NCBI GenBank assembly: GCA_016793095.1
Contig: JAEUJQ010000020.1
Span: forward strand, 1-64,000
DNA from: Myxococcaceae bacterium
Lineage (GTDB): Bacteria > Myxococcota > Myxococcia > Myxococcales > Myxococcaceae
Reading direction: 5' to 3'
Length of the DNA stretch: 64,000 bases
Shown here piece after piece: positions 1 through 64,000 of this stretch (positions within the stretch are counted from its first letter, which is position 1; every line of letters begins with the position of its first letter). A program made the translations under genes and the position numbers. The notes under the pieces are model-generated. The model was not told the origin of the DNA, ran no database searches, and saw only the letters and a program-made list of their open reading frames with translations.

Positions 1-135
1 CGAACCAGCCCTTGACAAGCCGGTTATCTGCCGCGAGCGAGTCCCGATGTTCAAGCCAGGGTCCTCATGCCGCACTCAAGTGATCGATCTTGCTGCGTTC
101 TCGCACGCCATCGCGGTGCCAGATTGGGAACTGCA

Positions 136-581
136 CCCAAACGAGTTCAACCACCGCCCGCGTAGTCCACGTTGTTCTCGGCCCTGGGGACCGACACGGG
201 CCGGCCCCGTCGCCGCGAGAACGGGTTCAACCACCGCCCGCGTAGTCCACGTTGTTCTCGTTTCCCCGCCACGGAGGCCGGCAGCTCGTCGTCGCCGCGA
301 GAACGAGTTCAACCACCGCCCGCGTAGTCCGTTGTTCTCGTTTCCCCGCCACGGAGGCCGGCAGCTCGTCGTCGCCGCGAGAACGAGTTCAACCACCGGC
401 CGCGTAGTCCACGTTGTTCTCGGCAAGGGGACCGACACCGGCCGGCCCCGTCGCCGCGAGAACGGGTTCAACCACCGCCCGCGTAGTCCACGTTGTTCTC
501 GGCCCTGGGGACCGACACCGGCCAGCCCCGTCGCCGCGAGAACGGGTTCAACCACCGCCCGCGTGGTGGACGTTGTTCTCG
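136..581. repeat. Tandem array, six ~45-bp repeats at ~80-bp period
   Basis: Six copies of a roughly 45-bp unit lie at about 136-180, 216-260, 298-340, 378-422, 457-501 and 537-581. Full copies begin CGAGAAC and end GTTCTCG, so each can close a 7-bp terminal stem. The 36-37 bp spacers fall into only two recurring families: one is CCTGGGGACCGACAC-like and the other starts TTTCCCCGCCACGG. The whole is therefore an ~80-bp tandem repeat with two alternating spacer types. Copy 3 lacks 2 bp, and copy 1 has a decayed left arm. In copy 6 the core GTCCAC reads GTGGAC. Periods of 79-82 bp are not multiples of three, which argues against coding. The rest of positions 1-619 shows no gene. Confidence 0.85.
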
Positions 582-619
582 GCGCCGTCAGCGGCCACCG
601 CACCAGCCGTCCGTAGTGC

Positions 620-1252
620 ATGCGACACCTTCGTGAACTCCGCGCCGACTTCGACGCCCGCACCGTGGTCGTCTACCAGGCGTACGCCCCGGCCATCGCC
701 GACGCCGCGCTCGACGCGCAGACCTTCGTCGCGCCCTTCTCGTTCGAGCGCATGACGTGGGTGAAGCCGTCCTTCCTGTGGATGATGGAGCGCTGCGGCT
801 GGGCGACGAAGCCGAACCAGGAGCGCGTATTGGTCCTCCGGCTTCACCGCCCGCACTTCGATGCGCTCGTCGCGCGCGCGGTGCCGACCCACTTCGATCC
901 GGCGCACGACGCGACGCCCGAGGCGTGGCTCGCGCGGAAGGCGACCGCCGACGCGCTCGTTCAGTGGGATCCCGAGCGCGACGTGCGCGGCGCGAAGCTC
1001 AACCACCGGGCGATCCAGCTCGGCATCGGCCGGACCCTGTCCCGGGAGTTCGCGTCACAGTGGATCGCGCGCATCGACGACGTCACGCCGCTCGTGAAGA
1101 AGCTCCGCGAGCTGCGCCGAGAAGGCGACTGGGAGCGCGTCGATCGGCTGCTCCCCACCGAGCGCGCCTACGAGGCCTGCCGGCTGATCGACGGAGTGAC
1201 CCACGAGCGCGACGTGTGTGGTCCGGCAAGCGATCGGCGCCACGACCGCTGA
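620..1252 (+). CDS. DUF4291 family protein
   Basis: This 210-residue protein matches the DUF4291 family, whose biochemical role is unknown. The family hallmarks are visible: TVVVYQAYAPAIADAA near residue 15, FSFERMTWVKPSFLWMMERCGWATKPNQE at about 39-67, and a conserved WDPERD segment. An in-frame TAG sits two codons upstream, so ATG 620 is the most distal possible start. The extreme C terminus (after LLPTERAYEA) does not look like the usual family end. It contains CCACGAGCGCGACGTG, which recurs 98 bp downstream next to the panB stop, so the tail may have been altered. The gene is convergent with panB and follows the repeat array. Confidence 0.8.
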   Translation: MRHLRELRADFDARTVVVYQAYAPAIADAALDAQTFVAPFSFERMTWVKPSFLWMMERCGWATKPNQERVLVLRLHRPHFDALVARAVPTHFDPAHDATPEAWLARKATADALVQWDPERDVRGAKLNHRAIQLGIGRTLSREFASQWIARIDDVTPLVKKLRELRREGDWERVDRLLPTERAYEACRLIDGVTHERDVCGPASDRRHDR

Positions 1253-1315
1253 CCGATGATCGGCTGCGACGCGCCTTCACCGGCCCGCCGGAGCTCCGCC
1301 ACGAGCGCGACGTGC

Positions 1316-2203
1316 CTACACCGGCACGCCGTAGATGCCGCTCTTCTCTTCCCGCTCGGTCGGCTGCACGTCCGGGTTCGACGCCACCAACCGCATCGTG
1401 GTCGAGCGGAACGAGTGCTCCTCGTCGGGGAACGCGCCCGCCCGCACCTCGGTGAAGAACGCCTGCGCCGCGTCGCTCACCGTGCGGTAGCCGTCGGCGT
1501 AGCGCTTCACGAACTTCGGCTTGAAGTGCGGGTTGAGCCCCAGCAGGTCGTAGCAGACGAGCACCTGGCCATCGCAGTGCTTGCCGGCCCCGATGCCGAT
1601 GGTGGGAATCGACAGCCGCGCGGTGATCGTCTTCGCCAGCTCGAGCGGCACGCCTTCCATCACCAGCGCGTAGCAGCCGGCCTGCTCGAGCGCGACGGCG
1701 TCTTCGACGAGCTGCCGCGCGGTCTCTTCGTCGCGGCCCTGTACGACGTAGCCGCCCATCTTGTGCACCGACTGCGGCGTGAGCCCGATGTGCCCCATCA
1801 CGGGGATCGAGGCCCGCACGATGCGCGAGATCACCTCGGCGAACTCGGTGCCGCCCTCGAGCTTCACCGAGCCGACGCCGCCCTCGGACACGAGCCGGCC
1901 CGCGTTGCGCACGGCGTCTTCCACCGAGCTCTGGTAGCTCATGAAGGGCAGATCGCCGACCACGTGCGCCCGCTGCGCGCCGCGGCTGACCGCCCTCGAG
2001 TGGTACACCATCTGGTCCATGGTGACCGGCAACGTCGAGTCGTTGCCCTGCACCACCATGCCCAGCGAATCGCCGACCAGCAGCACGTCGGCGCCGGCCT
2101 CGTCGAGGATCCGCGCGAACGTCGCGTCGTAGGCGGTGACCATGCAGATCTTCTGACCTGCATGCTTCTGCTTCTTCAGTGTGTGGATGGTGACCTTGTT
2201 CAC
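1316..2203 (-). CDS. panB: 3-methyl-2-oxobutanoate hydroxymethyltransferase
   Basis: PanB transfers a hydroxymethyl group from 5,10-methylene-THF to alpha-ketoisovalerate, giving ketopantoate, the first committed step of pantothenate/CoA synthesis in the cytoplasm. The 295-residue length is normal for the family. Visible signatures are [31 protein letters not shown] with the metal-binding Asp, and the VKLEGG and [14 protein letters not shown] blocks. A deoxynucleoside kinase gene lies 187 bp upstream on the same strand, so the two may share a transcript. The intervening sequence shows no other gene. The start is the first methionine before the [11 protein letters not shown] motif typical of PanB. 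Confidence 0.96.
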
Positions 2204-2390
2204 GGTTCACCTCCAGGCGCGCCTCTGGTCTGGCGCTGATGGTGCGGCGAACTCCAACGCAGGGCGCCGCGCTGCCCCGTCTTGCTGCAGGCTCCCGGTC
2301 CAGCTTCGGATCCAGGGCCTCTCACCGGTCGAGTGCTTCGCCGCCTGTCGCCAGGTCGCCGTCACCCCGGAGAGAATCTGCTGACCGCGA

Positions 2391-3038
2391 CTACTTTCTA
2401 CTCGGCAACGGCTGGTAGTGCACCGTGCCTTTCCGCGTCTGCCTGACCACTGACAACAGGTCCTCCAGATCCGCGGGATTGTTGACGAAGTCGATGTCGG
2501 AGGTGTTCACCACCAGCAGCGGCGTGTCCTGGTAGTGGAAGAAGAAGTCGTTGTAGGCGCGGCAGAGGCCGTCGAGGTAGTCGGGGTCGAACTTGCGCTC
2601 GAACTCGCGGCCGCGCTTCTTGATGCGGGCCAGCAGCACGTCCATGCGGGCCTGCAGGTAGATGACCAGGTCGGGCTTCGTCACCCGCGGCTGGAGCGCC
2701 TCGAAGACCCGCTCGTACAGCGACAGCTCGTCGGACTGCAGGGTGAGGTTCGCGAAGATGCGATCCTTCGCGAAGAGGTAGTCGCTCACCGTCACGGCGC
2801 TGAAGAGGTCCTGCTGGAAGAGCTCCTGCTGCTGCTTGAAGCGAGAGAGCAGGAAGAACATCTGCGTCTGGAACGCGAACTTGGCGCGGTCGCCGTAGAA
2901 GCTGGCCAGGAACGGGTTCTCTTCGACGACCTCCATCACCCGGCGCGCGGCGAAGCGCTCGGCGACGATGTTGGTGAGCGACGACTTGCCCACCCCGATG
3001 GGGCCCTCGACCACGATGTAGCGGTGCTCCAACTTCAT
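2391..3038 (-). CDS. Deoxynucleoside kinase
   Basis: A 215-residue member of the deoxyadenosine/deoxyguanosine kinase family, which phosphorylates deoxynucleosides for nucleotide salvage. The P-loop GPIGVGKSS lies at residues 13-21, the substrate-binding EENPFLASFY at about 39-48, and the ERS-type motif is replaced by the SLYERVFEAL region. A lid-like RIKKRGREFER segment follows near residue 140. Length is typical of bacterial dNKs. Substrate preference (dA, dG or dC) cannot be read from the sequence. It is transcribed towards panB and divergently from the gene starting at 3163. Confidence 0.88.
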   Translation of the reverse strand: MKLEHRYIVVEGPIGVGKSSLTNIVAERFAARRVMEVVEENPFLASFYGDRAKFAFQTQMFFLLSRFKQQQELFQQDLFSAVTVSDYLFAKDRIFANLTLQSDELSLYERVFEALQPRVTKPDLVIYLQARMDVLLARIKKRGREFERKFDPDYLDGLCRAYNDFFFHYQDTPLLVVNTSDIDFVNNPADLEDLLSVVRQTRKGTVHYQPLPSRK

Positions 3039-3162
3039 GGGTCGGTGCGCGCTCCCGAACGGCGGCGAGGCCGGTATTCAGCCTCGAAAACGTGACGCGG
3101 CACACAACCACAAGCGGTCTGGCGTCGCAACGAATCGCGTGATGCGCGAAGGTGCGAGTACG

Positions 3163-3873
3163 ATGAGCGACGAACGGAAGCTGATTCGCGCGCTGCCGGC
3201 CAGGAGCGTGGAGGACGTGATCGCCGAGCTGGCAGCGGCGCAGGTGCGGGCCGCGCGGGGAGAGCCGCTGAGCCCGCCGGTCGTCTCCGTCCACCTGGCG
3301 AGCGGCTTCCAGGTGACGGGCGAGATCATCGACATCCTCTTCGACCAGCGGCGCGGCACGACGCTGCTCCTCCACCTCGTCGGCACGAGCCGGCACGATC
3401 GCTCCAGCGACGTCATCTACGTGCGCGCTGACGCGGTGGCTGCGCTCACCGTGCACTCGGCGGCGGGCCACGTGGCGCTCCTGTCGGCTGGCCAGGTGAC
3501 GGCGCCGGCCGGGCCTCCGCCGACGAAGCTCGAGGCGCGCCGGCTGCTCGAGAAGATGCGCACGCAACTGCAGGACCGCGTGGGGCACGACGTCGGGTTC
3601 GCCTCAGCCATCGACGAGGTACCGGCAGAACATCTGGGCGGGCTGGTCGAGCTGGGCAACGTCGTCTTCGGCGCGCTGTCGACGGTGATGCGCGACGAGC
3701 TCGGCCTCGAGGCCGTGAAGACCCAGCTCAAGCAGGTGTCGCTTCAGCCAGGCGCGGCCTTCACGGTCGGCCTCAGCGACGGCACGCTGTCGGCGGCCGC
3801 TCCGCTCGCCGAGCACCCGAAGCGGTGGATCGAGCAGGCCGAGGTCGTCACCCGCCTCGAAGCCCTCTTCTGA
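3163..3873 (+). CDS. Conserved hypothetical protein
   Basis: I do not recognise this 236-residue soluble protein. It has no signal peptide or membrane segment. A central stretch (VVSVHLASGFQVTGEIIDIL, then TTLLLHLV and VIYVRADAVAALTV) has the alternating hydrophobic pattern of a small beta barrel, with an Sm-like feel, but this is only an impression. The C-terminal half is helical and amphipathic. ATG 3163 is preferred because GAAGG lies about 10 nt upstream; an in-frame ATG at 3142 has weaker support. It is translationally coupled to the next gene through a TGATG overlap at 3871-3875. Confidence 0.72.
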   Translation: MSDERKLIRALPARSVEDVIAELAAAQVRAARGEPLSPPVVSVHLASGFQVTGEIIDILFDQRRGTTLLLHLVGTSRHDRSSDVIYVRADAVAALTVHSAAGHVALLSAGQVTAPAGPPPTKLEARRLLEKMRTQLQDRVGHDVGFASAIDEVPAEHLGGLVELGNVVFGALSTVMRDELGLEAVKTQLKQVSLQPGAAFTVGLSDGTLSAAAPLAEHPKRWIEQAEVVTRLEALF

Positions 3874-4193
3874 TGCTCGGATTCGCGCTGATCGTGCTGG
3901 TCGAGCTGCTCGCGGCGACGCTGGTCGATCTCCTCGCCGCGCGCCTCGCCACCCGGCTGCTCGGACGCCGCCCCGGCATGGGGCTCCGCGTGGGCCTCGT
4001 TGGCCTCAACGTCGTCGTCATCGTCCTGGCTGACCTCGCGGTCCGCGCCATCGCGCCCCACGCGTTCAGCGGGCGAGGAGACAACTCCTCACAGGTGGCT
4101 GAGCTGTGCCTCGCGCTGCTGCTCAGCCCGCTCGCCGTCGTCCTCGCTGAGGGGCTCCACGCCGGTCGCGCCAGCCCGTCGGAAGCCCGATAA
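3873..4193 (+). CDS. Small membrane protein
   Basis: A 106-residue protein with an N-terminal hydrophobic segment (LGFALIVLVELLAATLVDLLAA), a second at about residues 38-58 (VGLVGLNVVVIVLADLAVRAI) and a third near 76-93 (ELCLALLLSPLAVVLAEG). It is thus probably a three-helix inner-membrane protein of unknown role. Its ATG overlaps the stop of the preceding gene by one base (TGATG), indicating translational coupling and a shared function. No family was recognised. Confidence 0.65.
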   Translation: MLGFALIVLVELLAATLVDLLAARLATRLLGRRPGMGLRVGLVGLNVVVIVLADLAVRAIAPHAFSGRGDNSSQVAELCLALLLSPLAVVLAEGLHAGRASPSEAR

Positions 4194-4236
4194 ATCGGCC
4201 CGGGATCGGTTTTCGTGTGTGATCTCAAGCATTTAT

Positions 4237-4265
4237 TTGACGGTACAAGACCCTACACGTATGGT
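4237..4265 (+). promoter_or_regulatory. Candidate sigma-70-type promoter
   Basis: TTGACG at 4237-4242 and TATGGT at 4260-4265 are separated by exactly 17 bp in an AT-richer intergenic patch. Transcription would be expected to start near 4272, which is the A of the ATG of the next gene, so the transcript could be leaderless. This is a pattern match only; no start site is known. Confidence 0.42.
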
Positions 4266-4271
4266 CACGAT

Positions 4272-4532
4272 ATGCCCAACGGGAGGGGACGTACCGCGAA
4301 AGTGGTGGCGCTGGAGCAGTCGGCCGTGCCGCCCGAGGTCGAGGCGAGCCCGCTCTTCGGCGTGGCGATGCTGAAGATCGCCATGGAGTTGAAGAAGGCA
4401 GACGCCCGGCCCCTCGACGAGCTGGTGAGCGGCGTGCTGCGGCGGATGAACCTGCCCGAGTCCGAGTTCCGCGCCTTCCTCGAGTCGAACGGCGGGCTGT
4501 TGCGCACCATCGCGGCCAGGCGGGGCTACTGA
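4272..4532 (+). CDS. Small conserved hypothetical protein
   Basis: An 86-residue, probably helical and soluble protein (SPLFGVAMLKIAMELKKAD, then LDELVSGVLRRMNLPESEF and ESNGGLLRTIAARRGY). I recognise no family. ATG 4272 is chosen over an in-frame GTG at 4215 because a good promoter-like pair ends at 4265 and would start transcription almost at this ATG. No Shine-Dalgarno is visible, consistent with leaderless translation. A 55-codon gene begins 1 nt after its stop, and two SAF-domain membrane proteins follow. Confidence 0.55.
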   Translation: MPNGRGRTAKVVALEQSAVPPEVEASPLFGVAMLKIAMELKKADARPLDELVSGVLRRMNLPESEFRAFLESNGGLLRTIAARRGY

Positions 4533-4533
4533 G

Positions 4534-4701
4534 ATGCCGACGAAGAGCAGAGTGCCCGTGCAGGTGCTCGCGCGCGCGAAGGCTGCCGCGGTGACCTCGA
4601 CCCGCAAGCCAACGCCCTCACAACCGCCGAAGGCGAAGAAGCAGCTGACGCCGCGCGAGAGGGTCGTGCGAGCGCTGCAGAAGCTGCACCCGATGGACTG
4701 A
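4534..4701 (+). CDS. Tiny basic protein
   Basis: A 55-codon frame starting one base after the preceding stop (TGAgATG). It encodes a Lys/Arg/Pro-rich basic peptide with no hydrophobic segment, ending LTPRERVVRALQKLHPMD. GC-rich third positions match neighbouring genes, and a purine-rich AGGCGGGG lies upstream within the previous gene. It could be a genuine coupled small protein, perhaps nucleic-acid binding given its charge, or a chance frame. No homologue is known to me. Confidence 0.42.
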   Translation: MPTKSRVPVQVLARAKAAAVTSTRKPTPSQPPKAKKQLTPRERVVRALQKLHPMD

Positions 4702-4779
4702 CCCCATCGCAGCACCCACCTCGCCCCACTCCCGCAGAACCTGTTGCGGCGGTCCCGCACGTCCTTACTCAACGTCCTC

Positions 4780-5223
4780 ATGGCCGAGCGCGGGTCGAGC
4801 TGGTCGGGGCTGATGGTGGGCGTGCTGGTGGGGGTGCCCCTTGGCCTGGTGGGTGGCTTCGGTGTCGCGAAGGCAGCTCGTTCCCGGAGCGAAGCAGCCT
4901 GGACCACCGGCCCGGTCCTGGTGACGTCGCGTGAGCTCCTCGCTGGCCACGTCGTGACGGTCGAGGACCTCGAGGAGCGCACCTGGCCCAGGCTGCTCAT
5001 CACCGAGAGCTGCGCCACGCCGGCGACGCGCGCACGCTTCGTTGGCAAGCCGCTCCGGTGGCGGGTGGGGCCGGACACGGTGGTGCGAGACACCGACCTC
5101 GTGGAGCCGGAGCCGTCGTGCGCGGAGCGGGTCAAGCGGGTACTCGAGTCGGTGGACGGCGGCGCCCCCGGGCTCGCCGGCCTCGGAGCAGCGCTCATCG
5201 AACGTCATGGAGGGGCGCGATGA
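4780..5223 (+). CDS. SAF-domain membrane protein (CpaB-like), copy 1
   Basis: A 147-residue protein with one N-terminal membrane helix (LMVGVLVGVPLGLVGGFGVA, about residues 11-30). A SAF-type domain follows, with VLVTSRELLAGHVVTVEDLEERTWP and later VGKPLRWRVGPDTVVRDTDL. SAF domains occur in CpaB/FlgA-type periplasmic assembly proteins and in sugar-binding or antifreeze-like proteins. The protein is much shorter than CpaB. ATG 4780 is preferred over an upstream in-frame TTG at 4744. The stop overlaps the next, related SAF gene by 4 bp, so the two are probably co-translated partners. Confidence 0.68.
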   Translation: MAERGSSWSGLMVGVLVGVPLGLVGGFGVAKAARSRSEAAWTTGPVLVTSRELLAGHVVTVEDLEERTWPRLLITESCATPATRARFVGKPLRWRVGPDTVVRDTDLVEPEPSCAERVKRVLESVDGGAPGLAGLGAALIERHGGAR

Positions 5224-5612
5224 TGTCGTTCCGGAGCCTCGTCACTCGCGCGCTCGGCCCAGCGGTCGTCACCGGCGCCTTGACCGTCTGGTTCGTGTCG
5301 GAGCCCGAATCGAAGCTGGTGGTTGCCGCAGTGGAGATCCCCGAGGGCTCCACCATCACCATCGCCATGCTCGAGGTCCGCGAGGTCCCCACGCGGTTCT
5401 TCTCGAGGCGCAAGCTCGGAGTCAGCAGCGTCGCCGGGGTGATGGGGCAGGAGGCGCCGCACCTCGTTCGTGCAGGAGACTTCATCGACCCGACGCACTT
5501 CGGCGACCGGCCCGACGTGTGCGTGCTGGACACCCGCAGGCTCGGGCCTCAGTTCGGGGTCGAGGGCGCTGCGCTCGAAGAGTTCGTGAAGCGGCTCTCG
5601 CCGACCCGCTGA
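5220..5612 (+). CDS. SAF-domain membrane protein (CpaB-like), copy 2
   Basis: A 130-residue partner of the preceding gene. It has an N-terminal hydrophobic segment (ALGPAVVTGALTVWFVSE, about residues 11-28). A SAF-type stretch follows: VVAAVEIPEGSTITIAMLEVREVP, then PHLVRAGDFIDPTHF. Two adjacent ATG codons (5220, 5223) are possible starts; 5220 gives an ATGA overlap with the upstream stop. Together the two proteins look like a minimal two-subunit periplasmic SAF module. No pilus secretion ATPase, secretin or prepilin is encoded nearby, so a role in pilus assembly is not supported by context. Confidence 0.66.
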   Translation: MMSFRSLVTRALGPAVVTGALTVWFVSEPESKLVVAAVEIPEGSTITIAMLEVREVPTRFFSRRKLGVSSVAGVMGQEAPHLVRAGDFIDPTHFGDRPDVCVLDTRRLGPQFGVEGAALEEFVKRLSPTR

Positions 5613-5642
5613 CGGGGGCCACCCGGACGCGGACGTGGCATC

Positions 5643-6449
5643 ATGGGCAGCGTGGCGCTCCCGAGGCTTCAGCTCTTCGAGTTCAACGACGCGCCGTTCG
5701 TGCCGAAGGCGCTGCAGAAGACCATCATCTCGACGCTGAGCCGCACGCTGCGCTGGGGCCACCTGCTCGACGGGCTGGTCCAGCCGTTCATGGACTTCCT
5801 GCACGCGAGCCGGGCGCACGAGGTGCTCGAGATCGCGGCTGGCGCGGGCGAGCCGGCGGCGGTGCTGGTGGAGGCGCTGCTCGAGCGGGGCCATCAGCCT
5901 CCGACGTTCACGCTGACCGATCTGCTGCCCCACCCCGAGTCGTGGCGGGCGCTGTCCGCGCGGTACCCCGAGCGCATCACCTTCATCCCCGAGCCGGTGG
6001 ACGCGACGAACATCGAGCCGTCACTGGGCCGGGGCCGGGCGCGCGTGATGATCAACGCCTTCCACCACTTTCCACCCGAGCTCGCGCAGCGGCTGCTGCT
6101 GGGCATGGCGAAGGACTCGCCGGGCGTGTTCATCGCTGAAGGGCTGGTGCGGAACCCGCTGTCGTTCGTGGCGATGGCGCCATGGGGCATTCCCTCGCTG
6201 CTCGCCGATCCGGTGATGTCGTCCGACTCACGGGCCGCGCGCATCGCGTACACGTGGCTGACGCCGATCGCCCTGCTCGCCTCGGGCTGGGACGGCACGG
6301 TGAGCACGTTCCGTTGCTACACGCACGAGGAGCTGCGCGAGTTCACCCAGCCGCTGGGCAAGGCGTGGCGCTGGGAGTACGGCACCTACAAGGTGGGCTC
6401 GTTCGGTCGCGGCAGCTGGTTCTGGGGCGTCCCCGTTCAGCCTCAGTAG
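5643..6449 (+). CDS. Class I SAM-dependent methyltransferase-like protein
   Basis: A 268-residue soluble protein with a Rossmann-type SAM-binding pattern. HEVLEIAAGAGEPAAVLVEALL (about residues 59-80) matches motif I, FTLTDLLPHPESW (motif II acidic end) follows, and RARVMINAFHHFPPELAQRLL has the usual FHH post-III element. An amphipathic stretch (NPLSFVAMAPWGIPSLL) may bind a hydrophobic substrate or membrane. The substrate is unknown. It sits 30 bp after the SAF pair and overlaps the convergent lipoprotein gene by 7 bp at its 3' end. Confidence 0.7.
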   Translation: MGSVALPRLQLFEFNDAPFVPKALQKTIISTLSRTLRWGHLLDGLVQPFMDFLHASRAHEVLEIAAGAGEPAAVLVEALLERGHQPPTFTLTDLLPHPESWRALSARYPERITFIPEPVDATNIEPSLGRGRARVMINAFHHFPPELAQRLLLGMAKDSPGVFIAEGLVRNPLSFVAMAPWGIPSLLADPVMSSDSRAARIAYTWLTPIALLASGWDGTVSTFRCYTHEELREFTQPLGKAWRWEYGTYKVGSFGRGSWFWGVPVQPQ

Positions 6450-7399
6450 ATGAAGGCGTCGTTTCCGTCGGTGGTGGTGACGTAGAGAATCGTGTCGCCC
6501 CGCACGCCTGCATCGAGCTGCGCCGCCGCGTCGAGCACCGCCTGCCTCGCGACGTCGTCGTACGCCAGCACGTGGAGGATCTGCTTTCGCCACCGCCAGG
6601 GCGGGTCGACGTTCCGCGAGCTCACCTGAATGTCGCTGAACTTCCCATTGAGGAGCGTGCGCGCATCGGCCACCAGCAGCGGGCTGCCCGGAGGGAACTT
6701 GAACGCGCGCGCGACGCTGACCCCCACGACCTCGCCCTCGATGGTGAGGACGAGGTCAGTCTTCTTGCTGGTGGACGGGGTGTAGGTGACCTCTGTCTCC
6801 GTCGCGAAAAGCTCGGCCAGCTCGCAGCGCTGCAGCACCTCGAACGAGAAGACCTCGGACGCAACCGAGCTGCCTCCGGCGTTCGGAGTGGTGAAGAGGC
6901 GATAGCCCGCATCGCTGAGCAGCCCGGCGTCGAAGACGTTCATCCCGAAGTCGATGCGCGTCTCGAAGGTAGACGGCAAGGGCGACGTGAGCTCCATGAG
7001 CGACAGGGGGCCGCAGGCGCCGCTGAGCGCGCCGAAGCCGGAAAGCGGCACGAAAGGACCGGCGTCCGGATGGCCCGCGTCGACTCCGGCATCGGGTTGG
7101 CCTGCATCACTGACGCTCCCGTCGGGAGCGCCCGCGTCCCCCAGTCCGGCATCTTCCAGTCCGGCATCTTCCAGTCCGGCATCTTCCAGTCCGGCATCGA
7201 CTGTGCCGGCGTCGAACGCGCCTGCGTCTTCACGCCCCGCATCGGCAGTGTCGAGCGGCTCACCGGCATCGACTCCGGCGTCGGGCGGACCAGCATCACC
7301 GTCGGCGGGCAAACCGGAGTCCGAACCGGTCACGAGGGGCGAGCAGGCCACGAAGGCCTGGAGGCCGAGGGTGAGCGCGAGCCGACGCACGTCGGGCAC
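6443..7399 (-). CDS. Putative lipoprotein with Asp-Ala-Gly repeat linker
   Basis: Start GTG 7399 is supported by AGGTGGAG about 7 nt upstream. The 318-residue product begins with a signal peptide and lipobox (ALTLGLQAFVAC), so it is probably a lipid-anchored envelope protein. Residues ~25-105 are a low-complexity linker of recurrent DAG triplets, including four near-perfect 15-bp DNA repeats. The ~200-residue C-terminal domain is not recognised by me. It is the last gene of the tsaD-rsmA-zinc ribbon run, 22 bp downstream of the zinc-ribbon gene. Similar DAG-rich stretches occur in the large protein at 10899-13868. Confidence 0.7.
   Translation of the reverse strand: MPDVRRLALTLGLQAFVACSPLVTGSDSGLPADGDAGPPDAGVDAGEPLDTADAGREDAGAFDAGTVDAGLEDAGLEDAGLEDAGLGDAGAPDGSVSDAGQPDAGVDAGHPDAGPFVPLSGFGALSGACGPLSLMELTSPLPSTFETRIDFGMNVFDAGLLSDAGYRLFTTPNAGGSSVASEVFSFEVLQRCELAELFATETEVTYTPSTSKKTDLVLTIEGEVVGVSVARAFKFPPGSPLLVADARTLLNGKFSDIQVSSRNVDPPWRWRKQILHVLAYDDVARQAVLDAAAQLDAGVRGDTILYVTTTDGNDAFIY
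7141..7199. repeat. Four 15-bp tandem repeats inside lipoprotein gene
   Basis: The unit CCAGTCCGGCATCTT occurs at 7141, 7156, 7171 and, with a changed end, 7186. On the minus strand it encodes LEDAG repeats in the linker of the lipoprotein. Near-identity at DNA level suggests recent slippage or expansion. Confidence 0.9.
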
Positions 7400-7421
7400 G
7401 ATAACACTCCACCTGGCTGGT

Positions 7422-8078
7422 TCAGCGCTGGAGCCCGTCGAGCACCTCGCCGCCATCGAAGAGCACGAACCACGACTCCCGCTTCGGCGCGGGATGCAGC
7501 GCGAGCCACAGATCGTCCGGCAGGTAGTTGCGGGCGGTGCAGTAGCTGCACTCGACGAGCCGCTTCGTGCCGTCCACCGGCAGCGTCGCCTGGCACTTCA
7601 TGCACTGCATCACCACGGGCCCGCCGCTGACCGCCGCCCCGGTGTCCGCCGCCTCGTAGACCTCCGCGTCGACGAAGCCCCGCACCGATGGGTGGCACGC
7701 CTGGAACGCCGAGGGCACGGGCTGCAGCACGGACTGGCCACCGCACTTGCAGGTCAACGGCGTGCCCTTCACCAGGGCGAGCTTCGCCCGGCGGGTGTCG
7801 TGGGCCTCGCCGCACGTCGGGCACGGCGGGAACCGCAGCGTCGCGCTCAGGTTCACGCGTTTGTTCTCCGGGCGCAGCGTCTCGCCGGGCTTCAGGCTTC
7901 GCGCAGCGCTCACGAAGAGGCTGCCCGGGAGCAGCTTGTTCCAGCCGTGCTCACCCGAGAGCTGCGTCACCTCCATGCAGCGCGCACACTTCACCTGCGG
8001 CACCGGCCCGTTGACCGGGACGCCCGAGTCGCAGCCCTCGCACGACAACGACAGCCTCACCTCGAGCGACAGGATCAT
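7422..8078 (-). CDS. Multi-zinc-ribbon hypothetical protein
   Basis: A 218-residue soluble protein with several CxxC pairs: CEGC near residue 13, CARC at about 31, CPTC at about 86, CKC near 111, CMKC near 158 and CSYC near 177. This suggests two or three zinc ribbons. Domain spacing is unlike any named family I can place. Its ATG overlaps the rsmA stop by 4 bp (ATGA), so it is translated together with tsaD and rsmA. A role tied to RNA modification or protein quality control is only inferred from that neighbourhood. Confidence 0.7.
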   Translation of the reverse strand: MILSLEVRLSLSCEGCDSGVPVNGPVPQVKCARCMEVTQLSGEHGWNKLLPGSLFVSAARSLKPGETLRPENKRVNLSATLRFPPCPTCGEAHDTRRAKLALVKGTPLTCKCGGQSVLQPVPSAFQACHPSVRGFVDAEVYEAADTGAAVSGGPVVMQCMKCQATLPVDGTKRLVECSYCTARNYLPDDLWLALHPAPKRESWFVLFDGGEVLDGLQR

Positions 8079-8905
8079 CGGACCGCCCCCAGGGCGCGCT
8101 CGAGCGCCGCGAACTCCTCGACCGACAGCGTCTCGGCGCGCCGCTTCCCGTCGAGGCCCGCCGTCACCAGCGCCGCGTCGAGATCATACGCCTCGGCCAG
8201 CTTCCGATCGCTCGCCAGCGAGTTGCTCAACGTCTTGCGCCGCTGCGCGAAGCCCGCCTTCACCACCTGACGGAAGCGCGCCTCGCTCACCACCTCGGCC
8301 TTCGGCTTCGAGCGCCGTGACAGCCGCACCACCGCGCTGTCCACCTTCGGCGGCGGGTGGAAGAAGTGCGCCGGGATCGAGAGCACCTGCTCGACGTGAA
8401 AGCGCAGGTTCAGCAGCACGGTGAGCAGCCCGTACTCACGACCGCCGGGCTGGGCGGAGAGCCGCTCCACCACCTCGGCCTGCAGCGTGAAGACCGCGCG
8501 CTTCACGTGATCGGCCTGCTCGAGCACCTCGAAGAGGATCGGGCTCGTCAGGTGGTACGGCAGGTTGCCCACGACGATCACCTGGTCGGCCTTCGCCACC
8601 TTCGCGAAGTCCACGTCGGCCGCGTTGCCCTCGACGAGCGTGAGCCCCGCGAGCTTCTGGGCCTCGAGCACCTTCACCATGTCGCGATCGCGCTCGACCG
8701 CGAACAGCGTGCACCCGGTCTCCAGCAGGGCGCGCGTCAGGTGCCCCAGGCCCGGCCCCAGCTCGACCACCACGTCGTCCTTCGTGAGCATCGCCTCGTC
8801 GACGATGCGCGAGAGGATCACCTCGTCCGAGAGGAAGTTCTGGCCCCAGCTCTCCTTGGCCCTCAGGCCGTGGCGCTTGAGGATCTCCCGCGGGCTGTCA
8901 GCCAT
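8075..8905 (-). CDS. rsmA: 16S rRNA dimethyladenosine transferase
   Basis: RsmA (KsgA) dimethylates two adjacent adenosines (A1518 and A1519, E. coli numbering) in helix 45 of 16S rRNA using SAM, late in small-subunit assembly. The 276-residue length is typical. Signatures seen are WGQNFLSDEVILSRIV at about residues 20-35, VVELGPGLGHLTRALL (SAM motif I), FAVERDRDMV (acidic motif II) and VVGNLPYHLTSPILF, the NLPY catalytic motif. The gene overlaps upstream tsaD by 8 bp and the downstream zinc-ribbon gene by 4 bp, indicating one operon. Confidence 0.96.
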   Translation of the reverse strand: MADSPREILKRHGLRAKESWGQNFLSDEVILSRIVDEAMLTKDDVVVELGPGLGHLTRALLETGCTLFAVERDRDMVKVLEAQKLAGLTLVEGNAADVDFAKVAKADQVIVVGNLPYHLTSPILFEVLEQADHVKRAVFTLQAEVVERLSAQPGGREYGLLTVLLNLRFHVEQVLSIPAHFFHPPPKVDSAVVRLSRRSKPKAEVVSEARFRQVVKAGFAQRRKTLSNSLASDRKLAEAYDLDAALVTAGLDGKRRAETLSVEEFAALERALGAVR

Positions 8906-9914
8906 GCGCTGCCCCTCCGAGCCGCCAGGTCGCGTCGGCCGTCAGGAACGAGCCCGGCGCCACGCCCCGCCTGAACGTCTCGTACCCGGCGACCGCGATC
9001 ATCGCGCCGTTGTCCGTGCAGAGCCGCTTCGGAGGCAGGTACACCTCGAGCCCCGCGTCCTTCCCGCGCTCCTCCGCCAGCGCCCGCAGCCGCGAGTTCG
9101 CCGCCACGCCGCCGCAGAGCACCACCGCCTTCGCGCCCACCTTCTTCGCGCCCAGCACCAGCTTCTTCGTCAGGGCGTCGGCGACCGCCTCCTGGAACGA
9201 AGCGCACAGATCGTTCAGCGCCTGCCCCGTCGGAACGCCGTTCGCCTGCACGTGCTGCAGCACGGCCGTCTTGAGCCCCGAGAAGCTCCAGTCGAGCACG
9301 TCGTCGCTCCGCAGCGCGCGCGGGAAGCGAATGGCGTTGCGATCGCCGGTCTGCGCGTGCGTGTCGATGGGCAGCCCGCCCGGGTACGGCAGCCCCAGAA
9401 TGCGCGCCACCTTGTCGAAGGCCTCGCCGGCCGCGTCGTCGCGCGTGGTGCCCAGCCGCGCGTAGGCGCCGAACGCCTTCACGTCGTACAGCGTCGTGTG
9501 GCCGCCCGAGACGCAGAGGCCGAGGAACGGCGGCTCCGGCGCGTCGGGCGCGAGGCGAATGGCCAGCAGGTGCCCCTCGAGGTGGTTGACGCCCACGACC
9601 GGCACGCCCGTCGCGAGCGACAGCGCCCTGGCCACCTGCAGCCCCACGAGCAGCGCGCCCTGGAGCCCCGGCCCGCTCGTCACGGCGATGCCGTCGAGCT
9701 GCGTGAGCGCCACGTTCGCGCGCGAGAGCGCCTCGTCGATGACGGGCATCACCTGCACGACGTGGTTGCGGCTCGCGAGCTCGGGCACCACGCCGCCCCA
9801 GCGCCGGTGGATGTCCATCTGCGTCGAGACGACGTCCGACAACGCCACGCGCCCGTCGCGCACCACCGCGGCCGCCGTCTCGTCACACGAGGTCTCGATG
9901 CCCAGCACCAGCAC
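8898..9914 (-). CDS. tsaD: tRNA threonylcarbamoyladenosine synthase subunit TsaD
   Basis: TsaD transfers threonylcarbamoyl from its adenylate onto A37 of ANN-decoding tRNAs, with TsaB and TsaE. Start GTG 9914 is chosen because TAGGAG lies 7-8 nt upstream and the product begins VLVLGIETSCDETAAAVV, the conserved N terminus. The 338-residue length fits. Visible are the metal-binding NHLEGHL, the GGHTTLY segment, DDAAGEAFDK, and GGVAANSRLR near the C terminus. It is the first gene of an overlapping minus-strand run with rsmA. Confidence 0.96.
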   Translation of the reverse strand: MLVLGIETSCDETAAAVVRDGRVALSDVVSTQMDIHRRWGGVVPELASRNHVVQVMPVIDEALSRANVALTQLDGIAVTSGPGLQGALLVGLQVARALSLATGVPVVGVNHLEGHLLAIRLAPDAPEPPFLGLCVSGGHTTLYDVKAFGAYARLGTTRDDAAGEAFDKVARILGLPYPGGLPIDTHAQTGDRNAIRFPRALRSDDVLDWSFSGLKTAVLQHVQANGVPTGQALNDLCASFQEAVADALTKKLVLGAKKVGAKAVVLCGGVAANSRLRALAEERGKDAGLEVYLPPKRLCTDNGAMIAVAGYETFRRGVAPGSFLTADATWRLGGAAHG

Positions 9915-10147
9915 GCCAACGCTCCTACCTGCCGGGCGAGCCGGTGGCCACTGCCGCTCAGCACCACACCCCGCCTCGTTGGCGGCGCCCGGGCCAGCAC
10001 GGCTCAGGGCTCGAGGCGCGCGCCGAAGACGTCGTGGTCGCTCGAGGGCTGAGCTGTCCGATGGCGTGGCGCGGGCCACGTGGCGCCAGCCTGACGGGCG
10101 GCGGCTGGGCGATTTCCGGCGCCCCGAAGTCGTGCGAGCGTGGAGCC

Positions 10148-10645
10148 ATGCGATGGCTCTTCCCGCTCGCGCTCGCCGCGATCCCGACCTCTGGCGCGTG
10201 CAAGCCGCAACCCGGCGCTCCCATCGAGTTCAAGCACCACGTCTCGTGCACGCTCACACCGCCGGTCCACTTCAGGAACTTCGGTCACCCGATGCCCGAC
10301 CACCTCTTCGAAGCGCTGGAGGTGCACGACAGCGGGCTGCCGACCGGCCGCTTCATCGGCGTGCGGGACATCGGCACCGGGTCGGTGGACGACGCCGCGA
10401 AGAGGCTCGAAGCGAGCCTGCGCGCGAGCTGGGGCAGTCAGCCCAACTTCGCGCTCGTGGAGTCCTCGGCGGTGAACGGAGGCAAGCTGCTGGTCTTCGC
10501 CTGGGGCGACCCGGTGATGCACGAGACGCACTTCGTCTCGCACCAGCATGGGCGCTCGATCGACGCCTGGTTCGCGCTCGCGCCCGCCGAGCTCGACGCC
10601 CAGGCGAGGGCTTCCCTGCCCACCGTCACGTGCACCCGGCGCTGA
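10148..10645 (+). CDS. Hypothetical secreted or lipid-anchored protein
   Basis: A 165-residue product beginning MRWLFPLALAAIPTSGAC, a short signal peptide with a possible lipobox (SGAC), so probably an envelope protein. The mature part contains two further cysteines (HHVSCTL and TVTCTRR near the C terminus) that could pair. No family recognised. ATG 10148 has GGAG five to six nt upstream. The gene is divergent from tsaD across about 230 bp and followed by duplicated fragments of the large minus-strand gene's 3' end. Confidence 0.66.
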   Translation: MRWLFPLALAAIPTSGACKPQPGAPIEFKHHVSCTLTPPVHFRNFGHPMPDHLFEALEVHDSGLPTGRFIGVRDIGTGSVDDAAKRLEASLRASWGSQPNFALVESSAVNGGKLLVFAWGDPVMHETHFVSHQHGRSIDAWFALAPAELDAQARASLPTVTCTRR

Positions 10646-10675
10646 GGCGCGCGCCCGGGCTCCTCGCGAGCGGCG

Positions 10676-11000
10676 TCGCGCCTGCGTCTTCAGTCAGGGA
10701 ATGGCCTGCGCCATGCGAACTTCGTCGGCCTGCGGCCCCTTCGGGTTGGCTGCTTCGCCTCGGCGTCGCGCCTGCGTCTTCAGTCAGGGAATGGCCTGCA
10801 GCGCCATGCGCACTTCGTCGGCCTGCGGCCCCTTCGGGTTGAGCTCGAAGAACTTGCGGTAGGGCTGCTTCGCCTCGGCGTCGCGCCCGCGTCTTCAGTC
10901 AGGGAATGGCCTGCAGCGCCATGCGCACTTCGTCGGCCTGCGCCCCCTTCGGGTTGAGCTCGAGGAACTTGCGGTAGGGCTGCTTCGCCTCGGCGTCGCG
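10676..11000. repeat. Two extra copies of a gene 3' end (tandem, ~115 and ~90 bp)
   Basis: The 3' end of the pseudo-receiver gene (from GTCTTCAGTCAGGGAATGG at 10891 onward) is repeated upstream on this strand at 10776 and at 10686. The copy at 10776 is nearly full length (115-bp period). The copy at 10686 is shortened, lacking the ~22-bp GAGCTCGAAGAACTTGC part. In gene orientation these are partial duplications of the last ~30 codons plus stop, lying just past the real stop codon at 10899. They account for most of the non-coding 10646-10898. Confidence 0.9.
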
Positions 11001-13868
11001 GCCGAGGTTCTGCAGCGCGATGCCGAGCGCCAGCCACGCGCGAGCGTTGGAGGGGTCGACCTTCGTCGCCTCCTTCAGGTGCGGAATGGCCTCGCGGAAG
11101 CCCGTCTCGGAGAAGACCAGGCTGATGCCCAGGCCCGTGCGCGCCTCGGGGTCGGTCGGCCGATCCTTCGTCGCCTTTCGGTACGTCTGCACGGCCTTGC
11201 CCCACTTCTCGGCGACGATGGCGCCCTTGCCCTCCTCGAGGAGCGTCGCGAACTCGGCGTCGGTGAGCGTGCCCCCAGCAGGCGCGACGCCCGCGTCGGC
11301 GGTCGCGACCATCGTCGGCACACCGGCGTCCTTCGGGGACACGCCCGCGTCCTTCGGGGCCCCCGCGTCCACCGCGACGGCAGCGCCTGCATCGCGCGAG
11401 ACGCCCGCGTCCACCGCTGCGAGCCCGGCGTCCTTCGCGGGCACTCCCGCGTCGGTTGCCACGACGACCCCCGCGTCCTTCGCCGGGGCGCCAGCGTCTG
11501 CCTCTGGCGCTCCTGCGTCTCTCGGGGCCTCGACGACGACGGTCGCCCCGGCGTCAGGTCCCGCTGCCACGTCCACCAGCGCGCCGGCGTCGTCCTCGAC
11601 GTCTTCAGTCAGTCCCGCGTCCTCGACCTCCACCTGCACGATCGGCGGCACCACGAGGCCGCTGCCCGCGTCGAGCGCCACCACGTCGCCACCACTGTCC
11701 TGGCTGTTCATCACCACGATCGTCCCCACCACGCCGAGCACCAGGCCCAGCACGACGACGATGGGGAGCGCCTTCGAGCGCGACGGGATCGGGTGCTCGC
11801 CACTGAAGGGCTGCGAGTTCGAGCCGACGGTGTCTTCGAAGAACTCGTCTTCGGCGGTCAGCGGGGGCGCGATCTCCGGGCCCACCGTCGGTACCACCAC
11901 GGGCGCCTGCGAGGGCCGTGACGAGAGAGGAGGCGGCTGAGGTGCGGGCGACGGCGTCGGCGCGTCCGGGCTCCGCTGGGGCACCGGGCTCGGCTGGGAG
12001 CCACTCGGCGCTCGCGGCGCGGGAGACGGAGAGAACGACGGAGCGGGCAGTGCAGCGGGCGGAGGGGGCTGCGCGGCCGCGGGCGGGCGCGTGGGCGGCG
12101 TCGAGTGCGGACTCGGCGGGGGCGTCGCTGGTGACGGCGGCGCCACTGGCTCGGGCTCGACCAGCGGCTCGACCGGCATCGTCTCGATGGGGGCCGGGGC
12201 GAAGACCGCCTCTGGCTTGAGGGGCGGGAGCGTGAAGCGCTCCTTCGCCGCGCCGCCAAACACCGGCTCGGCCAGGGGTGGCGACGCGCCCGGCGTGGCA
12301 GGGACGGGGTGCGCCGCTGCGGGGCCGACCAGCGGAGGCGGCTTGCTCCACCCGCTCATGGGCGCCCAGGTCGCGCTGCCCTCGAAGCCATCGGAGTCCA
12401 CCTTCGCCCACGCATCGAGCAGCGACGCACGGGCCCGCTCGAGCTCGCTCGGGGCTTTCTCGACGAGGAACTGAGAAGAAGGTGGGGCCGCAGGCGCCGG
12501 ATCCAGCGCAGGAGCGGGCGGCTGGCCGGGCACGCGCGGACGTGGCTCGAAGTGAACGACCGGGACCTGTGGCTTCGGCGGCGCTGGCGGGGCCGCGACC
12601 GGCGCGGCGGGCGACACTGGCGCGATGGCGGGCGGCGCCGGGCTCGCGGCCGTCGGGGGCACGGCGGGGGCCGCGGGCAGCGGGTCGAGCTCGAGGGGAA
12701 GCTCCACGGCCTCCTCGACCCCGAGCGGGGGCAGCTCTGGCTCGGCGGTGGCGAGCTGGTCCGCGATGCTGGCCATGGCGGGCGCCGCAGGCGACACCGC
12801 AGGTGGCAGGGGCGTGGTCGCGGTCACGCTGGGGGTCGCGGGCGCGGCCTCGCCTCCGACCGGGTTCGGGCCGGTGTTGAGCCACTCCTCGATGCCCGGC
12901 TTGCGGGGGCGCTCTCCCGCAGACGCCGGCGTGCCCACCTCGCGGATGAGCCCCTCGAAGTAGAGCTTCGAGATGATGCCGAGGGCGGCGAGATCTTCGA
13001 AGTCCGAGTCCTCGACCACGCGCTGCAGGGTGCGCCGCCCGTCGAAGAGGCGCAGGAGGCCGTTCACCTCGTCGGGGATCTCGGCGAGCCGATCGGCGAG
13101 CGACTGGTAGTCGAGCTCGAACACCGTCTCGAGCGGCGGCAACTGCTCGAGCATGCGGCCCCACTCGTCGAGGCGGCGCATGCCCTCCATCAACAGGCCC
13201 TGCGTGGACACCTCGATGCGCTCGGCCCGCTCCACCGGCGCGAACGAGACCTCGAACTGGCCCTCGAAGGTGTTCAGCATGCGGTAGAAGGCGTTCTCGC
13301 CCCGCAACCGCCCGAGCTCGGCGTCGATGACGCGGCCTTCCTTGAAGTAGACCGTCCCCTGCCGGTCTCCGAGGATCTGGATCACGCCCGTCTTGCGACC
13401 GATCTCGAACGTCTGCACGAGATCGACGACCCCCATGTCCGACAGGTTCCCCGAGAAGCCGGCGCGCTGCTCCTTCTTCTCGAAGCGCTCCTTCTCCACC
13501 TTCGCGAGGATCATCCGCACGCGGGTGACGACCTCTTTGATGTAGATGGGCTTCGTCAGGTAGTCCTCGGCGCCGGTCTCGAGGCCCTTCACCTTCGACT
13601 CGACAGCCTTCTGGCTGGTGAGGAAGACGTAGGGGATGTGTCGGAAGCGCTCGTCGCTCTTGAGCACCTTGCAGAGCTCGAACCCGTCCATCTCGGGCAT
13701 GCGCGTCTCGGACAGCACGAGATCGGGCAGGCTGATCTGCACCTTCTCGAGCGCGTCCTTCCCGTGAATCGCGGTGGTGACCTGGAAGCCGGCCTTCTTG
13801 AGGCTCACCTCCATCACGCGAAGGCTCTTCGCGTCACCATCGACCAGGAGCAGGTGCTGCTTCGCCAC
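10899..13868 (-). CDS. Pseudo-receiver/DUF4388 membrane protein with TPR tail
   Basis: A 989-residue protein. Residues ~4-120 form a receiver domain, but the phosphoacceptor Asp is Glu54 ([12 protein letters not shown]), although the TKP lysine is kept. A DUF4388 (PATAN) domain follows (~136-240), then a helical region. A long Pro/Ala linker (~330-690) leads to one membrane helix ([17 protein letters not shown], about 705) and an Asp-Ala-Gly-rich extracytoplasmic stretch. C-terminal TPR repeats lie at about 870-985. Start GTG 13868 fits the receiver boundary and has AGGGAC upstream; an earlier TTG is possible. It is probably a signalling scaffold crossing the inner membrane. Its 3' end is partly duplicated downstream. 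Confidence 0.82.
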
Positions 13869-13908
13869 GGGATCCGTCCCTTTCGGCCAGCTTCGGTAAA
13901 AGTCGCGG

Positions 13909-13938
13909 AATGTTTGGCCTTGCAAGGGGGAGTGTCAA
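13909..13938 (-). promoter_or_regulatory. Candidate promoter for the pseudo-receiver gene
   Basis: On the minus strand a perfect TTGACA (13933-13938) is followed after 18 bp by AACATT (13909-13914), a weak -10. It is about 40 bp upstream of the GTG start and lies in the short divergent region shared with the PilZ gene. Confidence 0.35.
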
Positions 13939-13956
13939 CGTTTCGAATGAGTGATC

Positions 13957-14283
13957 ATGAGCGCGGATCAACGCCGCTACGAGCGCAAGACCCTGGCCGT
14001 GCAGTTCCACGCCCGTGACGCGCAGGGGGTCGGCCAGCTCGTCTTCGAGAGCGCGGACCTGTCGAGGGGAGGCACCTTCCTCAAGAGCGACCTGCTGCTC
14101 GAGCCCGGCGAGGCGCTGTCCCTCGAGTTCGCGGTGCTGCAGGGCCGGGTGATCAGGGCGCAGGCGCGGGTGGCCTGGGTACGGCGGTTCCCTCAGCCGA
14201 GGGAGGTGGCCGGCATGGGCGTCGAGTTCACCGCGATGCCGGAGTCCGATCGCGAAGCGCTGGAGTCGTTCCTGACGAAGTGA
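13957..14283 (+). CDS. PilZ-domain protein
   Basis: A 108-residue stand-alone PilZ protein of the type common in myxobacteria. RRYERKTLAVQF carries an RxxxR-like start, ADLSRGGTFLKS is the D/NxSxxG core, and AWVRRFPQPREVAGMGVEF ends the barrel. PilZ domains bind cyclic-di-GMP when the arginine motif is intact; here RRYERK is close to it but binding is not certain. ATG 13957 is preferred over GTG 13951. It lies between two large signalling/scaffold genes, divergent from one and convergent with the other, 4 bp from the latter's stop. Confidence 0.85.
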   Translation: MSADQRRYERKTLAVQFHARDAQGVGQLVFESADLSRGGTFLKSDLLLEPGEALSLEFAVLQGRVIRAQARVAWVRRFPQPREVAGMGVEFTAMPESDREALESFLTK

Positions 14284-14287
14284 GCGC

Positions 14288-17200
14288 TCAGCCGAAGAGG
14301 CCGCCGCCCTTCTTCCCTTCCCGCTCCTTCTTGCGACGCATCTCGATCAGGCGGAGCTCCTGGCTCGCCTCGAGGTGCCGCGGGTTGACGCGCACCGCTT
14401 CGCGGAAGTGCCTCTCGGCGCGCTCCATGTCTCCCTCGACGCGGGCGATGACGCCGAGCTGGTAGTGCGCGCGGTCGCAGTTCGCGTCGATGGTGAGCGC
14501 CTTCTGCATCATCGCCCTGGCGTTGGCGTTCTCGGCCTTGCGGGAGGGGTCCATGTAGATGGCCCACGCCTGGGCGGCGAGCGAGCTGGCGCCCTTGTCG
14601 ATGAGGTGGGCGCGCGCGAAGTGATCCTCCGCCTGCTTGTAGTCGCGCTTCTTGAAGAAGACCTCGGCCATCTTGAACAGGTCTGCGGCCTGCGAGGCCG
14701 GACTGGGAACGGCGGAGGGCGCGCTGGGCGCCGGCTTCGACGCCGCGATCGTCGCCAGGTAGGCGGTGCGGCGGGCGTCGTCGTAGAGCGTCTCGTAGGC
14801 GTCGCGAATGGCCTCGAAGACGGCGCTCATCTTCTGCGCGAGGTGCGGCAGCGAGGGCGGGAGGCGGTCGGGGTGGAACGTCTTGGCGAGCTGCAGGAAC
14901 GCCGCCTTCACCTGGTCGCGGTTGGCCTGCGGCGTGACGCCGAGGGCGGCGAAGTGATCCTTCTTCTTGATGAGCTCGGCGCGCGCTTCGATCTGCGCGG
15001 CGAGCTGCTGCTCAGCGGGCGTGGGCGCGGGCGGCGCGGGGCGGGCGGCGGAGGGCGACGATGGACGCACCCCCGACGGTGAGCTCGGAGCCGGGGCGAC
15101 GGTGACGCCAGAGGGCGAGGACGAGGTCGGGGCAGGCGGGCTGGAGGTCGGCGGGGGAACCGAGCCGAGGCTCTCCATCGCGCGACGCAAGAGGCGCTGC
15201 CGGCGCAGGCGCGCCGCTTCGGCTGGATCAGAAGGGTCACCCAAGTCGGAGTCCTCCGCCGTGGTGGGAACGGGGGTGGTGCTGATCTCGGCCTCGATGA
15301 GAGGCTCGACCGGCGTCGCGGGCGCGGCGTTGCGCTGACCAACGAGGGCCTCGAGGCTGGAGTCGACGCGGCGCAGGGCCTCTTCGAACGACGCGGAGTT
15401 CCCCGGCGGCCCGGCCTTCGGGCTCGCACCATCGACCATGTTCCAGAGGTCGACCTCGTCGGAGCGCTTGTCACCTCCGAAGACGAGCGGCCTGGGCGAG
15501 GACGGGCGCGCTGGAGGCGGCGCGGGGGGAGGCGGGGCGCCGAGGCGGATGGCGGGGTCGGTCTTCTCCTCTCCGCGCCGCGTGGGCTCGGGAGGCGTGG
15601 GCAGCGCATCGGCGGTGGGCGCCGAGCGCTTGAGCGCCTCGTTCATCTCGCGCAGCAGCTCCTGCTGCTGACGGTGGCGGGCGAGCAGCTCACGATCTTC
15701 GGCGCGGCTTCCGCCGACGGCTTCCTGCATGGGCCTGGGCGCGAGGGGGGACGGCCCGACGAAGGTCTGACTGCCAGGCTGCTGGCGACGGCGCTCGTCG
15801 GCTGCGCGCGCGAGGGCGTCGGCTTCGGCTTTGAGCTTCGCGAGGCGCTGCTGCTCCTCGACCTGGGCGCGGGCCGCAGCCGCGCGGGCGAGCAGCTCCT
15901 CTTCTTCCTTTTCGGCCTGGGCGGCCTCGGCGGCGGCGCGGGCCTCCTCTTCGGCGAGCAGGCGACGGGCCTCTGCGACTCGCTCGGCCTCGACGCGGGC
16001 CTGCTCCTCGGCGGCGCGGCGAGCGTCCTCCGCGCGCCTGGCCTCGAGCCGCTCGGCCTCTTCTCGCTCCGCCCGGACCCGCGCCTCTGCGGCCAGCTGG
16101 GCGTCGAGCTTCGCCGCCTCGTCCGCGAGCCTGCGAGCTTCGGCCTCCTGGCGTTCCTCCTCGGCAGCGCGGGCTTCCTCCTCGGCGAGGAGCCGTCGCG
16201 CCTCGGCCACCCGTGCGGCCTCGAGCTGGGCCTGATCCCGCTGGGCGTCCTCGGCTTCGACCCGGCGCTGAGCCGCGGCGATCCGCTCGGCCTCGTCGAG
16301 CTGTCGGCGGGCCTCTTCTTCGGCGCGGTGCTGAAGGTCGGCGAGGCGGCGTTCTTCTTCCAGCCGTTCGCGCTCGTCCTCTTCAGCGCGACGGGCCGCT
16401 TCCGCGCGCTTCTCCTCTGCGAGCCGGGCCTCTTCTGCGCGTCGCTGCTCCTCCGCGAGTCGGGCCTCCTCGGCCAGCCGGGTCTCTTCAGCCGCGCGCC
16501 GCTGCTCCTCCGCGAGTCGGGCCTCCTCGGCCACCCGGGCCTCTTCTGCCGCGCGCCGCTGCTCCTCCGCGACTCGCGCCTCCTCGGCCAGCCGGGCCTC
16601 TTCTGCCGCGCGCCGCTGCTCCTCCGCGAGTCGGGCCTCCTCGGCCACGCGCCGCTGCTCCTCCGCGAGCCGCGCCTCCTCGGCCAGCCGGGCCTCTTCA
16701 GCCGCGCGCCGCTGCTCCTCCGCGAGCCGGGCCTCCTCGGCCAGGCGGGCCTCTTCGGCCGCGCGCCGCTGCTCCTCCGCGAGCCGGGCCTCTTCGGCCA
16801 GCCGGGCCTCTTCAGCCGCGCGACGCTGTTCCTCCGCGAGCCGGGCCTCCTCGGCCAGCCGGGCCTCTTCAGCCGCGCGCCGCTGTTCCTCCGCGAGCCG
16901 GGCCTCCTCGGCCAGCCGGGCCTCTTCAGCCGCGCGCCGCTGCTCCTCCGCGAGTCGGGCTTCTTCCGCAAGCCGGGCCTCTTCAGCCGCGCGACGCTGC
17001 TCCTCCGCGAGTCGGGCCTCCTCAGCCAGGCGAGCCTCTTCAGCCAGGCGCGCCTCTTCGGCCAGGCGGGCCTCTTCAGCTACGCGCCGTTCCTCCGCGA
17101 GACGCGCTTCCTCCGCGAGACGCGCTTCCTCCGCGAGGCGCGCCGCCTCTTCTTCCGCGCGCCGCTGCTCCTCCGCGAGACGCGCTTCTTCGGCGCGTCT

Positions 17201-18097
17201 GGCCTCTTCCGCGCGGCGCTGTTCCTCCGCGAGACGCGCCGCCTCCTCCTCCGCACGTCGTTTCTCCTCCGCGAGGCGCGCCGCCTCTTCTTCCGCGCGC
17301 CGCTTCTCCTCGGCGAGCCGCGCTTCTTCCGCGAGTCTGGCCTCTTCGGCGCGGCGCTGTTCCTCGGCGAGCCGCGCTGCCTCTTCCTCCGCGCGTCGCT
17401 TCTCCTCCGCGGCACGAGCGGCCTCTTCCTCTGCGATGCGGCGCTCCTCGGCGATGCGCGCCTCTTCCTCACGCCGCCGCCACTCCTCGGCGGGCACGGA
17501 GTCGAGCGCTCCAGAGCGCAGCAGGACCTCGAGCAGCGGGCGCTGGTTGGCAGGCAGCGTCGCGCCAGACACGAACTCCGTCCACCCGGCCACCACCGCC
17601 CGCTCGTCGTCTCGCAGGAACGGCGCGGCGAGCGAGAGATCCTTCACGCGGATCCACGGCGCCTCACCAGCCCCCGCGCCGGCAGCCTCGAACGCGAGGC
17701 GGGCGATCGCCGAGCCCGGCACCGTCGATGGCCCCGCCACCTCTATCGGCTCGAAGCGGGCTCCGTCGGCCGCGCTCACCACCTGACGCACGGACTCGAG
17801 CAGCCGACTCGAGCGCTCTTCAGCGGCGCTGACGCCCAGATCTTCGAAGGTCTCGGCGTCCGGCCCGGCCGCTTCCCCGCGCGCCCACAGGGCGTCGAGC
17901 TGGGCGAGGGCGAGCTTCCCGTTCCGCAACAGGCCCTGCAGCGGCGCGGCAATGCCGAACTGGCCATCGACGTCGACGAGATCGCCGTCGGAGAAGAGCA
18001 GCCGCGTCTCCCGACCACGGGAGCTGCACGTGACTGCGCCCGTCACCTTCCTGGCGTGGGCATCGAAGAGGGCCTCGGCGACCTGCGTGTTCGGCAT
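14288..18097 (-). CDS. Giant coiled-coil/J-domain/TPR protein
   Basis: A 1269-residue cytoplasmic protein. The N-terminal ~200 residues resemble a degenerate DUF4388-like domain (VTCSSRGRETRLLFSDGDLVDVDG). Residues ~200-800 are almost purely E, A, R, L, with about six near-perfect QRRAAEEARLAEEARLAEE repeats, predicting a very long coiled coil or single alpha helix. After a Pro-rich linker comes a J domain (HFAALGVTPQANRDQVKAAF, with the HPD triad in KTFHPDR), then TPR repeats to the end. A J domain implies partnership with an Hsp70. No DnaK is encoded in this window. It may act as a long spacer or scaffold linking chaperone recruitment to a TPR-bound client. Confidence 0.85.
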   Translation of the reverse strand: MPNTQVAEALFDAHARKVTGAVTCSSRGRETRLLFSDGDLVDVDGQFGIAAPLQGLLRNGKLALAQLDALWARGEAAGPDAETFEDLGVSAAEERSSRLLESVRQVVSAADGARFEPIEVAGPSTVPGSAIARLAFEAAGAGAGEAPWIRVKDLSLAAPFLRDDERAVVAGWTEFVSGATLPANQRPLLEVLLRSGALDSVPAEEWRRREEEARIAEERRIAEEEAARAAEEKRRAEEEAARLAEEQRRAEEARLAEEARLAEEKRRAEEEAARLAEEKRRAEEEAARLAEEQRRAEEARRAEEARLAEEQRRAEEEAARLAEEARLAEEARLAEERRVAEEARLAEEARLAEEARLAEEARLAEEQRRAAEEARLAEEARLAEEQRRAAEEARLAEEARLAEEQRRAAEEARLAEEARLAEEQRRAAEEARLAEEARLAEEQRRAAEEARLAEEARLAEEQRRAAEEARLAEEARLAEEQRRVAEEARLAEEQRRAAEEARLAEEARVAEEQRRAAEEARVAEEARLAEEQRRAAEETRLAEEARLAEEQRRAEEARLAEEKRAEAARRAEEDERERLEEERRLADLQHRAEEEARRQLDEAERIAAAQRRVEAEDAQRDQAQLEAARVAEARRLLAEEEARAAEEERQEAEARRLADEAAKLDAQLAAEARVRAEREEAERLEARRAEDARRAAEEQARVEAERVAEARRLLAEEEARAAAEAAQAEKEEEELLARAAAARAQVEEQQRLAKLKAEADALARAADERRRQQPGSQTFVGPSPLAPRPMQEAVGGSRAEDRELLARHRQQQELLREMNEALKRSAPTADALPTPPEPTRRGEEKTDPAIRLGAPPPPAPPPARPSSPRPLVFGGDKRSDEVDLWNMVDGASPKAGPPGNSASFEEALRRVDSSLEALVGQRNAAPATPVEPLIEAEISTTPVPTTAEDSDLGDPSDPAEAARLRRQRLLRRAMESLGSVPPPTSSPPAPTSSSPSGVTVAPAPSSPSGVRPSSPSAARPAPPAPTPAEQQLAAQIEARAELIKKKDHFAALGVTPQANRDQVKAAFLQLAKTFHPDRLPPSLPHLAQKMSAVFEAIRDAYETLYDDARRTAYLATIAASKPAPSAPSAVPSPASQAADLFKMAEVFFKKRDYKQAEDHFARAHLIDKGASSLAAQAWAIYMDPSRKAENANARAMMQKALTIDANCDRAHYQLGVIARVEGDMERAERHFREAVRVNPRHLEASQELRLIEMRRKKEREGKKGGGLFG
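16440..17000. repeat. 57-bp tandem coding repeats
   Basis: Within the J-domain gene, a 57-bp unit encoding 19 residues (QRRAAEEARLAEEARLAEE on the minus strand) is repeated about six times with near identity, flanked by degenerate versions. The DNA-level similarity also creates a long antisense open frame, which is not a gene. Confidence 0.85.
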
Positions 18098-18109
18098 CGG
18101 TGCCGCAGT

Positions 18110-18595
18110 CTACCCATGGATCTGCCGGAGTGCCTCGTACGCGGCGATTCCGACCGACGTCGACAGGTTCAACCCCCGGCGATCGTCCAGCATCGGAATC
18201 GTGATGGGCGTCCCGTCAGGGCTGGCGAGCACGTCGTCGGGCAGCCCCGTCGGCTCAGCCCCGAAGACGAGGTGGTCGCCCGGCTCGAACCGCACCTGCC
18301 ACAGGCCTGTTCCAGTGAGGGCCGTGAAGAGGAACCGCCGCGCGCCGGTCGTCCCTGCCACATACGCCGCCCACGACGGGTAGAGCTTGAGGAAGACCTT
18401 GTCCCAGTAGTCCAGCCCCGCCCGGCGCAGCTGCTTGTCGTCGATCGAGAACCCGAGCGGCTCGATCAGCACGAGCTTGCAGCCGGTGCAGGCGCACAGG
18501 CGGGCGACGTTGCCGGTGTTGGGAGGGATCTGGGGAGACACCAGCACGAGCGTGATGGGGTTCTCCAACGGGCGCAGGGTCGGAATAGAGTGCAC
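18110..18595 (-). CDS. trmL: tRNA (cytidine/uridine-2'-O-)-methyltransferase TrmL-like
   Basis: A 161-residue SPOUT-class methyltransferase of the TrmL type, which 2'-O-methylates the wobble base (C34/U34) of tRNA-Leu isoacceptors in characterised species. Visible motifs are SPQIPPNTGNVARLCACTGC at about residues 20-39, LVFGAEPTGLPDDVL and IPMLDDRRGLNLSTSVGIAAYE, the trefoil-knot SAM site. The start is uncertain. GTG 18595 is four bases from the start of the divergent DUF192 gene, and neither has a clear Shine-Dalgarno; an internal TTG before ENPITLVLV would give a more typical length. Confidence 0.88.
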   Translation of the reverse strand: MHSIPTLRPLENPITLVLVSPQIPPNTGNVARLCACTGCKLVLIEPLGFSIDDKQLRRAGLDYWDKVFLKLYPSWAAYVAGTTGARRFLFTALTGTGLWQVRFEPGDHLVFGAEPTGLPDDVLASPDGTPITIPMLDDRRGLNLSTSVGIAAYEALRQIHG

Positions 18596-18599
18596 GGTC

Positions 18600-18962
18600 G
18601 TGACGCGCTTTCAGGTGAAGAACGCCACCCGGAACACGCTGCTCGCGGACGACGCCGAGGCGGCCGACTCGTTCCGGCGGCGGTTCCAGGGGTTGATGGG
18701 GGTGAGCGACTTCCCGATGGGGAGGGGGCTGCACATCGTCCCCTGCACGTCGATCCACACGTTCTTCATGAAGATCGCCATCGACGCTGTGTTCCTGGAC
18801 CGGGACGGAGTGGTGGTAGACGTGTACCACGCGCTGAGGCCCTGGCGCATGAGCCGCTTCCACCCCTCGGCCCACAGCGTGCTCGAGCTTCCCGCCGGGA
18901 CGGCACTTTCCAGTGGAACCCTGGCGGGCGATCGGCTGGTGTTCGAACCTCGCGTTCGTTGA
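18600..18962 (+). CDS. DUF192 family protein
   Basis: A 120-residue DUF192 protein, a small family of unknown function often secreted or found in archaea and bacteria. The conserved core is visible: SFRRRFQGLMGVSDFPMGRGLHIVPCTSIHTFFMKIAIDAVFLDRDGVVVDVYHALRPWR, then HSVLELPAGT. Starting at GTG 18600 there is no signal peptide. The start is only four bases from the divergent trmL start, and sequence upstream in frame overlaps trmL, so 18600 is chosen by domain boundary. PP2C follows 73 bp downstream. Confidence 0.82.
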   Translation: MTRFQVKNATRNTLLADDAEAADSFRRRFQGLMGVSDFPMGRGLHIVPCTSIHTFFMKIAIDAVFLDRDGVVVDVYHALRPWRMSRFHPSAHSVLELPAGTALSSGTLAGDRLVFEPRVR

Positions 18963-19035
18963 ACAGCGTGCTTGTCGCATGGGTGCCGATTTGCTTTCTT
19001 CTCTCCCTCAGCAGCTTCCCACGCGAACTCTCCAC

Positions 19036-19800
19036 ATGCGCATCGAGGTCAGCGGACAGAGCCACGTTGGGATGAAGCGCAACCACAACGAGGACAACTA
19101 CCTCCTGTTGCCAGAGGAGCGTCTCTTCGTGGTGGCTGACGGCATGGGTGGTCACTCGTCTGGCGAGGTCGCGTCGAAGATCGCCGTCGATGAGATGCAG
19201 GAGTTCTTCCGCATGACCGGGCAGGACCAGGACATCACCTGGCCCTACAAGATGGACAAGGCGCGGAACTACGACGAGAACCGGCTGGCGACGGGCGTGA
19301 AGCTGGCCAACATGCGCATCTTCGAGAAGGCGACCGCCGAGACGAAGTACAAGGGCATGGGCACCACCATCGTGGGCGTGTACTTCGCGCGCGACAACGA
19401 GGTGTGCGTCGCGCACGTCGGAGACAGCCGCGTCTACTTCTTCCGCGACGGCGTGCTGAAGCAGGTGACCGAAGATCACTCGCTGCTCAACGACTACCTG
19501 AAGGCGAAGAAGCTCACGCCCGAGGAGATCGAGGCCTTCCCTCACAAGAACGTCATCGTCCGCGCGCTGGGCATGAAGGACAACGTCATCGTCGACGTGT
19601 CGCGGGTGGAGCCGAAGGACAACGACATCTTCCTGCTCTGCTCCGACGGGCTGTCGGGCATGGTGCCGGACGCGCAGATTCAGCAGGTGCTGCAGGCGCA
19701 GCCTGATCTCGAGAAGGCCTGCGCCCAGCTGATCGACTGCGCGAACGCGAACGGTGGCAACGACAACGTCACCTGCGTGCTGGCGCGCTTCCACCACTGA
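19036..19800 (+). CDS. PP2C-type Ser/Thr protein phosphatase
   Basis: A 254-residue cytoplasmic PPM/PP2C phosphatase, the type that reverses Hanks-type Ser/Thr kinase signalling. Metal-binding motifs are complete: MKRNHNEDN near residue 16, VVADGMGGHSSGEVA at about 33-47, CVAHVGDSRVYFFRDG, LLCSDGLSGM near 205 and GGNDNVTCVLARF at the end. Start ATG 19036 places the conserved IEVSGQSHVG at the N terminus. A Ser/Thr kinase gene lies in the same window at 31341-32966, but linkage is not close enough to claim a pair. Confidence 0.93.
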   Translation: MRIEVSGQSHVGMKRNHNEDNYLLLPEERLFVVADGMGGHSSGEVASKIAVDEMQEFFRMTGQDQDITWPYKMDKARNYDENRLATGVKLANMRIFEKATAETKYKGMGTTIVGVYFARDNEVCVAHVGDSRVYFFRDGVLKQVTEDHSLLNDYLKAKKLTPEEIEAFPHKNVIVRALGMKDNVIVDVSRVEPKDNDIFLLCSDGLSGMVPDAQIQQVLQAQPDLEKACAQLIDCANANGGNDNVTCVLARFHH

Positions 19801-19843
19801 GCGCGTTTGCCTCGCGGTTGGCCGGGTTGATACCCTCGGCTCG

Positions 19844-20167
19844 ATGAGTGGCTTCGTCAACCAGGATGAGTTCGACGCCCTCAAGCGCGAGGTCCGTTCG
19901 AACGCGGACAAGCAGGCGCAAGCGACGGAGCGCCTGACGATTCGCGCCGAGGTGATGAGTCATGACGTGGCGCGCCTCACCGACACGGCCGCGGACATCA
20001 CCGAGAACCTCGGCGACCTCAGGGAGCACGCCGACCAACGGTTCGACGGAATCGACCAACGCATCGGCACGGTGGAAGCAGCTGTCCTCTCGCTGCGCGC
20101 GACGGTTGACCAGAACCACCAGGCGATCATGTCGGCGCTCCTGCAGCTGGCGAAGACCCGCTCCTGA
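19844..20167 (+). CDS. Small coiled-coil protein
   Basis: A 107-residue protein with heptad-like hydrophobic spacing throughout (FDALKREVRSNADKQAQATERL, ITENLGDLREHADQRFDGIDQRIGTVEAAVL). It is probably an elongated coiled coil, with no membrane segment. It follows the phosphatase by 43 bp on the same strand and ends 9 bp from the stop of the convergent nucleotidyltransferase. No family or function assigned. Confidence 0.6.
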   Translation: MSGFVNQDEFDALKREVRSNADKQAQATERLTIRAEVMSHDVARLTDTAADITENLGDLREHADQRFDGIDQRIGTVEAAVLSLRATVDQNHQAIMSALLQLAKTRS

Positions 20168-20176
20168 GCCTGTGGT

Positions 20177-21208
20177 TCAGATCGCGACCCGAACGCCACG
20201 CGGTGCGAGGAGCACGTCTTCGTACAACCGCCCGCCCTCGATCTCGGCGCCATCGAGCACCGCGCAGCGGTTCAAGTGCGCGCCCTCGCCCACCTTCACG
20301 TCGTTGCCGAGCGACACGGCCGCGCCGATGCGCACGTTCTTCCCAAGCGTCACGTTCTCGCCGAACCAGGCCGGCCCCGAGATGCGCGCGTCTCCGAGCC
20401 GCGCCGTCGGGTGCGCCCAGGCCGACAGCCCGTGGCGGATCATGCCCGAGAAGGGCGAGGCCTCTCCGAAGCGCACCAGCGGCACCTGGCCGAAGAGCAC
20501 GTCACGGTGGGTCGCGCCGTAGCGCTGCGGCGTGCCGAGATCGGACCAGTAGACGTCGGAGTCGGTCAGCACGTGGCCGCGCACCGTCCCGCCGGCCTCG
20601 ATGAGCTTCACGTAGACGTCGCGGTTGATGTCGATGGCCCCGGTCGGCGCCATGAAGTCGAACACCCTCGGCGACAGCACGTGCACGCCGGTGAAGTGCC
20701 AGTTGGTGAGGCGCTCCCCGCCCGGCCCCAGGCCCGCGATGCGCCGCACCGTGCGCGCGTCGTCCAGCTCGACCGCGTTGTACTGCTCGCCCTCGGGCAT
20801 CGGCAGCAGCACCATCGTCGCGTCGACCCGGCTCGCCTCGTGGGCCTCGACGACGGGCGCGAGCTCGACCGCGAACAGCACGTCGCCGTTCACGATCACC
20901 GAGGTGCCCTGCGAGAGGAAGTCCTTCAGCCCGCGAATGCCGCCGCCGGTGCCCTGGATCTCGCCGGCCTCGTGCGACACGGTGAGCGAGAGCCCGAGCC
21001 GCTTCGCCTCCGCCTGCGCGACGGCCTCCATCACCTCGGGCAGGTGGTGCGTGTTGATGCCCACCTCGGAGACGCCGAGCTGCTTCAGCGTCGCGAACGA
21101 GTAGCGCAGCAGCGGCCGGCCGAAGAAGGGCATCGCCGGCTTCGGCCACAGGTTCGTCAGCGGGCGGAGGCGCGTTCCCAGGCCCGCGCAGAGCACCATC
21201 GCGCGCAC
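20177..21208 (-). CDS. NDP-sugar nucleotidyltransferase (MurU-like) with left-handed helix tail
   Basis: A 343-residue nucleotidyltransferase. The N-terminal Rossmann-like domain carries AGLGTRLRPLTNLWPKPAMPFFGRP (residues 8-32), IQGTGGGIRG and VNGDVLF, typical of MurNAc-1-P uridylyltransferase (MurU) and mannose-1-phosphate guanylyltransferases. The C-terminal ~100 residues show hexapeptide-type repeats (LGDARISGPAWFGENVTLGKNVRIGAAVSLGNDVKVGEGAHLN), a left-handed beta helix that minimal ~220-residue MurU proteins lack. The gene begins 4 bp after the kinase gene stop, pairing it with an AmgK-like sugar kinase. Substrate is inferred, not shown. Confidence 0.8.
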   Translation of the reverse strand: MRAMVLCAGLGTRLRPLTNLWPKPAMPFFGRPLLRYSFATLKQLGVSEVGINTHHLPEVMEAVAQAEAKRLGLSLTVSHEAGEIQGTGGGIRGLKDFLSQGTSVIVNGDVLFAVELAPVVEAHEASRVDATMVLLPMPEGEQYNAVELDDARTVRRIAGLGPGGERLTNWHFTGVHVLSPRVFDFMAPTGAIDINRDVYVKLIEAGGTVRGHVLTDSDVYWSDLGTPQRYGATHRDVLFGQVPLVRFGEASPFSGMIRHGLSAWAHPTARLGDARISGPAWFGENVTLGKNVRIGAAVSLGNDVKVGEGAHLNRCAVLDGAEIEGGRLYEDVLLAPRGVRVAI

Positions 21209-21212
21209 GGCG

Positions 21213-22247
21213 TTACGCGAGCTCCGGCACGTACTTCGCGACGAGGCGGCGCAGGTCGGCCAGCTCGGGCTGCACGTCGAGCGCGGCCTTCACGTAGCGC
21301 AGCGACGCGGGGATGCTGACGAGGAAGCCGGGGTTGCCCTTCACGCGGTTGATGAACTCGAAGCGGCCGGCGTCCTTCAGCTTGCGCTGCACGGTGAGCA
21401 GGTCGAAGAACTGCTTGAAGGGTTTCGGGTCGATGCGCTCCTTCGTCTCCTTCTCGAAGGCCACGAGGTACGCGTCGAGCATCGCGTCGACGAACGCGCG
21501 GTCAAGCTCGACGTAGCTGTCGCGCAGGAGCGCCACGAGGTCGTACTGCCGCGGCCCCTGCAGCGCGTCCTGGAAGTCGATGACGACGAGCTCGCCGTCC
21601 TTCACCATGAGGTTGCGGGACTGGTAGTCGCGGTGCGTGAAGCCGCGCGGCGCGGCGGCGAGATGCTTCGCGATGCGCTGGAAGATGGCGTCGAGCTGGG
21701 CGCGCTCGTCGGCGGTCGGCTTCTGGCCGCTCCACGCCTCGAGGCCCCACTCGCGGAAGTGGTGCAGCTCCCAGTCGTAGAGCTCGACGTCGAAGGCGCG
21801 CGTGAAGGCGAGGCAGCCGGGATCGACCTCCTTCTCGGCCCGCGCGCGGAGCCTCGCGAGGAGCTCGACGGCCTTGCGGTACCACTGCTCCTTGTCGCCC
21901 CGGAGGATCGCCCGCTCGAACGTCTCGTCCGTCAGATCCTCGAGCACCATCATGCCCGCAGGCTCGTCGTAGCGGAGGATGCGCGGCACCCGGATACCCA
22001 GCTTCGTGAGGTAGCGGTGCACGTTCACGAAGGGCAGCTCGGTGGGCGCGTCACCCTTCGAGGCCTCCTCGCTCTTCTTCGCCGCGTCGGGCGGCATCAC
22101 CATCAAGACCCACGAGTCCGGCGGCGTGCCGACGCGGTAGTAGCTGCGGTTCGACGCGTCGCCCTTCAGCTTGAGCACGGGCGCCTGGCCGAGGGTTCGC
22201 CCGGTGGCCTGCTCCACCTGCGCGACGAGGCTCTGGTCGAATTTCAT
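21213..22247 (-). CDS. AmgK-like sugar kinase (APH family)
   Basis: A 344-residue aminoglycoside-phosphotransferase-fold kinase. Catalytic loop GFTHRDYQSRNLMV (HxDxxxxN) and metal motif VVIDFQDALQGPRQYDL are intact; the N-terminal ATP lobe includes LKGDASNRSYYRV. Arrangement next to a MurU-like nucleotidyltransferase matches the AmgK-MurU cell-wall recycling pair, in which AmgK makes MurNAc-1-phosphate (anomeric kinase) and MurU makes UDP-MurNAc. Start ATG 22247 is supported by the family N terminus. An 87-bp inverted-repeat element occupies the upstream region. Confidence 0.8.
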   Translation of the reverse strand: MKFDQSLVAQVEQATGRTLGQAPVLKLKGDASNRSYYRVGTPPDSWVLMVMPPDAAKKSEEASKGDAPTELPFVNVHRYLTKLGIRVPRILRYDEPAGMMVLEDLTDETFERAILRGDKEQWYRKAVELLARLRARAEKEVDPGCLAFTRAFDVELYDWELHHFREWGLEAWSGQKPTADERAQLDAIFQRIAKHLAAAPRGFTHRDYQSRNLMVKDGELVVIDFQDALQGPRQYDLVALLRDSYVELDRAFVDAMLDAYLVAFEKETKERIDPKPFKQFFDLLTVQRKLKDAGRFEFINRVKGNPGFLVSIPASLRYVKAALDVQPELADLRRLVAKYVPELA

Positions 22248-22265
22248 GGGGTGCTCTCTAACACC

Positions 22266-22352
22266 GCCCACCTGAATTGGTCTCCGTCGCCGCCGCGACC
22301 GGCATGAAGCGAAGGCGCCCGCCGCGGCTCGACGGCACGGACTCAGGTGGGC
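22266..22352. repeat. 87-bp inverted-repeat element, copy 1
   Basis: The element is bounded by GCCCACCTGA (22266-22275) and its exact reverse complement TCAGGTGGGC (22343-22352). A smaller GTCGC/GCGAC hairpin lies inside it. A second 87-bp copy at 27277-27363 is 73/87 identical without gaps. It ends 18 bp upstream of the AmgK-type kinase start and begins 4 bp past the upstream gene's stop, so it could act as a 5'-leader element, a terminator, or a REP-like repeat. Confidence 0.85.
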
Positions 22353-22356
22353 TCGG

Positions 22357-23289
22357 CTACCGCTCCCGCCGCAGGGGCAGGAGATCAAACGACAGCGCGA
22401 GCATGGTGGCGAACTTGCCGGCCTTCTCGGGGATGGCGGCGAGCGAGGCCTCGGAGAAGCCCTGGGTGGCGACGACGACGACGACGGCCTCCTGCTGCTC
22501 GTTTCGGCCCGGGCCGACCCGCAGGATGCCGGCCTTGCCGAAGAGGCGGGAGATCACCTCTTCGACGGCGGCGGCGAGCTCGGGATCGTCTTGATCTTCC
22601 GAGTGGCCCTCGCGCTCCCAGTCTTCCTGGAAGAGCACGCCTTTCTCCTTCGCTTCGCGCAGCAGCGAGAAGGCGTCGGGGGGGCGATCGGCGCGGGCGA
22701 GCTGACCGGCGAGTCTGTTCTGCACCGCGGTGACCGGCGCCATGGTACCCACGGGCCTGGCGCCGACGGGGTTGAGCGACGCGTAGCTCCCTGAGCTGAG
22801 CGCGGTGAGGCGCGGGTCGGACTTCTCGAAGCCGTCGCGCAGGCCCTTCTTCGCCGGCTGTTGTTGCTGGGCCTGGGGCTTCCCTTGCGCCTGCTGGGGC
22901 TGCTTGCCCTGCTTCTGCGCCTGCTTCGGCGCGAACATGCGGGCGAAGAAGCCGCTGGGCTTCTCCTCCTTCTCGGCCTGCTCGCGGGTCTCGGCGTGGG
23001 CCTCCTTCGCCTCCTTCGCGCCGTCCTGCTCGGCGTGGGCGAGGGCGTGGGCGAGCTGCTCCATGCTGTGGGAGCCGGTCTCCTCGGCGGCGGCCTTCTG
23101 CGGGTCGAGGTGTGACTGCTCGCTGTGGAGCGAGTCTTCGCCGTGGCCGCTCTTGAGCTTCTGCTCCTTCTGGGCCTGGGGGCGGGGCTGCGGCCGGCGA
23201 ACGCGCGCCTGCTGGGCGGACTGCTGTGGCGCCCGGGTGGGAACGCGCGAGGGAGGTACGCGGGTCACGGTGGCGCTATGGTAGCGCAC
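22357..23289 (-). CDS. Hypothetical protein, Gln/Lys-rich
   Basis: A 310-residue protein with a low-complexity N-terminal two thirds (QQSAQQARVRRPQPRPQAQK, QAQKQGKQPQQAQGKPQAQQ) and an ordered C-terminal domain from about residue 170 (PDAFSLLREAKEKGVLFQED, then EEVISRLFGKAGILRVGPGR and a hydrophobic VVVVVATQGF strand). No signal peptide; function unknown. GTG 23289 is the longest start, and GTG 23268 is possible; neither has a clear Shine-Dalgarno. It is divergent from the YgiT zinc-finger gene, with starts about 5 bp apart. Confidence 0.6.
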   Translation of the reverse strand: MRYHSATVTRVPPSRVPTRAPQQSAQQARVRRPQPRPQAQKEQKLKSGHGEDSLHSEQSHLDPQKAAAEETGSHSMEQLAHALAHAEQDGAKEAKEAHAETREQAEKEEKPSGFFARMFAPKQAQKQGKQPQQAQGKPQAQQQQPAKKGLRDGFEKSDPRLTALSSGSYASLNPVGARPVGTMAPVTAVQNRLAGQLARADRPPDAFSLLREAKEKGVLFQEDWEREGHSEDQDDPELAAAVEEVISRLFGKAGILRVGPGRNEQQEAVVVVVATQGFSEASLAAIPEKAGKFATMLALSFDLLPLRRER

Positions 23290-23294
23290 CTTCC

Positions 23295-23516
23295 ATGGCT
23301 GACTACGCCAAGCGTGACTACGGCCGCTGCCCCTGCGGCGGGGCCTACGACAACCGGTCGGTCGAGGTGCGCCTCACCGTGAACGGGAAGGTCGTGGTGT
23401 TGACCGACGTGCCGCAGGGGGCGTGCCCGAACTGCGGCTCGCGCGTGTACAAGGCCGAGGTGCTCGAGCGCATCGAGACGCTGATGAAGGGCGCGCGGGT
23501 GCGCAAGGCGATGTGA
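23295..23516 (+). CDS. YgiT-type zinc finger protein
   Basis: A 73-residue protein with CPCGG near residue 12 and CPNCG near residue 45, spaced as in YgiT-type (MqsA N-terminal-like) zinc fingers. It also has the conserved VRLTVNGKVVVLTDVPQGACPNCG block and a helical end (LERIETLMKGARV). Such proteins are usually antitoxins or their fragments, typically next to a small RelE/MqsR-like toxin. Here no toxin precedes or follows directly, so it is an orphan or acts elsewhere. ATG 23295 is immediately divergent from the preceding gene. A Phd/ParE pair follows after about 220 bp. Confidence 0.78.
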   Translation: MADYAKRDYGRCPCGGAYDNRSVEVRLTVNGKVVVLTDVPQGACPNCGSRVYKAEVLERIETLMKGARVRKAM

Positions 23517-23521
23517 GCCCC

Positions 23522-23560
23522 GGGCGCCACCCGAGTGGACAAGGCGCGAAGTTGGCGCCC
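23522..23560 (+). terminator. Hairpin after zinc-finger gene
   Basis: GGGCGCCA (23522-23529) and TGGCGCCC (23553-23560) form an 8-bp GC stem with a 23-nt loop, six bases past the zinc-finger stop. No T-run follows, so it may be a weak terminator or an mRNA 3' stabiliser. The remaining intergenic sequence to 23735 shows no gene. Confidence 0.35.
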
Positions 23561-23735
23561 ATGGCGAGGGCAACGCCGGCGATCAGCCGAACGACGAACG
23601 ACACGACAGGCGTGTTGGTCGTCCGGCCGGGTGGCGCCACAGGGGAACCTCGGACGTTCGCGCTGCGCGGACCTGACGCCACCGGTGTGGCCAGCGGTGT
23701 TGCCGCCCTCCCCGCGAGGGACTAAATCACGACTC

Positions 23736-24065
23736 GTGGACAGGTCAGAAAACAGTCCCACGTCGAGCCTGCGGATCGCGGAGGACATCGTTCCGATCGG
23801 CGAGCTCAAGGCCCACCTCTCAGAGAACATCCGGGCGCTCCGGGTCAGGCACAGGCCGCTCGTCGTCACGCAGAACGGGAAGGCCGCGGCCGTGATGCTC
23901 GCCCCCGAGGACTTCGACCGGCTGATGCTCCAGGCGAGCTTCGTCGCCGCTGTGCAGGACGGGCTCAGCGATCTCGATGCGGGTCGAGTCGTCAGTGACG
24001 AAGAACTCGGCCGACGCCTCGACGCGCGGCTCGGTACGGCGACCAGGCCCACGAAGAGGAAGTGA
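23736..24065 (+). CDS. Phd/YefM-type antitoxin
   Basis: A 109-residue antitoxin. The N-terminal DNA-binding Phd-type domain is visible: EDIVPIGELKAHLSENIRAL, then PLVVTQNGKAAAVMLAPEDFDRL. An acidic to basic tail follows that would wrap the toxin. Antitoxins of this class neutralise the partner and autoregulate the operon. GTG 23736 is the most plausible start (GAGGGACT upstream, if somewhat far). The stop overlaps the toxin ATG by one base (TGATG), the usual coupling in toxin-antitoxin loci. Confidence 0.85.
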   Translation: MDRSENSPTSSLRIAEDIVPIGELKAHLSENIRALRVRHRPLVVTQNGKAAAVMLAPEDFDRLMLQASFVAAVQDGLSDLDAGRVVSDEELGRRLDARLGTATRPTKRK

Positions 24066-24361
24066 TGCTTCGCTGGACCGAGCGTGCCGCCAACGATCTG
24101 ATGGGGATCGGCGAGTACATCGCGGCCGACGACCCCACCGCCGCCCGCGCGTGGGTCGAGAAGATCAGGCAACGCGCGGCGAGGGCTTCGAAGATGCCCC
24201 TCACGGGCCGGGTCGTGCCGGAGATCGCGCGTGACGACGTGCGCGAGGTCTTCCAGCGCAGCTACCGCATCGTCTATCGGGTCGTCGACGACGGCATCGT
24301 GGAGCTCACGGTCTTCGAGGGGCACCGTCTCCTGGGCACGCTCGACCCTGACGAAGGCTGA
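24065..24361 (+). CDS. ParE/RelE-superfamily toxin
   Basis: A 98-residue toxin beginning LRWTERAANDLMGIGEYIA and containing DDVREVFQRSYRIVYRVVDD and VFEGHRLL, the ParE/RelE fold. ParE members inhibit DNA gyrase and RelE members cleave ribosome-bound mRNA; the sequence does not decide which, though the REVF-RSYRIVYRV pattern is more ParE-like. ATG 24065 is preferred over GTG 24062. It is coupled to the upstream antitoxin. The locus sits in a pocket of short accessory-looking genes. Confidence 0.87.
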   Translation: MLRWTERAANDLMGIGEYIAADDPTAARAWVEKIRQRAARASKMPLTGRVVPEIARDDVREVFQRSYRIVYRVVDDGIVELTVFEGHRLLGTLDPDEG

Positions 24362-24489
24362 GCCGAAGTTGCGCCCCGCGTCGCGCGCTGCCTGCGGACC
24401 CGGCGTCCACAATCCGCCGCTCCAGTGCTCGACTCGCTACTGCCGTCATCCTCACGACTCCGCTGATCGCGATCGAGCGGAGCCCACGA

Positions 24490-25017
24490 TCATCTGTCCC
24501 GTCCCGGTGTAAGGAGTTGCTCGCGGGTGATCTTCGCGAGGTTGGGGGCCGCTGTTGCGATGGTCCAGTACGACGTGTCGAAGGCCCTGACCTCTACGAC
24601 TGCATCGCCGAGATCCGCTGCCTCGTCGTCCTCGGTAAAGAGGCCGCCCGCTCTGAACGCGGGCCTGGCAATTGCCGGAGGAACCCCAGCGAAGACCCCG
24701 CTCTCGAACTGGTCCACTTCCTGTGCTGCCTGGATCAGCGCTCTTGCGTCGCCAATCAACATCGGCGTCGGCTCTCGACGAGGAACCGGAAACGAACCGA
24801 GCGTCTGCGCGTCAGCGACGAACCATTTCAAGTTGGGGCGGAGTTCCTCGATCGCCCGCAACAGCGCGACCAGCTGCTCCCCGAGGCAACACGCCACGCT
24901 TCCGAAGGCCTCCGGCCCAAGCCGAACCCTGTCGAGAGGCCGCATCACGATTCCCCGTTGTTGATCATCGAATTCAGCCCAACACAGCCCACTGGTCTTG
25001 GCGCGACGCTCAGTCAC
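24490..25017 (-). CDS. Hypothetical protein, possibly acquired
   Basis: A 175-residue soluble protein without signal peptide. It includes EQLVALLRAIEELRPNLKWFVADAQTLGSF and a C-terminal acidic stretch (TEDDEAADLGDAVVEVRAFDTSYW). I recognise no family; contact-dependent immunity proteins can look like this, but there is no toxin gene adjacent. Base composition across the gene looks less GC-rich and codon use less biased than in flanking core genes, suggesting transfer. It is convergent with the ParE toxin. Start GTG 25017 is tentative. Confidence 0.58.
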   Translation of the reverse strand: MTERRAKTSGLCWAEFDDQQRGIVMRPLDRVRLGPEAFGSVACCLGEQLVALLRAIEELRPNLKWFVADAQTLGSFPVPRREPTPMLIGDARALIQAAQEVDQFESGVFAGVPPAIARPAFRAGGLFTEDDEAADLGDAVVEVRAFDTSYWTIATAAPNLAKITREQLLTPGRDR

Positions 25018-25052
25018 TCAAACGAGCACGGTCGCCGACTGGGCAAGCTCAG

Positions 25053-25955
25053 CTACTTCGGGAAGTAGAGCGCCCAGGCCGCGATGATCAGAATGACCCC
25101 GATCGTCGCCTGGATCGGGAAGTCACCCAGCAGCACCTTCTCGGGCGCCCCACCCTGCCCCCGCTTGTGCACCAGGAACAGGTACCGGAATACGCCGAAC
25201 AGCACGCACGGCACGGTGAACTTGAGCCGGTCCGACCCCACGTGCGCCACCGTCTCCGGCGACACCGAGTATAGGCCGTACGCCAGCACCGTGCACGCCG
25301 CCGCGATGCTCATCATCTGATCGAGCATCGGCACCGTGTACTCGGCGAGGTTGGCCCGGTGCGACGCGGCCTCCTCGAGCGACGACAGCTCGGCGCGCCG
25401 CTTCGCGAACCCGAGAAACACCGCGCCCAGCAGCGTGCAGAGGAACAGCCAGTTCGACACGTTCACGTCGATGGCCACCGCGCCCGCCACCACGCGCAAG
25501 ATGAAGCCCAGCGCGATCGCCATCACGTCGAGCAACACCATGTGCTTGAGCCCGCCCGTGTAGAGCACCTGCAGCAGCAGGTAGCCGCCCACCACGCCGA
25601 GAAACCCCGTGCCCAGCCACCAGCCGATGGCGCCCGCGCCCGCCCAGCACAGCAGCACCAGCAGCGCCGCCGAGCCCCCGCCCAGGTGCCCCGCCGCGAT
25701 CGGCCGCTTGCGCTTCTCGGGGTGGACCCGGTCCTTCTCGCGATCGACCCAGTCGTTGGCGACGTAGACGCCGCTCGCCAGCAGGCTGAACGCCGCCACC
25801 GCGACGAACGCCTTCAGCACCAGCGCCACGTCGAACGCCGACTTCGCGAAGATCAGCGGCACCAGCAGCACGCCGTTCTTCGTCCACTGCTTCGGCCGCA
25901 GCGCCTTGAACGCAGCGACAGGCCACAGCGGGGCTCGTGTCGTCACCGCCTCCAT
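25053..25955 (-). CDS. UbiA-family prenyl-phosphate phosphoribosyltransferase-like protein
   Basis: A 300-residue polytopic membrane protein of the UbiA superfamily, most like decaprenyl-phosphate phosphoribosyltransferases (DPPR synthase). The first motif NDWVDREKDRVHPEKRKRPIAAG (about residues 67-89) keeps the NDxxDxxxD metal site and the Lys/Arg-rich tail seen in DPPR synthases. The LRPKQWTKN N terminus also fits. DPPR synthase attaches phosphoribose to a polyprenyl phosphate, the first step to decaprenyl-phospho-arabinose in actinobacteria. It begins 1 bp after the ugd stop, so the two are co-transcribed. Confidence 0.8.
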   Translation of the reverse strand: MEAVTTRAPLWPVAAFKALRPKQWTKNGVLLVPLIFAKSAFDVALVLKAFVAVAAFSLLASGVYVANDWVDREKDRVHPEKRKRPIAAGHLGGGSAALLVLLCWAGAGAIGWWLGTGFLGVVGGYLLLQVLYTGGLKHMVLLDVMAIALGFILRVVAGAVAIDVNVSNWLFLCTLLGAVFLGFAKRRAELSSLEEAASHRANLAEYTVPMLDQMMSIAAACTVLAYGLYSVSPETVAHVGSDRLKFTVPCVLFGVFRYLFLVHKRGQGGAPEKVLLGDFPIQATIGVILIIAAWALYFPK

Positions 25956-25956
25956 G

Positions 25957-27255
25957 TCACGGCCGGCCGATGCCGTAGTACGTGAAGCCCGCCTCGCGCA
26001 GCTTCGACGGCGAGTAGATGTTGCGGCCGTCGAACACCACCGGCTGCTTCATCAACGACTTCATGCGCGCGAAGTCCACGTTGCGGAAGTCGTTCCACTC
26101 GGTCACCACGAAGAGCGCATCGACCCCCTCGAGCGCGTCGTAGGGGCGCTCCACGTACAGGCAGCGGTCCTTCAGCGCGCGCTTCGCCGTCTCGGTCGCG
26201 ACCGGGTCGAAGGCCCTCACCTTCGCGCCCTTCCCGGTGAGCCCCTCGATGATCTCGATCGACGGCGCCTCGCGCATGTCGTCCGTCTTCGGCTTGAACG
26301 CCAGGCCCCACACCGCGAAGGTCCTCCCGTCGAGCGAGCCGAAGTGCTTGAGCGCCTTGGCGACCAACAGCTTCTTCTGCTTCTCGTTGGTGCGCTCGAC
26401 CGCGCGGAGCAGATCGAACTCGATGCCGTACTCGCGCGCCGTGGTGACGAGGGCCTTCACGTCCTTCGGGAAGCACGAGCCGCCGTAGCCGACGCCGGGG
26501 AAGAGGAACGGGTAGCCGATGCGCTTGTCGGCGCCCATGCCCTTGCGCACCATGTCCACGTCGGCGCCCACCTTGTCGCAGAGCGCGGCGATGTCGTTCA
26601 TGAACGAGATGCGCGTCGCCAGCATCGCGTTCGAGGCGTACTTGGTGAGCTCCGCCGAGCGCGTGTCCATGAAGATGATCGGGTGCTCGGTGCGGACGAA
26701 GGGCGCGTAGAGCTCGCCCATCACGCCGCGGGCCTTCTCGCTGTCGGCGCCGATGACCACGCGATCGGGCTTCAAGAAGTCGTCGATGGCGGCGCCTTCC
26801 TTCAGGAACTCGGGGTTCGAGACCACGTCGAAGGGCACCTTCGTCTCGCTCGCGATCGCGGCCCGCACCTTGTCGGCGGTGCCGACGGGCACGGTGCTCT
26901 TGTCCACGACCACCGTGTACTGGGTGATGGCCCGGCCAATCTCCTTCGCCGCCGAGACGACGTACTGCAGGTCGGCCTCGCCGCTCTCACCCTCGGGCGT
27001 ACCGACGGCGATGAAGACCACCTGCGCCGGCGCGACGGACGCCTTGAGATCGGTCGAGAAGAAGAGCCGCTGCTCCTTCACGTTCTTCTCGACGAGCTCT
27101 GCGAGGCCGGGCTCGTAGATGGGGATCTCGCCCCGCTCGAGCATGGCGATCTTCCGCTGGTCGATGTCGACACAGGTGACGTCGTTGCCGGAGTCGGCGA
27201 AGCAGGTGCCCGCGACGAGGCCGACGTAGCCAGAACCGATGACGGCAATGCGCAT
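25957..27255 (-). CDS. ugd: UDP-glucose 6-dehydrogenase
   Basis: Ugd oxidises UDP-glucose to UDP-glucuronate with two NAD+, feeding uronate and pentose sugars to surface polysaccharides. The 432-residue protein has the N-terminal NAD site MRIAVIGSGYVGLVAGTCFA, the VDKSTVPVGT segment, NPEFLKEGAAI, and the catalytic-cysteine loop GVGYGGSCFPKDVKAL (about 254-269). The C-terminal UDP-binding domain is complete. Start ATG 27255 is set by GSGYVG. It is immediately followed by a DPPR-synthase-like gene and preceded by a second copy of the 87-bp inverted-repeat element. Confidence 0.95.
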   Translation of the reverse strand: MRIAVIGSGYVGLVAGTCFADSGNDVTCVDIDQRKIAMLERGEIPIYEPGLAELVEKNVKEQRLFFSTDLKASVAPAQVVFIAVGTPEGESGEADLQYVVSAAKEIGRAITQYTVVVDKSTVPVGTADKVRAAIASETKVPFDVVSNPEFLKEGAAIDDFLKPDRVVIGADSEKARGVMGELYAPFVRTEHPIIFMDTRSAELTKYASNAMLATRISFMNDIAALCDKVGADVDMVRKGMGADKRIGYPFLFPGVGYGGSCFPKDVKALVTTAREYGIEFDLLRAVERTNEKQKKLLVAKALKHFGSLDGRTFAVWGLAFKPKTDDMREAPSIEIIEGLTGKGAKVRAFDPVATETAKRALKDRCLYVERPYDALEGVDALFVVTEWNDFRNVDFARMKSLMKQPVVFDGRNIYSPSKLREAGFTYYGIGRP

Positions 27256-27276
27256 GGTCGGCGCTCCTATCACACC

Positions 27277-27363
27277 GCCCACTCGATTCGATCTCCGTCG
27301 CCGCCGCGACCGGCACGAAACGACTGCGCCCGCCGCGGCTCGACGGCATCGACCCCAGTGGGC
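27277..27363. repeat. 87-bp inverted-repeat element, copy 2
   Basis: This is the same 87-bp element as at 22266-22352. Terminal arms are GCCCACT (27277-27283) and AGTGGGC (27357-27363). Compared with copy 1, arm position 7 changed from C to T with the opposite base changing from G to A, which keeps pairing. The inner GTCGC/GCGAC hairpin and CGCCCGCCGCGGCTCGACGG block are unchanged. It ends 21 bp before the ugd start codon. Confidence 0.85.
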
Positions 27364-27406
27364 TCGGGGCTCGCCCAAAGCCGTGCTGGCTGTCTTCAGT
27401 GGCTGC

Positions 27407-28372
27407 TCACCCGCCGGTCAGCACCTGGCGAAGGGTCTCTCCCCCGCGGAAGGCGCTCGTCCGCCCCACCTGCGACACCGGCGTCACCACCGCGCGCTCG
27501 AGCAGCTCGCGCACCGGGAACGACAGCGAGGGGCGCAGCCGCGCGACGGCCTCGGCGGTCTCGGGGAAGAGGCGCTCGACGACCCCGAGCGACGACCAGA
27601 GCGCTCGCTCGACCCCGAACCGCGCGGCCCGCTCGAGCACGACGGCAGCGTTCGGCGCGCGGGAGTAGTCTCCGCCCATCGACGGCGCGCCCAGCACCAG
27701 CTCGCGCAGATCGATGAACTCGAGCATCGGCACGTCGAAGCCCGCCCGTGCCATCAGGTGTACGTGCACGAGCAGCGCGTCTTCGAGCTCGAGCCGGAGC
27801 ATCGACGGGCCGTAGACCTTGAGCTTGAGCGACCGGGTGAAGAGCTCGGCGTCGTGGGCGGGATCGCTCAGCACCGCGCCATGGATGAAGATGGTGGTGC
27901 GGGTGTCGGACAGCACGCGCTCTCCCGAGGGTGCGGGCACCCCGGCTTCGGGCTTGAACTCCGCGCGTCGCAGCCACGCGGTGAGCGGATCGACGTCTTT
28001 CGGCGGCACGAGGAGGCGCAGGTCGATGACCGGCCGGAACGCCACGTGCGGGTACAGGCTCTCGGCGAACGAGGCAGCGCCGAGCAGCACGATGCGACGG
28101 CCCTCGAGGTCGTCCACGGAGCGCTTGAAGTTCACCAGCTTCATCACGTTGTCGTTCGCGATGCCCTGGTAGATCGAGAGCAGGCGATCCTTCGCCCACT
28201 GCGGCGCGCCGCACAGGCCGAGCCGGTACTCGAGGTTGTAGGCGGCGAGCGGCGCGAGGCCCTGGCCGATGGCCCAGTCGACGTACGGCTCCCACGGCGC
28301 GTCCTTCAGGTCGACCCGCGCCGGAGAGAAGGCCGAGAGCACGCGGAAGAGATCGAGCATCGAGGTCGGCAT
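27407..28372 (-). CDS. Nucleotidyltransferase-fold protein (NTP_transf_5-like)
   Basis: A 321-residue soluble protein. The segment RRIVLLGAASFAESLYPHVAFRPVIDLRLLVPPKDVDPLTAWL (about residues 91-133) resembles the G...YP...R...DIDLLV core of the uncharacterised nucleotidyltransferase family PF14907. Here the acidic pair reads VIDLRLLV, so one catalytic acid appears missing or shifted. Family members lie in polysaccharide loci. It is upstream of ugd on the same strand, separated by about 150 bp holding the 87-bp element. Product and activity are uncertain. Confidence 0.62.
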   Translation of the reverse strand: MPTSMLDLFRVLSAFSPARVDLKDAPWEPYVDWAIGQGLAPLAAYNLEYRLGLCGAPQWAKDRLLSIYQGIANDNVMKLVNFKRSVDDLEGRRIVLLGAASFAESLYPHVAFRPVIDLRLLVPPKDVDPLTAWLRRAEFKPEAGVPAPSGERVLSDTRTTIFIHGAVLSDPAHDAELFTRSLKLKVYGPSMLRLELEDALLVHVHLMARAGFDVPMLEFIDLRELVLGAPSMGGDYSRAPNAAVVLERAARFGVERALWSSLGVVERLFPETAEAVARLRPSLSFPVRELLERAVVTPVSQVGRTSAFRGGETLRQVLTGG

Positions 28373-28412
28373 GGGCCCTCTCTGCTGCCCGGCGGGCCTG
28401 GGCGCAAGGAGT

Positions 28413-29876
28413 TCACTTCAGCCGGGCGGGCCGCTTCAGCCCGAGGCGCGCCATGCGGTAGACGACGGTGCGCCGCGGCAGCCCCAGCCGGCTCGCGGCG
28501 GCGGTGACGTTCCACCGCGTTCGCGCGAGGGCCTCGAGCAGCAGGTCGCGCTCGGCCTCCTTCAGCGCGCCGCGGAGGTTCGAGCGGGGCCCGGCCGCCG
28601 ACAGCCGCGTGGGCAGGGCGTCGGAGCCCACCTCGTCGCGCACCGCCGCCCTCGCCGCGCGCAGCATCACCACCCGGAGCTCCCGCACCTGTCCCGGCCA
28701 CGCGTAGGCGACGAGCAGGCGCTTCGCGTCGGCGCCGAGCGAGAGCCGTGGGCGCTGCAGCGCCGCGCGCGCCTCGCGGAGGAACGCATCGGCGAGGGCG
28801 AGCACGTCGTGAGGGCGCTCCGACAGGGGGGGCACCTCGAGGATCTGCGTCGTCGAGGCGTCGAGCAGATCGCGGGCGGTCGTCGTCAGCACCAGCAGGC
28901 GCCGGCGCTCGCGTGACAGCTCGACCACCTCGCGCAGCGCCGACGGCTGCCACTGCTCGGCGTCGCGCACCAGCACCGCCGGGGGCCGTCCTTCGAGGGG
29001 TTGATCCCGTTCGAGCTCGACGGGCTCGAGGCGCTTCGCCCGGAAGAGCGCCCGGGCGAGCGTGCGGCGACCCGAACCCGCTGCGCCGAGCACCACGATC
29101 GGCCCGGCGCGCTCCCCGAAGTCCTCCGCCAGGCCGTACAGGCGCATCATCACGGCGTCGGCGACCGTCCAGTCCTGGGGCACGATGGGGAGGTCGAGCA
29201 GCCGGCAGAGGGCGACCTCCATCAGCGCGTCGCCAGAGCGGCCGTCGCCGGGTCCCCTCGCGGCCGCGGTCTTCGCGCGCGGCCCAGCCACCGCCGGCAG
29301 CTCGCCGAGGAGCTGCGAGAGCTGCTCGGCGGGCAGCTCGGGGACGACGCCGCCCACCAGATCGTCCGCGACCTCACCCCACCCGGCGACGGCGCCGGAG
29401 CGACCGACCGCCTCCACGACCCGCCGGGTGAGGGCCTGACGCGCCGCCACGTTGAGGCCCGCCGTCGAGACGAGCACGAACCCCAGCGGCCGACGCTCTC
29501 CCGCCCGTCGCACCTCTTCGTCGAGGCGGGCGCTCAGCTCGTCTTCGCTCGCGAGCCGAATGCCCGGCTCCTTCGGCTCGCCGAGCGCCATCACCACCAG
29601 CCGGCTGTCGCCCAGGGCCAGCTCGTCTCCCGCGCTGAGCGCCATCGGCGCCTCACACGGCACGTCGTTGACCAGCACCCCCGAGGTACCGCCGAGCGGA
29701 TCGAGGAGCGGGCGATCGTTCACCACGCGCAACGACAGGTGCCGCTCATCGACCCGCGGGTCCTTCAGCTCGAGCCCAGCGGCCTTGCCGCGCCCGACGA
29801 GGAGCGGGCGCCCGGTGGGGAGCTCGACCGGAGTCACCCGCTGCTGTGTCACCACGAGCACCGCCCAGCGCGCCAT
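28413..29876 (-). CDS. FHA domain-degenerate AAA+-Fis HTH regulator
   Basis: A 487-residue cytoplasmic regulator. FHA domain at ~1-95 (LLVGRGKAAGLEL, DERHLSLRV, GVLVNDVPC) binds phosphothreonine. A AAA+ domain at ~220-410 looks like an NtrC-type ATPase but has Walker A GAAGSGRRT (264-272) with Arg for Lys, and no GAFTGA sigma-54 loop. AWPGQVREL (392-400) and a Fis-type helix-turn-helix (ALARTRWNVTAAASRLGLPRRTVVYR, ~449-474) remain. It probably binds DNA in response to Ser/Thr phosphorylation without activating sigma-54. Fused FHA plus enhancer-binding-protein architecture is common in myxobacteria. Confidence 0.84.
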   Translation of the reverse strand: MARWAVLVVTQQRVTPVELPTGRPLLVGRGKAAGLELKDPRVDERHLSLRVVNDRPLLDPLGGTSGVLVNDVPCEAPMALSAGDELALGDSRLVVMALGEPKEPGIRLASEDELSARLDEEVRRAGERRPLGFVLVSTAGLNVAARQALTRRVVEAVGRSGAVAGWGEVADDLVGGVVPELPAEQLSQLLGELPAVAGPRAKTAAARGPGDGRSGDALMEVALCRLLDLPIVPQDWTVADAVMMRLYGLAEDFGERAGPIVVLGAAGSGRRTLARALFRAKRLEPVELERDQPLEGRPPAVLVRDAEQWQPSALREVVELSRERRRLLVLTTTARDLLDASTTQILEVPPLSERPHDVLALADAFLREARAALQRPRLSLGADAKRLLVAYAWPGQVRELRVVMLRAARAAVRDEVGSDALPTRLSAAGPRSNLRGALKEAERDLLLEALARTRWNVTAAASRLGLPRRTVVYRMARLGLKRPARLK

Positions 29877-29978
29877 GCGGTCGGGAACCTATCGCACACC
29901 GGCTGTGCCAACCGGTTGATCCTGCGGCGCCGTGTCGCAGCCATGAATCGCGTCGGCGGCGCTACCGTCAGTGCCGAC

Positions 29979-30119
29979 ATGCTGCTCCTCGCCCTTCACC
30001 TCGCGACCGCCTCTGTCCACGCCGCTGCGCTTCCTCCGTCGCGCCCCGCCCCGGTGGTGGTGCTCCCCGACGGAGGCAAGAAGCGGAAGGACGGCCGCGA
30101 CGACGAAGACGCCCGCTGA
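29979..30119 (+). CDS. Tiny putative secreted peptide
   Basis: A 46-codon frame encoding a short hydrophobic start (MLLLALHLATASVHAAA) that could be a signal peptide, then a charged tail ending GGKKRKDGRDDEDAR. Third-position GC and location between a divergent regulator and the AlkD-like gene are compatible with a real small gene, but there is no clear Shine-Dalgarno. An in-frame ATG at 29943 would add 12 residues. Treated as tentative. Confidence 0.33.
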   Translation: MLLLALHLATASVHAAALPPSRPAPVVVLPDGGKKRKDGRDDEDAR

Positions 30120-30146
30120 ACACCTGGCCAGTGCTAGACCGGCCCC

Positions 30147-31253
30147 ATGGCCGAGCCCTTCAAGAACCTGCTCGACGCGAATCGCGTCCGACTCATCGCG
30201 CGTGACTTCGAGCGCGCCTGGCCTGAGTTCCCTTCCCGCCGTTTCATTCGCGCCGCGACCACGGGCCTGGAAGCCCTCGAGCTCAAGGCGCGCGCCCAGC
30301 ACATCGCCGAGGCGCTCGCCGCCGCGCTGCCACCCGACGCGACGACGGCCATGCGGCTCGCGATTCGAGCCCTGGGTCCACCGCTCTCCCGCACGCAGGG
30401 CAACGGCAACGACGTGTTCCACTACATGCCGCTGGGCACCTGGCTGCACGACGTCGGCCCGAAGGACGTCGAGACGGCGCTCGTGGCGAACTACGAGCTG
30501 ACGAAGCGCTTCACCGCCGAGTTCTCGATCCGCCCGCTCATCCTCCAGGCGCCTGAGCGGACGCTGAAGGCCCTGCGCGTGTGGACGAAGGACCCGGACC
30601 CGCACGTGCGACGCCTGGTGTCCGAGGGCTCGAGGCCGCGACTCCCGTGGGCCGAGCGCCTGCCCGCCGTGCAGCGGGCTCCCTCGCTCACACTGCCGCT
30701 GCTCGAGGCGCTCAAGGACGACCCGTCGGAGTACGTGCGCCGCTCGGTGGCCAACCACCTGAACGACGTCGCGAAGGATCACCCCGCGGTGGTGCTGGCC
30801 ACGGCGCGGCGATGGCTCAAGGGCGCGTCCCCCGCGCGGCGCAAGCTGGTGGAGCACGCCCTGCGCACGCTGCTGAAGGCTGGAGACCGTCAGGCGCTCG
30901 CGCTCGTGGGCGCCTCGGGTGACGAGCTCGAGGTCGAGGGCACGGTCACGCCCCGGGCCCTGCGCGTCGGCGAGGCGATCACCGTGCGCGCGACGGTGAA
31001 GAACCGCGGCGACGCGCAGACGCACGTGGTGGTCGAGGCGGTGGTGCACTTCAAGCGCCCGAGCGGCAAGCCCTCCACGAAGAAGTTCCGGGTGGCGCGC
31101 TTCGATCTCGCGCCGGGGGCGAGCCGGGAGGTGTCTCGTCGGTTCCTCATGGCGCACCGCTCGATCCGCGCGCTGCACGCCGGCCGTCACCCCGTGGACG
31201 TCCAGGCCAACGGCCAGGTCGCGCGCGCCGGTGGCTTCGTGCTCTCGACCTGA
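30147..31253 (+). CDS. DNA alkylation repair (AlkD-like) protein
   Basis: A 368-residue HEAT-like alpha-helical protein of the AlkD family, bacterial glycosylases that remove N3- and N7-alkylpurines. Visible are SRRFIRAATTGLEALELKARAQHIAEAL, RVWTKDPDPHVRRLVSEGSRPRLPWAERL and YVRRSVANHLNDVAKDHP, typical of the COG4335 branch. The C-terminal ~110 residues (VEGTVTPRALRVGEAITVRAT) form an extra beta domain. Whether glycosylase activity is retained cannot be told. It stands alone, convergent with the Ser/Thr kinase gene. Confidence 0.8.
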   Translation: MAEPFKNLLDANRVRLIARDFERAWPEFPSRRFIRAATTGLEALELKARAQHIAEALAAALPPDATTAMRLAIRALGPPLSRTQGNGNDVFHYMPLGTWLHDVGPKDVETALVANYELTKRFTAEFSIRPLILQAPERTLKALRVWTKDPDPHVRRLVSEGSRPRLPWAERLPAVQRAPSLTLPLLEALKDDPSEYVRRSVANHLNDVAKDHPAVVLATARRWLKGASPARRKLVEHALRTLLKAGDRQALALVGASGDELEVEGTVTPRALRVGEAITVRATVKNRGDAQTHVVVEAVVHFKRPSGKPSTKKFRVARFDLAPGASREVSRRFLMAHRSIRALHAGRHPVDVQANGQVARAGGFVLST

Positions 31254-31265
31254 GTGCGCGCCGTC

Positions 31266-31335
31266 GCCGTTCGAATCGCTCTCCACCGGAGCCGCGACCG
31301 GCAGGAATCGCCAGCGCCCGCTCGCGTGAACGCAG
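31266..31335. repeat. Decayed copy of the 87-bp element
   Basis: The central part (TCGAATCGCTCTCC, then GCCGCGACCGGCAGGAATCG and CAGCGCCCGC) aligns with the middle of the 87-bp elements at 22266 and 27277, but the terminal arms are lost. It lies in the convergent space between the AlkD-like and kinase genes. Confidence 0.6.
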
Positions 31336-31340
31336 CCTGG

Positions 31341-32966
31341 CTACTTGAAGAGATCCGCGCGCAGCACCACGTTCCCACCCGGCGGCACCTTCACCGTCAC
31401 CTTGCGGGTGACGCCGAGCTGCGAGTTCTTGAGCGTGAAGGTGGCGCTGCCGGCGGGCACCTCGACCGGGTTGAAGGGCGTGACGCCCAGCTTCTTGTTC
31501 GCGAGGTAGACCTCGGCCCACGGGTTCACCCGCACCGTCACCTTCCCCGTCTTCGGCTTCTTCGGTGGCGGCGGCGGGGCCTTCACCGGGGGCTTCTTCA
31601 CGACGGGCCTGGCCGGGGGCCGCTCCACCTCTGCCACCAGCGCCCCTCCGTCCACCACCTCGACCGGCGCCACGGGCGGCTCGAGGACCAGCTCGGGCAT
31701 CACCTGATCGGTCGGCTTCGACTCGGCGATGGGCACCTCGACGATCGGCTTCACGCGCGGGCGCTGGGAGCCGACGATGGCGACGATGGTGATGGTGAGG
31801 AAGACGACCGCCGTGGCGATGCCGGCGAGCAGAATCCACAGCCCGGTGCGCGACGGTGGCGCCGTCGGAGCGACCGGCGCCGCGACCGGCCCGGTGACGG
31901 CGCGCAGGAGCGGCTCGGTGCGCGAGCGCGGGAGCTCTGGCGCCGGGGCAGGCAGCGGCGCGGTGCCCTGCACCCTCGCGGCGGGCAGCGGCGCGGTGCC
32001 GGGGAAGGCCGGCTGCTGTCCGGTGTTCCCGACGTCGTCACCGAGCGAGACGGGCGCCGCCGGCTGGGCTCCGTGCACCGTCGTGAGGAACGCGGCGATG
32101 TCGGCCGCGAGCACCGTGTGGCCCGCCGAAGTCAGCCAGCTCTCGAGCGCTTCGCTCATCGCGTGGGCGCTGGGCCAGCGGTCCTTCGCGTCGAGCGCGA
32201 GCGCCTTCGAGAGGGCGTCTCTCAGAGGCTGCGGCAGTGAGTCCGGCGGCAGGTAGGAGATCGGCTCGGGCGTCCCGTCGTCACGGATCTCGCCGAGCGG
32301 CGGCCGGTCGAGCATCAGCAGCTCGTGCAGCAGCACGCCGGCGCCATAGACGTCTGCCCGTCGATCGATCGCCGCGCCCGACACCATCAGCTCGGGCGCC
32401 ATGTACGCGAGCTTGCCCTTGGGCCGCCCGACGCGCGTCTCGGCGCCACGCATCGCGCGGGCGATGCCGAAGTCCACCAGCTTCGCCATGCCCGAGGAGG
32501 CCACCAGCACGTTCTCGGCGCTCACGTCGCGGTGCAGGATGCCCAGCGCCCTGCCCCGCTCGTCCTTCAGCTCGTGGGCGAACTCGAGGCCCTGGAGCAC
32601 CTGCGAGATGAGGCGCACGGCGATGGGCGGAGGAATGGTGAGCTGTTTCTCGCGGCACGCCTCGATGAGCGCGCGCAGGCTCTTGCCCGGCACGTACTCC
32701 ATCGCGATGAACCACGTGTCTCCCTCGCGCTCGAGGCCGAAGACCTGGGTGATGGAGGGGTGCTGGAGCTGCGCGGCGAGCTGCGCCTCGTTCAGGAAGA
32801 GATCGATGAAGCCCTGATCGCGCGCGAGGTGCCGCAAGATGCGCTTGATGACGACCGTCTTCGAGAAGCCGGCGGGGCCTTCCTGCCGCGCGAGGAACAC
32901 CTCGCCCATGCCGCCGGTAGCGATGAGGCTGAGCAGCCGGTAACGGCCGAGCTTCTCGTCAGCCAT
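31341..32966 (-). CDS. Transmembrane Ser/Thr protein kinase
   Basis: A 541-residue Hanks-type kinase. The glycine loop is ATGGMGEVF, the ATP lysine K41 (VVIKRIL), the catalytic loop HRDVSAENV (145-153), DFG at 165-167, and GKLAYMAPEL is the activation segment end. After a Pro/Ala linker comes one membrane helix (LWILLAGIATAVVFLTITIVAIV, ~373-395). A C-terminal PEGA-like beta domain follows (VTVRVNPWAEVYLANKKLGVTPF). It probably transduces an envelope signal. Its start overlaps the upstream deacetylase gene by 8 bp, suggesting co-translation. Confidence 0.93.
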   Translation of the reverse strand: MADEKLGRYRLLSLIATGGMGEVFLARQEGPAGFSKTVVIKRILRHLARDQGFIDLFLNEAQLAAQLQHPSITQVFGLEREGDTWFIAMEYVPGKSLRALIEACREKQLTIPPPIAVRLISQVLQGLEFAHELKDERGRALGILHRDVSAENVLVASSGMAKLVDFGIARAMRGAETRVGRPKGKLAYMAPELMVSGAAIDRRADVYGAGVLLHELLMLDRPPLGEIRDDGTPEPISYLPPDSLPQPLRDALSKALALDAKDRWPSAHAMSEALESWLTSAGHTVLAADIAAFLTTVHGAQPAAPVSLGDDVGNTGQQPAFPGTAPLPAARVQGTAPLPAPAPELPRSRTEPLLRAVTGPVAAPVAPTAPPSRTGLWILLAGIATAVVFLTITIVAIVGSQRPRVKPIVEVPIAESKPTDQVMPELVLEPPVAPVEVVDGGALVAEVERPPARPVVKKPPVKAPPPPPKKPKTGKVTVRVNPWAEVYLANKKLGVTPFNPVEVPAGSATFTLKNSQLGVTRKVTVKVPPGGNVVLRADLFK

Positions 32967-33906
32967 CGAGCCGCCCGTCCAGCCGTCGAGCGGCCTCGGC
33001 GACCGTCACCCGCTCCCGATCGTCGCCCAGCCAGGTGAAGAGGCGCTTGAGGCGCGCGAGCTTCGTCGTGGCGGGGACCCGCACGTCGCGCTGCTGCCGC
33101 ACCAGGGCCGCCGGAACGCCGTCTGACTCGTCCAGCACGTCGATGGCGTGCAGCTCGAAGTTGAAGTGCCTCACGTGCCGCAGCCGGCGGAACGTCAGCT
33201 CGACCAGCGGCCAGGGCATGCTGGTGGCGAACGTGCCGATGAAGGGCACGCGGCCCACGGGGCTCACCGACATCGGCAGCTCGACGAACGGGGCATCACC
33301 CCGACGGTAGGGCGCGTCGAGCGAGGGGCGGTAGGGCTGCACCGGCGCGAGCAGCACGTTCGGGGAGTCGAGGATCGCCCGCGACGGCCGGCCCAGCGCC
33401 GCCAGCGCCGTCATCACCATCGCCTTCGCCAGCCAGTACGGCGCCGCGGGGAAGGTGGAGGAGTCATAGCGGTAGCCGAGCGCGGCGACGGCCTGCAGCA
33501 TCGCGGGAGACAGCGTGTAGCCCGGCGCGCGAAAGCCCACGGGCGTCACCCTCGTGTGGTTGACGATCGCCTCGTGGGCGCGCCTCAGATCGGCCTCGAT
33601 CTCGACCCGGCTGCGGCGGGACAGCGCGTAGTCATGCGAGAAGGAGTGGTTCGCCAGCTCGACCCCGCTCGCCGCTGCCGTCTTCAGCGCCTCGCCCAGG
33701 CCCGGCTCAGCGAGGTCGCCGCCGATGACGAAGAAGGTCGCCGCCGTGCCCACCGCCGAGAAGAGCTCGAGGAACCGCGGCACCGCCGTCGTCCACACCA
33801 GCGCGCGCGCCCGCTCGTCGAGCAACCCTTCGGAGAGCCCCTGGATGCGGCAGTAATGCCCCAGCGAGTCGAGGTCGACCGAGATGGAGGACAGGCGCTG
33901 CGACAT
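32959..33906 (-). CDS. Polysaccharide deacetylase
   Basis: A 315-residue NodB-type carbohydrate esterase (CE4). Motif 1 is SVDLDSLGH near residue 9, metal motif HSFSHDY near 87 (H...H), and motif 3 is GFRAPGY near 124. No signal peptide is visible, so it acts in the cytoplasm or is membrane-associated by other means. Such enzymes N-deacetylate peptidoglycan or capsular amino sugars. The gene overlaps the downstream Ser/Thr kinase gene by 8 bp, an unusual pairing that suggests kinase control of envelope modification. Confidence 0.86.
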   Translation of the reverse strand: MSQRLSSISVDLDSLGHYCRIQGLSEGLLDERARALVWTTAVPRFLELFSAVGTAATFFVIGGDLAEPGLGEALKTAAASGVELANHSFSHDYALSRRSRVEIEADLRRAHEAIVNHTRVTPVGFRAPGYTLSPAMLQAVAALGYRYDSSTFPAAPYWLAKAMVMTALAALGRPSRAILDSPNVLLAPVQPYRPSLDAPYRRGDAPFVELPMSVSPVGRVPFIGTFATSMPWPLVELTFRRLRHVRHFNFELHAIDVLDESDGVPAALVRQQRDVRVPATTKLARLKRLFTWLGDDRERVTVAEAARRLDGRLDG

Positions 33907-34040
33907 GCGAGGGCGCGCACGATAGCCCAGCGCTCCGTCACCGCCCGCCCGAAGTGGTGATCGCGTCGCGGCCCGCTCCCTGCTAGGGGTGCGCGTGATG
34001 GCCCCCGCGTTCGCAGTCTCTGGGCCTTGAAGGAGTCGCC

Positions 34041-34220
34041 ATGTTGCCTGGACGAACGAAGCGCCAGAAGGAGCAGGAGCGCGCTGAGCACCGCCGGAAG
34101 AAGGAAGAGGAGAAGGAGCGCCTCAAGCAGGAGAAGGCGAACCGGCCTCCCCGCCAGCCCGGCGAGCCCGACCCCGACATCGCCGACATCGTGCCGGGGC
34201 CGCAGCCGCCGCTCTTCTGA
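34041..34220 (+). CDS. Small charged protein
   Basis: A 59-codon gene with a strong AAGGAG six to seven bases before its ATG. The product is a Lys/Glu-rich helix (RTKRQKEQERAEHRRKKEEE) with a Pro-rich tail ending PGPQPPLF. No signal or membrane segment. Function unknown. The start signal is the best in its surroundings, which makes a real small protein likely. Confidence 0.68.
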   Translation: MLPGRTKRQKEQERAEHRRKKEEEKERLKQEKANRPPRQPGEPDPDIADIVPGPQPPLF

Positions 34221-34223
34221 GCG

Positions 34224-34255
34224 TTGACTCACGAGTCAATTTCGGTTGACTCACG
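34224..34255. promoter_or_regulatory. Palindromic operator-like site upstream of carboxylase genes
   Basis: TTGACTCACGAGTCAA (34224-34239) is a perfect palindrome with 7-bp arms and a 2-bp centre. The half-site TTGACTCACG recurs at 34246-34255. The site lies 27-58 bp upstream of the carboxyltransferase ATG and overlaps a possible -35 TTGACT. It resembles binding sites of small dimeric repressors (TetR-type). No regulator gene is adjacent. Confidence 0.6.
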
Positions 34256-34281
34256 CGAAGAGACTCCGAATCTTCGCGCTC

Positions 34282-35901
<1,620 letters not shown>

Positions 35902-35913
35902 AAGGCCCGCGCC

Positions 35914-37875
35914 ATGCCACTCATCGAACGCGTGCTCGTCGCCAACCGTGGAGAGATCGCCCTGCGCATCATGCGCACGGTGCGGAAGCTGGGCCTGTCA
36001 CCGATCGCCGTCTTCTCCGACGCCGACGCCGCCTCACCGGCCGTTCGGTTCGCCGACGCCGCGGTGCGCATCGGCCCGGCGCCCTCGAAGGACTCGTACC
36101 TGCGCATCGACGCGCTGCTCGACGCGGCGAAGAAGACCCGCGCCGACGCGGTTCACCCCGGCTTCGGCTTCCTCGCAGAGAACCCGGACTTCGCGCAGGC
36201 GGTGCTCGACGCAGGGCTCGTCTTCGTGGGGCCCACGCCGAAGGCGATTCGCGCGATGGGCCTCAAGCGCGAAGCGAAGGCCCTGGTGGGCCGGCGTGGC
36301 GTACCGCTGGTGCCGGGCTTCGACGGCGGTGATCAGTCCACCGCGGTGCTGAAGGCGAAGGCGCTGGAGATCGGCCTGCCCGTCATCTTCAAGCCGAGCG
36401 CCGGCGGCGGCGGCAAAGGCATGAAGATCGCCCGCACGCCGGCCGAGCTCGACGCGTGCATCGAGTCGGGGCGGCGCGAGGCCCAGAGCGCGTTCGGCGA
36501 CCCGACGCTCATCATCGAGAAGTACCTCGAGCGGCCGCGGCACCTCGAGGTGCAGCTGCTCGGCGATCACCACGGCACGCTGCTGCACCTCTTCGAGCGC
36601 GAGTGCTCGCTGCAGCGCCGCCACCAGAAGGTCGTCGAGGAGACCCCCTCGCCTGCGCTCACCCCCGCGCTCCGCGAGCAGCTGTGCCAGGCCGCGCTCG
36701 AGGTGGGGCGCTCGGTCGACTACACGAACGCGGGCACCGTCGAGTTCATCATGGACGAGGCGGGGCGCTTCTACTTCTCCGAGATGAACACGCGCCTGCA
36801 GGTCGAGCACCGGGTGACGGAGCAGGTCACCGGCGTCGATCTCGTCGAGCAGCAGCTGCGGGTCGCGCGCGGCGAGAAGCTGGCCCTCACGCAGGCCGAC
36901 CTGCGCCAGCGCGGCCACTCGGTGCAGGTGCGGCTGTACGCAGAGGACCCTGCCAACCAGTTCCTGCCCTGCATCGGGCCGGTGCTCGACTTCTGGACGC
37001 CCCCCGTCGGCGGGCTCCTGGTGGACCCGGGCATCGAGTCCGGCGGTGAGGTGACGCCGCACTACGACCCGATGGTGGCGAAGCTGGTCGCGCACGGCGA
37101 GACGCGGGAGCAGTCCCTCGCGACCCTCGCGCGCGCCCTCGATCAGACGAGCGTGCTCGGGCTCACGACGAACAAGGGCTTCCTCGCGAAGCTGCTGCGC
37201 GAGCCCGACGTCGTGAAGGGCGCCCTCTCGACGCAGCTCATCGCCGAGAAGTTGCCGACCCTGGTGGACGCTCCGGATGAGGGGCGCGATCGCCTCGCCG
37301 CCGTCGCCGCGACCCTCTTCGCCTTCGAGGCCCGGCGCGAACGCGACGGATTCCTGCCGCAGGTGACGACGGGCTACCGGAACAACCGCTTCCGCGATCA
37401 GCAGCACGAGTGGAAGTGCGGGCAGCAGACCCTCACCGTCACCTACCGCGACCTGGGCACACGGCGCTTCCAGGTCGATGGGGGGCCGTGGCGCGTCGTC
37501 GAGCGGGCCGGCGCTGCGTTCGAGGTCGAGGCAGCCGACGGCGTGGTGCACCGGCTCCGGGTGGTGCTGGTCGGCGACGCCGCGTGGGTGCACACCGGGG
37601 CGGGCGACGTCGTGCTCCGCGAGGTCTCGCGCTTCCCCACGCCCGGTGACGAGGCCGTGAAGGGCGGCTTCATGGCGCCGATGCCCGGCAAGGTGGTGAA
37701 GGTGCACGTGAAGGACGGTGAGCGCGTCACCCAGGGCCAGGCGCTGCTCGTGCTCGAGGCGATGAAGATGGAGCAGACGACCTCGAGCCCGACCGACGGC
37801 GTGGTGAAGCACGTGCTGGTGCGCGAAGGCGAGCAGGTGACGGCGGGCCAGGTGTTGATCGTGATGGAGGAGTGA
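35914..37875 (+). CDS. Acyl-CoA carboxylase alpha subunit (biotin carboxylase + BCCP)
   Basis: A 653-residue fusion of biotin carboxylase and biotin carboxyl carrier. N terminus ERVLVANRGEIALRIMRTVRKLG; ATP-grasp loop KPSAGGGGKGM near 165; NTRLQVEHRVTEQVTG near 292 (the usual Pro after EH is Arg here). The C-terminal biotinyl domain has EAMKMEQ with the biotinylated lysine at residue 618. It charges biotin with bicarbonate and ATP and hands it to the upstream beta subunit. It is 12 bp downstream of that gene and overlaps the next by one base (TGATG). Confidence 0.93.
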   Translation: MPLIERVLVANRGEIALRIMRTVRKLGLSPIAVFSDADAASPAVRFADAAVRIGPAPSKDSYLRIDALLDAAKKTRADAVHPGFGFLAENPDFAQAVLDAGLVFVGPTPKAIRAMGLKREAKALVGRRGVPLVPGFDGGDQSTAVLKAKALEIGLPVIFKPSAGGGGKGMKIARTPAELDACIESGRREAQSAFGDPTLIIEKYLERPRHLEVQLLGDHHGTLLHLFERECSLQRRHQKVVEETPSPALTPALREQLCQAALEVGRSVDYTNAGTVEFIMDEAGRFYFSEMNTRLQVEHRVTEQVTGVDLVEQQLRVARGEKLALTQADLRQRGHSVQVRLYAEDPANQFLPCIGPVLDFWTPPVGGLLVDPGIESGGEVTPHYDPMVAKLVAHGETREQSLATLARALDQTSVLGLTTNKGFLAKLLREPDVVKGALSTQLIAEKLPTLVDAPDEGRDRLAAVAATLFAFEARRERDGFLPQVTTGYRNNRFRDQQHEWKCGQQTLTVTYRDLGTRRFQVDGGPWRVVERAGAAFEVEAADGVVHRLRVVLVGDAAWVHTGAGDVVLREVSRFPTPGDEAVKGGFMAPMPGKVVKVHVKDGERVTQGQALLVLEAMKMEQTTSSPTDGVVKHVLVREGEQVTAGQVLIVMEE

Positions 37876-38120
37876 TGAGGCGCTGGCTGGGGCTCGCGCC
37901 GCTGATCGCCTCCTGCCGCTTCCTCGCCCCCGCGCAGGCGCCGGTCTCCGCCGCGCAGCCGTATGAGCCTCCCTCGGCGGTGCGCACGCCTGCCCCCGCC
38001 GCCAACCGTTGTGGCCTTCGCTGCGACCCGGGCTTCCGCTGCGACGAGGAGACCGCGACGTGCCGGCCGGTGAACGCCCCTGCCGACGCGCGGGACGCCG
38101 GACCCGCGTGGATGCCCTGA
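37875..38120 (+). CDS. Small Cys-rich secreted protein
   Basis: An 81-residue product with signal-peptide-like start (MRRWLGLAPLIASCRFLAPAQA). Four cysteines sit in a compact cluster (CGLRCDPGFRCDEETATC), an EGF- or disulfide-knot-like pattern also seen in the other Cys-rich secreted proteins of this window. It is coupled to the carboxylase alpha gene by a TGATG overlap, an odd partner for a metabolic enzyme. No family assigned. Confidence 0.58.
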   Translation: MRRWLGLAPLIASCRFLAPAQAPVSAAQPYEPPSAVRTPAPAANRCGLRCDPGFRCDEETATCRPVNAPADARDAGPAWMP

Positions 38121-38188
38121 CGCCGACGTTGACTCGCAGACCGCGGCCCCGTTTCATCCAGCTTTCCCGGCCGGTCGGAGGTGTTCCT

Positions 38189-39067
38189 GTGACGTCTACG
38201 CGTTTCGCGCTCCTCGTCGGCCTGAGCCTGGGCGCGGCCCTGAGCTTCAGCCAGTGCAGCCCGGTCTCGATGTGCTCGCCCACCAACTGCCTGGGCTGCT
38301 GCACCACCAACGGTCAGTGCGCGCCTGGCACCACGGTGACGGGCTGCGGAAAAGAAGGCGTCGCCTGCGTGGCGTGCGCTCAGGGCCAGCAGTGCATCTC
38401 GAACGTGTGCGCCGTCATCTTGACCGGGGGCGGGAGCGCGGGCGGGGCCAGCGGCGGCGGCAGCGGGGGTGGCGGCGCCACTGGCGGCGGAGCGACGGCA
38501 GGTGGGTCCAGTGGGGGCGCGACGGCGGGCGGCAGCACGGCGGGCGGGACGTCAGGCGGCGGCAGCGCCACGGCCGGCGGCGCGGCCACCTCGGACGGAG
38601 GGTGCCGCGTGTTCACCCTCATCGACGGAGATCCCTCGCAGGGGCGGTACTACACGACGTCTTCGGGCACGCAGCAGGGCTGGGCGGTGAACTTCGTCTC
38701 CCCTTCGGGAGGTGGGCTCTTCGTGCGCACCGAGCTGCAGCTGTACCACGGCATCGGCACGCCCCCGACCTTCCCCGTCACCGGCGCGCTGACCGGCCGC
38801 ACCTTCCGCACGTGTGATCAGTGCTTCCAGCTCGCGGTCGGCTGCAACACCTCGATGGGTGACAACTGCGTCAGCGACTACATCGCGCTCTCGGGCAACT
38901 ACAACTTCCAGTCGGGCACTGCGACCATGAGCACCGGCACCTTCGTGGGAGAGGCCACCAACCTGCGCTTCGTCGCGTGGAACCTGCAGGCCGACACACC
39001 CGTCATGAACCAGCCGTGCATCGACGTGAACCGGCTCACCTGGCGCGCGCGCTGGCCGTTCCCCTGA
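38189..39067 (+). CDS. Cys-rich secreted protein with Gly/Ser/Thr linker
   Basis: Start GTG 38189 is supported by GGAGGT seven bases upstream and by a signal peptide (FALLVGLSLGAALSFSQC). The N-terminal mature part is cysteine-dense (CSPVSMCSPTNCLGCCTTNG, then C..C..C). It is followed by a ~60-residue GGS/TAGG-type linker (residues ~80-135) and a ~155-residue C-terminal domain with four more cysteines (RTCDQCFQLAVGCNTS, DNCVSDY). The 292-residue protein is extracellular or outer-surface. This Cys-rich/Gly-linker architecture recurs at 52018-53205; function unknown. Confidence 0.7.
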   Translation: MTSTRFALLVGLSLGAALSFSQCSPVSMCSPTNCLGCCTTNGQCAPGTTVTGCGKEGVACVACAQGQQCISNVCAVILTGGGSAGGASGGGSGGGGATGGGATAGGSSGGATAGGSTAGGTSGGGSATAGGAATSDGGCRVFTLIDGDPSQGRYYTTSSGTQQGWAVNFVSPSGGGLFVRTELQLYHGIGTPPTFPVTGALTGRTFRTCDQCFQLAVGCNTSMGDNCVSDYIALSGNYNFQSGTATMSTGTFVGEATNLRFVAWNLQADTPVMNQPCIDVNRLTWRARWPFP

Positions 39068-39076
39068 CGAGGACGC

Positions 39077-39541
39077 TCAGCCTTGCTTGAAGGTGAAGGG
39101 GTAGCGCACCTTCACCTCGCCACCCCCTCGTGGCGGCGCGGTGGTGATCGTCTTCATCGCGTCGAGCACGCACTGGGTGAAGGCCGGTGAGAAGGTGGGT
39201 GACGCATCGCGGATCTCCGCGCTCGTGACCGTCCCGGCGGGTCCGATGGTGAAGCCGACCGTCAGCGAGCCGCTGCTGTCGGGGCGATCGCGGACCAGCG
39301 CCTGCTCGTAGCAGCGCCGCACCGCCGGCGTGCGCTTCTGAATGGCCGCGCGGATCTCCTCCTTCGTCAGCTTCGCCTGGGCGCGGAGATCCACCTCGAA
39401 CGGAAGGTCGCGAGGACGGGCGAAGGGCGAAGGGGCGCCACCGTCGGAGGCCCTCGCCGCGGCGCCGAACAGGGACCCGATGGCCGCCACGCCGCCGTCA
39501 GTCTGGGCGAGGAGCACTGCGACGAGCGCCGCGACCGTCAC
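39077..39541 (-). CDS. AgmX/PglI C-terminal-domain protein
   Basis: A 154-residue envelope protein. An N-terminal hydrophobic segment (VTVAALVAVLLAQTDGGVAAIG) precedes a domain matching AgmX/PglI C-terminal, TonB-like: LTKEEIRAAIQKRTPAVRRCYEQALVRD, then GSLTVGFTIGPAGTVTSAEI and CVLDAMKTITTAPPRGGGEVKVRYPF. In myxobacteria such domains occur in gliding-motility and secretion machinery. GTG 39541 is preferred (CGGAG 7-8 nt upstream); longer frames extend into a region of duplicated sequence. It is only the C-terminal unit, without a fused receiver or kinase. Confidence 0.72.
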   Translation of the reverse strand: MTVAALVAVLLAQTDGGVAAIGSLFGAAARASDGGAPSPFARPRDLPFEVDLRAQAKLTKEEIRAAIQKRTPAVRRCYEQALVRDRPDSSGSLTVGFTIGPAGTVTSAEIRDASPTFSPAFTQCVLDAMKTITTAPPRGGGEVKVRYPFTFKQG

Positions 39542-39689
39542 GAGGGGCTCCGGGCAGCAACTGGTGAGGTGCTCCCACCCATGGACGACCTCCTGATGGA
39601 GCGACGTGACACGGTCTCGCACGGAAGAGCGCCGGGGAGAACCCCCGCCTCGCCGAAGCTGCCCACGGCAACTCGCGGCGCTGGGAGAC

Positions 39690-39930
39690 CGGCCAGCGAG
39701 CGCGCCCACCGAGCCCGTCACGGCGTTGGAGCCCATCGAGGGCTGCTTCGACGAGTGGGGTGCGACCCGGCGGGCCTGCGCCAGATGGCGGAGGTGCGAG
39801 CGCGCACCGCTGGGCGAAGGGCGTGACGGCCGAGCCCGCGAGCGCACCGCCTGTCACGGCGTCGGGGCACACTCGAGGGCCGCCTCGACGAGCGGGTGCG
39901 GCCCGGTGGCCTTGCGCCAGATGGCGTAGA
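39690..39930. repeat. Duplicated 3' end of the LysR gene (136-bp period)
   Basis: The final stretch of the LysR gene (GTCACGGCG at 39853 to CCAGATGGCG at 39917-39926) recurs in diverged form 136 bp away, from 39717 to 39790. It includes a retained stop triplet. Much of the otherwise gene-free 39542-39853 is this echo plus flanking GC-rich sequence with no other gene seen. Confidence 0.8.
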
Positions 39931-40729
39931 TGGGAAAGCGCGCCTGGGGCCGCTCGAGCTTCTGGGCGACGACCGCCGGCGCCTTCGGGCCCGCTGGCGT
40001 CAACGCCGGGACGAGCGAGAAGCCGAGGCCCGCGGCGACGAAGCCGAGGATCGTGTCGGAGGAGTCCGCCGAGAACACCTCCCTGGGCGTCACCCCGTGC
40101 GCTTCGAGGGCCGCGAGCTGCAGCGCCTTGAGCTGACGATCGGCGTGGTAGCCGATGAAGGGCACGTGGGCGAGCGCCGGCAGCGAGAGGCGGCCCTTCG
40201 ACGCGTGCGGGCCGTGGGCGGGCGCGACGATCCACGCCTCCGAGCGCGCCACCTCGCGCACCTCGACGTCCGTGGGCACCTCCGGCACCCAGTCGACCAG
40301 CAGATCGGCCTCGCCCCGCCGCAGCAACGAGAGATCGGCGTGCGGCAGCTCGGTGAGCGACACGCTGATGTCGGGTCGCCTCGCCTGCAGGCGCCGCAAC
40401 CACTCGGGCATGAGGTGGCGAAGCAGGTGACCGCCGGCGCCCACCTTGAGGGTGCCGCCCACCTGGCCGCCCTTCACCCGCGCCTCGAGGACACGGAGCT
40501 GCTCGTAGAACGGCGCGAACCCGTCGAAGAGCAGCTGGCCGCGCGGCGTCAACACCACCTTGTCCTTGCCGACGCGCTCGAACAGCTTCACGCCCAGCTC
40601 GTCCTCGAGGCGGCGCACCTGCTGGTGCACGCCGGGCTGGGTGATCGGGTACGGGAACGCCCGGGCGGCGCGCGCATAGCCCTGCTGCTTCGCCACCCAG
40701 TAGAAGCCTTCGAGTCGCTGGAGGTTCAT
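39854..40729 (-). CDS. LysR-family transcriptional regulator
   Basis: A 291-residue LysR regulator. The winged-helix N terminus is MNLQRLEGFYWVAKQQGYARAARAFPYPITQPGVHQQVRRLEDELGVKLFER. An inducer-binding periplasmic-protein-like domain (~90-291) follows, with PHADLSLLRRGEADLLVDW and DTILGFVAAGLGFSLVPAL. ATG 40729 is preferred over GTG 40756. Upstream, GATAGCC is repeated around a GATGGTAATC centre, a possible binding site, in the divergent region shared with the small membrane protein gene. Target genes are unknown. Confidence 0.88.
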   Translation of the reverse strand: MNLQRLEGFYWVAKQQGYARAARAFPYPITQPGVHQQVRRLEDELGVKLFERVGKDKVVLTPRGQLLFDGFAPFYEQLRVLEARVKGGQVGGTLKVGAGGHLLRHLMPEWLRRLQARRPDISVSLTELPHADLSLLRRGEADLLVDWVPEVPTDVEVREVARSEAWIVAPAHGPHASKGRLSLPALAHVPFIGYHADRQLKALQLAALEAHGVTPREVFSADSSDTILGFVAAGLGFSLVPALTPAGPKAPAVVAQKLERPQARFPIYAIWRKATGPHPLVEAALECAPTP

Positions 40730-40845
40730 TGATAGCCGATGGTAATCGATAGCCACATTCCTTGTCCTGCACCTGATTGATGGTTCCCGCGTTCAATGGA
40801 CATCAACCGCGGCGCGGAGTCGCCGCATCACCCGGGAGCGACGAC

Positions 40846-41151
40846 ATGAAGGCGATGAAGAACCTGGTGCACCTTGCGATCCTCGGCGTCTGGGCGGTGG
40901 CCGGGGTGTTGTTCACCGTCAAGGCGGTGTTTGCGCTCGCTGGCTTCGTTCCGGTCCTGCTGTTCTGGGGCTGGTTCGCGGCGCTGGCGGCGCTGACCAG
41001 CTGGGTGGTGGCGAAGTTCGACTCCCCGCTGGGCGCCCTCGGCACGCACGGCGCGGCGATCCTCGTCATGCAGGCGGTCCCTGCGGTGCTGCCGTTCGCG
41101 CTGGTGAGGCTCGGGCTCGACCTGCTCGCCGGGCGTGGGCTGCCGTTCTGA
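40846..41151 (+). CDS. Small membrane protein
   Basis: A 101-residue hydrophobic protein with about three predicted membrane helices (LAILGVWAVAGVLFTVKAVFALAGF, PVLLFWGWFAALAALTSWVVA, GAAILVMQAVPAVLPFALVRL). It is divergent from the LysR gene and may be its target. GGGAG lies about eight bases before ATG 40846. No family assigned. Confidence 0.62.
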   Translation: MKAMKNLVHLAILGVWAVAGVLFTVKAVFALAGFVPVLLFWGWFAALAALTSWVVAKFDSPLGALGTHGAAILVMQAVPAVLPFALVRLGLDLLAGRGLPF

Positions 41152-41202
41152 CAGCCTGAAGATGCGCTGTTCGGTCAGCGTGTTTTCCCCGAAGAATCCT
41201 TT

Positions 41203-41215
41203 GTGACAGCGTCAC
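41203..41215. promoter_or_regulatory. Short palindrome upstream of pntA
   Basis: GTGACAGCGTCAC (41203-41215) is a perfect 5-3-5 inverted repeat, 9 bp before the pntA ATG. It could be an operator or hairpin near the ribosome site; the length is short enough to occur by chance. Confidence 0.28.
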
Positions 41216-41224
41216 TGGTCGGCC

Positions 41225-42850
41225 ATGGTGCGCGCCGTGGCATCGATCATTGGAGTTCCGAAGGAGACGCTCCCCGGGGAGCGTCGCGTGGCTGCGACCC
41301 CCGAGTCCGTGAAGAAGCTGTCGCAGCGTGGGTTGTCTCTGCACGTCGAGAAGGGCGCGGGCCTCGAGGCCGGCTATTCCGACGCGGCCTATGCCGAGGC
41401 CGGAGCGACCGTGGTGGACTCAGTCTGGCAGTGCGAGACGCTCTTCAAGGTGCGCCCGCCCTCGCTCGACGAGGTCGCGAAGACGAAGGACGGCGCGCTC
41501 ATCGTCTCGTTGATGCAGCCTGAGCGGAACCCCGCCCTCGTTGACGCGCTCAAGGCGAAGAAGCTCACCGCCCTGGCCCTCGAGCGCATTCCCCGCGTGA
41601 CGCGCGCCCAGAAGATGGACGTGCTGTCGTCGCAGGCCAACCTCTCGGGGTACCGCGCGGTCGTCGAGGCCGCGGCGCACCTTCAGGGCTTCATGGGGCC
41701 GCAGGTGACCGCCGCCGGGTCCACGCCGCCGGCGAAGGTGCTCATCATCGGCGCTGGCGTCGCAGGGCTGGCGGCCGTCGGCGCGGCGCGAGCGCTCGGC
41801 GCAGAGGTGCGGGCGTTCGACACGCGCGCGGCCGCGCGGGAGCAGGTGGAGTCGCTGGGCGCGAAGTTCCTCGAGGTGTCGCTCCAGGAGAGCGGCGAAG
41901 GCCAGGGTGGCTACGCGAAGACGATGAGCCCCGAGTTCATCGCCGCCGAGATGGCGCTCTTCCGCGCACAGGCGAAGGAGGTCGACGTCATCATCACCAC
42001 CGCGCTCGTCCCTGGCACGAAGGCGCCGGTGCTGGTCCCGAAGGACGTCGTCGAGCAGCTCAGGCCGGGCTCCGTCGTGGTGGACATGGCCGCCGAGCAG
42101 GGCGGCAACTGCGAGCTCACGAAGCCCGGAGAGGTGGCCGTCTTCAACGGGGTCAAGATCCTCGGCTTCACGGATCTCGCGAGCCGCATGGCGGCGACGT
42201 CGAGCCGCTTCTTCGCGATGAACCTCGTCCACCTCTGCGGGGAGCTCGGCACCGGTGACACGCTCACCCTGCCCCTCGAGAACGACGTGGTGCGTCCGGC
42301 GCTGCTGCTGCACCGGGGCGAGGCGCTGCCGGCGCTGCCCGTGAAGGAGCCCAGCCCGACCGCCGCCCCGAAGCCGAAGGACGAGGCCCCGAAGGCGCCG
42401 CCGCACCAGCCGCACGCGCCGCCTCCCGCCGACGCGAAGCCGCAGCAGGAACACATCACCGCGCCCAACCGCGCCGCCTGGGGCTCGACGCTCGGGGGCC
42501 TCATCGTCATCGCGGTGCTCTTCGGCCTGGGCCGCTTCGCCCCGTCGGACTTCCTGCAGCACTCGACGGTCTTCGTGCTCGCCTGCTTCGTGGGCTGGCA
42601 GGTCGTCTGGTCGGTGACGCCGGCGCTGCACACGCCGCTCATGAGCGTCACCAACGCCATCTCGGGCATCATCATCGTCGGCGGCCTGCTGCAGGTCGGC
42701 GGAAGCGTGGATCTCGCGACGGTGCTCGGCGTGCTCGCCGTCTTCTTCGCCACCATCAACATCGCCGGCGGCTTCCTCGTCACCGAGCGCATGCTCAAGA
42801 TGTTCAGACGTGAAGAGGGCGCGCCAAAGGCCTCGGGAGGTCACCGATGA
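41225..42850 (+). CDS. pntA: Proton-translocating NAD(P) transhydrogenase subunit alpha
   Basis: PntA carries the NAD(H)-binding domain I and part of the membrane domain of transhydrogenase, which couples hydride transfer between NADH and NADP+ to proton movement. The 541-residue protein starts with the ALD/PNT N-terminal type sequence [20 protein letters not shown]; the dinucleotide site is [24 protein letters not shown] (~173-196). A Pro/Ala linker ([20 protein letters not shown]) leads to three to four membrane helices at the end. It is a single-gene alpha subunit, not split. It overlaps pntB by 4 bp (ATGA). Confidence 0.95.
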
Positions 42851-44286
42851 CTGGCGTGCTGGTGGTCGCGTACCTCGCGGCGGGCGTGCTCTTCATCCGC
42901 TCCCTCGCCGGGCTGTCGAAGCAGGAGACCGCCACCGAGGGCAACGAGCTGGGCATGGTCGGCATGGCGATCGCCGTCGCCGTCGCGCTGGTGACGTGGA
43001 TCCTCGGGGAGCACGAGCCCAACGCGGCCGAGCTGCACCTTCGCTCCACCGGGCTGGTGATGCTGGCCGCGGCCATCGGCGTCGGCTTCTTCATCGGCGC
43101 GGTGCTGGCGAAGCGGGTCGAGATGACGGGCATGCCCGAGCTGGTCGCGGTGCTGCACAGCTTCGTCGGCCTCGCGGCGGTGCTGGTGGGCTTCTCGAGC
43201 TACCTCCACCCTCACGGCATCGCGGCTGGCGACGTGGCGAAGGCCGTGCACGAGGTCGAGGTGTGGATCGGCGTGGCGGTCGGCGCGATCACGTTCACCG
43301 GCTCCATCATCGCCTGGGGCAAGCTGCGCGGGTCGATCTCGGGCAAGCCGCTGCTGCTCCCCGGCCGGCACGCGCTCAACGGGCTCGCGGCGATCGCCGT
43401 CGTCGGCGGCACCGTGCCCTTCGTGCAGGATCTCGGCGGCCAGGGCATCTGGCTGCTGGTCGCGATGACGGTGATCGCGTCGGTCCTCGGCGTGCACCTG
43501 GTGATGGCGATCGGCGGGGCCGACATGCCGGTCGTGGTGTCGTTGCTCAACAGCTACTCGGGGTGGGCGGCCGCCGCGGCGGGCTTCATGCTCTCGAACG
43601 ATCTCCTGATCGTCACCGGCGCGCTCGTCGGCAGCTCAGGCACCATCCTCTCGATCATCATGTGCCGCGCGATGAACCGCTCGATCCTGAACGTCGTCTT
43701 CGGCGGCTTCGGCACGGGCGACGCGAAGCCCTCGACCCCTTCGACGGCGGTGAGCGGCGAGGTGCGCGAGCTCAAGGCCGACGAGGTCGGGGCGGCGCTG
43801 CTGGCGGCGAAGCAGGTCGTCATCGTGCCGGGCTACGGCATGGCGGTGTCGCGCGCCCAGGGCTCGGTGCAGGAGCTGACCCGCACGCTGCGCGAGAAGG
43901 GCGTCAACGTGCGGTTCGCCATTCACCCCGTCGCGGGCCGCCTGCCGGGCCACATGAACGTGCTGCTCGCCGAGGCGGGCGTGCCCTACGACATCGTGCT
44001 CGAGATGGAGCACATCAACGCCGACTTCCCCAACACCGACGTGGTGCTCGTCATCGGCGCCAACGACATCGTCAACCCGAGCGCGCTCGATGATCCCTCC
44101 TCGAGCATCTACGGCATGCCGGTGCTCGAGTGCTGGAAGGCGAAGCTCACCGTCGTGCTCAAGCGCGGCATGGCGGCGGGGTACGCCGGCATCGACAACC
44201 CGCTCTTCACCCTCGAGAAGTCGCGCATGCTCTTCGGCGACGCGAAGAAGAGCATCGACGCCCTGGTGGGCTCGGTGCGGAAGTAG
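42847..44286 (+). CDS. pntB: Proton-translocating NAD(P) transhydrogenase subunit beta
   Basis: PntB supplies the remaining membrane helices and the NADP(H)-binding domain III. The first ~260 residues of this 479-residue protein are hydrophobic helices ([39 protein letters not shown]). The domain III nucleotide loop is [15 protein letters not shown] (~321-335) with [18 protein letters not shown] and [13 protein letters not shown] (~398-410). It would form an alpha2-beta2 complex with PntA in the inner membrane. Its ATG overlaps the pntA stop. Confidence 0.96.
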
Positions 44287-44289
44287 TCT

Positions 44290-45354
44290 TCAGACGTCCA
44301 TCAACCAGCCGTGGCTGTCCTTGACGACGCCGCGCTGAATGCCGGTGATGGTCTCGTACAGCTTGAGGCCGACGGGGCCCGGCTTCCCGCCGTTGATCTG
44401 CATCGGCTCGCCAGCGAACGAGAGCTCGCCGACGGGGCTGATCACCGCGGCGGTGCCGGTGCCGAAGACCTCCTGCAGCTGTCCCTTCGCGTGGGCCGCG
44501 CGCAGCTCCTTCACCGAGAGCGCGCGCTGCTGCACCTCGAGGCCCTGCTCCTTCGCCAGCGTGATCACGGAGTCGCGGGTCACGCCCGCGAGGATGGAGT
44601 CGGACAACGGCGGGGTCACCAGCGCGCCGTTCATCACCACGAAGAGGTTCATGGTGCCGACCTCCTCCACGAGCTCGTGGGTCTGGCTGTCGAGCCACAG
44701 CACCTGGTCGTACCCGGCCTTCTTCGCCTTCACGGCGGCGTGCAGGCTCGCGGCGTAGTTCGCGCCCGCCTTCGCAGCCCCGAGGCCTCCCCGAGGCGCG
44801 CGCACCTCGACCGTCTCGACCCAGATGCGCACGGGCTTGAGGCTGTTGCCGCCGTAGTAGCTGCCCACCGGCGACGCGATGATGAAGTACCGGTAGGTGC
44901 TCGCGGGCCGCACGCCGAGGAAGCCCTCGGTCGCGATCAGCGTGGGGCGGAGGTAGAGCGCGGTGCCCTCCGACTTCGGCACCCAGTCGGCGTCGACGCG
45001 CACGAGGGCCCTGCAGGCCTCGACCATCTGCTCGGCGGTCGGAGTCGGCATGCACAGGCGAGGGGCGTTGACGACCATGCGCTCGGCGTGGGCCAGCGGG
45101 CGGAAGAGGCGGAGCGCGCCGTCGACACCGCGGAAGGCCTTGGAGCCTTCGAACATCGCCTGGCCGTAGTGGAAGACGCCGGCGGCCGGGTCGATCTGGA
45201 ACGGGGCGTACGGCTGGATCCGCGCGTCGTGCCAGCCCTTCTCGGGCCCGAAGTCCATCGCGAAGAGGTGATCGGTGAAGTACCGCCCGAACCCCAGCTC
45301 CTGCTCCGGCGCCTTCGACTTCGGCGAGGCGGTCTTCGTTACTTTGATGTCCAT
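44290..45354 (-). CDS. ilvE: Branched-chain amino acid aminotransferase
   Basis: A 354-residue class IV PLP aminotransferase that makes Leu, Ile and Val from their 2-oxo acids. BCAT motifs visible: FEGSKAFRG near residue 74, the PLP-lysine segment AAKAGANYAASLHAAVKAKKAGYDQVLWLD near 195, EEVGTMNLF near 230 and FGTGTAAVISPVG near 309. Start ATG 45354 has AGAGGG about eight bases upstream. It is convergent with pntB and divergent from a PilZ gene. It is the larger ~350-residue (BCAT2-like) type. Confidence 0.93.
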   Translation of the reverse strand: MDIKVTKTASPKSKAPEQELGFGRYFTDHLFAMDFGPEKGWHDARIQPYAPFQIDPAAGVFHYGQAMFEGSKAFRGVDGALRLFRPLAHAERMVVNAPRLCMPTPTAEQMVEACRALVRVDADWVPKSEGTALYLRPTLIATEGFLGVRPASTYRYFIIASPVGSYYGGNSLKPVRIWVETVEVRAPRGGLGAAKAGANYAASLHAAVKAKKAGYDQVLWLDSQTHELVEEVGTMNLFVVMNGALVTPPLSDSILAGVTRDSVITLAKEQGLEVQQRALSVKELRAAHAKGQLQEVFGTGTAAVISPVGELSFAGEPMQINGGKPGPVGLKLYETITGIQRGVVKDSHGWLMDV

Positions 45355-45511
45355 GGAGTGTCCCTCTGACGACCGCGGCTCCCATACACCGCTTGGGAGC
45401 AGGTCAAAAGGCCCGCCATCAGCCCGAAACCACGAGGGCCCACCGGCCGGCGGGCGCTGATCAGCGGGCGGAAAACTGGCGACGCGACAGCCTCGTGGCA
45501 CCGTGTCGCAC

Positions 45512-46006
45512 ATGACGCGTGACCGCCGCAGCCGCGACCGCCGCAGTGAACGATCGGTGCAGTTCGAGACCCGCCGGGTCGAGGAGCGCCGCGACTACCC
45601 CCGCTTCGAGATCGCCCTCGACGTGCGCGAGCCCTCAGGGCGGACCCGCTCGTGCCTCGGCGACCTGTCTCCCGAGGGCGCGGCCTTCGTGACGACCGCG
45701 CCTCCGCTCGGCGATCGGGTGCTGGTGCGCTTCGCGCTGCCGAACACCGACGGGGCGATCATCGCGGCCGCCCGCGTGGTGGCGCGCTCGGGCGTCACCG
45801 CCGGGACGCAGGTGAGCGTGATCTTCACGGACATTCACGTCGAGGCCCAGCTCGCGATCGCCGAGTGGGCGCAGGATCGCGTGGTGCAGAAGAAGGCGCG
45901 GACGGTGACGCGGCAGCGTGGCCCGAGGCCCATCCCGCTGACGAAGGTGGTGGAGCGCGGCTGGTCGCGCTTCAAGCCCGCCTCGTCGCTCGCCGCCGTG
46001 CCCTGA
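45512..46006 (+). CDS. PilZ-domain protein with basic ends
   Basis: A 164-residue protein. A very Arg-rich N terminus (TRDRRSRDRRSERSVQFETRR) precedes a PilZ barrel (RRDYPRFEIALDV with RxxxR-like start; GDLSPEGAAFV as D/NxSxxG). A basic tail follows (KKARTVTRQRGPRP). It may bind c-di-GMP and contact nucleic acid through the basic ends, though that is inference. ATG 45512 is preferred over GTG 45503. Its TGA and the sdaA stop together form TGATCA at 46004-46009. Confidence 0.78.
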   Translation: MTRDRRSRDRRSERSVQFETRRVEERRDYPRFEIALDVREPSGRTRSCLGDLSPEGAAFVTTAPPLGDRVLVRFALPNTDGAIIAAARVVARSGVTAGTQVSVIFTDIHVEAQLAIAEWAQDRVVQKKARTVTRQRGPRPIPLTKVVERGWSRFKPASSLAAVP

Positions 46007-47386
46007 TCAGCACTCGATGACGTTGACGGCGAGGCCGCCGCGCGCGGTCTCCTTGTACTTCGACGACATGTCGGCGCCGGTCTGCCACATGGTCGCGATC
46101 ACCTTGTCGAGCGACACCGCGTGCTTGCCGTCCCCCGAGAGCGCGAGCCGTGCGGCGTTGATGGCCTTCACGCTGCCCATGGCGTTGCGCTCGATGCACG
46201 GCACCTGCACCAGCCCGCCGATCGGGTCGCAGGTGAGGCCCAGGTTGTGCTCCATGCCGATCTCGGCGGCGTTCTCGACCTGCTCCGGTGTTCCGCCCAT
46301 CACCTCGGCGAGCGCCCCCGCGGCCATCGAGCAGGCGACGCCCACCTCTCCCTGACAGCCGACCTCGGCGCCCGAGATGCTCGCGTTCTTCTTGTAGAGC
46401 GCGCCGATGGCGGCAGCGGTGAGCAGGAAGCGCAGCGTGCCCTCGTCGTCGGCGTTGGGCACGTGGCGCAGGTAGTACAGCAGCACCGCGGGGATGATGC
46501 CGGCCGCGCCGTTCGTCGGCGCCGTCACGACGCGACCACCCGCGGCGTTCTCCTCGTTCACGGCGAGGGCCCACAGGTTGACCCAGTCCACCACCGCGAG
46601 TGGGTCGATCGCGCCCCGTGGATCGGCCTTGAGCTTGCGGTGCAGCGCCGCCGCCCGCCGCTTCACCTTGAGGCCGCCCGGCAGAATGCCTTCGCGCTCG
46701 CAGCCCCGCTTCACGCAGGCCTCCATGGCGCGGGCGATCTCCAGCACGCCCTGGCGGAGCTCGGCCTCGGGGCGCACCGCCTTCTCGTTCTCGAACATCA
46801 CGGTCGAGATCGACAGGCCGTGCTGCTCGCTGATGGTGAGCAGATCCTGCCCGGTGGTGAACGGGTACGGAATGGGCGGGTTCTCGCCGCCCGCGTGCGG
46901 CTCCTCGCCGTGGCCCTCATGGTTCACCACGAAGCCGCCACCCACCGAGTAGAAGACGCGCTCGAGCAGGCTCGCCCCGCTCGCGTCGAAGGCCGTGAAG
47001 CGCATGCCGTTGGGGTGCAGCGGCAGCTTCTCGCGCCGGTGGAAGACGATGGCGTCGGAGGGGAAGGCGATCGTCCGCGTGCCGAGCACCGACAGGGCCT
47101 GCGCCTTCATGATCGCCTGCACCCGCGCCGGCACCGCGTCCACGTCCACCAGCTTCGGGTCCTCGCCCTCGAGGCCGAGGATCACCGCGACGTCACTGCC
47201 GTGGCCCTTCCCGGTGAAGCCCAGGGAGCCGAACAGCTCGACCTTCACCTTCGCCACGCGACCCAGCAGGCCCTCGTCACGCAGGCGCTCGGCGAACCGG
47301 CGGGCGGCGCGCATCGGGCCGACGGTGTGAGAGCTCGACGGGCCGATGCCGATCTTGAAGATGTCGAAGACGCTGATGTGCTCCAT
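46007..47386 (-). CDS. sdaA: L-serine ammonia-lyase, iron-sulfur type
   Basis: A 459-residue single-chain [4Fe-4S] L-serine dehydratase, deaminating serine to pyruvate and ammonia. N-terminal beta-domain signature [32 protein letters not shown]-terminal alpha domain with cysteines in [15 protein letters not shown] (~340) and [16 protein letters not shown] (~385-400) that hold the cluster. The gene abuts the convergent PilZ gene and follows two envelope genes on its strand. It opposes the serine-synthesis enzyme serA found further along. Confidence 0.95.
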
Positions 47387-47450
47387 CGCCCGGGCACTGT
47401 AGCGGCGGTGTCGCAGCGCTCCACGCGGAACGCCTTGCGCGGTGCATCAG

Positions 47451-47930
47451 TCAGCGGGCGGCAGGCGACCAGCCCTGGTCCTTCGCGAGATCGCCGATGA
47501 GCTGCTCGATGACCGGCTCGACGAGCACCGCCACCGGCCCGCCTCCGCCGCCGGCGCGGTACTCGCTCTTGAGCGCATGCTCGGGGTAGCTCGACACCAC
47601 CAGCGCTGCGTCGAGCTGGTCGCCCTTCCCGCCGCGCAGCGTGAGCGACAGCTCGAGGCCCACCGCCTTCTTCGCCGAGAGCACCTTCTTCGCGTCTGTC
47701 CCCGACTCGCCGGCGGGCGCGACCGAGATGGCCTGCCACTTCGCGAGCGCCGCCTTGAGCGCGGCCTCGGCGAGCGCCTTCGCCTCGGGCGTCTTCGTCT
47801 CGTCCACCACCGTCGCGAGCGACACGTAGGCCGGCTTCGGGGCAGGAGCCTTCGGCGGCGTCTTCTTCTTCGGCCCGGCGACGACGACCGACGCGACGAG
47901 GAGCAGCCCCACGGCGACCGCCCGCTTCAC
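47451..47930 (-). CDS. Secreted hypothetical protein
   Basis: A 159-residue protein starting with a signal peptide (VKRAVAVGLLLVASVVVA) followed by a Lys/Pro stretch (KKKTPPKAPAPKPAY) and an ~110-residue domain, probably periplasmic. GTG 47930 overlaps the upstream DUF4286 stop by 4 bp (GTGA), so the two are coupled. A Gly cluster (RAGGGGGPVAVLVEP) precedes a C-terminal amphipathic helix. Function not recognised. It sits 64 bp ahead of sdaA on the same strand. Confidence 0.62.
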   Translation of the reverse strand: MKRAVAVGLLLVASVVVAGPKKKTPPKAPAPKPAYVSLATVVDETKTPEAKALAEAALKAALAKWQAISVAPAGESGTDAKKVLSAKKAVGLELSLTLRGGKGDQLDAALVVSSYPEHALKSEYRAGGGGGPVAVLVEPVIEQLIGDLAKDQGWSPAAR

Positions 47931-48250
47931 GAGCGCAGCTCCGTCAACACCTCGCCGAGCGAGCGCGTCATGCGCACCCCGCGCGTGGCGGGGAACTTCG
48001 CGAGGCCCTCGGCCCGCAATTTCGGCGCGAACTCCTTCTCGTAGCGGTTGAACGCCTGCATCGACGGGAACCGGTAGCGCGCCTCGAAGCGCAGCTGGTG
48101 CCCGTCCACCGGCTCGAGGCGCACGATGGCGGCGTGCGTCGCGCCGCCCTGCAGCACCTCGGCGAGGTGGCCGTCCTGCAGCCAGCGGACCCACTCGCTG
48201 GCCACCTCGAGAGACTCGAACTCCGCATGGACCGTGTACTCGACGCTCAT
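47927..48250 (-). CDS. DUF4286 family protein
   Basis: A 107-residue protein of the DUF4286 type (VEYTVHAEFESLEVASEWVRWLQDGHLAEVLQGGATHAAIVRLEP; RYRFPSMQAFNRYEKEFAPKLRAEGLAKFP). These are small ferredoxin-like alpha/beta proteins of unknown role, sometimes likened to antibiotic-biosynthesis monooxygenase folds. Its stop overlaps the secreted-protein start. No good Shine-Dalgarno precedes ATG 48250. Confidence 0.8.
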   Translation of the reverse strand: MSVEYTVHAEFESLEVASEWVRWLQDGHLAEVLQGGATHAAIVRLEPVDGHQLRFEARYRFPSMQAFNRYEKEFAPKLRAEGLAKFPATRGVRMTRSLGEVLTELRS

Positions 48251-48366
48251 GGAGGTGCGCGCGTAGCACGAGCCGTCACGGCCCGTCCCACCGCGGCCAG
48301 CCCTTCTCGTGCGCCTCGCCCACGAAACGGCTGTGCCCAGACGCCTCGGGTATAGACTGCGCGCCC

Positions 48367-49938
48367 ATGCGAACCGCCCTGCCCTTCCTCCTGTGCTCCG
48401 CCGTGACGTTCGCCGCGCCCGCGAAGCCCGTGGTGGCGCTGCTGCCACCCGACGCGCCGGACGACGATCTCGCCGGCTTCGGCATGATGCTCGAGGCCCG
48501 CGCCGCCGAGCTCATCGAGCAATCGGGGAAGTTCTCGGAGCTCCACGTCAAGCAGGTGCTCTCGATGGCCGAGGCCGAGGGCCTGGCGGCGAACACCCTG
48601 TCTGAGCCGGCCAACGCGGCGGCGGCGCGCGCCTTCCTCGGCGCCGATCGCCTCGTCACGCTGCAGCTCGACACCAACGCCAGAGGCATGGCGCTGACGG
48701 GCAGCATCATCGACGGGAAGAAGACGACGCCCTTCAGCGCGAAGCTGCCGGTCACCTGGCCCGAGGCGCTCGTGCAGGGCAGCGAGGCGGTGGCGAAGGC
48801 GGTGCTGGCGACCGAGAAGGCGACCCTGCCGAAGAAGTCGTCGGCGCAGCCCGAGTCGAAGTCGCCCGAGGCCCTGCGCCTCCTCGCGCAGTGCTACGCG
48901 ATCGTGATCCGCCAGCCGCTCGGCATCGACAACCCGGCGGTGCTCAACGGGGAGGAGCTCGACGCTGCTTCGGCAGCCTGTGAGAAGGCGCTCGCGCAGG
49001 ATCCGTCGCTGAAGTTCGCGGCGGCGGTCCTCGCGCTGTCCCGCGCCATCACCGGCGACGCAGACGGGGCGACGAAGGCCCTCAACGGGCTGTCAGCCAC
49101 CGACGACATGGTCGAGCCGTACACCCTCGCCCGCTTCTGGATGGTGACCCGGTTCCAGTCGAACGAAGACGGGCTCGCCAGCCTGAAGGACGTGCTCAAG
49201 CGGCACCCGGGCGAGCTGATCGCGCTCAACTACCTGGCCGACACCCAGGGCGTGCTGAACGATCACGCCGGCGCGCAGGCCTCGTGGACGGAGTACCTCA
49301 CCCTGGTCCCGGCTTCGCCCTTCGCTCACGGGCGCCTGAGCAAGGCCCTCGCGCGGCAGAACAAACACGACGAAGCGATCGCCGCGGCGAAGAAGGCCCT
49401 CGAGCTCGCGCCGGGGAGCAAGGCCGCTCGCCTCGAGCTGGGCAGCCGGTACATCGACGCCAACAAGGTGGACGACGCGATCACGACGCTCGCCGCGCTG
49501 ACCGACGCGAAGGGCGAGGCGCTGCTGCGGCTCGGCTGGGCGCACTGGCTCAAGGGCAGCGTGGACGCCGCGGCCCCGCTCTTCCAGAAGGCGCTCGACA
49601 CGGCCACGGCGCCCTCCGAATGGCGCACGCGCGGCCGCGCCCACTACAACCTCGCGCTCGTCGAGGCGAAGCGCGGAAAAGCCGACGCCGCGAAGGCCGC
49701 CCTCAAGGCCTCGATGCTGACCGGCTACAAGGTGCGCGCGGTGGACCCGCTGCTCGAGAAGATCGCGAAGGACGTCGAGCGCGCCGAGATGCAGAAGCCC
49801 TCGGCCGACGCGGGCGCGGTCGCGAAGTTGAGCCTGCCGAAGGAGTCGAGCCTGGTGCCGTTCGACCCGATGGGGAACGCGGATCTCACGAAGAAGAAGG
49901 ACGCGCCGCCGCAGGGCTTCGTCATCTACAAGTTCTGA
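48367..49938 (+). CDS. Secreted TPR-repeat protein
   Basis: A 523-residue protein with signal peptide (MRTALPFLLCSAVTFAAPAK). An N-terminal domain (~20-150) with TolB/FlgO-like wording follows (VVALLPPDAPDDDLAGFGMMLEARAAELIE). TPR-like repeats run from ~190 to ~470 (AHGRLSKALARQNKHDEAIAAAKKALELAPGSKAARLELGSRYIDA). Probably periplasmic and involved in protein-protein contacts. It is 6 bp upstream of the FAD-oxidase gene, suggesting co-transcription, but the two activities have no obvious link. Confidence 0.74.
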   Translation: MRTALPFLLCSAVTFAAPAKPVVALLPPDAPDDDLAGFGMMLEARAAELIEQSGKFSELHVKQVLSMAEAEGLAANTLSEPANAAAARAFLGADRLVTLQLDTNARGMALTGSIIDGKKTTPFSAKLPVTWPEALVQGSEAVAKAVLATEKATLPKKSSAQPESKSPEALRLLAQCYAIVIRQPLGIDNPAVLNGEELDAASAACEKALAQDPSLKFAAAVLALSRAITGDADGATKALNGLSATDDMVEPYTLARFWMVTRFQSNEDGLASLKDVLKRHPGELIALNYLADTQGVLNDHAGAQASWTEYLTLVPASPFAHGRLSKALARQNKHDEAIAAAKKALELAPGSKAARLELGSRYIDANKVDDAITTLAALTDAKGEALLRLGWAHWLKGSVDAAAPLFQKALDTATAPSEWRTRGRAHYNLALVEAKRGKADAAKAALKASMLTGYKVRAVDPLLEKIAKDVERAEMQKPSADAGAVAKLSLPKESSLVPFDPMGNADLTKKKDAPPQGFVIYKF

Positions 49939-49944
49939 GGCCCC

Positions 49945-51333
<1,389 letters not shown>

Positions 51334-51356
51334 CCCCACGCAGGAGGAGCTCAGCC

Positions 51357-52016
51357 ATGCCACGCATTCACGGAACCGGAGTTCGGCTCGACGCAGATCC
51401 ACAGCGCTTCGATCGCGAGGTCGCACCGAAGCCGAAGAAGCAGGCGAAGACGGCTGCGCTGTTCACGTACGAGAAGAACGCCAACAAGCTGAAGCCGGTG
51501 AGCGCCGACGCGGCGAAGAAGCTCGAGACGGCGTTCCAAGCGAACTCGTCGAAGGCTGAGAACCTGTCAGCCGGGCGCGCCGGCGCGAGCGTGATGGGCC
51601 TCGTGCAGAACGGCGAGCTCTTCATCCGGACGAAGGGCGTGTTCCCCGGCGCGAAGCCGAAGTGGGAGAGCGCGGGCACGCTCCAGGAGCCGCCTGCTCC
51701 GAAGCCAACCGACGGCACGCGGCCGAGCCCGGGCTGGGGACCGAAGCCGAAGTCGCTCGAGGCGCGGGCGCAGAAGACCGTCGCCGAGCGCATGGGCCTG
51801 CTGTCGAACCCCGAGTTCCAGCTGAAGGGCGACGAGCTGAAGGAGTTCAAGAAGGCCCTCGCGAACGGCGAGTTCAAGGAGGTCGCGGCGACGCCAAAGG
51901 GCCTCGCGGGCGTCGGCTTCAAGGGCTACGTCGCGGGCGACATGTTGATCGTCGAGCGACGCGCGGTCCGTCCCGGTTCGACCCCGACGTTCCACCTGCT
52001 CGGCCCCCTGGAGTGA
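51357..52016 (+). CDS. Hypothetical protein
   Basis: A 219-residue soluble Lys/Pro-rich protein. Two short similar segments (VQNGELFIRTKGVFPGAKPKWESAGTL near 83 and YVAGDMLIVERRAVRPGSTPTFHLLGPL at the end) suggest an internal repeat of a small beta module. No family recognised. A strong AGGAGGAG precedes ATG 51357 by 7-8 bases. It follows the FAD-oxidase by 23 bp and ends one base from the stop of the convergent lipoprotein gene. Confidence 0.66.
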   Translation: MPRIHGTGVRLDADPQRFDREVAPKPKKQAKTAALFTYEKNANKLKPVSADAAKKLETAFQANSSKAENLSAGRAGASVMGLVQNGELFIRTKGVFPGAKPKWESAGTLQEPPAPKPTDGTRPSPGWGPKPKSLEARAQKTVAERMGLLSNPEFQLKGDELKEFKKALANGEFKEVAATPKGLAGVGFKGYVAGDMLIVERRAVRPGSTPTFHLLGPLE

Positions 52017-52017
52017 G

Positions 52018-53205
52018 TCACGGGTAGGTGAAGGTGAAGATCGGCCGACCCGCGCGCGCCGCGCCATGGGTTGCCCAGTCGGGATCCGACGGCTGGAAGA
52101 CGCCGCACAGGCCCATGCGCGTGGTGCCCTTGCGCACCTCGACCTCGAAGGGCACCCACTGGATCGGGCTGCAGCTCGTGTAGTGATCGACGCGCACCGC
52201 GTACATCCCCGTCGGGGGCCGCCCGCCATCGGCCGGGTAGATGATGTTCTCGATGAGCACGAGATCCATCGAGCAGCCCGCCTGCGAATCGAGGTCGAGG
52301 GCGCCCATGGCGCACGCAGGCGTGCGCTGGCCGTACCAGAGCTCGCACACGCCGCCGTCAGGCAGCGGCTCGTCGAGGTGCAGATCGACGTCCTCGGTCG
52401 AGTCCCAGCGCAGCGTCACCTGCAGGTCCGCGCCAGCCCCGTTCAAGATGCACTCGTTGCCATTGCAGAAGAACCCGGTGGGGCACTCCGTCGTGCACTG
52501 CACGCCGGCGTCCCGGGGGCCTGGACACATCGCGCCGCCGTCCGGCCAGACCATGCCGCCGCCCGACCCGCCGCCAGACGTCCCGCCGCCCGAGCCACCG
52601 CCCGACCCGCCAGACGTCCCGCCGCCGCCCGCGCTGCCGCCGGCGATCGGCGGAAAGCAGACGTTGTTCAGGAGATCGCAGTTGCCGCTCGCGCAGTCGG
52701 TGTGACGCAAGCAGCCCACGCAGCGACTCATCGGCTGATCGCAGATCGGCGTCGCCCCGCCGCAGCCCCCGCCGTCGGCCACACAGCGCTCGCACTTGCC
52801 CAGGCCGTTCTGGAACGAGATGTCGCACGTCGGCGTCTCGCCGAAGCAGCCCTCCACGAGCGTGCAGCGGACGCAGCGGCGCGCCTTCGTGTCGCAGATG
52901 GGCGCCGCGAGGTTGCACGCCCCGCACACCGGGCCGCCGCCGTCGACGCCTGCGCCCGCGGCGCCGCCGCCCTGCGCTCCGCCGGCCTGACCGCCTCCGA
53001 CGGTGCCGCCGCTCGTTCCACCCCCGCCGATGGCGACGCCGCCACCGCGGCCGGCATCACGAGGCCCTTCGACGCAGAGGCCCTGCTGCGCGTCACAGCT
53101 CGAGCCCGGCTCGCACGACGTCGCCGTGCAGCGCCCCGCCTTTCCGCACGAGACGACGGCCGTGGCCACCGCGAGTCCCACGATCAGGAGCGCGGGCAGC
53201 CTCAC
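52018..53205 (-). CDS. Cys-rich lipoprotein with Gly linkers, DUF2135-like domain
   Basis: A 395-residue lipoprotein (signal LLIVGLAVATAVVSC, lipobox VVSC). Several short Cys clusters (CTATSCEPGSSCDAQQGLC, CGACNLAAPICDTKARRCVRC) are separated by two Gly/Ser/Thr-rich linkers. The C-terminal domain (LQVTLRWDSTEDVDLHLDEP, CELWYG, MYAVRVDHYTSCSPIQWVPF) resembles YfaP/DUF2135-type beta domains with a DxDLH motif. GTG 53205 overlaps the upstream stop (GTGA). It is probably outer-surface; function unknown. Architecture parallels the protein at 38189. Confidence 0.74.
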   Translation of the reverse strand: MRLPALLIVGLAVATAVVSCGKAGRCTATSCEPGSSCDAQQGLCVEGPRDAGRGGGVAIGGGGTSGGTVGGGQAGGAQGGGAAGAGVDGGGPVCGACNLAAPICDTKARRCVRCTLVEGCFGETPTCDISFQNGLGKCERCVADGGGCGGATPICDQPMSRCVGCLRHTDCASGNCDLLNNVCFPPIAGGSAGGGGTSGGSGGGSGGGTSGGGSGGGMVWPDGGAMCPGPRDAGVQCTTECPTGFFCNGNECILNGAGADLQVTLRWDSTEDVDLHLDEPLPDGGVCELWYGQRTPACAMGALDLDSQAGCSMDLVLIENIIYPADGGRPPTGMYAVRVDHYTSCSPIQWVPFEVEVRKGTTRMGLCGVFQPSDPDWATHGAARAGRPIFTFTYP

Positions 53206-53546
53206 TCGACGACCTCACCGCACTGCGCGTCGAACACGAACACGCCACCCGGCACCAGGAGCCGCCCTGCGTTGCCGCGCCACCACGCCGCCTCGAGCGG
53301 CCGCTCCTTCTCCAGCACGGTGATGGCGTCGAGCGTCGCCACCGCGAAGCCCTGCTGGTGCGAGAGCCGCCCGGTGAGCCGCCGCCACCACCTGTCGAGC
53401 CTCGACCGCGGGCCGGACTGCTCGAGCACGCTCTGCACCTCCCACGATCCCGCGCCCAGGAGCGGCAGCTCGAGGCCGACCCACGCCCGGCGAACGTGCT
53501 CGGGCGCAGCGCCACTCGGGGTCCTCACGATGCGCAGACGGGGCAT
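53202..53546 (-). CDS. Hypothetical protein
   Basis: A 114-residue soluble protein (VRRAWVGLELPLLGAGSWEVQSVLEQSG; GGVFVFDAQCGEVVE). No family recognised and no signal peptide. Its stop overlaps the start of the Cys-rich lipoprotein gene by 4 bp, so they are translated together. It could be an accessory factor for that lipoprotein. Confidence 0.6.
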   Translation of the reverse strand: MPRLRIVRTPSGAAPEHVRRAWVGLELPLLGAGSWEVQSVLEQSGPRSRLDRWWRRLTGRLSHQQGFAVATLDAITVLEKERPLEAAWWRGNAGRLLVPGGVFVFDAQCGEVVE

Positions 53547-53581
53547 GGGCGCCCTACTCTGCTCCAGAACCGCTCGTCTCG

Positions 53582-54793
53582 TCAGCTCAGCGCGCGCGCC
53601 TTGATGGTGGTCGGCAGCTTGAGCAGCTCGGACACCACCTGCGCCCGCACCTCGCTGTCGAGGTCCATCACGAGGTAGCCGATGTCGGCGTTCGTCGAGA
53701 GCAGCTGCGCGTGAATGTTCGCGTTGGCGTCGCCGATGACGCGGTTCACGTCGCGCAGCACGCCGGGCACGTTCTGGTGCACGTGCATGATGCGGTGCGT
53801 GCCGGGTGAGGTCTCGAGCTCGACGTTGGGGAAGTTCACCGAGCCCGCGGACGAACCGAACTCGACGTACTTCGCGAGGCTGGTCGCCACCTCACGGCCG
53901 ATGGCCTCCTGCGCCTCGAGGGTCGAGCCACCGATGTGCGGCGTGAGGATCACGTTCGGCACGTTCTGCAGCGGCGTCACGAAGCCCTTCGCCTCGTTCC
54001 CCTCCGGCTCCTCGGGGTAGACGTCGACTGCGGCCCCCGCGATGCGGCCCTTCTTGATGAGATCGGCCAGCGCCTCGAGATCCACCACCGTGCCGCGGCT
54101 CGCGTTGATGAGGCAGGCCTCGTCCTTCATCATGCCCAGCTGCGCACGACCCATCAGGTTCTTCGTCTGCGGCGTCTCAGGCACGTGCAGCGTCACGAAG
54201 TCCGACACCTTCAGCACGTCCTCCAGCGTCTTCATCGGCTGGTTGTTCGACAGCGGCAGCTTCTTCGCGATGTCGAAGTAGACGACGCGCATGCCGAAGA
54301 ACTCGGCGAGGACGCCCACCTGGCTGCCGATGTGGCCGTAGCCGACGATGCCCAGCGTCTTGCCCCGCACCTCGTGGGCGCCGGTGGCCAGCTTCTTCCA
54401 GATGCCCTGGTGCATCTCGCGGCTGCGATCGCCCAGCTGGCGCGACAACGAGATGACCTCGGCGATCACCAGCTCGGCCACGCTGCGGGTGTTCGAGAAC
54501 GGCGCGTTGAAGACGCAGACGCCGCGCTTCATCGCGTCGGCGAGGGCGATCTGGTTGGTGCCGATGCAGAACGCGCCGATGGCCATCAACCCTGCCGCCT
54601 GTGGCGCCTCGAGCACCTTCTTCGTCACGTTCGTCTTCGAGCGGATGCCCAGCACCTGCACGCCGTCGAGCTCCTTGATGAGCTCGTCCTCCTTGAGCGC
54701 GGAGTTGACGCGGCGGACCGAGTAGCCGGCCTCCTCGAGCTGGATTTCGGCGACCTCGTGGATCTTCTCGAGCAGCAGAACGGTAGCGGGCAT
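53582..54793 (-). CDS. serA: D-3-phosphoglycerate dehydrogenase
   Basis: SerA oxidises 3-phosphoglycerate to 3-phosphohydroxypyruvate, opening the serine pathway. The 403-residue protein has the NAD site GKTLGIVGYGHIGSQVGVLAEFFG (~144-167) and the catalytic Arg/Glu/His in INASRGTVVD, YPEEP and LTPHIGGST. A C-terminal ACT domain (~330-403, VPGVLRDVNRVIGDANANIHAQLLSTNADIGYLVMDLD) gives serine feedback. This is the ~400-residue E. coli-like type. Confidence 0.94.
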   Translation of the reverse strand: MPATVLLLEKIHEVAEIQLEEAGYSVRRVNSALKEDELIKELDGVQVLGIRSKTNVTKKVLEAPQAAGLMAIGAFCIGTNQIALADAMKRGVCVFNAPFSNTRSVAELVIAEVISLSRQLGDRSREMHQGIWKKLATGAHEVRGKTLGIVGYGHIGSQVGVLAEFFGMRVVYFDIAKKLPLSNNQPMKTLEDVLKVSDFVTLHVPETPQTKNLMGRAQLGMMKDEACLINASRGTVVDLEALADLIKKGRIAGAAVDVYPEEPEGNEAKGFVTPLQNVPNVILTPHIGGSTLEAQEAIGREVATSLAKYVEFGSSAGSVNFPNVELETSPGTHRIMHVHQNVPGVLRDVNRVIGDANANIHAQLLSTNADIGYLVMDLDSEVRAQVVSELLKLPTTIKARALS

Positions 54794-54862
54794 GGGCGAC
54801 CTGTTAGCGCGACGCGTCAGGGAGTCAACGGGCGGTCTGAGCCGGGCTCTCCGAGGCGCGGT

Positions 54863-55231
54863 TCACTGGCGCAGCTCAGGCACCCGTCGCGTCGCCGCTT
54901 CTCTCGCCTCGAACAGCTCGATGCCCTGCCGCGTGAGGATGAAGCGCACCAGGCCCGCGCCGCGCTCCGTGTCCAGCTCGGCCTCGAAGACGGGACCTCC
55001 GACCGTCCCCACGAGCGCCTCCTTCTTCAGGTTCTTCACCTGGCCGTGGGCGAGCGCGTGATCCACATGCCCGAGGCCCACACCCGTCTTGTAGAGGTCC
55101 AGCGCGACGCGATGCAGGGCCAGGGCGAGCCCCTGATCGAGCGGAATCGACGAGGTGAGGATGCTCACCAGCACCCAGTACGGAAGGTCGTCCTCGCCGC
55201 GCTCCGCCATCGGCTGGCGAGTAGCGGGCAT
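54863..55231 (-). CDS. Hypothetical protein
   Basis: A 122-residue protein with a hydrophobic stretch near residue 15 (YWVLVSILTSSIPLDQGLALAL), followed by KTGVGLGHVDHALAHGQVKNLKKEALVG and ending RQGIELFEAREAATRRVP. No family recognised. ATG 55231 is chosen; an internal ATG at 55210 is equally possible, neither having a clear Shine-Dalgarno. It precedes serA by 69 bp and is divergent from the OmpA/TSP3 gene. Confidence 0.58.
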   Translation of the reverse strand: MPATRQPMAERGEDDLPYWVLVSILTSSIPLDQGLALALHRVALDLYKTGVGLGHVDHALAHGQVKNLKKEALVGTVGGPVFEAELDTERGAGLVRFILTRQGIELFEAREAATRRVPELRQ

Positions 55232-55381
55232 CGAGGTGTGATGCAAGCCGACACCACGCCGCCACGCTGACCGCTGGCTCGTGAAATCGGGTGGACATTC
55301 GAGCCCGAAATGCGCAGAACCACCGGCATTCTCGGTGGGCCCCCGCCTTCGGCCCGCCAGTCGCTCAAGGAGCCTTTCACC

Positions 55382-57232
55382 GTGAAAGCCCCCACCCGTC
55401 TGTCGCGGTCGATCGTCCTTGCGACGCTGCTGGCTGGCACCGCCGTCTTCGCCCAGGAACGAGGCAACTTCCCGGGCGATCGTTTCCGCATGTCGCTCTC
55501 GCGCTCGGGTCTGCTCGACGTCGAGTGGGGCAGCCCCGCGCCGCACCTCAACTGGGACGCGGGCCTCTTCCTCAATTTCTCGCAGAACAACCTGGTGCTG
55601 TACCGCATCAGCGACAACCAGCGCCTCGGGCCCCTCATCGGCACCCGCCTCGGCGCGTCGCTCTTCGGGACCATCGGCCTCTTCGACTGGCTCGAGGCCG
55701 GGCTCGAGCTGCCGGTGGTGCTGGTGCAGTCGCGCGAGCCCAGCCTGGCGGGTGGCACGGTGACGAACCTGTCGGCCCTGCAGGGCGGCCTGGGCGACCT
55801 GCGGCTGCAGCCCAAAATCCGCTTCTTCAGCCAGGAAGACGTGGGCTTCGACCTCGCGGTGATGCCGACGCTCACGTTCCCCACGGGGGGCCAGACGAAC
55901 TACCGCGGCGAGCCGTCCGTCACCTTCCAGCCCGAGCTGATCGCCTCGCGCGCCTTCGGCCAGGTGCGCACCGCGGTCAACGTGGGCGCGGTGATCCGCC
56001 GGCAGGTGGCCTTCATCGACGACGTGGTGGGCAGCGATCTCACCGCGCGGCTCGGCGGCGGCTACCGCTTCCACGACGACAAGGGCAACGGGCTGCCGCT
56101 CGAGCTCGACGCGTCGCTCTTCATGTGGACCGGCGTGACGGCCACCACCTACACGCCGTCGCAGCGCGGCATGGAGCTTCGCCTCATGGGCGCGTGGACC
56201 TTCGCCGAGCGCGTGCAGGTGTTCCTCGGCGGCGGCGTCGGGCTCCTCTCAGGCTGGGGCACCCCCGACTACCGGCTGTTCGCCGGCGTGCGCTATGGCC
56301 TCTGGGACGATCGGAAGGGCCCGAAGGACACCGACAAGGACGGCATCATCGACGAGCAGGACAAGTGCCTCGAGCTCGCCGGCATCGCCGAGAACGCCGG
56401 CTGCCCCGATCGCGACAGCGACAACGATGGCTTCGTCGATCGCCTCGACGCGTGCCCCGGCGACAAGGGCATCAAGGAGCTGAAGGGCTGCCCCGACGTG
56501 GACTCCGATGGCGACGGCTTCGTCGATCGCCTCGACAAGTGTCCGAAGGAGAAGGGCGTCAAGGAGCTCGACGGCTGCGCCGATCAGGACGGCGACGGCG
56601 ACGGCCTCGTCGATCGACTCGATCGGTGCCCCACCGAGAAGGAAGACGCTGACGGCTTCAAGGATGACGACGGCTGCCCAGACCCGGACAACGACGAAGA
56701 CGGCGTCACCGACGCCTCCGACAAGTGCCCCCTCGAGAAGGGCGTGGTCGAGAACAAGGGCTGCCCCGACAAGGACGAAGACGCGGACGGCGTGGTCGAC
56801 CGCCTCGACAACTGCCCCGGCGAGAAGGGCGAGGCGCAGTTCCAGGGCTGCAAGGGCAAGCAGTTCGTCGTGCTGACGAAGGAGCGCCTCGAGATCATCG
56901 CCCCCGTCTTCTTCAAGGTGGGCAGCGACGTGATCGAGGCCCGCAGCTTCGCGCTCCTCGACAACGTCGGGAAGGTGCTGACCGCGCACCCCGAGGTGGC
57001 GAAGGTGCGCGTCGAAGGCCACACCGACAACCAGGGCGACCCGAAGAAGAACCTCGAGCTGTCCGAGCGCCGCGCCAACTCGGTCAAGAAGTACCTGGTC
57101 GAGAAGGGCAAGGTGGCCGCTGAGCGCCTCGAGGCGAAGGGCTTCGGCGACACCCAGCCGATCGACGACAACAAGACGAAGCAGGGCCGCGAGAAGAACC
57201 GCCGCGTTGTCTTCAGCATCGTGGAGAACTGA
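55382..57232 (+). CDS. OmpA-family outer-membrane protein with TSP3 repeats
   Basis: Start GTG 55382 with AGGAG nine bases upstream; signal peptide to about residue 24 (VLATLLAGTAVFAQ). Residues ~25-310 are a beta-barrel-like domain. Residues ~315-495 hold six or so calcium-binding thrombospondin-type-3 repeats (DRDSDNDGFVDRLDACPGDK style). A C-terminal OmpA domain (~505-616: FFKVGSDVIEARSFALLDNV, VEGHTDNQGD, ERRANSVKKYL) binds peptidoglycan. It is 616 residues long and 3 nt upstream of a giant TSP3 protein, likely its partner. Confidence 0.9.
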   Translation: MKAPTRLSRSIVLATLLAGTAVFAQERGNFPGDRFRMSLSRSGLLDVEWGSPAPHLNWDAGLFLNFSQNNLVLYRISDNQRLGPLIGTRLGASLFGTIGLFDWLEAGLELPVVLVQSREPSLAGGTVTNLSALQGGLGDLRLQPKIRFFSQEDVGFDLAVMPTLTFPTGGQTNYRGEPSVTFQPELIASRAFGQVRTAVNVGAVIRRQVAFIDDVVGSDLTARLGGGYRFHDDKGNGLPLELDASLFMWTGVTATTYTPSQRGMELRLMGAWTFAERVQVFLGGGVGLLSGWGTPDYRLFAGVRYGLWDDRKGPKDTDKDGIIDEQDKCLELAGIAENAGCPDRDSDNDGFVDRLDACPGDKGIKELKGCPDVDSDGDGFVDRLDKCPKEKGVKELDGCADQDGDGDGLVDRLDRCPTEKEDADGFKDDDGCPDPDNDEDGVTDASDKCPLEKGVVENKGCPDKDEDADGVVDRLDNCPGEKGEAQFQGCKGKQFVVLTKERLEIIAPVFFKVGSDVIEARSFALLDNVGKVLTAHPEVAKVRVEGHTDNQGDPKKNLELSERRANSVKKYLVEKGKVAAERLEAKGFGDTQPIDDNKTKQGREKNRRVVFSIVEN

Positions 57233-57235
57233 GAG

Positions 57236-60200
57236 ATGAACACCATGACGAACGACTCCACGCGCACCCTCGTGAAGCGCCTGCTGCTGCTGACGGCGCT
57301 CGCCGCGCCCGCGCTCGCCCTCGCCCAGCCCGCCGCCCAGTGCGCGCTCGGCGGGCCCTCCTCCGTCGTGCGCGGCCAGGCCTTCACGCTCGACGTCGAT
57401 CTGTCGAACCCGGGCACGGCGACGGGCTACGCGCCGGCCGTCGAGCTCTTCCTTCCCCCGGCCTTCACGCTCGGGGCGGCCACCGCCTTCGGTCAGACGC
57501 TGACGCCGGTGGCGAACACCACCACCACGCCCTTCGTGAACCCGCTCACGGGCGAGACGGTGCAGGGGCCTGCGGGCGCGCGCTACGTCGTGCTGCGCTA
57601 CCCCATCAACCACGTCGCCGGCGGCGCCGGGGCCCAGCGGCTCACCGTGGTGTTGACGAGCACGACCAGCGCCACCCTCGACACGGCCGTGAACGTCGCA
57701 GCCACCTGTCTCTTCGCGTACGGCGCGACCCCGCTCAACGACCCCCAGGCCGACGCGCCCGTGCGCAGCGACCTCGCCGTGAACGCGAACGACCAGACGA
57801 CCCGCGCCTTCACGCCGGTGGGCGCCCTCGTCACCGGCCGCTTCGAGCGCGTCACCCCCGCGGGCGTGGTGACCGACGCGGTGACCGGGCCCCGCACCCT
57901 GGTCGAGGCCGTGTACGAGATCGACGCGATGGTGGGCACGACCATCTCCGCGGCGAGCGCGATCATCACCCTGCCCGACGCCTTCCAGCTCGTCTCCGCG
58001 ACCGCGGCGGGCGGCACCGTCAGCAGCGTGCCCGCGGCGCCCGCCTCAGCGCCGGGCGGCACGGTCACCGTCACCTATGCGTCCATCGCCGGCGTCGCAG
58101 GCGTCGATCGCGCCATTCGCGTGCGCGGCTTCATCTCGCAGAACCGCACCGGCGGGACTCCAGCCATCAACCCGATGACGCTCACGCCCATCACCGTGGC
58201 TCCGCAGCTGTCGCTGTCGGGCAGCGGCCTGCCGGCGCCGGTCACCGGCCAGGCCGCGCTGCGTGGCCACGCGGTGCTCGTGCGCGAAACCGTGAACACC
58301 GCGGCGCCCCTGCCCGGCGCCACCGTGACGATCACCCAGGTCGTCGAGCAGTCGGACTTCTTCGGCACCACCGCGAACGACGTCACCACCACGCTGCCCG
58401 CGGGCCTCACCTACGTCGCCTCGTCTTCGATGCCGCTGACGCCCGTGGTGAGCGGCTCCACGCTGGCTTTCCCCTTCGGGGGCCTCGCGCAGGTCGGCAT
58501 GGGCGACACCTCGCCGGCGTCGAGGACCAACGCCTTCGACGTCACCGTCGAGCAGGCGTACCCCAGCGCCGGGCCTGTCTTCGGCGGCGATCGCCTGGCC
58601 ACCGTGCACTCGCTCGCGTCCACCACGACGGCGGCGGCCACGCGGACCCAGACCGAAGCGGCCAGCGGCACCGACGCCACGCCCGCCATCCCGCAGGCGA
58701 CCCTCACCGCGGCGGCGCTCGTGGCAGGCGTGCCGGTCTCGACGGTCAAGGCCGGCGACGTCGTCACCTTCCGCGTCACGTCCACCCTCACCTCAGGCGA
58801 TCACGACGGCGAGGTGTGGTCGATCGCCCTGCCCGCGCCGCTCTTCGACGCCAGCGCGCTGAGCGGCGCCATGTTCGGGGGCGCGGTGGTGCGGTACGGC
58901 GCGGGCGCGACCGCGGGGCTGCCGACCAACGTCACGGTCACCGCCAGCGCCGCCACCAACAGCGTCACCCTCACCTTCCCACGCATCTCGGGAGGCACGC
59001 CGCCCATCACCGTCGAGGTGGAGCTCGACGTCACCGCCACCGCGAACCCCATCGACGACGCCTTCGTGGTGGTGACGCCCGTCGTCTCGACGCACACGGG
59101 CACGATGCAGACGTACACGCGCACCGCCGCGCCGGCCCTCACCGTCCAGTCGCCCAACCTGCGCGCGATCACCGCGGCCTTCGCCTCGAGCACCACCGAC
59201 GCGGTGTTCACCCCGGCCGCCACCGTGACGCTGCCCAGCCCGCTCACCTCGGCCAACCTGGCGACGGTGGCGAACTCCAACGTCGCGGCCGTGCACGCCC
59301 AGGGCACGGTGGACGTGCGGCTCCTCGTCGAGAACCGCGGCGCTCTCGAGGCGCGCGACGCCCGGGTGAAGCTGGTGTTGCCCGCGGGCCTCAGCGGCGC
59401 CCTCGTCTCGGCCACCGACGGCGTGGGCACGGCCACCCCCACCACCGGCGATCTCTTCGGCGCCGGCCTCGACTTCACCGATCCCATCGCGGCCTCGAGC
59501 CCGTCGAGCGGCCTCAACCTGCGCGTCGTGGTGGCGCGCCTCACCGTCGCCACCGGGCTGGCGCCCCGCTTCGATCTCGTCTCGAACGGGCAGCTCGAGC
59601 GCTTCGCCTCGGCCGCCGGCGGCGGCAACTTCGTCGGCAACCCCGCGGCCACGGCCGAGCCCGTCACCATCAGCACCCGCGCCGCCAGCGCAGGCGTGGT
59701 GCTGACGATCCCCGACACCGCCGCCACCATCGGCGAGACGTTCGGCTACGTCGTGAGCGGCGTGGTGCCGAACGGCGCCACCATCGCCTCGCTGCCGGTG
59801 ACGATCGCCCTGCCCAGCCAGCTCGCCTTCGTCTCGGCGATGAGCCTGACGGCGCCCGCGGCCATCACCTGCGGCGGCGCGGCGTGCACCCTGCCCACGC
59901 CGGTGGTGACGAACGAGGGGCGCGACGTCACCTTCACCTTCGCCAACGTGGCCAACGCCGACACTGACATCGGCACCGTCGAGGAGCTGGCCTTCACGGC
60001 GACGGTCGTCGTCAACAACGTCGCCAGCGCCACCGCCGGCACCACCAACCTCAACGTCAACACCGGCTTCGCGGGAGCCACCTCGACGACCGACGCCGGG
60101 TCCCGCGTGCGGATCGTCGAGCCGGCCATGTCGTTCGGCGGCGTCAACACCGACGGCGGCGCGCTGCCCGATGGCGGCAGCGTGATCGACTCGTCGGACC

Positions 60201-63200
60201 TGGTGGTGGTGACGGTGCCGGTGCGCGTCGCTGGCGGCGCGAACAACGTCTCGCCGCACGACGTGTCGATCTCCGTCGCCTTGCCGGTGCAGCTCACCGC
60301 CGAGCCCGGCAGCCTCTTCGTCGACTCGCGTTGCCCGATGCCCGCGACCCAGTCGCTGGTGGACGCCGGCCTGTCGATCACCTTCCCGACGCTCGCGGTC
60401 GGCGACGCCGGCGCCTGTGACGTCGGCTTCACGGCCCGGGTCGGCCAGAACGTCACCTATGGGCAGCAGCTCTCGCCGCTCGCGACGCTGACCTGGACGA
60501 GCCGCATGGGCGTCGTCAACATGCCCGTCAGCACCTACTCGGCGACGACGGTGGAGCGCACCGGCAACGGGAGCGATCCCGGCGGCACCGCCAACAACTA
60601 CCGCGTGACGGCGACCGGCCCGGTGCGCATGGCGACCTCGGCGACCAGCGCCTTCACGCTGGTGAGCACCACCAACCCGGCGACGGCAGCCAACCTGCTG
60701 GCGGTCGGTGAGGATCTGGTGCTGCGCTTCCGCGTCGATCTCGCCGAGGGCACGCACCCGAGCCTGTCGTTCCGCTTCACGCCGCCGCCCATGTTGGGGG
60801 TGCGCCGCGTCGAGCTCGACACCATGACGCCGGGCTTCACCGGAGTGATCGCCAACCCGGCGCCGATCGTCCCCACGGGCACCGCGGGCGCGGTGGTGAC
60901 GGCCTCGTTCGGCGCGATCACCGTGCCGGGCGACAACCTGGCGACCAACAACCAGCTCGACCTGTTGGTGACCGTGCGGAACGTCGCGCTCAACTCCGCG
61001 ACCACGGCGACGATGCAGGGCCTGCCGCAGAGCGGGGGCTCGGCGCTGGGTCCGAGCGCGCCCTTCGACGTGCTCTTCGCCGCGCCCCGGCCCCGCCTGA
61101 CTCCCAGCGTGGACAACCCATCGCCCGGACCAGACGCGGGCGTCGTCCTCACCGCGGCCCTCGCCAACCTCTCGCTCAACTCGCAAGCAGACGGCGGCGG
61201 CCTCGAGCAGACGACGGTGGCCTGCAACGTGCCGGTGTCGATCGCGACGCCGGCTGGCTTCTCCATCGTCGCGCCCGCGACCGATGGCCTCGACAACGAC
61301 GACAACGGCATGACGGACGACGCGCCCGAGGCCAGCCTCGTGTCGGGCTCGACCTTCGTCTTCAACTCCAACCGCTGCCTGAACCCCGGTGAGCGCCTGT
61401 CGTTCCGCGCCAGCTTCCGCTCGGCGCAGACGATCCAGGGGGTGCCGGTGAACTTCGACAGCACCATGGGCACCTACCTGACCGCGGCGATGGGCGGCAC
61501 GACGTTGAGCCCGGCGAACGACGCGTTCGACAACAACGGCAACTCGGTGGTGGACGAGACGACGCCCGTCGCCGATGGCATCGCACGGGTGGTGGTGACG
61601 CCGAACGTGCCGCGCCTGGGCTTCACGCTCGTCGGCCGCAGCGCGCTCGACGGCGGAGCCTCGGTGGTGGCCGGCGACGACGTTCGCTGGACGGTGCGGC
61701 TCATCAACACCGGCGTCGGCGATCTCACCAACGTGCGCATCGAGGTGCCCTTCGCCCCGTTGACCACCTACGTCGCGGACTCGGGGACAGCGACGAGCGG
61801 CACGCTCAGCCTCACCATGACGGGCCTCGCGGTGGACGTCGGCACGGTGCTGGGCTGCCCGGCCTTGCCCGACGGCGGCCCCGGCACCACCTGCCCCACC
61901 ATCGACGTGGCGCTCGACTCGACCACCTCGCGGCGCATTCCCAACGACGGCGGCGTCGAGACGCAGGCGCGGCTGACCGCAGATCCGCCCTTCGCGCTGC
62001 TCCTGTCCGACAACCCCGCGACCGCGGCGCCCGTCGATCCAACCCGGGTGCGCGTGCTGAACACCCCCGACGTGGACGGCGACGGCGTGCTCAACGGCGC
62101 CGATCGCAACGCCAATAACCCGGCTTCGTGCAGCGACGTGGACGGCGATGGCTGTGACGACTGCGCGGTGGCCCTGAACCAGCAGCCCTCCAACGACGGG
62201 CCCGACGGCGACGGCGATGGCATGTGCGACTCGGGAGATCCGACGCCCAACGACGTGGACGCCGACGACGACGGCCTCACCGACGGCGCCGAGCGAGACC
62301 CGTTGTCGGACACCGACGGCGACGGCCTGGTGAACGTGCTCGATCCTGACTCCGACGACGACGGCCTCTTCGACGGCACCGAGGCCGGCGTGGCGACCGC
62401 CAGCATGGGCACCGACGCCTCGAAGGGCGTCTTCGTCGCCGACGCAGATCCGGCCACCACCACCGACGTGCTGCGCGCCGACAGCGACCGGGGCGGCCGC
62501 ATCGACGGCACCGAGGACCTGAACCGGAACGGGCGGGTGGACCTGGGCGAAGGGGACCCGAACGCGCAGGGCGACGACGCGGCCCAGACGGACACCGACG
62601 GTGATGGGTTGTCCGACGCCGACGAGACCGCGCGCGGTCTGCCGGTGAACGACGCCGACGCCGATGACGACGGCATCGTGGATGGCAAGGAGCCCAACCC
62701 CACCACCAACAGCGACGGCGATGGGCTGCTCACCAACATCCTCGACCCCGACTCCGACAACGACGGCCTGTTCGACGGGACTGAGGTCGGCGTCACGACG
62801 CCCTCGAGCGGCACGCTCCTGGCGCGACGCCGCTTCATCGCAGACGCGGATCCCACCACGCGCACCGCGGTGCTGCGCGCGGACACCGATCGCGGCGGCG
62901 TCATCGACGGCCTCGAAGATCTCAACCTCAACGGGCGCAGCGATCAGGGCGAGCGCAACCCCGGTGACGGCCCCGACGATCTCGTCGCCACGATCGACAC
63001 CGATGCCGACGGCATGGCCGACGCGCTCGAGGCGTTCCTGGGCACGAACCCGCGCGATCGCGACAGCGACGACGACGGCGTCATCGACTCGGCCGAGCAG
63101 CACTTCTCGGACGACACCGACGACGACGGGCTCATCAACGCGCTCGACGCGGACTCCGACGACGACGGCGTCTTCGACGGCACCGAGCTCGGCGTCACCA

Positions 63201-64000
63201 TGCCCAGCATGGACACGAACGAGACCCGCAAGGCCTTCGTGCCCGACGCCGACCCCGCGACGCGCACCAGCCCGCTCGCGGCCGACTCCGATCGCGGCGG
63301 GAAGACCGACGGCTTCGAGGACGTGAACGTCAACGGGCGCGTCGATCAAGGCGAGACGAACCCCGGCGACCCCGCCGACGATCAGGGCGCGATCGCCGAC
63401 GCTGACAGCGACGGGCTGCCCGACGCCGCCGAGATGCGCCTCGGCTCGAACCCGAACGACGCGGACTCCGACGACGACGGCCTGCCCGACGGCAAGGAGC
63501 CCAACGCTGCGCTGGACGCGGACGGCGACGGGGTCAACAACCTCAACGACCCTGACAGCGACGGCGACCGCCTCTTCGACGGGACCGAGGCGGGGGTCAC
63601 CACGGCGCCTGCCGGCACCGACACCGCGCGCAACTTCTTCATCGCTGACGCCGACCCCGCGACCCGCACGCTGGTGCTGGTGGCGGACACCGATCGCGGC
63701 GGCATGGGCGACGGGGCCGAGGACGTCAACCGGAACGGCCGGGTGGACATGGGCGAGACCGATCCGCTCCTCAAGGCTGACGACCGCCCGCTGCAGGACA
63801 GCGACAACGACACCATTCGTGACGTGGACGACGGCTTCCAGGACACCGACGGCGACGGCACCGCGAACTGGCTCGACACCGACTCCGACGGCGACGGCAT
63901 CTCCGACGCGGCCGAGGCGGGCGACACCAGCCCCGCCACCGCGCCCATCGACACGGACCGCGATCTGACGCCTGACTTCCTCGATCTCGACTCCGATGGT
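57236..64000 (+). CDS. Giant secreted DUF11-like/TSP3 surface protein (3' end outside window)
   Basis: The frame is open from ATG 57236 to the window edge (2255 codons, no stop). It starts with a signal peptide (LVKRLLLLTALAAPALALAQ). Residues ~25-1600 are repeated beta-rich modules of the DUF11/isopeptide-like surface class. From ~1610 onward come TSP3-type calcium repeats, including four 134-residue modules carrying LFDGTE and DRGG...DGxEDxNxNGRxDxGE. The ATG is 3 nt after the OmpA/TSP3 stop, so the two form an operon. It is probably a large adhesin or sheath protein. A C-terminal sorting signal such as MYXO-CTERM could lie beyond 64000; this cannot be seen. Confidence 0.85.
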   Translation, partial: MNTMTNDSTRTLVKRLLLLTALAAPALALAQPAAQCALGGPSSVVRGQAFTLDVDLSNPGTATGYAPAVELFLPPAFTLGAATAFGQTLTPVANTTTTPFVNPLTGETVQGPAGARYVVLRYPINHVAGGAGAQRLTVVLTSTTSATLDTAVNVAATCLFAYGATPLNDPQADAPVRSDLAVNANDQTTRAFTPVGALVTGRFERVTPAGVVTDAVTGPRTLVEAVYEIDAMVGTTISAASAIITLPDAFQLVSATAAGGTVSSVPAAPASAPGGTVTVTYASIAGVAGVDRAIRVRGFISQNRTGGTPAINPMTLTPITVAPQLSLSGSGLPAPVTGQAALRGHAVLVRETVNTAAPLPGATVTITQVVEQSDFFGTTANDVTTTLPAGLTYVASSSMPLTPVVSGSTLAFPFGGLAQVGMGDTSPASRTNAFDVTVEQAYPSAGPVFGGDRLATVHSLASTTTAAATRTQTEAASGTDATPAIPQATLTAAALVAGVPVSTVKAGDVVTFRVTSTLTSGDHDGEVWSIALPAPLFDASALSGAMFGGAVVRYGAGATAGLPTNVTVTASAATNSVTLTFPRISGGTPPITVEVELDVTATANPIDDAFVVVTPVVSTHTGTMQTYTRTAAPALTVQSPNLRAITAAFASSTTDAVFTPAATVTLPSPLTSANLATVANSNVAAVHAQGTVDVRLLVENRGALEARDARVKLVLPAGLSGALVSATDGVGTATPTTGDLFGAGLDFTDPIAASSPSSGLNLRVVVARLTVATGLAPRFDLVSNGQLERFASAAGGGNFVGNPAATAEPVTISTRAASAGVVLTIPDTAATIGETFGYVVSGVVPNGATIASLPVTIALPSQLAFVSAMSLTAPAAITCGGAACTLPTPVVTNEGRDVTFTFANVANADTDIGTVEELAFTATVVVNNVASATAGTTNLNVNTGFAGATSTTDAGSRVRIVEPAMSFGGVNTDGGALPDGGSVIDSSDLVVVTVPVRVAGGANNVSPHDVSISVALPVQLTAEPGSLFVDSRCPMPATQSLVDAGLSITFPTLAVGDAGACDVGFTARVGQNVTYGQQLSPLATLTWTSRMGVVNMPVSTYSATTVERTGNGSDPGGTANNYRVTATGPVRMATSATSAFTLVSTTNPATAANLLAVGEDLVLRFRVDLAEGTHPSLSFRFTPPPMLGVRRVELDTMTPGFTGVIANPAPIVPTGTAGAVVTASFGAITVPGDNLATNNQLDLLVTVRNVALNSATTATMQGLPQSGGSALGPSAPFDVLFAAPRPRLTPSVDNPSPGPDAGVVLTAALANLSLNSQADGGGLEQTTVACNVPVSIATPAGFSIVAPATDGLDNDDNGMTDDAPEASLVSGSTFVFNSNRCLNPGERLSFRASFRSAQTIQGVPVNFDSTMGTYLTAAMGGTTLSPANDAFDNNGNSVVDETTPVADGIARVVVTPNVPRLGFTLVGRSALDGGASVVAGDDVRWTVRLINTGVGDLTNVRIEVPFAPLTTYVADSGTATSGTLSLTMTGLAVDVGTVLGCPALPDGGPGTTCPTIDVALDSTTSRRIPNDGGVETQARLTADPPFALLLSDNPATAAPVDPTRVRVLNTPDVDGDGVLNGADRNANNPASCSDVDGDGCDDCAVALNQQPSNDGPDGDGDGMCDSGDPTPNDVDADDDGLTDGAERDPLSDTDGDGLVNVLDPDSDDDGLFDGTEAGVATASMGTDASKGVFVADADPATTTDVLRADSDRGGRIDGTEDLNRNGRVDLGEGDPNAQGDDAAQTDTDGDGLSDADETARGLPVNDADADDDGIVDGKEPNPTTNSDGDGLLTNILDPDSDNDGLFDGTEVGVTTPSSGTLLARRRFIADADPTTRTAVLRADTDRGGVIDGLEDLNLNGRSDQGERNPGDGPDDLVATIDTDADGMADALEAFLGTNPRDRDSDDDGVIDSAEQHFSDDTDDDGLINALDADSDDDGVFDGTELGVTMPSMDTNETRKAFVPDADPATRTSPLAADSDRGGKTDGFEDVNVNGRVDQGETNPGDPADDQGAIADADSDGLPDAAEMRLGSNPNDADSDDDGLPDGKEPNAALDADGDGVNNLNDPDSDGDRLFDGTEAGVTTAPAGTDTARNFFIADADPATRTLVLVADTDRGGMGDGAEDVNRNGRVDMGETDPLLKADDRPLQDSDNDTIRDVDDGFQDTDGDGTANWLDTDSDGDGISDAAEAGDTSPATAPIDTDRDLTPDFLDLDSDG
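62190..63800 (+). repeat. Four tandem 134-codon modules in the giant protein
   Basis: The anchor codons for G/R-L/V-F-D-G-T-E begin at 62363, 62765, 63167 and 63569, exactly 402 bp apart each time. Each module also carries a DADP.TRT element and a DRGG...DLNxNGRVDxGE element. Sequence between anchors has diverged, with small compensating indels, but net spacing is invariant. Confidence 0.88.

Follow-up and report, generated by a model that had tools for sequence, protein, structure and literature searches.

The window, a stretch of 64,000 nucleotides from a contig of a Myxococcaceae bacterium, holds two adjoining genes on its forward strand. The first (55310–57232), referred to here as the partner gene, encodes 640 residues comprising a signal peptide, a TraB-like outer-membrane barrel, TSP3 repeats and a C-terminal OmpA domain, as assigned from the open reading frame, Pfam, NCBIfam, an AlphaFold2 (AF2) model and fold matches. 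Its stop codon is separated by three bases from the start (57236) of a giant gene, whose frame is still open at the window end (64000). The contig extends past the window, and the C terminus, which a sequence-only reading of this DNA had proposed to seek there, was found at a stop codon at window-equivalent position 64648 on the same contig, giving a putative surface protein of 2470 residues in full. The barrel gene comes first, and in the congeners L084 and L085 the two genes overlap.

The partner and the giant protein

The barrel domain of the partner (55457–56314, from the mature N terminus to the last strand) was delimited by alignment A2, the AF2 strands and fold matches; in the AF2 model, the N-terminal half of the protein forms a barrel of about 12 strands. 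Pfam places OmpA at residues 534–631 (whole-protein E = 4.8e-24) and also reports TSP_3, in agreement with the earlier description of the operon partner as an OmpA/TSP3 protein, and the OmpA end (56870–57229) resembles known peptidoglycan binders (5wtp, Z 18.7). What that description missed is the N-terminal barrel, the kinship to TraB and the fused relatives treated below. The best NCBIfam match of the partner is TraB (NF033763) at 314 bits, below the cut-off of 700, while the positive controls L178 and L173 reached 1027 and 950 bits, beside TraA proteins at 1163 and 998 bits. The domain order, with the signal peptide judged by eye, is that of TraB, namely signal peptide, barrel, TSP3 and OmpA. 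In a tree of 122 barrels, the eight TraA-linked barrels form one clade (100/100) and the window barrel belongs to another; the label TraB was rejected for the partner on both counts, score and position. The source genome (G000) has 24 matches to the TraB profile, some proteins being matched twice and none lying above the cut-off, and nine barrels by profile A2; TraA above cut-off is absent from it.

The N-terminal part of the giant protein (57236–62000, limits approximate) consists of a signal peptide and an Ig/DUF11-like region with similarity to isopeptide-type domains, based on weak, sub-cut-off matches to DUF11 (Pfam) and TIGR04226 (NCBIfam). The four TSP3 super-modules described in the next section are followed by plain TSP3 repeats (63860–64000), recognized by sequence pattern, which continue beyond the window to a MYXO-CTERM-like tail at L009:7557-7646. 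The bacterial TSP3 repeat model PF18884 scores 20.1 on the window part of the protein (gathering score 25), and the DxDxDG pattern is plain. The tail, GGGCSSAGLGLLPLGLALLALRRRRQQP, combines a Cys motif, a hydrophobic helix and an Arg-rich end at the C terminus, and a similar type of tail occurs in the congener proteins L084 and L085. The MYXO-CTERM tag that the sequence-only reading had suggested looking for is thus present by pattern, but both NCBIfam models stay below their cut-offs, with 17.7 for TIGR03901 (cut-off 20) and 13.6 for TIGR03382 (cut-off 15.85).

On the minus strand, a 1735-residue open antisense frame (58793–64000) covers most of the giant gene. Frames of this length are expected because GC3 of the coding strand is high, and the long antisense ORFs across the giant gene were set aside as GC-rich shadows.

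The 134-residue TSP3 modules

Four super-modules of 134 residues each follow one another on the forward strand, at 62252–62653, 62654–63055, 63056–63457 and 63458–63859, as defined by motif spacing, alignment and a sequence profile. The motif D.DRGG recurs at residues 1749, 1883, 2017 and 2151, NGR.D.GE at 1765, 1899, 2033 and 2167, and DADP at 1736, 1870, 2004 and 2138, in each case in steps of exactly 134 residues (402 bp), so that the exact spacing claimed by the sequence-only reading holds for all three motifs in four of four copies. The common motifs LFDGTE and DADPxTRT named in the same reading do recur, in a slightly idealised wording, since the sequence reads VFDGTE in module 3 and DADPATTT in module 1. 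The other window modules are 56–60% identical to module 1 and contain small indels that compensate, which is why its wording of an invariant net spacing despite divergence was the right one.

The proposal of a fixed structural repeat larger than a single TSP3 unit gained support from the AF2 model of modules 2 and 3, which is confident (pLDDT 95.1, pTM 0.89) and in which helices recur at +134 residues (41/175, 85/219, 106/240 and 123/257); this model, calculated for the protein only, contradicts the view that merely irregular, independent TSP3 units are present. The underlying alignment had 51 rows, most of them from pairs picked for near-134 spacing, and many acidic positions are invariant across these aligned rows. 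The TSP3 modules may bind calcium. The best Foldseek match of the module model is COMP (E 2.5e-5), with local TSP3-type matches to COMP and thrombospondin. The DxDxDG-type acidic repeats are common to the window protein and the type 3 repeats of thrombospondin and COMP, while the 134-residue super-unit differs from the thrombospondin arrangement, and no whole-module match was obtained among solved structures (TM 0.13). A PDB sequence search with the four modules gave no match, and a search with the module profile only three weak, partial ones, to lanmodulin, an EF-hand protein and a biofilm-associated protein. The structural search with the module pair returned no chain with Z ≥ 5 (best 4.2 over 63 residues), a result that does not establish a new fold.

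The module profile was built from the four window copies and matches these by construction. It detected at least four copies in each of the six congeners (6/6, E 4e-47 or better) and, among the matches listed, two proteins from another genus (G007) with 12 copies apiece; at least 38 of 60 genomes, the source genome included, had a module match at E ≤ 1e-6. As judged from this recurrence in congeners and in another genus, the module repeat is not a product of chance. Spacing is near-exact (396–411 bp) in the congeners as well as in the G007 proteins with 12 copies. Window module 2 shares 87% identity with the second copy in the congener L011 but only 57–60% with the other three window modules (1, 3 and 4), and the copies are therefore older than the split of these species. 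The two proteins of the other genus, L089 and L090, are paralogous giants with 12 listed copies each versus four in the genus of the window, and accordingly the length of the stalk differs between genera.

Further away, a scan of named genomes was carried out, from which 80 of at least 108 confirmed loci were taken. Module loci (at least 80) occur in Sorangium and Polyangium and reach as far as a few archaea and Bacteroidota. In these distant genomes, 49 of 134 successive module pairs are 132–136 residues apart and the remainder are widely spread; the sharp peak at 133–135 residues contains 39 of the 134 pairs (both counts from 80 of at least 108 loci). A phylum-wide fixed spacing was weakened as a candidate rule, for it rested on 48 of 61 pairs with a filter of 120–140 residues, against 49 of 134 unfiltered. 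Outside the close relatives, the 134-residue spacing is a preference and not a rule.

Fused and adjacent relatives of the barrel

The search with profile A2 yielded 127 barrels in 14 genomes, which had been chosen from those with module matches and are not a random sample; 122 were examined, leaving out the weak matches G021:C11 and G007:C77 and the contig-end fragments C965, C986 and C150 of G009. In 29 of the 122, picked by eye and partly on the junction itself, the barrel is fused in frame behind a long coding passenger, with at least one such case in each of the 14 genomes. The source genome also carries a fused ORF with a giant part and a barrel part (L074), as do other genera. A further 19 fused rows came from the module scan (80 of at least 108 loci) by a fixed rule, and the resulting 48 rows represent 47 distinct proteins, L235 and L117 being identical.

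The junction has a constant order: a Cys motif comes first, followed by a hydrophobic helix and an Arg cluster, then by another hydrophobic helix with an A-x-A-like end, and finally by the mature barrel. That the two junction helices would be the sole hydrophobic segments of the fused proteins proved wrong, as further ones occur within the passenger in 36 of 48 rows, and for this reason the combined Cys/helix/Arg/helix pattern was used together with controls. It is present in 48/48 fused rows just ahead of the barrel, compared with 7 hits outside the junctions in 109,551 residues and 51 in 2,400 shuffled junctions; by the same test it was found in 5/93 unfused barrels (1/93 in a narrower slice), fused and unfused rows being related by descent. 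Under a plain rule, all 27 barrels with at least 700 in-frame upstream residues have the pattern. Among barrels with 300–700 upstream residues it occurs in 2/7 (L111 and L140, counted as fused), and L125, L135, L149, L172 and L090, which lack it, were counted as unfused, although L090 looked coding; L129 was counted as fused although only 3 of 12 upstream windows looked coding. Signal peptides, assessed from hydrophobicity and a permissive A-x-A pattern, were assigned in 47 of 48 rows, L216 being the exception. Six of nine junction fragments tried pass one of the two cut-offs of the NCBIfam MYXO-CTERM models; L094 and L099 fall short of them, and L074 matches neither model. The passengers L179:11490-17120, L074:4609-11661 and L097 start with a lipoprotein-type signal (a hydrophobic stretch and a Cys), and the surface part of these three proteins might be lipidated at both ends.

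On its well-supported branches, the barrel tree requires that the fused state was gained or lost at least seven times. Sister pairs document the change, with L171 fused and L172 split, and L179 fused and L182 split. In the fused sisters, the stretch with the upstream stop and the downstream start is largely missing, with the consequence that the Arg tail of the sorting tag almost directly abuts the signal peptide. In each pair, the segment of the split sister that matches the signal peptide at the join is thus a normal signal peptide at the N terminus. The dN/dS ratio of the junction is 0.35–0.70 in 7/7 pairs, which share sequences among them, and exceeds that of the barrel in five of the seven; these values fit selection acting on a joined protein sequence.

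Among the unfused barrels, 37 of 93 have, by a fixed rule, an adjoining same-strand gene with a MYXO-CTERM-like end, and 56 do not. Such an end was found in 38 of 88 adjacent genes versus 11 of 719 other genes of the same loci (Fisher p 7e-31, an optimistic value because the rows are related). A count by eye, from which the tree labels were taken and which is separate from the fixed-rule count, gave 42/93 unfused barrels with a MYXO-CTERM neighbour, 3 truncated at the end of a contig or locus and 48 with none. Many barrels are thus without a MYXO-CTERM partner (48/122 by eye; 56/93 unfused by rule), so the barrel also serves elsewhere. The module loci, 80 of at least 108 and some of them on short contigs, divide into 19 with a fused barrel, 9 with an adjacent one, 2 with one elsewhere and 50 with none. 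Downstream of the barrel gene in L103, L107, L110 and L073 lies a secreted family of about 390 residues, with endings like GKWFWRV.A.D..GF.G.PSKI, which overlaps the stop of some barrel genes and is possibly another kind of partner.

A proposed adhesin–anchor pair and its alternatives

On the basis of the observed sequence, gene order, adjacency, fusion, junction pattern and confident models of modules and barrel, we infer anchoring at the surface, binding of calcium, cleavage, contact of the two proteins with each other and a role in adhesion. It is reasonably probable, in our judgement, that the window holds the two-gene form of a TraAB-like adhesin–anchor family, a surface structure of the TraA/TraB type with a wall-anchoring barrel, whose fused members are probably cleaved polyproteins. 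The giant protein would be exported and would stay attached to the cell surface through its MYXO-CTERM tail. The C-terminal third would form a calcium-stiffened TSP3 stalk with the four fixed 134-residue modules, displaying an Ig/DUF11-type head. The barrel of the partner would sit in the outer membrane, with its OmpA domain gripping peptidoglycan, and would thus couple the giant surface protein to the cell wall. In the fused relatives, a single chain carries the MYXO-CTERM tag and, directly behind it, the signal peptide where the two parts meet, and would most likely be cut by myxosortase and signal peptidase to give two partners in a ratio of 1:1. Bradyrhizobium fbcH, with signal peptidase and cytochrome c1, is a precedent for this kind of processing. 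The source genome contains a gene for the myxosortase MrtX (338 bits, cut-off 180), and PMC11980579 describes MrtX as the enzyme that cleaves MYXO-CTERM tags, with lipidation and export by the type II system as proposed steps. Likewise, according to PMC12045341, a preprint, TraA and TraB form 1:1 complexes, with TraB proposed to hold them to peptidoglycan via OmpA. Against this main reading stand the gene order of the window (barrel first), which is the reverse of the fused order, the giant tail below the MYXO-CTERM cut-offs, the position of the window barrel outside the TraB clade, and the 50/80 module loci without a barrel (80 of at least 108, some loci cut short).

That the barrel is instead a dedicated secretion channel, FapF- or autotransporter-like, which passes the giant or the passenger across the outer membrane and is not an anchor, seems improbable. 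The nearest solved fold to the partner barrel is indeed FapF (5o65, Z 23.0), which works with Fap amyloid subunits, the autotransporter barrels NalP, EstA and EspP match at Z 16.5–19.3, and passenger and barrel are adjacent or fused; but with Z 22.5 the COG4313 channel 4rl8 is level with FapF, and values for porins go up to 19.8, so the fold does not single out secretion. Furthermore, the OmpA domain fits an anchor, an autotransporter would not be expected to have a second signal peptide between passenger and barrel, and the passenger ends in a MYXO-CTERM tag, proteins with which use the type II system according to PMC11980579.

A similarly low chance is given to a gliding-motility adhesin of the AgmC or CglD type, in which the stalk would grip the substrate and the barrel would link to the motor through the wall. 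The fused relative L099 passes the AgmC N-terminal domain model (399 bits, cut-off 275), as opposed to the fused paralogue of the source genome, L074 (172, below cut-off), and for the giant itself the label AgmC (NF047640) was rejected, its N-terminal domain being absent among the matches listed at E ≤ 1e-6. CglD, a gliding lipoprotein, has the bacterial TSP3 repeat type in common with the giant, which matches it across the TSP3 part with 186 bits; this is below the cut-off of 400, and the label CglD (NF033765) was discarded. The giant also differs in being longer than the 1124-position model, in its MYXO-CTERM tail and in its pairing with a barrel. In addition, CglD scores track TSP3 content and are an unreliable guide in this case: the fused L094:5616-12527 exceeds the equivalog cut-off over its TSP3 repeats (643 vs 400), so genes like it may be misnamed CglD in databases.

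Among the known systems near to the proposed pair are the fused MXAN_5598/AgmC-like proteins of Myxococcus, likewise composed of an adhesin part, MYXO-CTERM, barrel and OmpA, whereas in the window the two parts are encoded separately and in reverse order, and the head is another one. MXAN_5598 is mentioned in PMC11980579 and PMC4158809; the former calls the fusion atypical, compares it with TraA plus TraB, calls internal tags rare and reports an FtsZ-like neighbour as its context, with no mention found there, in the part accessible, of an internal signal peptide in the fusion. As this source, in its accessible part, notes only MXAN_5598, the fused form is known from one example. The head of L099 matches the AgmC model, and MXAN_5598 would by inference be AgmC. 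An FtsZ-like ORF, found by motif search, adjoins the fused loci L099, L100, L105, L106, L109, L115, L226, L238 and L243. These nine loci belong to several genera, and for the gene of a surface protein this position is odd as well as conserved. No FtsZ-like ORF was found in L171, L179 or L182, and L179 with its sisters was rejected as an orthologue of MXAN_5598.

MtsC and MtsD (NCBIfam names), TSP3 cohesion proteins, share with the giant that MtsC is a MYXO-CTERM TSP3 protein, and a local match of 81 bits covers the plain TSP3 end; this is below the MtsC cut-off (NF047638, 350), and the label was not retained. They differ in having loci of their own, MtsC and MtsD being adjacent in G028, G035 and G012. 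As a characterised barrel pair they were dropped, with MtsD absent among the A2 barrels in the four genomes passing the MtsD cut-off. MtsC-like fragments lie at the first bases of the G000 contigs C86, C67, C4 and C46, suggesting a multi-copy family that broke the assembly.

It is very unlikely that the fused ORFs give two proteins by internal re-initiation, in which case there would be no polyprotein and fusion would amount to mere loss of a stop codon. An ATG, GTG or TTG is found in 27 of 48 junction linkers, but ATG in only six; the dN/dS below 1 in 7/7 junction pairs speaks against it as well, and nothing would stop the ribosome from reading through. Least probable of all, and in our view highly unlikely, is outer membrane exchange or kin recognition by a system replacing TraAB in a genus without TraA: TraA lies above cut-off in 8/18 genomes searched and in 0/7 of the window's genus, and the two-part layout is that of TraAB, but PA14 and Myxo_Cys_RPT are absent among the matches listed for the giant, the window barrel is outside the TraB clade with its low TraB score (314 vs 700), and G009 holds both TraAB (L163) and a relative of the window barrel (L093).

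The likeness to TraA/TraB lies in a MYXO-CTERM surface protein gene beside a barrel–TSP3–OmpA gene, and PMC6372800 and PMC12045341 describe overlapping TraAB genes and a 1:1 complex. In the window, on the other hand, the gene order is reversed and a TSP3-module stalk replaces the Cys-rich repeats of TraA; the label TraA (NF033759) was rejected for the giant, being absent among the matches listed, with no TraA above cut-off in the source genome.

In the open-licence literature, as far as its text was accessible, the breadth of the fusions, their repeated gain and loss, the back-to-back signals and the split form were not found, and internal signal peptides in polyproteins only in a virus review. 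No paper was found there on a MYXO-CTERM polyprotein, on MtsC with MtsD or AgmC in Myxococcus, or on fbcH with signal peptidase and cytochrome c1.

Returning to the adhesin–anchor reading, we lean somewhat towards a general view for the Myxococcota, in which a MYXO-CTERM adhesin and a TraB-like wall anchor form a recurrent unit that has repeatedly changed between a two-gene and a one-gene state. The latter would be a polyprotein with sorting tag and signal peptide back to back, cut by two proteases to an exact 1:1 ratio, with TraAB and the window as separate branches. Should this hold, TraAB would represent a single branch within a large, mostly unstudied family of surface structures that couple tagged surface proteins to the wall. 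The back-to-back tags would then be cut sites, and the view that each fused ORF makes one giant protein would be corrected. The partnership is indicated directly by the fused members, and its stoichiometry is testable in cultivable myxobacteria. Along the same lines, the 134-residue module, with its copy number of four to twelve, offers a natural test of whether repeat number sets the length of the stalk.
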